The notes under the pieces: model-generated
The model's database searches: none
Told to the model about the DNA's origin: nothing
Seen by the model: only the letters and a program-made list of their open reading frames with translations
Source: a virus
DNA: 21,261 bases
Strand: one strand, 5' to 3'
Virus record (IMG/VR): IMGVR_UViG_3300037468_000354
Span: 1-21,261 of that record
Shown: positions 1-21,261 of the stretch, one piece after another
How the letters are laid out: each line of letters starts with the position of its first letter
Position numbering within the stretch: position 1 is the stretch's first letter
Translations under genes and position numbers: made by a program

Positions 1-28
1 ATTTCTACATATAAATAGAGATAGTCTT

Positions 29-49
29 ACTTAGATTTACTATCTAAGT
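29..49. repeat. Short inverted repeat (hairpin) near the left edge
   Basis: ACTTAGAT (29-36) and ATCTAAGT (42-49) form a perfect 8-bp stem around the loop TTACT. An overlapping alternative pairs AGATAGT (19-25) with ACTATCT (39-45). There is no clear U-run on either side, so a terminator role is only possible. It may belong to a gene beyond the left edge of the window. Confidence 0.4.
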
Positions 50-92
50 GTGTTTGTGTCATTGTGTTGATTGAATGTGTCAAAGTTTAAAT

Positions 93-110
93 CCTCCCAG
101 TTAAGGGAGG
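93..110 (-). terminator. Probable intrinsic terminator of the 124-408 minus-strand gene
   Basis: CCTCCC (93-98) and GGGAGG (105-110) form a GC-rich 6-7 bp stem with a 6-nt loop. It lies 13 nt beyond the stop codon of the minus-strand gene. Read on the minus strand the stem is followed by ATTTAAACTTT, a moderately U-rich tail. Placement and stem strength support termination; the tail is not an ideal U-run. Confidence 0.6.
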
Positions 111-123
111 AAATAGATATTAA

Positions 124-408
124 TTATTGAGCAGTGTGAGGTGTTTCATTAGCTAATGCTTCGAAAGGATTCTCAGCAGCTAATAATTTCTTTTGTTCAG
201 GAGTTAATAGTTTGTATTGCTCTTCGAGTTGTTCTCTACGTTTAGCGGAGACGAGTTGAGATGAATAGTTGTAGTCAGAAGCATGACGTTCAACAGTTTG
301 TACATAGTGATCAGCAGAGTTAACAATACGGTTAGCCATATTGATAGTTGTATCCACAGCACCAAGTAAGTTGACAAGAGTACCAGCGAGTTTAGTGAAA
401 GGATTCAT
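124..408 (-). CDS. Small phage protein of unknown function (94 aa, minus strand)
   Basis: A 94-residue protein begins at the ATG whose complement is at 406-408. On the minus strand AGGTG lies 6 nt before this ATG, which favours it over an in-frame GTG nine bases upstream (415-417) that would sit almost on top of the ribosome site. The N-terminal part (about residues 5-30, with TKLAGTLVNLLGAV) is mildly hydrophobic and amphipathic; the rest is charged and helix-prone, with an RREQLEEQYKLLTPEQKKLL stretch likely to be coiled coil. I do not recognise a family. It is separated from the plus-strand genes by a long regulatory region and followed by its own terminator-like hairpin, so it is probably an independent, possibly early-expressed unit. 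Confidence 0.7.
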   Translation of the reverse strand: MNPFTKLAGTLVNLLGAVDTTINMANRIVNSADHYVQTVERHASDYNYSSQLVSAKRREQLEEQYKLLTPEQKKLLAAENPFEALANETPHTAQ

Positions 409-553
409 AGTGTGCACCTAATGAATGTATTAAGGGATTATTCCCTGTACAGCCGAAGGCTGAGAGAGTATGGGGGTAGGTAGTTAGGAAATCGTAGAGA
501 GTGAAGGTACCGGGGGGGATATTTCAAGTTTGGGATTTCTGTACCAGTACCCC

Positions 554-626
554 CTACATTCATCTGTCAATTAATTTTTTATTGGGATTCTCAAATAAGA
601 ATTGTTCTCTACGTTCGTCTGTCAAT
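554..626 (-). promoter_or_regulatory. Pair of 18-nt direct repeats containing TTGACA
   Basis: Read on the minus strand, two boxes of the form ATTGACAGAYGAAYGTAG occur at 571-554 and 626-609, identical at 16 of 18 positions and 55 nt apart. Each carries a perfect TTGACA (570-565 and 625-620), the consensus sigma-70 -35 element, pointing towards the 124-408 gene. I find no good -10 hexamer 16-18 nt downstream of either, so they may be activator/repressor sites or promoters for a different polymerase rather than ordinary host promoters. The repetition is seen directly; the function is inferred. Confidence 0.45.
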
Positions 627-716
627 AATAAAAATATCCCAGGTTTCGATTTTAAAATAAAAAATTTTACATTTCTATAAATGCGAGTATTTCTCACTTG
701 CTAGACATTCGTAGCA

Positions 717-777
717 ATATAAAATTTACCCATCGAGCGTAGGCGAAGCCGGTAGCGAGAATGGGTAAATTTTATAT
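717..777. terminator. Large perfect inverted repeat, possible bidirectional terminator or structural element
   Basis: The 17-nt arm at 717-733 (ending TTTACCCAT) is the exact reverse complement of 761-777 (beginning ATGGGTAAA). The 27-nt loop (734-760) holds its own mini-hairpin GGC-GAA-GCC (742-750). In either direction the 3' arm ends in a T-rich stretch (AATTTTATAT), so a bidirectional terminator insulating the divergent units is plausible. The stem is mostly A/T with one GGG/CCC block, unlike a classical GC-rich terminator, so a cruciform, protein-binding site or origin element cannot be excluded. Confidence 0.5.
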
Positions 778-827
778 AATTACTATATATTAAGGAGAGC
801 TATAAGTACTTGATTTATAAGGATTTT

Positions 828-923
828 ATGTGCAAATATCGGAGCATATTTGCTCTAATTTCAGTTGATTTAAAGCAAATTAGTGCTAAACTACCCCTGT
901 TTTATCTCATATCTGCTCCGTAA
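828..923 (+). CDS. Possible 31-aa leader ORF ahead of the winged-helix gene
   Basis: An ATG at 828, preceded by AAGGA (819-823) at short spacing, opens a 31-codon frame that ends with TAA at 921-923. The stop lies only a few bases before the GAGG ribosome site of the next gene (939), an arrangement typical of leader peptides and translational coupling. The predicted peptide starts MCKYRSIFALISV and is fairly hydrophobic. The same DNA carries several inverted repeats and a promoter-like sequence at 865-892. If transcription starts there this ORF would not be translated, so the two readings compete. No family is recognised. Confidence 0.25.
   Translation: MCKYRSIFALISVDLKQISAKLPLFYLISAP
852..892 (+). 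promoter_or_regulatory. Candidate promoter with overlapping operator-like dyad
   Basis: TTGATT (865-870) is followed after 16 nt by TAAACT (887-892), with TGC just before it as an extended -10 element, giving a start near 899 and a leader of about 40 nt. A dyad GCTCTAATTT (852-861) / AAATTAGTGC (877-886), matching at 9 of 10 positions with a 15-nt centre, straddles the -35 and abuts the -10. A second inverted repeat, GCAAATAT / ATATTTGC (832-839 and 846-853), lies just upstream. A repressor bound to the dyad would block this promoter. The downstream gene encodes a DNA-binding protein, so autoregulation is a reasonable inference. Confidence 0.5.
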
Positions 924-938
924 ATTGAGGAATTTTTT

Positions 939-1421
939 ATGAAATTATTCGGAAAAGGCGATCTTAAAGTAATTCGATTAAGGCACTCAGGAAGTACCCA
1001 TTACTTCATTACCCCTGGTGAGATGCGTAGTGTTATGGCGAATGTTGGGGAGGTAGGTTACTGCTTGTATAGTTATTACCGTACAGGATTCTTTAACGAA
1101 TCTGAGGACTTCGATGACGATGTGGTAGGTAAGGTAATAGGCTGGGCTGATCATAAGGTTAAACGCTACCGATTGAATTTAGAGAATGCGGGTCTGTTTA
1201 AGAGAGTAAGGCATGGGACTAAACAAGAAGGCATTACCAAGGTGTTAGTAGGAGCAGATACCATTGCATTAGATAATGCTGGCTTACCTCCTGATATTTT
1301 AGATAGTCGCGCGTTTAATAAATTGAAGAAAGCTGCAGGTGTTACCGGTACCGAAGATCTGGTAATGCACGCTCAAGCCATGGCAGATATGTATGCTGCT
1401 AATCCTGAACTATATAAATAA
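939..1421 (+). CDS. Winged-helix DNA-binding protein (160 aa)
   Basis: Starts at ATG 939 with GAGG (927-930) upstream. Residues about 59-90 read as a helix-turn-helix: a helix ending VVGKVIGWADH, then a recognition-helix-like KVKRYRLNLENAGLFKRV, followed by a basic wing (RHGTKQEG) and a beta strand (about 88-105). The order 'turn - KxxRYRxxLExAGL - wing' is common in winged-helix regulators and plasmid/phage replication initiators. The first 50 residues (with a charged LKVIRLRHSG strand) look globular. The C-terminal 40 residues are helical. It stands directly downstream of the dyad at 852-886 and ends 5 nt before a strong hairpin. Likely a transcriptional regulator, possibly of itself and the nearby late genes; a packaging or replication role is not excluded. 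Confidence 0.75.
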   Translation: MKLFGKGDLKVIRLRHSGSTHYFITPGEMRSVMANVGEVGYCLYSYYRTGFFNESEDFDDDVVGKVIGWADHKVKRYRLNLENAGLFKRVRHGTKQEGITKVLVGADTIALDNAGLPPDILDSRAFNKLKKAAGVTGTEDLVMHAQAMADMYAANPELYK

Positions 1422-1425
1422 ATTA

Positions 1426-1443
1426 ATGGGGCTACGGCCCCAT
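1426..1443. terminator. Bidirectional terminator-like hairpin between convergent genes
   Basis: ATGGGGC (1426-1432) and GCCCCAT (1437-1443) form a perfect 7-bp GC-rich stem around TACG. In plus-strand RNA this is a C(UACG)G loop, one of the extra-stable UNCG tetraloops. Read on the minus strand the stem is followed by TAATTTATTTATATAG, a U-rich tail suited to terminating the 1457-1711 gene. The plus-strand side has no U-run. Its place between two converging stop codons supports a shared terminator. Confidence 0.7.
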
Positions 1444-1456
1444 GACTATCTCGTAC

Positions 1457-1711
1457 TTAGTCGATCTCTGCACTTACCCCATACAATCGTTGTATTAATA
1501 TCTGTTGGCTACCGGCCATTAGTGATATGGCCCTGTGGTTATTTGCTGCACCCATACCGAATATTTCCAGTTTGTTATTCTCAGTTTCTAATACCAATAC
1601 TCCTGCAGTTACCTTACCGTAGCTGTTGTTTTCTATTTCATCTGCTATTGCTCTGAGTACTCTAGGGATTTCATTAAGTACTGCTGAATCTAGTTTAATA
1701 ATATTAGTCAT
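1457..1711 (-). CDS. Small conserved phage protein of unknown function (84 aa, minus strand)
   Basis: Starts at the ATG complementary to 1709-1711; AGGA lies about 9 nt upstream on the minus strand. The first half (EIPRVLRAIADEIENNSYGKV) predicts an amphipathic helix. The middle forms two strands around a glycine turn (VLVLETENNKLEIFGMGAA) and the last part is a helix (AISLMAGSQQILIQRLYG). I recall small phage proteins of this overall pattern (MTNIIKLP... RVLRAIADEIE...) from other tailed phages, but none with a proven function. It is the only gene on this strand between the regulator and the terminase, with its own terminator-like hairpin and a short divergent promoter region at 1712-1774. 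This looks like an autonomous accessory gene. Confidence 0.75.
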   Translation of the reverse strand: MTNIIKLDSAVLNEIPRVLRAIADEIENNSYGKVTAGVLVLETENNKLEIFGMGAANNHRAISLMAGSQQILIQRLYGVSAEID

Positions 1712-1774
1712 TTGGCTTATTCCTATGTATGGTTTACTATTGCTTACTATAAAGTAATTAATTAGAGGTTTGCT

Positions 1775-2467
1775 ATGGATATTCTTACAGAAGAAGAATT
1801 TAAGCAGGTATTACCTGTGGGTGTTAAAAAGAATGTAGATAAAGAAGTAATGGATATTATTAATAATACTGTAGGCGATCCTGAGATGATTAGATCATTC
1901 AGGGAGAATTTAGTTAGCTACCAAAGTGTATTAACCCAAGGTAAATTTAAGCTTACTAATTATGTTGATGCTGTTAAGTATGTGAGCCATAAGCTACTGG
2001 GGTGCAACAACATTACTGCTTACACTCGTACATTCCCGGATAAGATTATTGATTTCAGATCCAGGGGTGTTAGTGAGAAAGATATTAGTGCTTATGTAAG
2101 TGGTTTCAATAAGAGTAAGTTGGTCAATTTAATATTGGCTCAGACAATGATACCTGTGCACATTCTTAATGCAGATATCTATCAAGAAGCTATCAATTGC
2201 CAAGCTGATTTGATGCGCAATGCAAATAGTGAGAAGGTAAGATGTGAGGCAGCTAACTCTTTGATGGTACAGTTACGGCCGCCAGAGGTTAAGAAAGTTG
2301 AGCTTGATATTGGGTTTAAAGAGGATAGTGCTATTTCCCAGTTACGGGAAACTACTATGCAATTGGTAGCTCAACAGAGATTGGCTATTCAGGCCGGCTC
2401 TATCACAGCCAGAGATGCAGCCCATAGCGGACTCATAGTGGAAGGGGAATTAGATGATAGTAATTGA
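1775..2467 (+). CDS. Probable terminase small subunit (230 aa)
   Basis: Starts at ATG 1775 with AGAGG about 7 nt upstream. The protein is almost wholly helical. The central part (about residues 76-150, including TAYTRTFPDKI, AYVSGFNKSKLVNLILAQTM and ILNADIYQEAI) and the following NSEKVRCEAANSLMVQLRPPE resemble the small-terminase proteins that precede terL in many podoviruses. The C-terminal 50 residues are helical and acidic at the end. Small terminases recognise phage DNA and regulate the large subunit's ATPase and nuclease. Support is the position two genes before the large terminase plus remembered similarity in the QAxLMRxAxSExVRxxAANSL segment. No classical helix-turn-helix was firmly placed. 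A different packaging-associated DNA-binding role is the main alternative. Confidence 0.6.
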   Translation: MDILTEEEFKQVLPVGVKKNVDKEVMDIINNTVGDPEMIRSFRENLVSYQSVLTQGKFKLTNYVDAVKYVSHKLLGCNNITAYTRTFPDKIIDFRSRGVSEKDISAYVSGFNKSKLVNLILAQTMIPVHILNADIYQEAINCQADLMRNANSEKVRCEAANSLMVQLRPPEVKKVELDIGFKEDSAISQLRETTMQLVAQQRLAIQAGSITARDAAHSGLIVEGELDDSN

Positions 2468-2699
2468 TACGTACACATTGACCATGCATTATCGCAATGG
2501 GGATAAGGTTGTTAAGGATGGTTTGGAATTGATTGATCTGTATGACCCAGGTGTTAGATATCCCGGTACCGGTGAAAGACCTGTGTATATTCATCTTAGC
2601 CCGGCCCCGCCAGATACGGTACTTAATGAAGTCATTGGTACCTTAAAATGTAAGTTAATGCCTGGTGTACCTAAAGGTCAGGTGACGTATGGAAATTGA
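2454..2699 (+). CDS. Hypothetical protein between the terminase genes (81 aa)
   Basis: Starts at ATG 2454 inside the end of the preceding gene (14-nt overlap) with AAGGGGA just upstream, and overlaps the start of terL by 11 nt, so translation is probably coupled across all three. The N-terminus predicts beta strands (VIDTYTLTMHYRNGDKVV) followed by a segment rich in Pro and Gly (LYDPGVRYPGTGERPVYIHL). No motif is recognised. The tight sandwich between the two terminase subunits suggests a role in packaging or simply shared expression. Confidence 0.75.
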   Translation: MIVIDTYTLTMHYRNGDKVVKDGLELIDLYDPGVRYPGTGERPVYIHLSPAPPDTVLNEVIGTLKCKLMPGVPKGQVTYGN

Positions 2700-5286
2700 A
2701 CCTAAAGCAGTAGAGGAATACCTTCGTGGAGTTACATACGGTGATGATGCAAATTATGTACCAAGTGACTTTGCTTTAGAATTTATTACCTTCATTAAGT
2801 TGGTGAATGGCAGTGAGGGGGAAGAAAATAAATCCCCGGTACTCCATTACAAAATGTTGGATAATGTTATTGAAGGGGATCGTACTGCCAACATGTGCCA
2901 CCGCGGTAGTGCTAAGGCATTGAGTCTGGATACTCAGGTAATTACCCCTAAAGGTAATGTCAGCATTGCCGATCTCGCTGTGGGAGACACTGTATTTACC
3001 CGTGAAGGTAAGCAGACTACTGTTACCCATAAAAGTGAAATATTTAATAAACCAATGTATGAAATTACGCTAGTAGATGGTCGTAAACTCAAAGTGAGTG
3101 AAGACCATTTGAACATTGTATTAAAACGTAGAACAGGTAGAAACAGTCTTCCAGGTTTTGTAGAAAAAGTATTGACGACTTCCGAGTTGGTGGAGTTAGG
3201 TGTCAGCTATGCCCGCAAAAAAAGTTACCACACTCCCACAGGCAAAGAGATTAAGTGGTATGTACCTACTGCTGATTTAGTTGAATACCCTGCAGTAGAT
3301 TCCCCTATTGACCCTTACACAGTGGGCTGTATTTTAGGGGATGGTTCTATAGATAAGCAGACAGGATTTACACGTATCCATACACATATTGATGATTTGC
3401 CGCATTTTTTCAGTGTTCTTGAAGGGGCGGATACTAATTCAGTTAGGGCAGATTTACGTAGACCTTCTACTCAACGATTTTCATTAAAAGGTTTAGGGCC
3501 TATTGTTAAATCGTTCATAGGCACTGAAAATGTATACAGTAAGCGGGTACCCCAATCCTTATTATGGGGCAGTAGTGAACAAAGGTTAGCTGTATTACGT
3601 GGCTTGATGGATACTGATGGTACCGTCTATGGAACTACATCTTCGTTCTGTAGCACTTCATCTGGTTTAATTAATGATGTACTGTGGTTAGTGCGTTCAT
3701 TAGGTGGAGAAGCAAAAGTAGCAGACGAAACTACATATAAACGTGTTTATATTTACATGGAACAATGCCCTTTCCTGTTACCACGTAAAGCTATTAAATG
3801 GAAACCAAACCGAAAAGGTATGATGGGTATTGATACAATACTTCCAATACCTGCTTGCGAGTCTCAATGTATTGCAGTGGAAGATGCTACTCATTCATTT
3901 TTAGCAGAAAGTTTCTTTGTTACGCACAATACTACCTTGCTTGCTGAGTATCTATTTCTGTATCTGGCTGTATACGGTGAATTGCCTGGTTTCGGTAAGA
4001 TTCCATTGGCAATTTATGTATCGGACTCTATCGAGAACGGTGTAAAAAACTTACGTAAGAACATTGAGCACCGTTGGGAGAAAAGTGATTTTCTGAAAGT
4101 GTATGTTCCGCAAGTACGTTTTACTGATGTGCGTTTAGAGTTTCAGAATAAAGATGGGGCCTTATTCATCGTTAAAATGTATGGTGCAAAGACTGGGGTA
4201 CGTGGTGCTAAAGAGATGGGCAAACGCCCTAACTTGGCAGTATTGGACGATCTTGTGAGCGATGAAGACGCGCGTAGCGCGACCGTAATCGCGAGCATAG
4301 AAGATACTGTGTATAAAGCAGTTACTTATGCATTGCATCCAACCAAGAATAAAATCATTTGGTCAGGTACTCCGTTTAATGCAAAAGATCCTTTGTATAA
4401 AGCAGTGGAGTCTGGGGCCTGGAGAGTAAACGTATTTCCGGTATGTGAAGAATTCCCCTGTGATCGTAAGGATTTCCGGGGCAGTTGGCCTGATCGATTC
4501 ACATACGATTCTGTTAAAGCCGCCTATGATATAGCCCTTAAAGCTGGCAAAATAGACGGATTCAATCAGGAAATGATGCTTCGTATTATGTCGGATGAAG
4601 ATCGTCTTATTACTGATTCAGATATCCAATGGTACTCGCGTACTACGTTACTGCAGAATAAAGGCAAGTTTAATTTCTATGTAACTACTGATTTTGCCAC
4701 CTCTGCTAAAGCTGCAAGCGACTTCTCAGTAATTTCCGTATGGGCATTAAACCATATAGGTCAATGGTTCTGGGTAGACGGTACTTGCCGTAAGCAGACC
4801 ATGGATAAAAATGTAAATGATTTGTTCAGGCTGTGTCAGATGTACAAGCCGCAGTCAGTAGGTGTAGAAATATCTGGCCAACAAGGAGGATTTATACCTT
4901 GGATTAATGAACAGATGATGGCCCGGAATATCTATTTTAACTTGGCTTCAGAAGGTAACAAAGGACAGCCAGGTATTAGGCCCAATACCGACAAGATGAC
5001 CCGGTTCCAGTTGGTAGTTCCATGGTTTAAGACACACCAGATGCATTTTCCTTTGGAGTTAAAGCAGTCACCTGAGATGATTCAGTGTATGGATGAGCTT
5101 ACTAACATGTCTGCTAAAGGGACTAAAAGTAAGCACGATGATTTTTCTGACACTATTTCTATGCTGGCTTTCCTAAATGCATATAAACCAAGTGCCGATA
5201 TGGAAATGCATTACAATGAAGAAACCGATATATGGGAAATGGAGTCTGAAATACTTCCAGACCGAATTTCTTCTTACATAGTTTAA
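2689..5286 (+). CDS. terL: Terminase large subunit with an in-frame intein
   Basis: The 865-residue precursor is the DNA-packaging motor: an N-terminal ATPase and C-terminal RNase H-like nuclease that bind the portal and cut the concatemer. The Walker A segment is split: HRGSAK (71-76), a 338-residue intein (77-414), then TTLLAEY (415 on). Removing the intein restores RGSAKTTL and gives a 527-aa protein, normal for podovirus TerL. Further motifs: Walker B LAVLDD (516-521), coupling motif SGTP (559-562), nuclease acidic residues D668 (TTDFA), E727 (GVEIS) and the KHDDFSD cluster (816-821). The start ATG at 2689 overlaps the previous gene by 11 nt. Unspliced protein would lack a working P-loop, so packaging should depend on protein splicing. 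Confidence 0.95.
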   Translation: MEIEPKAVEEYLRGVTYGDDANYVPSDFALEFITFIKLVNGSEGEENKSPVLHYKMLDNVIEGDRTANMCHRGSAKALSLDTQVITPKGNVSIADLAVGDTVFTREGKQTTVTHKSEIFNKPMYEITLVDGRKLKVSEDHLNIVLKRRTGRNSLPGFVEKVLTTSELVELGVSYARKKSYHTPTGKEIKWYVPTADLVEYPAVDSPIDPYTVGCILGDGSIDKQTGFTRIHTHIDDLPHFFSVLEGADTNSVRADLRRPSTQRFSLKGLGPIVKSFIGTENVYSKRVPQSLLWGSSEQRLAVLRGLMDTDGTVYGTTSSFCSTSSGLINDVLWLVRSLGGEAKVADETTYKRVYIYMEQCPFLLPRKAIKWKPNRKGMMGIDTILPIPACESQCIAVEDATHSFLAESFFVTHNTTLLAEYLFLYLAVYGELPGFGKIPLAIYVSDSIENGVKNLRKNIEHRWEKSDFLKVYVPQVRFTDVRLEFQNKDGALFIVKMYGAKTGVRGAKEMGKRPNLAVLDDLVSDEDARSATVIASIEDTVYKAVTYALHPTKNKIIWSGTPFNAKDPLYKAVESGAWRVNVFPVCEEFPCDRKDFRGSWPDRFTYDSVKAAYDIALKAGKIDGFNQEMMLRIMSDEDRLITDSDIQWYSRTTLLQNKGKFNFYVTTDFATSAKAASDFSVISVWALNHIGQWFWVDGTCRKQTMDKNVNDLFRLCQMYKPQSVGVEISGQQGGFIPWINEQMMARNIYFNLASEGNKGQPGIRPNTDKMTRFQLVVPWFKTHQMHFPLELKQSPEMIQCMDELTNMSAKGTKSKHDDFSDTISMLAFLNAYKPSADMEMHYNEETDIWEMESEILPDRISSYIV
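2917..3930 (+). mobile_element. Intein with LAGLIDADG homing endonuclease inside terL; class 3-like
   Basis: Residues 77-414 of the TerL precursor (338 aa). Block A starts ALSLDTQVITPKG, so position 1 is Ala, not the Cys/Ser nucleophile of class 1. Block B has the conserved His (SEDH, H140). Two LAGLIDADG motifs, VGCILGDGS (212-220) and LRGLMDTDG (303-311), retain the catalytic Asp residues D218 and D310. Block F reads SQCIAVEDATHSF with Cys at the F:4 position (C394). Block G ends VTHN (411-414), followed by Thr as +1. Ala1, F:4 Cys and block-G Thr match class 3 inteins, which use the block-F Cys as first nucleophile. The usual Trp two residues after the block-B His is Asn (N142) here. The element is in frame, with no stops. 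Confidence 0.92.
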
Positions 5287-5299
5287 TAGGAATATCTGT

Positions 5300-6007
5300 A
5301 TGTTACTTAAAAGCGTACTCAATGATTTGATTAATAATGAATTAAACAATTTATCTATTGGTAAACCTGAATGGAGTACAGGTAATTTTAGCTATCAAAA
5401 ACTAATTCAATGTATTTCACTAGGTTTTATCGAATTACATAAGCGATTTACTCTTAAAAAGGAGTTAGTAGTACTGCAGCCAGTAGAAAATGAAAACGTC
5501 TATGTACTGGATATCAAACATGCAGTTAGTAACACTACTTCCACAGAGACTAAATACATTATTGATACAGCAAGTATGCCGTTTTCTAACAGCATCGCTA
5601 AAATTGATGAAGTGTATGATCATTTAAATGTTCCTATTGAATTTAATACGACTAAATTTGGTGATGATATCTACGCGTTGAATTACCGTACTTTAGTAAT
5701 TAAAGAGCCTGATCCACAGAACCCATTAACTCTTGTATGTAGAGCAGTACCTGGCGGTATTACCTTAGCAAACGAAGGTGATTTAGAATCTTACGAATTA
5801 GATATTCCTAATACTTACTTGGAAGCTTTGATTTTGTACGCTGCAGCTCGTGCTTCTAACAACCGAGGTGCAGAAAATGCTACAAATAACGAAGGTGCTA
5901 TATTCATGGCCCGGTTTGAAGCTTCATGCGCACAGATTTCTAATGTTGGTTTAGATACCAAAGAAATTTCTGTTAACGATAAGCTAAGTCAAAGAGGGTT
6001 TGTATAA
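5300..6007 (+). CDS. Probable head-tail adaptor protein (235 aa)
   Basis: Starts at ATG 5300 with AGGA about 8 nt upstream, directly after terL. The layout matches the phage adaptor family: a helical N-terminus (LLKSVLNDLINNELNNLSIG, then FSYQKLIQCISLGFIELHKRF), a beta-rich middle (VVLQPVENENVYVLDI, IIDTA, YALNYRTLVIKEPDPQNPLTL) and a C-terminal helix (NTYLEALILYAAARASNN) that in adaptors packs against the portal. These proteins form a ring closing the portal and joining the tail. Identification rests on remembered family pattern and on the neighbouring packaging genes. It overlaps the next gene by 1 nt (TAATG). Another tail-connector role is the alternative. Confidence 0.6.
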   Translation: MLLKSVLNDLINNELNNLSIGKPEWSTGNFSYQKLIQCISLGFIELHKRFTLKKELVVLQPVENENVYVLDIKHAVSNTTSTETKYIIDTASMPFSNSIAKIDEVYDHLNVPIEFNTTKFGDDIYALNYRTLVIKEPDPQNPLTLVCRAVPGGITLANEGDLESYELDIPNTYLEALILYAAARASNNRGAENATNNEGAIFMARFEASCAQISNVGLDTKEISVNDKLSQRGFV

Positions 6008-6402
6008 TGAAACAGCAAATGAACCTCAGTGTTAAGCGTGGCTGTACTCTGGAATCAGGTAAAATTTTCTCTGTTAATGAAAGTGTTCCTTCAAATATTA
6101 CTTATGCACAATTAATGGCAGGTATTGAGGAAGGGACTTACACATTAAAGTCTTTGGCGGGTAAAATTTATGAAGGCCAAGTAAGAGAAAGACCTAATAC
6201 ACCTGTATTAGCCAATTTAGTCTTTGATACTACAGAAGATTTTTTAACATTTAGCATTCCTGCTGCAGTAACAGGCACTTGGCCTAATGATGCTACTACA
6301 GTTTTTTATGATGTATTTGAAACTGATACAAATACAGGCAAAGTGCGTGAGGTTGTGTATGGAAATATACAAATAAATGCTGCAATTACAAAAGAGGCTT
6401 AA
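6007..6402 (+). CDS. Beta-sandwich virion-associated protein, baseplate/tail type (131 aa)
   Basis: The ATG overlaps the preceding TAA stop by one base. The sequence is nearly all beta strand and resembles small phage virion proteins of the pattern 'NLxxKRG...GxxY...D.ETD..TGKVxxVxYGxI.I', also found at the N-terminus of BppU-type upper baseplate proteins. Recognisable segments are MNLSVKRGCTL (5-15), FDTTEDFLTFSIP and VFYDVFETDTNTGKVREVVY. Such proteins usually sit beside tail-fibre genes and help attach or anchor fibres. Here it immediately precedes the 1037-aa fibre, which fits. The name is tentative. Confidence 0.6.
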   Translation: MKQQMNLSVKRGCTLESGKIFSVNESVPSNITYAQLMAGIEEGTYTLKSLAGKIYEGQVRERPNTPVLANLVFDTTEDFLTFSIPAAVTGTWPNDATTVFYDVFETDTNTGKVREVVYGNIQINAAITKEA

Positions 6403-6404
6403 TA

Positions 6405-9400
6405 ATGACTGAGATTGTATTAGCAAATAATTCATTAAACATAGATTCAGATGTATCTACTAGTTTTGTAGTAGGTAATGCTGATTATGTTTTCGTTGAT
6501 AGTGAACATCACACGGGAAATTTATTATCTGCTAATGACATTCTCACAGTTGAACAGGCAACATCATTTAGTTTAGTAAATCATACATTTTTAACCTATC
6601 CCTATAGTGATACAGGTATTGAAGATGCTGATTACGATGGCAAAATGTATGTTCGTAAAAATGGTACTTGGTTAGTATTAGATAGAACGTCTTTTTCTAC
6701 GGAATTAGATACGTATTTATATGACCAAATAAATTTATTGTTGAATTTTCGAAACGTAGCGTTAGGAAACTCGCTTGACGTAGAAGCTCGGTTTGTAAGT
6801 ATACGTGACTTACGTGACATGGGGATTATTACCGGCCCTAAGTACATGGAGACTCCTCCGCAACCTGAATACTTCAGTGCTTCTCCTGGTTTAGCAGCTA
6901 TTCAATTATTATGGGAATCTGCACGTAACTATTACACCAATCATGGTAGTACTGAGATCTATCGCAATACAGTAGATGATAGATCCACTGCATTAAAGAT
7001 TTTGGATGTACCCAATACGTACAGTGCATTAGATAGAACTGCAGAATACGGGGTTACTTATTATTATTGGATACGTTTTGTAAGTTCCACTGGAATTACC
7101 GGGCCATTCAATGATGTAAGTGGTATTCCATCTGGTTTGCTGAATAATCCTGATAATGTACTTGAACTTTTATCTGGTGAGATAAGAGAAAGTCAATTAC
7201 ATGCTTCATTGTTGGCACCTATTCAGCTGATTTATAAGCCCGGTGGATTGGCAGATTCGCAAGCTAGCCTTCAAGCAGCCTTTGAACAATCTATTGAAGA
7301 TCGTTCAGCATTGTTTGCTGCCGAAGCTTTAGCAAGACAACAAGCATTGCTACAAGAAGCACAGGACAGAGGTACTGCAATAACTGATGCAGTCACAATC
7401 TTAGAATCAGCCGACGCAAGTTTAGCTTCCCAAATAACCACATTAACTGCAGCAAGTCAGTCTGTATTTGATAGTGCTAAAATGTGGCAATTTGATTTAG
7501 ACGCTGAAGGTTGGACTGACACAATAGGTATTCCTGCTGTATCGGCCAGTAGATTAATTCCTGCATTTAATTCAAATACTTTTATTACTAGTCCTTCATT
7601 TTTATTAGATGGCAGTGTGTTTAATGAAGTGAAGCTTAGAATTAAAAAAATAGGCAGTCCTGTTTGGTTAGGCAAATTAACGTACTTTACTAGTTTAGAT
7701 ACTGGTATTAATCCTGCACATACTTTGACAGTCGATGCTCCTGTATTTACTAGCGGAATTGCTATAGTTAAATGGCCCATGAAAAATAGTTTAGATTGGG
7801 AACTTTCAATTATAGAAAAATTGATTGTACAGTTGGCTTTAATAACTGATGCGAGCAATCATTTTGAATATGATTGGATTGGTATTGGTAGAGGAGTGCC
7901 GGGTGTATCTCTTGCCGCTATTGAACAAGAAGCAGCAACACGAGCAGAAGCAGATTTAGCTGAAGCTGTGTTAAGAAATACTTTGGCAGTACAATTAAGA
8001 GGAAATACTGAAGGTACCAATTTAGGTAGTGTTACTTCTGGTTTGATATTTGAAGAAAAAATTGCACGCGCGGAAGCAGATAGTGCATTGGCTGAATCAT
8101 TTATTCGGATTCAATCTGGATATCGTGCAGAAGCTGTAGACGGAGAGTTAGCAGATGCTTTGGAAGGGTGGACTTCTGCTGCTTCATTGACACAGGAAAT
8201 TAAAACCCGTGCCAATGAAACTACTGCAATTGCTGAACGTACTACTATTCTTGAAGCAGATACGACAGAAGCATTAGCAAGAATTACTGTTGCTGAATCT
8301 ACAATTGTAACCAATCAAAGTGCAGTTGCATCTTCTATTTCTACATTAACTGCCAATATAAATAACAATTCTTCTGCTATTTATAATGAACAAGTTGCTC
8401 GTGCTAATGCTGATACTGCAATTGCTTCACAGATAACGGAGCTTACTGTATCAGTTAATACTAATAACACTGAATTAACTAGTGCCATTCATAATGAAAC
8501 TACAACAAGAGTTGATGAAGTACAGGCTGTTGCTCGTCAGGTCTCTAATTTAAGTACAACAGTGGATGATAACACGGCATTTATTGACATAAATTCAAGG
8601 GCACTTGCTAACATAAAGGGCAACTTAGAAGCCATGTACACCATCAAAGTAGGGATTGCGTCTGATGGCAGGTATTATGGGGCAGGGATGGGTATTGGTA
8701 TTGAAAATACCCCTACAGGTTTACAGTCCCAGGTAATATTTGCGGCAGACAAATTTAGTATCATTCCTTCTGAAGGATTAGGTAATAATGGGATAGCCCC
8801 ATTCATAGTGGCTAATAATCAAACTATAATAAATAGCGCTGTAATAGGTGATGCTACAATTACCACAGCAAAAATTGCTGACGCCAACATTACAAATGCT
8901 AAAATTCAAGATGCTGCCATTAGTTCAGCTAAAATTGTGGATGCAGCTATAACTACAGCCAAGATTCAAGATGCAGCTATCAGTTCAGCTAAAATAGAAA
9001 ATGCTGCCATTACAAGTGCTAAGATTGCGGACGCAAGTATTAACTCAGCTAAAATAGAAAATGCAGCAATTACATCTGCCAAAATAGTGGATGCTGCTGT
9101 CGATACATTAAAAGTTGCAGGTGAAGCAATTACTGTCGTTAGATTTGGTCAAGGTACTTCAGGAAATATTCCAAATAATTCCACGGTAACCGTTTTAACA
9201 ATGCCTTCTATTTCATTACCTACTGGAATATCTGGGGTAGTAATAGATGCGACCTGTTCTGTAAGTACGTCTGGAAATAATTGCAACGTGTTTATAGAAG
9301 TCTATCGTAATGGTGTAATGATAGGCGAACGTCATGCAGGGGCTTTTAATGACATGTCTGTTTGTGTATCAGTTAGAATGTTTGATTCAAGTCCCGGCAC

Positions 9401-9518
9401 ATCTCCTATATATTCATTAAAGATGCGAGCAGGAGCCGGTGCATGGGCTGGTGGTGGTGTTGCTGGTAGTTACTATTGCGGCACTCCTACATTAACAATT
9501 GTTGGGGCTAAACGATGA
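6405..9518 (+). CDS. Large tail fibre / host-specificity protein with J-like C-terminal region (1037 aa)
   Basis: Starts at ATG 6405 after AGAGG. Domains in order: an N-terminal virion-anchoring part (1-145); a fibronectin type III-like domain (about 150-245, with AAIQLLWESA and GVTYYYWIRFVSS); alternating coiled-coil stretches rich in ARAEAD-type repeats (about 280-350 and 510-690); a beta-sandwich insert (about 355-500, FDLDAEGWTD); a segment like the DUF1983 region of lambda J-type central fibre proteins (about 720-800, YTIKVGIASDGRYYGAGMGI); nine decapeptide repeats (817-906); and a beta-rich tip (about 907-1037) ending VGAKR. It probably forms a trimeric fibre with receptor-binding tip. 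J-like C-termini are best known from long-tailed phages. The stop codon overlaps the next start (ATGA). Confidence 0.85.
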   Translation: MTEIVLANNSLNIDSDVSTSFVVGNADYVFVDSEHHTGNLLSANDILTVEQATSFSLVNHTFLTYPYSDTGIEDADYDGKMYVRKNGTWLVLDRTSFSTELDTYLYDQINLLLNFRNVALGNSLDVEARFVSIRDLRDMGIITGPKYMETPPQPEYFSASPGLAAIQLLWESARNYYTNHGSTEIYRNTVDDRSTALKILDVPNTYSALDRTAEYGVTYYYWIRFVSSTGITGPFNDVSGIPSGLLNNPDNVLELLSGEIRESQLHASLLAPIQLIYKPGGLADSQASLQAAFEQSIEDRSALFAAEALARQQALLQEAQDRGTAITDAVTILESADASLASQITTLTAASQSVFDSAKMWQFDLDAEGWTDTIGIPAVSASRLIPAFNSNTFITSPSFLLDGSVFNEVKLRIKKIGSPVWLGKLTYFTSLDTGINPAHTLTVDAPVFTSGIAIVKWPMKNSLDWELSIIEKLIVQLALITDASNHFEYDWIGIGRGVPGVSLAAIEQEAATRAEADLAEAVLRNTLAVQLRGNTEGTNLGSVTSGLIFEEKIARAEADSALAESFIRIQSGYRAEAVDGELADALEGWTSAASLTQEIKTRANETTAIAERTTILEADTTEALARITVAESTIVTNQSAVASSISTLTANINNNSSAIYNEQVARANADTAIASQITELTVSVNTNNTELTSAIHNETTTRVDEVQAVARQVSNLSTTVDDNTAFIDINSRALANIKGNLEAMYTIKVGIASDGRYYGAGMGIGIENTPTGLQSQVIFAADKFSIIPSEGLGNNGIAPFIVANNQTIINSAVIGDATITTAKIADANITNAKIQDAAISSAKIVDAAITTAKIQDAAISSAKIENAAITSAKIADASINSAKIENAAITSAKIVDAAVDTLKVAGEAITVVRFGQGTSGNIPNNSTVTVLTMPSISLPTGISGVVIDATCSVSTSGNNCNVFIEVYRNGVMIGERHAGAFNDMSVCVSVRMFDSSPGTSPIYSLKMRAGAGAWAGGGVAGSYYCGTPTLTIVGAKR
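8853..9122 (+). repeat. Nine tandem 30-nt / decapeptide repeats in the large fibre
   Basis: Each unit encodes a version of A-x-I-x-x-A-K-I-x-(D/N): ATITTAKIAD, ANITNAKIQD, AAISSAKIVD, AAITTAKIQD, AAISSAKIEN, AAITSAKIAD, ASINSAKIEN, AAITSAKIVD, then a degenerate AAVDTLKVAG. The period is exactly 10 residues, so unit number can change by recombination without a frameshift. Similar ITxAKI repeats occur in fibre stalks of other phages. Confidence 0.95.
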
Positions 9519-9691
9519 AATGTGTAGCGTATTCTCCAGAAACTGGAAATATAAAATATTTTTATGAGAGCAATGTTCCCATTGAAACAGCGCCTGAAGA
9601 TTTAGAATTGCTCGAAGTAGATGAGCAACATTTAGGAAGTATTGTAGATACCCATCAAGTGATTAATGGGCAATTAGTACTCAAACAGTAG
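9515..9691 (+). CDS. Small fibre-associated protein (58 aa)
   Basis: ATG 9515 overlaps the fibre stop as ATGA, and the frame runs 58 codons to TAG at 9689-9691, leaving only 8 nt before the next fibre gene. The product starts MKCVAYSPETGNIKYFYESN and ends QVINGQLVLKQ. This is the style of short proteins that accompany tail-fibre genes: a strand reading 'YxPxTGxI' at the start and a terminal 'V..G.LV'. The neighbouring 142-aa gene at 12008 has a comparable N-terminal half. A chaperone or minor fibre subunit role is inferred from position only. Confidence 0.75.
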   Translation: MKCVAYSPETGNIKYFYESNVPIETAPEDLELLEVDEQHLGSIVDTHQVINGQLVLKQ

Positions 9692-9699
9692 AGGTATTT

Positions 9700-10950
9700 A
9701 TGGCTTGGTATTCGATAGGAACTGTTTCATTGACTAACAATAGCAATGTTGTTACTGGTCTTGGTACAGCCTTTGTAGCAAATGCCCGTGGTGGTGATGC
9801 ATTTCTAGGCCCGGATGGTAATTGGTATGAAATAATTAATATTGCCAGTGATACAGTAATGAGCATCTCTCCCAATTATTTGGGAACTACAGGAAGTGCA
9901 TTAACGTATAAAATTGTTCCTATCCAGGGCTATGTAAAATCTAGTGCTGATCTATTGCGTACAGTTACAAACGATATTAGCAGTCGTTTGGATGTTATTG
10001 AAGGATTGGATGCTACCGAGCTTTCTTACTTGAATGGGGTTACTGCTAATATTCAAGTACAGCTTGATAGTAAATTTACAGGTAATCCAAGTTATTTATC
10101 AGATAGGGCAAATCATACCGGTACCCAATCGATAGCTACAATTTCAGGATTGCAGATTGCATTAGATAATAAACAGCCGATATCTACAGTGCTTACAAAT
10201 ACAACTGCAAGTTTTACTACGGCTGCTGAAAGTAAGTTATCAGGAATTGCTTCAGGTGCTACTGCAAACCAAGCAGACTCTTATCTGCTGCAGAGAAGTA
10301 ATCACATAGGCACTCAGAATATTAATACCATTTCTGGGTTGCAGACAGCATTGGACGGTAAGCAGCCTATCAGCACAGTGCTTACCGGTACCACTGCTTC
10401 ATTCACTACCTCGCTGGAAACTAAATTAAACGGTATAGCGGCCGGCGCTACAGTAAATGCTGCAGATAGTGCATTAAGAGATAGGGCTACACATACAGGC
10501 ACTCAAGCCATGGGTACCATTATCGGATTGGCTGCAGAGTTTGCTACTAAACAGCCATTGTTAGTCAGTGGGTTTAATATTGCTACAATCAATGGTCAAT
10601 CTATTCTCAACGGTACTGATATTCAGATATCTGGGGATATTGTTTTAAATGGTATTCAAACATTAAATGGTAAATCGGGTGCTACTGTTAATTTGGTTCC
10701 TGCTGATATTGGGGCTGCTACTGCATCTCAAGGAGCATTGGCAGATTCAGCCATTCAGAACAGTACTATGGTATCTTACGTAAGTACTCAATTAACCCCA
10801 TACGCTTCTACAAATTACGTTAATTCGCAGATTGCTACTCGTGCTACTTCTGCTCAAGGTGTATTAGCAGACTCTGCTTTACAGCCAGGTGCAATAGAAA
10901 ATAACGCGTATGTAAAACGTATTCGTACATTAGCTTTAGCTGCTATTTAA
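9700..10950 (+). CDS. Tail fibre protein with 63-residue tandem repeats (416 aa)
   Basis: Starts at ATG 9700 after AGAGG. The N-terminal module (1-85; MAWYSIGTVSLTNNSNVVTG, GTAFVANARGGDAFLGPDG, IQGYVKSSADLL) is a widespread phage fibre attachment domain. Residues 132-194 and 195-257 are two copies of a 63-aa repeat beginning near NHTGTQ/NHIGTQ and containing GLQxALDxKQPISTVLT and KLxGIAxGAT. A partial third copy starts at 258 (ATHTGTQ). This repeat is common in trimeric fibre shafts. The C-terminal 130 residues are low-complexity beta/helix with no recognisable enzyme domain or lectin fold, and no chaperone cleavage site was identified. It likely forms a shaft that carries or pairs with the glycine-rich adhesin encoded next. 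Confidence 0.85.
   Translation: MAWYSIGTVSLTNNSNVVTGLGTAFVANARGGDAFLGPDGNWYEIINIASDTVMSISPNYLGTTGSALTYKIVPIQGYVKSSADLLRTVTNDISSRLDVIEGLDATELSYLNGVTANIQVQLDSKFTGNPSYLSDRANHTGTQSIATISGLQIALDNKQPISTVLTNTTASFTTAAESKLSGIASGATANQADSYLLQRSNHIGTQNINTISGLQTALDGKQPISTVLTGTTASFTTSLETKLNGIAAGATVNAADSALRDRATHTGTQAMGTIIGLAAEFATKQPLLVSGFNIATINGQSILNGTDIQISGDIVLNGIQTLNGKSGATVNLVPADIGAATASQGALADSAIQNSTMVSYVSTQLTPYASTNYVNSQIATRATSAQGVLADSALQPGAIENNAYVKRIRTLALAAI
10093..10470 (+). repeat. Two tandem 189-nt repeats (63 aa each) in the second fibre, plus a partial third
   Basis: Units are 10093-10281 and 10282-10470, with a truncated copy continuing from 10471 to about 10569. Conserved protein anchors in each unit are HTGTQ or HIGTQ, KQPISTVLT, TTASFTT and GATxNxADS. 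The DNA has drifted at synonymous positions, so the duplication is not recent. Confidence 0.9.
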
Positions 10951-10959
10951 GGAATCATT

Positions 10960-12006
10960 ATGCCAATTGCACTTACTAATTTAACTGCAGAAATACAAAC
11001 CAGGTGTAACGCATTAACAGCTTTTTCTACTGTTAATGCTGTAATCGATTGTGCTGTTGCAGCAAAAAAACTTGAAATGGCTGGCGGCAGTATCAATAGG
11101 ACAGTTTTAGATGCTGAGCTTCAACGTGTTATTACTGCGGCTGGTAACGGTAGTTTGATTGAAGATTTAATTGCTTTAGCTGCAAGTGTCGAACAGCGGG
11201 CTACCAACGGTAAAACTCGCAAGACGCGCGCTTTCACCACGTCGGATGTTTGGACTAAGCCATTAGACGTAGATTCAGTTGAAATTTTGCTTGTAGGCGG
11301 TGGTGGAGGCGGGGGTGGGATATCCACACAGGGGACGTCTTACTCCGGCACAATCATGTGCTCAGGTTCTGGTGGTGGTGGGCAAGTAATTAAACAAGAC
11401 TTAGATATTAGTTCTATTACAGCAGGCACTGCTGTACCTATTATTATAGGATCTGCAGGTATTGCTGGAGGATCTGCAGGTACCCCCGGAGGTCACGGAG
11501 GATCGTCCTCTTTTGGCAGTTTACTAACTGCTCTTGGCGGTGGCGGTGGTGATGGATATCCAACAGCCAACGCTACTAGCATTACAGGCATCTTCAGTTA
11601 TGGCGGAGGTTCGGGGTGGGCACCTTCTAACCCTATATCTGGATTATCAGGTTTAGGCGGCGGAGCTGGAGGCCCGCCAACATTGGCAAGTATCAATACT
11701 TCAAATGGCCAATCATACGTGCATCAAGCGGCTGGGGTGCAGGCTGGTTCTACCGCATTTTTTTGGTATGGTATATCAACTATTGCTTGGGCAAAAGCTG
11801 CCCCTGGCATGTTTGGATATGGTGCTGGCGGGGGTATTAAAAACTCTTTCCGTGTTGCCGCTGAATCCTATGCAGGGGGATTCAATGGCGTGGCACAACC
11901 AAATAGGGGAGGCGGTGGCGCTGGACTTCTCCAAGATGTGAGCAATGGAAATTTTCCAGGCTGTGCCGGGGGTTCTGGGTTCTGTTTATTAACATGGTGG
12001 GAATAG
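10960..12006 (+). CDS. Glycine-rich tail adhesin (348 aa)
   Basis: Starts at ATG 10960 after AAGGA. Residues 1-85 are helical (an attachment or trimerisation part with AVIDCAVAAKKLEM). From about residue 90 the sequence enters a glycine-rich domain: AFTTSDVWTKP, then VEILLVGGGGGGGG (108-120), and repeated GGGGG, GGGSG, GGAGG, GAGGG and RGGGGAG blocks, closing with SGFCLLTWWE. The opening 'F...WT.P...V.V.LVGGGGGGG' and the closing strand match glycine-rich phage adhesin domains. In T-even-like gp38-type tip proteins, stacked polyglycine helices display variable receptor-binding loops. The non-Gly loops between glycine blocks here would be the candidate receptor-binding segments. The following gene is chaperone-like, as expected for an adhesin. 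Confidence 0.8.
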   Translation: MPIALTNLTAEIQTRCNALTAFSTVNAVIDCAVAAKKLEMAGGSINRTVLDAELQRVITAAGNGSLIEDLIALAASVEQRATNGKTRKTRAFTTSDVWTKPLDVDSVEILLVGGGGGGGGISTQGTSYSGTIMCSGSGGGGQVIKQDLDISSITAGTAVPIIIGSAGIAGGSAGTPGGHGGSSSFGSLLTALGGGGGDGYPTANATSITGIFSYGGGSGWAPSNPISGLSGLGGGAGGPPTLASINTSNGQSYVHQAAGVQAGSTAFFWYGISTIAWAKAAPGMFGYGAGGGIKNSFRVAAESYAGGFNGVAQPNRGGGGAGLLQDVSNGNFPGCAGGSGFCLLTWWE

Positions 12007-12007
12007 T

Positions 12008-12436
12008 ATGAGAGTAGCTCTTGTAACTTCTAATATTGTAGTAAATGTCATAGATTCTTTAACAATCCCTTTAGATAGTTTCGGCTACGATTTCGCAGTG
12101 GCACATGATACTGCAAGTATTGGGGATGTTTATATTAACGGTGAATTTATAAAACCTGGGGAAGGGATTAGGTTAGTCGATGTTACCGCAGCCCCTGTAT
12201 CAATGCCTGAAATATCTGCATTTCAAGCAAAAGCTGCTTTAGCTCAGGCAGGGTTATTGGATGATATTGAAACTTACATGACTACTGAAGCTGACGTATT
12301 GACTAAATTACGTTGGCAAGAGGCTCCAACATTTCGTAGGAATAACACTGCTTTAATGCAAATAGCTGCAGATATTGGAATTACTGAAGAACAGTTAGAC
12401 CAATTGTTTGAGATAGGTAAACAAATAACCTTGTAG
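12008..12436 (+). CDS. Tail fibre assembly / chaperone-like protein (142 aa)
   Basis: ATG 12008 is 1 nt past the adhesin stop, with GGTGGGA upstream inside that gene. The N-terminal half is beta-rich (VALVTSNIVVNVIDS, GDVYINGEFIKP) and like small fibre-associated proteins. The C-terminal half is a helical module (ISAFQAKAALAQAGLLDDIE, LRWQEAPTFRRNN, LMQIAADIGITEEQLDQLF) found at the end of many phage tail-fibre assembly and tail-assembly proteins. The 'W..A.TF.R....L..IA..IG.T..QLD.LF' pattern is characteristic. It probably assists folding or attachment of the adjacent adhesin. I cannot tell whether it stays in the virion. Confidence 0.7.
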   Translation: MRVALVTSNIVVNVIDSLTIPLDSFGYDFAVAHDTASIGDVYINGEFIKPGEGIRLVDVTAAPVSMPEISAFQAKAALAQAGLLDDIETYMTTEADVLTKLRWQEAPTFRRNNTALMQIAADIGITEEQLDQLFEIGKQITL

Positions 12437-12441
12437 TAAAA

Positions 12442-12459
12442 GTACCGGTTTTTAGGTAC
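12442..12459 (+). repeat. Small inverted repeat between fibre and lysis genes
   Basis: GTACC (12442-12446) and GGTAC (12455-12459) flank an 8-nt loop containing TTTTT, just after the chaperone-like gene. The stem is short and no U-run follows, so it is at most an attenuator or mRNA-processing site before the lysis cassette. Confidence 0.3.
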
Positions 12460-12499
12460 AGTAGTCAGGTTCTTTTCATCAATCCAAAGGAGTTTTGTT

Positions 12500-12574
12500 A
12501 TGGCCAGTAAATCCCGTCCAACTGAACCAAAGAAAAGTACGGCCCCTGCTAAACCAAAGGCAGTTAAAAAATGA
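12500..12574 (+). CDS. Lysine/proline-rich 24-aa peptide, coupled to the next gene
   Basis: ATG 12500 has an excellent ribosome site (AAAGGAG, 7 nt upstream) and the frame ends at TGA 12572-12574, sharing ATGA with the next ATG (12571). The peptide begins MASKSRPTEPKKST and ends KPKAVKK: eight lysines, one arginine and a single acidic residue in 24 residues. It is strongly basic and predicted disordered. No family is recognised. The strong ribosome site and stop-start overlap argue that it is translated, if only to drive coupled translation of the membrane protein downstream. Nucleic-acid or membrane-surface binding is speculation from charge. Confidence 0.6.
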   Translation: MASKSRPTEPKKSTAPAKPKAVKK

Positions 12575-12990
12575 TCCTACGAGTGCTGACTGCAGTACTA
12601 TTTTTAGTAGTATGTTACTTCTTCCCTAGTAGCATAGATTCGGATTATACGAATTTAGCTAAACTAAGGGAGAATACTTACTTCAGCTCAGCACTCGTAG
12701 TAGCTGTTTTATTTTTTGTTAGAGGATGGACAGCTATTTTCATTTGCATCATTGAGGGGATGTTAATTACTTGTAATTTTTACTTAGCATTTAATTGGCA
12801 GATAAGGGACATGTTATTTATAGGGCATAATTATTCTTCGATACAAGCAATCGCGTTTTATACAGAACTGTCTATAATAGCCTTACGGTTAATTATAGGA
12901 CTACGCAAAATTGGAGCAGAACTTGACAGTTATTATCATAGGCTTGCTTCTATCACTGGTAGTACTAGCAACCGCGAGCGCCATAAATGA
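12571..12990 (+). CDS. Multi-span membrane protein of the lysis cassette (139 aa)
   Basis: Start ATG 12571 overlaps the previous stop (ATGA) and its own stop overlaps the next start (ATGA). Hydrophobic segments lie at about residues 2-19, 38-50, 53-75 and 92-111, giving three to four membrane spans. The C-terminal tail (LRKIGAELDS... NRERHK) is basic. There is no signal-peptidase site and no enzyme motif. Position at the head of the holin-endolysin-spanin genes suggests a role in lysis timing (a holin or antiholin) or superinfection exclusion, but the sequence alone does not decide. Confidence 0.7.
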   Translation: MILRVLTAVLFLVVCYFFPSSIDSDYTNLAKLRENTYFSSALVVAVLFFVRGWTAIFICIIEGMLITCNFYLAFNWQIRDMLFIGHNYSSIQAIAFYTELSIIALRLIIGLRKIGAELDSYYHRLASITGSTSNRERHK

Positions 12991-13271
12991 GAAATTTTTT
13001 CGAAAGCGCGGTAAGCGTAAAGTTTGCTCTATCGACCGCAATGGGGACAATGGCTAGTGGATTTGCCTATTTTATTGGTCTAATTCCTGATGACATAGGC
13101 AAGTTTGCTTCTTTGCTTGGAGCATTACTTACTGTTGTGATGCTTGGTTATTGGAGAGCACAAACACGTAAAGCAAATACTGAGTCTATTAATGTTGCTA
13201 TGCAAACTCAGAAAGCTGCTTTAGAAATAGAAATATTGGAAGAACAGCTTAGAAAATTACGAGGTGAGTAA
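12987..13271 (+). CDS. Holin-like membrane protein (94 aa)
   Basis: ATG 12987 overlaps the preceding stop as ATGA. There is no good ribosome site, so it probably depends on coupled translation. Two hydrophobic spans are visible: about 11-33 (KFALSTAMGTMASGFAYFIG) and 37-56 (IGKFASLLGALLTVVMLGYW). A charged, coiled-coil tail follows (57-94), with EIEILEEQLRKLRGE at the end. Size, two spans and a polar C-terminus fit a class II holin, and the endolysin gene is two genes downstream. Which of this and the 67-aa neighbour is the pore former is not decidable from sequence; one may be an antiholin. Confidence 0.65.
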   Translation: MRNFFESAVSVKFALSTAMGTMASGFAYFIGLIPDDIGKFASLLGALLTVVMLGYWRAQTRKANTESINVAMQTQKAALEIEILEEQLRKLRGE

Positions 13272-13475
13272 TTGAGAGATCATATTGAAGATTTAGGTGG
13301 GCGTAGATTTTTACTGTCGTTTGCTAGTCTTTGGGTATGTTCTGCATTACTTATGGGTAGTTACATAAGTGACTCTATTTACCGGGATATTGTAATTGCA
13401 ACAGTTGCTGCATACATTACTGGTAACACTATTCAAAGAGTGGCCACGTCTAAAGTAGACAAGGTGACAGAATGA
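13272..13475 (+). CDS. Second holin-like two-span protein, TTG start (67 aa)
   Basis: A TTG at 13272 directly follows the previous TAA. GAGGTGA lies 5-6 nt upstream, a strong ribosome site for a rare start codon. There is no ATG until residue 28 (inside the first span), so TTG is the only start giving an intact protein. Two spans: about 12-32 (RFLLSFASLWVCSALLMGSY) and 38-58 (DIVIATVAAYITGNTIQRV). The second span with its 'AAYITGNTIQ' ending is familiar from short phage holin-like proteins encoded before endolysins. The stop overlaps the endolysin start (ATGA). Confidence 0.7.
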   Translation: MRDHIEDLGGRRFLLSFASLWVCSALLMGSYISDSIYRDIVIATVAAYITGNTIQRVATSKVDKVTE

Positions 13476-13966
13476 AATTCATGAATGAAGTTATTGATTG
13501 GCCATTAGATACCAACATCATTCGAAGAAATTCAGAGTCTCATACCTTTGGTATGGTACGTAGAAATTTAGATGGAAGTTCTCGTGCCCATCAGGGATGG
13601 GATTTTTACGCCAAATCCGGTACCAGGTGTTATTCAGTATCGCGCGGCGAAGTTAAATTTGCCGGTGTACGTGGTGCATTAGGTAATTTGGTTGTAATCA
13701 ATATTGGCAATACTCCTTACTTTACTGCTTATGCCCATCTAAGCAGTATCAATGTATCAGTAGGTGATATTGTTAAAGTAGGTCAGTTTATTGGTTTGAC
13801 CGGGAATACAGGAAATGCTTCAAGCATGGCCGGGGTAGATGAACATCTTCATTTTGAAGTACGTGAAGAAGTTATTACCGGCATTGGCCTGGATAAACGA
13901 ATTAGTCCTATTAAGCTATTTGGCACCTGCCCTTTACAATCACCCCAATTCAGAGAATTTGAATGA
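13472..13966 (+). CDS. Endolysin, M23 (LytM-type) metallopeptidase (164 aa)
   Basis: ATG 13472 overlaps the preceding stop and AAGGTGA lies 5 nt upstream. This is a zinc endopeptidase cutting peptide cross-links in peptidoglycan. Visible M23 motifs: HxxxD as HQGWD (H40, D44), the structural glycine region (SRGEVKFAGVRGALGNLVVI, 58-77), YAHLS with H89, GDIVKVGQFIGLTGNTG (98-114) and the closing HLHFEV (H125, H127). By analogy with LytM, H40, D44 and H127 bind zinc, while H89 and H125 are catalytic. All are present, so it should be active. There is no signal peptide or membrane anchor, so export relies on the holin. It ends with an ATGA overlap into the spanin gene. Confidence 0.9.
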   Translation: MKFMNEVIDWPLDTNIIRRNSESHTFGMVRRNLDGSSRAHQGWDFYAKSGTRCYSVSRGEVKFAGVRGALGNLVVINIGNTPYFTAYAHLSSINVSVGDIVKVGQFIGLTGNTGNASSMAGVDEHLHFEVREEVITGIGLDKRISPIKLFGTCPLQSPQFREFE

Positions 13967-14424
13967 TTCCTTTATGGGCCATTAAAATAATAGCAAGCCT
14001 TGGTTTAGTTACCGGGGCTTATTTTTATTGGAGCTATTTAAATAGTTTTAAACAAAAGTACACAGATGAGGTAGCATTGCATCAAGCTGCTGCTAACAGT
14101 CTTTTAAGTGAAAGACTAAGTAATATCCAAAGTTACAATGATGGCTTAGAGTTGGAGAAGAAATACAATGAAATTACTAAAAAGAATGTTTACTATAAAA
14201 ATTGTATTGCTAATGGCACTTGTTCTATCAGCTTGCGTCAGTCAACCAAAAACAGTGCAGGATTATTGTCAGAAACCTCCGGCACCGACACCAAGTCTGA
14301 TGTTACCAGCGGACGGCTTGATAGAGAGCTACAACAACGTATTCAAGACCACAGAACAGAAATAGAAAAGGCACAGGAGCAAATAAATGGACTACAATCC
14401 TACATCAACAAACATTGCTTATAG
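13963..14424 (+). CDS. Inner-membrane spanin, Rz-like (153 aa)
   Basis: ATG 13963 overlaps the endolysin stop. A single N-terminal membrane span (about 5-25, AIKIIASLGLVTGAYFYWSYL) is followed by a periplasmic, mostly helical region with coiled-coil potential (about 28-75 and 118-147, RELQQRIQDHRTEIEKAQEQ). This is the i-spanin layout: anchored in the inner membrane and pairing with the outer-membrane lipoprotein encoded inside the same gene to disrupt the outer membrane after peptidoglycan is cut. Cysteines in the middle (CIANGTC) and at the end could allow disulfide-linked dimers. Confidence 0.85.
   Translation: MIPLWAIKIIASLGLVTGAYFYWSYLNSFKQKYTDEVALHQAAANSLLSERLSNIQSYNDGLELEKKYNEITKKNVYYKNCIANGTCSISLRQSTKNSAGLLSETSGTDTKSDVTSGRLDRELQQRIQDHRTEIEKAQEQINGLQSYINKHCL
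14168..14365 (+). CDS. Outer-membrane spanin lipoprotein, Rz1-like, embedded in the Rz frame (65 aa)
   Basis: This frame lies wholly inside the i-spanin gene in the +1 register. It has a lipoprotein signal (MKLLKRMFTI, then VLLMALVL) and a lipobox LSAC with the modified Cys at residue 23. The mature part is about 43 residues, containing a proline-rich stretch (QKPPAPTPS). Short size, lipobox, Pro-rich mature segment and embedded position are the hallmarks of Rz1-type o-spanins. A GGAG lies about 12 nt before ATG 14168. A second in-frame ATG at residue 7 would also keep the signal, so the start is slightly uncertain. Not a shadow frame. Confidence 0.88.
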   Translation: MKLLKRMFTIKIVLLMALVLSACVSQPKTVQDYCQKPPAPTPSLMLPADGLIESYNNVFKTTEQK

Positions 14425-14437
14425 ATAGGACGTAAAT

Positions 14438-14605
14438 ATGCCGAACTGTGTATGCAGACAAGCAAGAGCTGTAAGATTAATTAATGCAGGAAAGATTATG
14501 GAAGGTTGTAAAGCAATTGCTTTTGGTGAAGATGGTAAGTATTACAAAGGGTTACATAATCGTAGAGTAGATGAAATGAAGATGTGTATGAGAGGTGGGG
14601 AATAA
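14438..14605 (+). CDS. Cys-containing small protein of unknown function (55 aa)
   Basis: ATG 14438 follows TAGGAC and the frame ends in TAA at 14603-14605, sharing one base with the next ATG (TAATG). The protein starts MPNCVCRQARAVRLINAGK and is basic. Cysteines are at 4, 6, 24 and 50, including a CxC pair; this could hold a metal or form disulfides, but no zinc-ribbon pattern is convincing. It sits between the spanins and the depolymerase. No family is recognised. The good ribosome site and tight packing support a real gene. Confidence 0.65.
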   Translation: MPNCVCRQARAVRLINAGKIMEGCKAIAFGEDGKYYKGLHNRRVDEMKMCMRGGE

Positions 14606-16068
14606 TGGCTTTTACTCCTACATTGTTTGTTACAATTTTAGCAAGCAGAGATCCTGAAACAGGGTTAATACAACCACCTTATACACCAGCACAGGTGTTG
14701 CATGTTAAGAAAACAGGTAATGACACAACTGGTACAGGTACATTTGCAAATCCTTATTTAACAATTAATAAAGCTCAGTCAATGTTACAACCATCAGGTG
14801 AGATTTGGGTCTATGCTGGTAGGTATTTTGAGTCAACCGTGGCTAATCCTTATGTCCCTGCGCAAGTTTTACTCTCACCAATATACGCCGCAACAGCACC
14901 ACAAATTAATGGGACAGTTGCACACCCTTGTGTTCTTAAAGCAGCAGTGGGTGAAGAGGGTTCTGTAATTATTGACGGTGGTGGTACATTAGCTGGATTA
15001 GTAACCCAAGCAAAAAGTAATTGGGTTATCTCGGGAATTCGTTTTGAGAACTGCATGAACGCAGGTATAGGTTCTCAAGGTGGCGCGGTACTTACACCAA
15101 ATCTAGCCAACCTTTCCAATAATTGGAGAATTGAAAACTGTCTGGTCAAGGGAGTTGATTCATATGATACCGGTGGGAACGTTTCAGGTATTGCGCCGTG
15201 GGGTACAAAAGACTGGGTAATTACTAATTGTTATATAACTGACATTCGCCGCAATGCGGGCGCTGGTGCCAACAGAGTTGCCTTGATGCAAACTTATGGT
15301 GCAATTAATTTGTTAGTTGAAAACTGTCAAGGTGATCAGGCCGATTATGGTTTCTTTGCTAAAGACCACTTCTTATATCCCGATCTCGTTACTCCATACA
15401 AAGGCGCAACAATAAAAAATTGCAGATTCAAAACTCGTGGCATACCTTTTTACCTAAGTATCAGAGGTGGTGGAACTGCTCATTGTGGTGAAACGTTGGT
15501 TCAAAACAGTATTCTACACCATACAGGAGTTGAGACTGGATTTGCTTCAGTTTACGTAGATATGGGAGGAGCTTTAGGTCAGTCATCTTTGCTGACAATT
15601 GAAAACTCTATTATCAGAGCACCTTCTGCCGGAAGTACAAATGGTGTCACTGTATCTGGTTTTGCTAGTGTAAATGTGCGCAACAACATCATCATTGATT
15701 CTGCCACTCAGATACAAATGATGAACCAAGGACAACCTACTTTACTCACTGCTTGTAATAATAACGCCTATGCAACATTCACCAATGCACGTATGAACTC
15801 CTTCGGTGTAGGTGATGTGAATATGAACTGGGCAAGTTGGAGAGTAGCAACAATAGGTAACCCTTCTAGCCTTGGCCTTAGTAATCCCGATTCATTATCT
15901 GTCCTCTCTACCACGGCAGCAATGCTTGAGAATATGGCGAGCGATGACTATAGATTCAAAGCTGGCTCACCAACCATTGGATTGGGTGTTGGTGGGATTA
16001 ATGCAGGACCATACCAAACAAACAGCGAGTATATCGGATTGCTACCAACTTACAGTGCAGGAGTTTAA
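14605..16068 (+). CDS. Right-handed beta-helix protein, probable tailspike/depolymerase (487 aa)
   Basis: The start chosen is ATG 14605 with AGGTGGGG about 5 nt upstream; an upstream in-frame GTG (14584) lies inside the previous gene and has no ribosome site. After a short N-terminal anchor (1-30) comes a pectate lyase/DUF1565-like opening (HVKKTGNDTTGTGTFANPYL, then KAQSMLQPSGEIWVYAGRY; about 33-75). Repeated strand-turn units follow (about 105-410): VISGIRFENC, WRIENCLVKG, WVITNCYITD, LLVENCQGD, ATIKNCRFK, ETLVQNSIL, LLTIENSIIR, NVRNNIII. Such helices in phages cleave host capsule, O-antigen or exopolysaccharide. Catalytic residues cannot be named. The end (YRFKAGSPTIGLG) is typical of pectate-lyase-like proteins. 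A structural-only role is the alternative. Confidence 0.75.
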   Translation: MAFTPTLFVTILASRDPETGLIQPPYTPAQVLHVKKTGNDTTGTGTFANPYLTINKAQSMLQPSGEIWVYAGRYFESTVANPYVPAQVLLSPIYAATAPQINGTVAHPCVLKAAVGEEGSVIIDGGGTLAGLVTQAKSNWVISGIRFENCMNAGIGSQGGAVLTPNLANLSNNWRIENCLVKGVDSYDTGGNVSGIAPWGTKDWVITNCYITDIRRNAGAGANRVALMQTYGAINLLVENCQGDQADYGFFAKDHFLYPDLVTPYKGATIKNCRFKTRGIPFYLSIRGGGTAHCGETLVQNSILHHTGVETGFASVYVDMGGALGQSSLLTIENSIIRAPSAGSTNGVTVSGFASVNVRNNIIIDSATQIQMMNQGQPTLLTACNNNAYATFTNARMNSFGVGDVNMNWASWRVATIGNPSSLGLSNPDSLSVLSTTAAMLENMASDDYRFKAGSPTIGLGVGGINAGPYQTNSEYIGLLPTYSAGV

Positions 16069-16071
16069 TAG

Positions 16072-17739
16072 ATGGCTAATTATTTAGAGCATTTGGCCTC
16101 ACCTAGTACAAACACGGTCACTGTACCCGCTGTACTTTTACCCTCCGCCAATTGGGTTGTACGGGTAAAGTTTAGAATACCAGCAGGTGTCACTGGAGAT
16201 GTTAATTTATTCGGGGAAGAGTCTAACACAAACAACAGATTTTTTGTAAACCCAACTACTGGTAGGATAGCCTTCCGCAGTGCTGGTACTGTTTACAATT
16301 CTAATGTTGTTACAATTAATAATGGGACGATCTGTACTGTTGAATACCAAAGGGTTGGATCCCAAACTTTAATAAAACTCAATGGTACAACTGTTACAAC
16401 ATTAGGATACGTTGTAACTATGGCCACACCCTTCACTAGATTGGGAAGCTCATCTACAAGTAGGACAAGGGTTGACCTTTACCAAGTAGAAGTAATTTCA
16501 TCCACAGTAAATATGAACTGGAATGCGGATGGAGTTACTAGTGGCACAGTATTTCCAGATTTAATTGCTGGTAATAATGGGGTTCTTACTAACTTCGCAG
16601 GTAATCCTTGGAAAGCTGAAGCAACAATTAATACAATCAGTAATCCAATCCCTGCTGATGGTGCTTTTTCAGGGACAGCTACAGGCTACACTTCAGGTGC
16701 TGCAACTTTAACTACCCCATTGATTGGTGGTGGGACTGTAAGTGCCTCTGTGACAATAGCATCAGGCACAGACCCACTAGCCTTTACTGGAACATACCCA
16801 CCCCCTGTCAGTACCCAAGTATACCCAATTATGGGTGTATCCCATGTTCATGCTTTGACCCAAGCTGTAGTAACAGCTACTCAGGGTTCTGTTGTTGGTG
16901 CTCCTGCTGGGTACACAATTGTCCCACTTAATTTTCCTGTAACAGATAACCCTCAATATATTACAGCTAACTTGATTGTCACCCCAGTAACTGGGGATTT
17001 ATTAATACACGACTCTGCTGACATTACTGTTGATCCAAGTGGATTCTGGACAGCAGAAGATCCCACAGTGACGATTGTAATTCACCAAGTATTACTAACT
17101 GGTGTTGTATATATATACGAGTTCACATTAGACGAAGGTGGTGTAATTGACAACACTCCAAATTCTTTTACCTTCACAGCGGTAACTAATGCAAATATCA
17201 GTAATTTCTACACATCAAATGAGGTGACCATTGCAGGTCTTGGTAGTGGAGTAAACGCTGATTTGACAGTGGTTGGTGGACTCTACAGTAAGAACGATGG
17301 TGCGTTCACCTCAGATGCTGGGGTTATTGCTAATGGGGATACACTAAAACTTAGACGTGCCTCTAGTGCTAGTTATTCAACTGCTGTGAATGTAGACGTA
17401 ACAGTTGGTACTTACACAACTACTTATTCAATAACCACTAAAGTTGATAATGATCCAGACAATATCAAGTTTGTAACTCTCTCAGCTCTTAGTAATATTG
17501 AAACCATAGAAGGTGTTACTGGTAGTGTTCCCATTTCTATTACTGGTGGGCAGTACAGTAAGAATAGTGGTGCGTTTACTTCTACAGCAGGTACAGTGGT
17601 CAACACTGATACTATCCAGCTTTCAGCAGCTAACGGTGCAACTGTTACTGTGACAATAGGTAGTAAAACATTCTCATGGTCTTCTGTAGGTAGTGGTAAC
17701 AATGGAATTAAACGTTCTATAATTCATGCTATTAAATAA
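16072..17739 (+). CDS. Virion-associated protein with LamG-like N-terminus and Ig-like repeats (555 aa)
   Basis: ATG 16072 has AGGAG 10 nt upstream. Residues 1-165 look like a concanavalin/LamG sandwich (VVRVKFRIPAGVTGDVNLFG, RIAFRSAG, YQRVGSQTLIKLNG, RVDLYQVEVIS), a carbohydrate-binding fold. The middle (about 185-355) is beta-rich with no assigned family. The end contains two Ig-like repeats (about 363-461 and 462-545), each with a YSKNxGAFTS motif exactly 90 residues apart (405 and 495), preceded by a 'V.I.G' strand and followed by an 'AGxVxNxDTxxL' segment. This fits a surface-exposed virion protein binding glycans, encoded directly after the depolymerase. Confidence 0.7.
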   Translation: MANYLEHLASPSTNTVTVPAVLLPSANWVVRVKFRIPAGVTGDVNLFGEESNTNNRFFVNPTTGRIAFRSAGTVYNSNVVTINNGTICTVEYQRVGSQTLIKLNGTTVTTLGYVVTMATPFTRLGSSSTSRTRVDLYQVEVISSTVNMNWNADGVTSGTVFPDLIAGNNGVLTNFAGNPWKAEATINTISNPIPADGAFSGTATGYTSGAATLTTPLIGGGTVSASVTIASGTDPLAFTGTYPPPVSTQVYPIMGVSHVHALTQAVVTATQGSVVGAPAGYTIVPLNFPVTDNPQYITANLIVTPVTGDLLIHDSADITVDPSGFWTAEDPTVTIVIHQVLLTGVVYIYEFTLDEGGVIDNTPNSFTFTAVTNANISNFYTSNEVTIAGLGSGVNADLTVVGGLYSKNDGAFTSDAGVIANGDTLKLRRASSASYSTAVNVDVTVGTYTTTYSITTKVDNDPDNIKFVTLSALSNIETIEGVTGSVPISITGGQYSKNSGAFTSTAGTVVNTDTIQLSAANGATVTVTIGSKTFSWSSVGSGNNGIKRSIIHAIK

Positions 17740-17751
17740 TTGGGGAATGCC

Positions 17752-18021
17752 ATGCAAGAATTTACATTAAACAGTACAAGTACACCTTTGGTAATAGGCA
17801 TTAGCCAATTTGACGAAACTACTTCTATTGTATGCACTCCAACGAGTGCTACATATACTTTAGAGTACTCCTGCAGTCACCATAAGAGCACTTCTCCCAG
17901 GTGGGTAAGTGATTCAGAACTGACTGCAGTTAATGTACAAAAGACTGTAGAATTCGGGAAGATTACTATGATCCGGGTAACTCTTGTTTCCGGTACCAGT
18001 GTTACAGTAGACGTAGTTTAA
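17752..18021 (+). CDS. Small beta-rich phage protein (89 aa)
   Basis: The start chosen is ATG 17752, with GGGGA 7 nt upstream; a TTG twelve bases earlier is in frame but lacks a ribosome site. The sequence alternates polar and hydrophobic residues (LVIGISQFDETTSIVC, ATYTLEYSCS, ITMIRVTLVSGTSVTVDVV), consistent with a small beta sandwich. No family is recognised. Placed immediately before the portal gene (about 16 nt), it may be a minor virion or head-decoration component, but that is only context. Confidence 0.7.
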   Translation: MQEFTLNSTSTPLVIGISQFDETTSIVCTPTSATYTLEYSCSHHKSTSPRWVSDSELTAVNVQKTVEFGKITMIRVTLVSGTSVTVDVV

Positions 18022-18037
18022 CGATTAGGAAATGTTT

Positions 18038-20212
18038 ATGCAGTCCGATAAAAGCGTACTTGATATTGACCAAGACGATGATGACAAAGATGTTCAGAAG
18101 GAATGGCTTCCTAAATGGGAAAGCCTTCCTTCGTTGATGAACATGAAACGTGATTACGTCGATGCAAAGCCATTTAAAGATCTTCATGTAAATAAGATAA
18201 ATAATTGGCTTGATAATTATCATGTACGTGGTGCAGCTCAGCCTAAAACCCCTAAAGGGTTCAGTTCCGTTCAGCCTAAACTTATTCGTAAGCAGGCTGA
18301 ATGGCGCTATGCTCCACTGTCTGAACCTTTTCTAAGTACGCCCGATTTATTTATCGCATCTCCAGTATCTTGGGAAGATAAAGAAGGTGCTATGCAGCAC
18401 CAATTGATTTTGAATAATCAATTCTCTACTGTGATTGACCGTGTTGAATTTATCGATGAGTACGTCAGAACTGCAGTAGATGAAGGTACTGTAATTGTCA
18501 GAACAGGTTGGGAATATGAAGAAGCCAATACTACTGAGAAAGTAGATCAGTATGAATTCATTGATCCAACGTCCCAGGAAGAACATCAGTTAACTCTCGA
18601 AAATTTAGAGTTAGCGCGCGATGGTATGATGCACCATAAGCCTGAATGGGAATCGGCATTACAGCACTCATTACTTGCGCAACGTCCTTTGATGCCGAGA
18701 TATGTACGATCAATATTTGAAACTAAAACTAGAGTGATTGTTAATCAACCAAGTGTTGAAGTAATCAATACAGCCAATTTGACTATTGATCCTACTTGCA
18801 ATGGTAATATCGATAAAGCTCAGTTTTTGGTTTACGCGTTTGAAACATCGCTGTCAGATTTAAAGAAATCAGGTAATTATTTTAATCTGGAGAATATTAT
18901 TATAGCTCCAGGTACCCATAGAAATACTGATCCAGATTTTACAGCAGATGGGGATAGTGCATTTAATTTTGCAGACAAAGACAGAAGTAAGTTAGTTGCC
19001 TATGAATATTGGGGTTATCACGATATTCACCAAGATGGGACTATGCATTCGTTTGTCGCTACTTGGGTAAAGGATGTTCTAATTAGATTAGAAACAAATC
19101 CATTCCCGGATAAAAAATTTCCATTCATAAAAGTTAAGTATTTGCCTGTACGTAGATCTGCTTACGGTGAACCAGATGGTGCATTGATTGAAGATAATCA
19201 AAAGATTGTTGGTGCTGTTACCAGAGGTATCGTAGATATTATCGGGCGTAGTGCTAACGGTCAGATGGGTACCATGAAAGGTGCCCTTGATGTAGTCAAC
19301 CGTAGGCGTTTTGATGCTGGTTTGGATTATGAATTCAATGGTAATACCAGACCTGAACAAGCATTTTACATGCATAAATATCCTGAGATTCCTCAATCAG
19401 CCCCGTTGATGTTACAACATCAAAACAGTGAAGCTGAAAGTTTTACCGGGGTAAAAGCCTTTTCTGCGGGCTTAACTGGTGATGCATTAGGACGTACTTC
19501 CGCTGCTGGTGTACGTGGGGTATTGGATGCTGCAAGTAAACGTGAAGTAGCAATTCTACGTAGACTGGCAAAAGGCATTATTGAAATAGGTAAAAAGATT
19601 ATTGCCATGAATACGGAGTTTCTTAGCGAAAAAGAAATTATCCGTGTCACTAATGAAGATTTTGTTGAGATCCAAAAGGATAAGTTAGTAGGTAAGTATG
19701 ATCTTAAATTGAATATCAGTACTGCTGAAGAAGACGTTACTAAAGCACAAGAACTGGCATTTATGTTACAAACCGTAGGTAATACTGCCGGCCCTGAAAT
19801 GACTCAAATCATTTTGGCTGACATTGCCAGGTTACGTAAGATGCCTGATCTGGCTAAAAAGATTGAGACGTACAAGCCCCAGCCTGATCCATTTGAGCAG
19901 ATGCTCAAGGAATTGGAAATTGAAAAAATGCGTGCTGATATCATGGAACGTCAGGCTGTTGCTCAAGAACGTATGGCACAGGCTCAATTGAATATGGCTA
20001 AAGCCGGTACCGAAGGAGTTAAGCAAGGTAATATTCAATCCGCCACTGACTTGACCAACTTGGACTTAATTGAACAGGAGTCAGGTGTGAAACAAGAACG
20101 TGAGTTGCAAAAATCTTCAGCTCAAGCCGAAGCAAATATGAAACTCAAGTTATTTGAAAAACAAGTAGATGAAGTCTTTAGTGCACCTAAAGAAAACCCA
20201 ACGGGGGAGTAA
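18038..20212 (+). CDS. Portal protein (724 aa)
   Basis: Two ATGs (18032 and 18038) are in frame; AGGA at 18027-18030 is spaced properly only for 18038. The length is close to P22 gp1 (725 aa). An acidic N-terminus precedes the core. Portal-like segments include RRSAYGEPDGALIEDNQKIV, VTRGIVDIIGRSANGQMGTM and, further on, GVKAFSAGLTGDALGRTSAA and GVLDAASKREVAILRRLAKG, which resemble the clip/stem region of large podovirus portals. The last about 110 residues form a long helical, Gln/Ala-rich coiled coil (EQMLKELEIEKMRADIMERQ), comparable to the P22 barrel. The portal dodecamer is the DNA entry channel and binds TerL. The scaffold gene follows, as expected. Confidence 0.85.
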   Translation: MQSDKSVLDIDQDDDDKDVQKEWLPKWESLPSLMNMKRDYVDAKPFKDLHVNKINNWLDNYHVRGAAQPKTPKGFSSVQPKLIRKQAEWRYAPLSEPFLSTPDLFIASPVSWEDKEGAMQHQLILNNQFSTVIDRVEFIDEYVRTAVDEGTVIVRTGWEYEEANTTEKVDQYEFIDPTSQEEHQLTLENLELARDGMMHHKPEWESALQHSLLAQRPLMPRYVRSIFETKTRVIVNQPSVEVINTANLTIDPTCNGNIDKAQFLVYAFETSLSDLKKSGNYFNLENIIIAPGTHRNTDPDFTADGDSAFNFADKDRSKLVAYEYWGYHDIHQDGTMHSFVATWVKDVLIRLETNPFPDKKFPFIKVKYLPVRRSAYGEPDGALIEDNQKIVGAVTRGIVDIIGRSANGQMGTMKGALDVVNRRRFDAGLDYEFNGNTRPEQAFYMHKYPEIPQSAPLMLQHQNSEAESFTGVKAFSAGLTGDALGRTSAAGVRGVLDAASKREVAILRRLAKGIIEIGKKIIAMNTEFLSEKEIIRVTNEDFVEIQKDKLVGKYDLKLNISTAEEDVTKAQELAFMLQTVGNTAGPEMTQIILADIARLRKMPDLAKKIETYKPQPDPFEQMLKELEIEKMRADIMERQAVAQERMAQAQLNMAKAGTEGVKQGNIQSATDLTNLDLIEQESGVKQERELQKSSAQAEANMKLKLFEKQVDEVFSAPKENPTGE

Positions 20213-20217
20213 TCCCC
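20203..20217 (+). terminator. Weak hairpin over the portal stop codon
   Basis: GGGG (20203-20206) pairs with CCCC (20214-20217), followed by TTTAACC. The stem is only 4-5 bp, so at most it would attenuate transcription or shape mRNA between the portal and scaffold genes. Confidence 0.25.
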
Positions 20218-20266
20218 TTTAACCTATCCTACGGGTAATGCCGGGGGACACACGAAGGAAGTAAAG

Positions 20267-20608
20267 ATGAACGGCGAAAGTATTAATGAATTAGAAGCAG
20301 CAATAACAGTTAACAAAAGTGTTATTGAACTAGCAGATGCATTGGAACGTTTGGAACGTAATCCTGATTTTATTAAAGTTGTACAGCAAGGATATTTCAC
20401 TGAAACTGCAGTACGGTTGGTAGCCTTCAAAGGTTCTCAACAATGTATTGGTCAAGTGGAAATAGATACCGATAAAGATATCGTTAGTATCGGTAAATTC
20501 CGTCATTATCTTTCAGGTATTCGTCGCAATGCTGATATTGCTAAAAACACTATTAATGATTGCCTGGAAATGATTGCTGAATTACAAACCCAAGGCGAGG
20601 ATGAATAA
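20267..20608 (+). CDS. Conserved small protein between portal and scaffold (113 aa)
   Basis: ATG 20267 follows a strong ribosome site (AAGGAAG). Mostly helical, it contains ELADALERLERNPDFIKVVQ then GYFTETAVRLVAFKGSQ, and a C-terminal helix (RRNADIAKNTINDCLEMIAE) ending acidic. I recall similar small proteins of the 'LERLxxNPDFxKVxxxGYFxxEAVRLV' kind beside portal and scaffold genes in other podoviruses, without a settled function. A role in head assembly is inferred from position. Confidence 0.75.
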   Translation: MNGESINELEAAITVNKSVIELADALERLERNPDFIKVVQQGYFTETAVRLVAFKGSQQCIGQVEIDTDKDIVSIGKFRHYLSGIRRNADIAKNTINDCLEMIAELQTQGEDE

Positions 20609-20610
20609 TT

Positions 20611-21261
20611 ATGGATATCATGAATGCATCTGATGAAGATATTCTTAATGCAGTTAACCCAAGTCAATACTTATCTGCTACCGCTACTACTGAAGACACT
20701 GATATAGCTACTGAGGAATCTGCAGAAGATACTCAGGAAACTGAAGCTACTGCTGAAGAAGAAATTGCAGAAGGCACTTCAGAAGCAGAGTCTGAGGAAA
20801 CTGAAGCTACTGAAACCGAAGAAATACCTGAAGCAGCTAAACAATTGGAATTATTGTTTGCTCCCATTACTGCTAATGGCAAAGAGATGAAAATCGACAA
20901 TATCGATGATGCTCGTCGCTTAATGCAAATGGGATTAGGCTTTAATAAAAAAATGGCTACTCTTAAACCACATCTTAAATTAATTAAGATGCTGGAGAAC
21001 AATGGTCTGCTCGATGAGACTAAACTGTCATTTTTAATTGATGTTAATAAGAAAGATCCTAAAGCTATTGGCAAATTACTTGCAGATAGTGAGATTGATC
21101 CGCTAAACTTAACTGAAGGTAACGACTATACTCCTAACACTTACTCTGTTAGCGACTCGGAATTGGAACTCAATAATACTTTGGATAGTCTTAAAGACTC
21201 CAAACATTATGGCCAACTTCTCGATGTTGTTGTCAATAAGTGGGATGGTACAAGTAAACAG
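20611..21261 (+). CDS. Scaffold-like protein, 3' end outside the window (at least 217 aa)
   Basis: The frame opens at ATG 20611 (GAGG about 10 nt upstream; a second in-frame ATG at 20620 is possible) and stays open for 217 codons to the window edge. Residues about 25-75 are an extreme Glu/Thr/Ala stretch (blocks such as TEESAEDTQETEATAEEE), followed by a helical part (PITANGKEMKIDNIDDARRL, LKPHLKLIKMLENNGLLDE). An acidic, disordered N-terminus with a helical middle, directly after the portal, is typical of phage scaffolding proteins that guide capsid assembly and then leave. The major capsid gene should follow. Confidence 0.7.
   Translation, partial: MDIMNASDEDILNAVNPSQYLSATATTEDTDIATEESAEDTQETEATAEEEIAEGTSEAESEETEATETEEIPEAAKQLELLFAPITANGKEMKIDNIDDARRLMQMGLGFNKKMATLKPHLKLIKMLENNGLLDETKLSFLIDVNKKDPKAIGKLLADSEIDPLNLTEGNDYTPNTYSVSDSELELNNTLDSLKDSKHYGQLLDVVVNKWDGTSKQ

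Follow-up and report, generated by a model that had tools for sequence, protein, structure and literature searches.

Gene layout and features of the divergent region

The window, a virus record of 21,261 bp, is a fragment of an N4-like phage (Schitoviridae), as judged from the portal, terminase and gp69-like proteins that it encodes. Late genes run rightward from position 1775. No close relatives of the window were detected by protein scans of IMG/VR and GTDB contigs, an exact scan for its 23-mer dyad returned no relative, and distant blastn searches of phage records gave matches only from about 2018 rightward (gp69-like gene, terminase and neighbouring genes). No relative alignable to the region 828-938 at the DNA level was found in these scans. 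This region is part of a divergent intergenic stretch (418-938) between a leftward and a rightward gene, and the following features were located in and around it.

124-417, minus strand: first leftward (early) gene, in the place of N4 gp1 by position only
450-462, minus strand: hairpin of the N4 virion RNA polymerase type, template CAGCC-GAA-GGCTG, loop centre 456, ahead of gene 124-417
800-819, minus strand: conserved leftward element TATAAATCAAGTACTTATAG (AATCAA-N3-CTTA), common to relatives, with a flank that overlaps the 'ribosome site' of the 31-codon frame
828-923, plus strand: 31-codon frame from ATG 828 to TAA 923, with AAGGA at 819-823; probably no gene
832-839 and 846-853, unstranded: dyad GCAAATAT-CGGAGC-ATATTTGC, 8 of 8 pairs, overlapping a compact hairpin at 841-856
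840-849 and 909-920, unstranded: long-range pair CGGAGCATAT and ATATCTGCTCCG, seven contiguous pairs followed by a 2-nt bulge
852-861 and 877-886, unstranded: dyad GCTCTAATTT and AAATTAGTGC, 9 of 10 pairs, overlapping the -35 hexamer and spacer of the candidate promoter
865-892, plus strand: candidate promoter TTGATT-N16-TAAACT, -35 at 865-870, -10 at 887-892, with TG before the -10 (extended -10)
874-887, unstranded: AGCA-AATTAG-TGCT, the best candidate for an operator, within the 865-892 spacer and with the arm-6-arm plan of the Pacinivirus palindromes
939-1421, plus strand: gene for a predicted winged-helix DNA-binding protein of 160 aa (phrog_21584), a likely regulator
1457-1711, minus strand: gene for an 84-aa protein, converging on gene 939-1421

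No sequence similarity was detectable between the product of gene 124-417 and N4 gp1. The hairpin centred on 456 is the sole C-GRA-G hairpin with a stem of at least 4 in the window; when any closing pair was allowed and the stem was at least 5, one further GRA-loop hairpin was present, at 8704, inside a gene. Since the same scan also picked up the hairpins that precede gp1 and gp2 in N4, at 96 and 565, the hairpin at 456 is a good candidate for the early promoter of gene 124-417. By eye, a run of G on the plus strand lies approximately 57 nt upstream of this hairpin, and a run of C is likewise present on the N4 coding strand. Within 828-938, a hairpin promoter of this type was considered and rejected because neither strand has a 3-nt GRA loop with a stem of at least 5.

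Several other structures were observed in the window. A 17-bp perfect inverted repeat at 717-777 (ATATAAAATTTACCCAT ... ATGGGTAAATTTTATAT, with GGC-GAA-GCC near its centre) is far stronger than the dyads of 828-938, and the divergent region also holds two 18-bp direct repeats (554-571 and 609-626; 89% identical, 55 bp apart). The regulator gene and the 84-aa gene that converges on it are separated by a terminator-like hairpin (1426-1443), whose T-rich side is the minus-strand one. The terminase large subunit gene (2689-5286) is split by an intein that has both Hint and LAGLIDADG-type matches, and four IMG/VR loci (L014-L017) align across almost the entire intein-bearing protein.

The predicted regulator family and its upstream DNA in Pacinivirus

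The protein encoded by 939-1421 matched phrog_21584 (E=7.8e-13), for which the PHROGs function label is 'unknown function', and had no match at E<=1 in Pfam or, by sequence profile, in the PDB. An AlphaFold2 model built from a 10-row alignment had a mean pLDDT of 73.4, with ten-residue blocks of residues 31 to 100 ranging from 66 to 96. In this model, residues 26-104 form four helices (26-35, 38-53, 60-67 and 71-83) and two strands (87-93 and 98-104). Foldseek returned no match to the model at E<=0.001. The nearest solved chains were winged-helix proteins, of which the best was TFE-alpha (Z 8.0 over 85 residues), together with DnaD/DnaB N-domains, Rep initiators and MarR/ArsR types. The gene is thus predicted to encode a DNA-binding winged-helix protein, and the model and its nearest chains make the label 'regulator' a reasonable prediction.

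Relatives of this protein occur in Pacinivirus phages of Vibrio and in several IMG/VR schitovirus contigs. A tblastn search with the window's protein found eight phage records, all of Vibrio (Pacinivirus), with 27-32% identity; the homologue of locus L027 matched seven Pacinivirus records and that of L004 matched none of the phage records. With a profile of five members, which included the window's protein, 15 of 101 loci gave clear matches at E below 1e-18; the 15 include duplicates, a split record and the copy in the window. A search with the VCO139 protein added 12VC501 to the family, and no homologue was present in the first 12 kb of N4.

The Pacinivirus sequences are from the Vibrio phages VCO139, JA-1, JSF3, phi 1 and 12VC501, among which three distinguishable sequences were compared upstream of the gene. 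This DNA contains two families of palindromes spaced at 30-31 bp (L010, 173-420; L013, 6807-7055; L112, 2125-2441). The first consists of copies resembling TTACACGATTCGTGTAA, at 173, 204 and 235 in VCO139 and also in phi 1, with 31-bp spacing; of the three copies in 12VC501 only two exceed the repeat threshold, and the middle copy is more diverged. The second family has the form AGACC-N6-GGTCT in VCO139 and JSF3 (exact in two copies, with an altered arm in another and partial in a further one) and GACA-N6-TGTC in 12VC501, where all four copies in the 5531-bp locus lie ahead of the gene, at 2296-2441; it was not found in phi 1. The fourth 12VC501 copy (2428-2441) is located inside the spacer of a sigma70-like promoter, TTGACT-N17-TATTGT, and VCO139 has TTGACA-N17-CATAGT at the corresponding place (both sets of hexamers identified by eye). 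One pair of arm positions (5/12) in the second family is C-G in three of three VCO139 copies and A-T in three of three 12VC501 copies, a compensatory change that is confined to a single column pair and whose score was reached by 26 of 500 shuffles. Every copy of the second family is followed by a T-run, so these copies could be weak terminators rather than operators.

The phi 1 and VCO139 sequences (L008, 1-813; L010, 1-1087) share 95% identity in their first 260 bp and 90% identity at the gene end; between these flanks, in the remaining promoter region and the greater part of the gene, they differ. The two regulator proteins are 39% identical. Such a central cassette is expected if the regulator and its sites change together, and taken together these features are most naturally read, for Pacinivirus, as an operator cassette. 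The Pacinivirus terminal repeat has a length of 1,974 bp according to PMC3670811, and the gene would lie inside it if the repeat runs from the record end. Among the relatives encoded on the leftward strand, no best palindrome was clearly above shuffles, the nearest being that of L004 (5% of 60).

Repeats and candidate promoter ahead of the regulator gene

The earlier note had described three inverted-repeat systems, a promoter-like sequence and a 31-codon frame in 828-938, and all of its letters and coordinates for arms, hexamers and frame were correct on re-checking. The repeats are present as located but each is only marginally above chance. When 828-938 was shuffled 1000 times with dinucleotides preserved, an 8/8 repeat with a gap of at most 20 occurred in 4.5%, a 9/10 repeat in 7.5% and both in 2.1%; when the window was cut into 572 overlapping 111-bp tiles, those of the region included, 21 of them also had both kinds. 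In 13% of 60 shuffles there was a palindrome as good as the best one in the 200 bp ahead of gene 939-1421, and the window contains no repeated palindrome array. The promoter-like pair is likewise there, but its 8 of 12 hexamer matches are at chance level: three such pairs were seen in the region versus 2.35 expected, at least one occurred in 89% of 1000 shuffles, and TTGATT-N16-TAAACT was absent from the matches of a stricter 9/12 scan. Other weak candidates lie upstream of the frame, such as 753-780 with TATAAT.

The element most suggestive of an operator is AGCA-AATTAG-TGCT, which sits in the spacer of the candidate promoter as the fourth copy of 12VC501 does in its own. The stretch 872-887 (AAAGCAAATTAGTGCT) and the VCO139 palindrome agree in 12 of their 16 positions. 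When the palindromes of three relatives were considered, 24 of 1000 shuffles of the region had an equally close match to one of them, as did 5 of the 191 adjoining 111-bp window tiles. This resemblance to the Pacinivirus palindromes supports an operator in a suggestive, not conclusive, way. Both 874-887 and the 852-886 dyad overlap the candidate promoter, itself at chance level, and the dyads are marginal.

Our preferred reading, at a probability of roughly 0.45, is that 828-938 serves as the promoter-operator, of an ordinary kind, for the predicted winged-helix regulator gene where the leftward early genes and the rightward late genes of an N4-like phage meet; this weight is due mainly to the resemblance of 874-887 to the relatives' palindromes in plan and spacer position. 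A host sigma70-type promoter at 865-892 would drive the regulator gene, and a palindrome covering it, most likely 874-887 with the neighbouring dyads, would be bound by the regulator, probably as a dimer. The bound protein would limit its own synthesis and, because the region is divergent, may act on leftward transcription too. The 31-codon frame would have no part in this mechanism. The autorepressed operator proposed in the earlier note is plausible: the predicted winged-helix product and the Pacinivirus palindromes agree with it, but the window's own element is weak by the shuffle count. The proximity to chance of the window's dyads and promoter counts against it, and the analogy with Pacinivirus argues for it more strongly than the window's own DNA does. 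With just 26-32% identity between the proteins, similarity of their operators need not be expected.

The shuffle frequencies of dyads, palindrome, RNA fold and promoter, and the tiles that hold both kinds of repeat, are also what would be seen if repeats of such quality simply arose in an AT-rich intergenic region. There would then be no autoregulation here, and the gene would be driven from elsewhere, for example from 753-780 or from an AT-rich site of the N4 RNAPII kind. We regard this explanation as rather unlikely, given the divergent context, the predicted DNA-binding protein, the Pacinivirus palindromes ahead of the homologous gene and the conserved AATCAA-N3-CTTA box that adjoins the region.

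The leftward element, the 31-codon frame and known systems

The AATCAA-N3-CTTA box, which is not palindromic, was found in the window and in L003, L004, L027, L050, L067, L074, L089, L097, L106 and L109. In the lineages L003/L004/L109, L027/L106, L050 and L089 it lies approximately 113-125 nt upstream of leftward regulator genes; in two contigs (L067 and L074) it precedes a homologue of the N4 RNAPII large subunit by some 70 nt. Across 86 IMG/VR loci oriented by gp69, there were 12 leftward hits (nine distinct, as L027-L029 and L089/L092 include duplicates) and no rightward hits. The pattern was devised after inspection of alignments of regulator upstream regions. A matrix was trained on 11 sites found with this pattern, so that only the window and other non-training hits are informative, and eleven loci duplicating others or the window were skipped before the scan. 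The window's box scored 20.9 with a matrix that excluded it, the best non-training score in 1.67 Mb, although it had first been spotted with the same pattern that supplied the training sites; the next non-training hit was a second L004 copy (17.6). A box hit on the leftward strand of 418-938 occurred in 89 of 20,000 shuffles, and 0.18 hits were expected across the whole window. No clear copy was present in the two stretches of N4 scanned (best score 10.5).

The gene downstream of the box in L067 and L074 was at first considered a homologue of N4 gp70 because these contigs and N4 have the leader CCTATTGCCCAAAGGAA in common; tblastn did not support this, and the gene encodes the RNAPII large subunit. 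The near-identical leader (L118, about 9030-9055, in N4) thus precedes unrelated genes, the RNAPII large subunit and N4 gp70, and may be a common translation-start context.

The obvious candidates for the role of the box are a binding site and a promoter signal for leftward early/middle transcription. The dyad 832-853 could be the stem of a leftward signal with the box at 819-800, rather than a regulator operator, in which case the region would chiefly be a control element for the leftward direction, such as an early/middle promoter. The occurrence of the box ahead of both regulator and RNAPII large-subunit genes, on the leftward strand only (12 versus 0), and the window's top non-training score are consistent with this, and stem-like repeats adjoin the box in L004 (AGGGGTTT/AAACCCCT) and L027 (AAAGGG/CCCTTT), some relatives also having a stem-loop just upstream of it. 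However, stem sequence, stem length and distance to the box differ between lineages, and the L027 stem is broken in L106. The window's regulator gene lies on the strand opposite to the box, and Pacinivirus, L024 and L046 have no clear copy. We consider this explanation doubtful. In a further reading, the box would be a strand-specific schitovirus control signal (a signal of middle, RNAPII transcription or a target of the regulator), and the dyads, placed between this leftward signal and the regulator's rightward promoter, would form part of a two-way switch between early/middle genes and the regulator; this is improbable on our assessment. The box was also considered as a possible marker of the physical genome end; its distance to the hairpin promoters varies.

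The earlier note's other proposal, attenuation by way of a 31-residue leader peptide and RNA folds that exclude one another, is very improbable and is rejected on present evidence. The spacing of AAGGA and ATG is suitable, the stop codon comes right before the ribosome site of the regulator gene (GAGG at 927-930, ahead of ATG 939), and the repeat arms do have bases in common. However, the frame's coding score (-0.107 per codon) is below that of every gene block, the lowest in-frame 96-nt block of the 17 window genes scoring -0.073, and no similar small frame preceded by a ribosome site was found ahead of the regulator gene in 12 relatives. A 31-codon ATG frame arose in 40% of 2000 shuffles of 421-938 when no ribosome site was required and in 3% when a 5-mer site was. 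Moreover, the box flank (TTGATTTATAAGGATTTT read rightward) resembles that of L106 and L027 (AGGATT), and this offers another explanation of the 'ribosome site'. The frame, correctly placed as it was, is probably not a gene. RNA folding of 825-945 was not significant (z=-1.45; 15 of 200 shuffles folded equally well), and terminator-like hits barely exceeded expectation, with three in 1401 bases versus 0.8 expected and a single one, 841-856, in the region. Rfam gave one sub-threshold hit in 400-1800 (16.3 bits, with a gathering score of 440).

The position of the promoter also bears on this proposal. RNA from 865-892 would begin near 899, so the start of the frame at 828 and the left arms would be untranscribed; neither leader-peptide attenuation nor RNA switching would then arise from that promoter, and the dyads would be left with a role at the DNA level only. 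As the proposed promoter falls within the frame, the operator and attenuator ideas could both hold only if the region had a second promoter.

As such, an operator region of this type would be an ordinary kind of switch. Its analysis points to a family, probably of regulators, in N4-like phages that is without a function label in PHROGs and for which the Pacinivirus arrays provide an easy binding test. The more interesting by-product is a strand-specific DNA signal near early/middle genes of N4-like phages. The protein that opens N4 middle promoters is described as unknown in PMC4496689, and a conserved signal ahead of both an RNAPII gene and a DNA-binding protein gene would make this question testable. 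No description of the box, the regulator family or the Pacinivirus array was found in the available parts of the literature searched, which included PMC4496689, PMC3670811 and PMC3715699.

When compared with known systems, the window resembles those with N4 virion RNA polymerase hairpin promoters in being from a schitovirus and in its hairpin at 456, and differs in that no such hairpin lies within 828-938. Leader-peptide attenuators combine a short frame with overlapping arms. Both are present here, whereas a promoter inside the frame and the lack of a coding signal and of a convincing terminator set the region apart. Autoregulated repressor/operator regions are of a general kind among phages, and the window is like them in having a gene for a predicted DNA-binding protein directly 3' of dyads, a divergent intergenic location and dyads that overlap a sigma70-like promoter, here a candidate; it is unlike them in having weak dyads only, without a repeated array. 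Pacinivirus differs from the window in its arrays of at least three copies at 30-31 bp, its stronger -35 hexamers and the location of the homologous gene among leftward genes. The two are alike in the homologous gene itself, in its strand relative to the late genes and in the arm-6-arm palindrome in or near a TTGAC-type promoter, which in the window is a candidate one.
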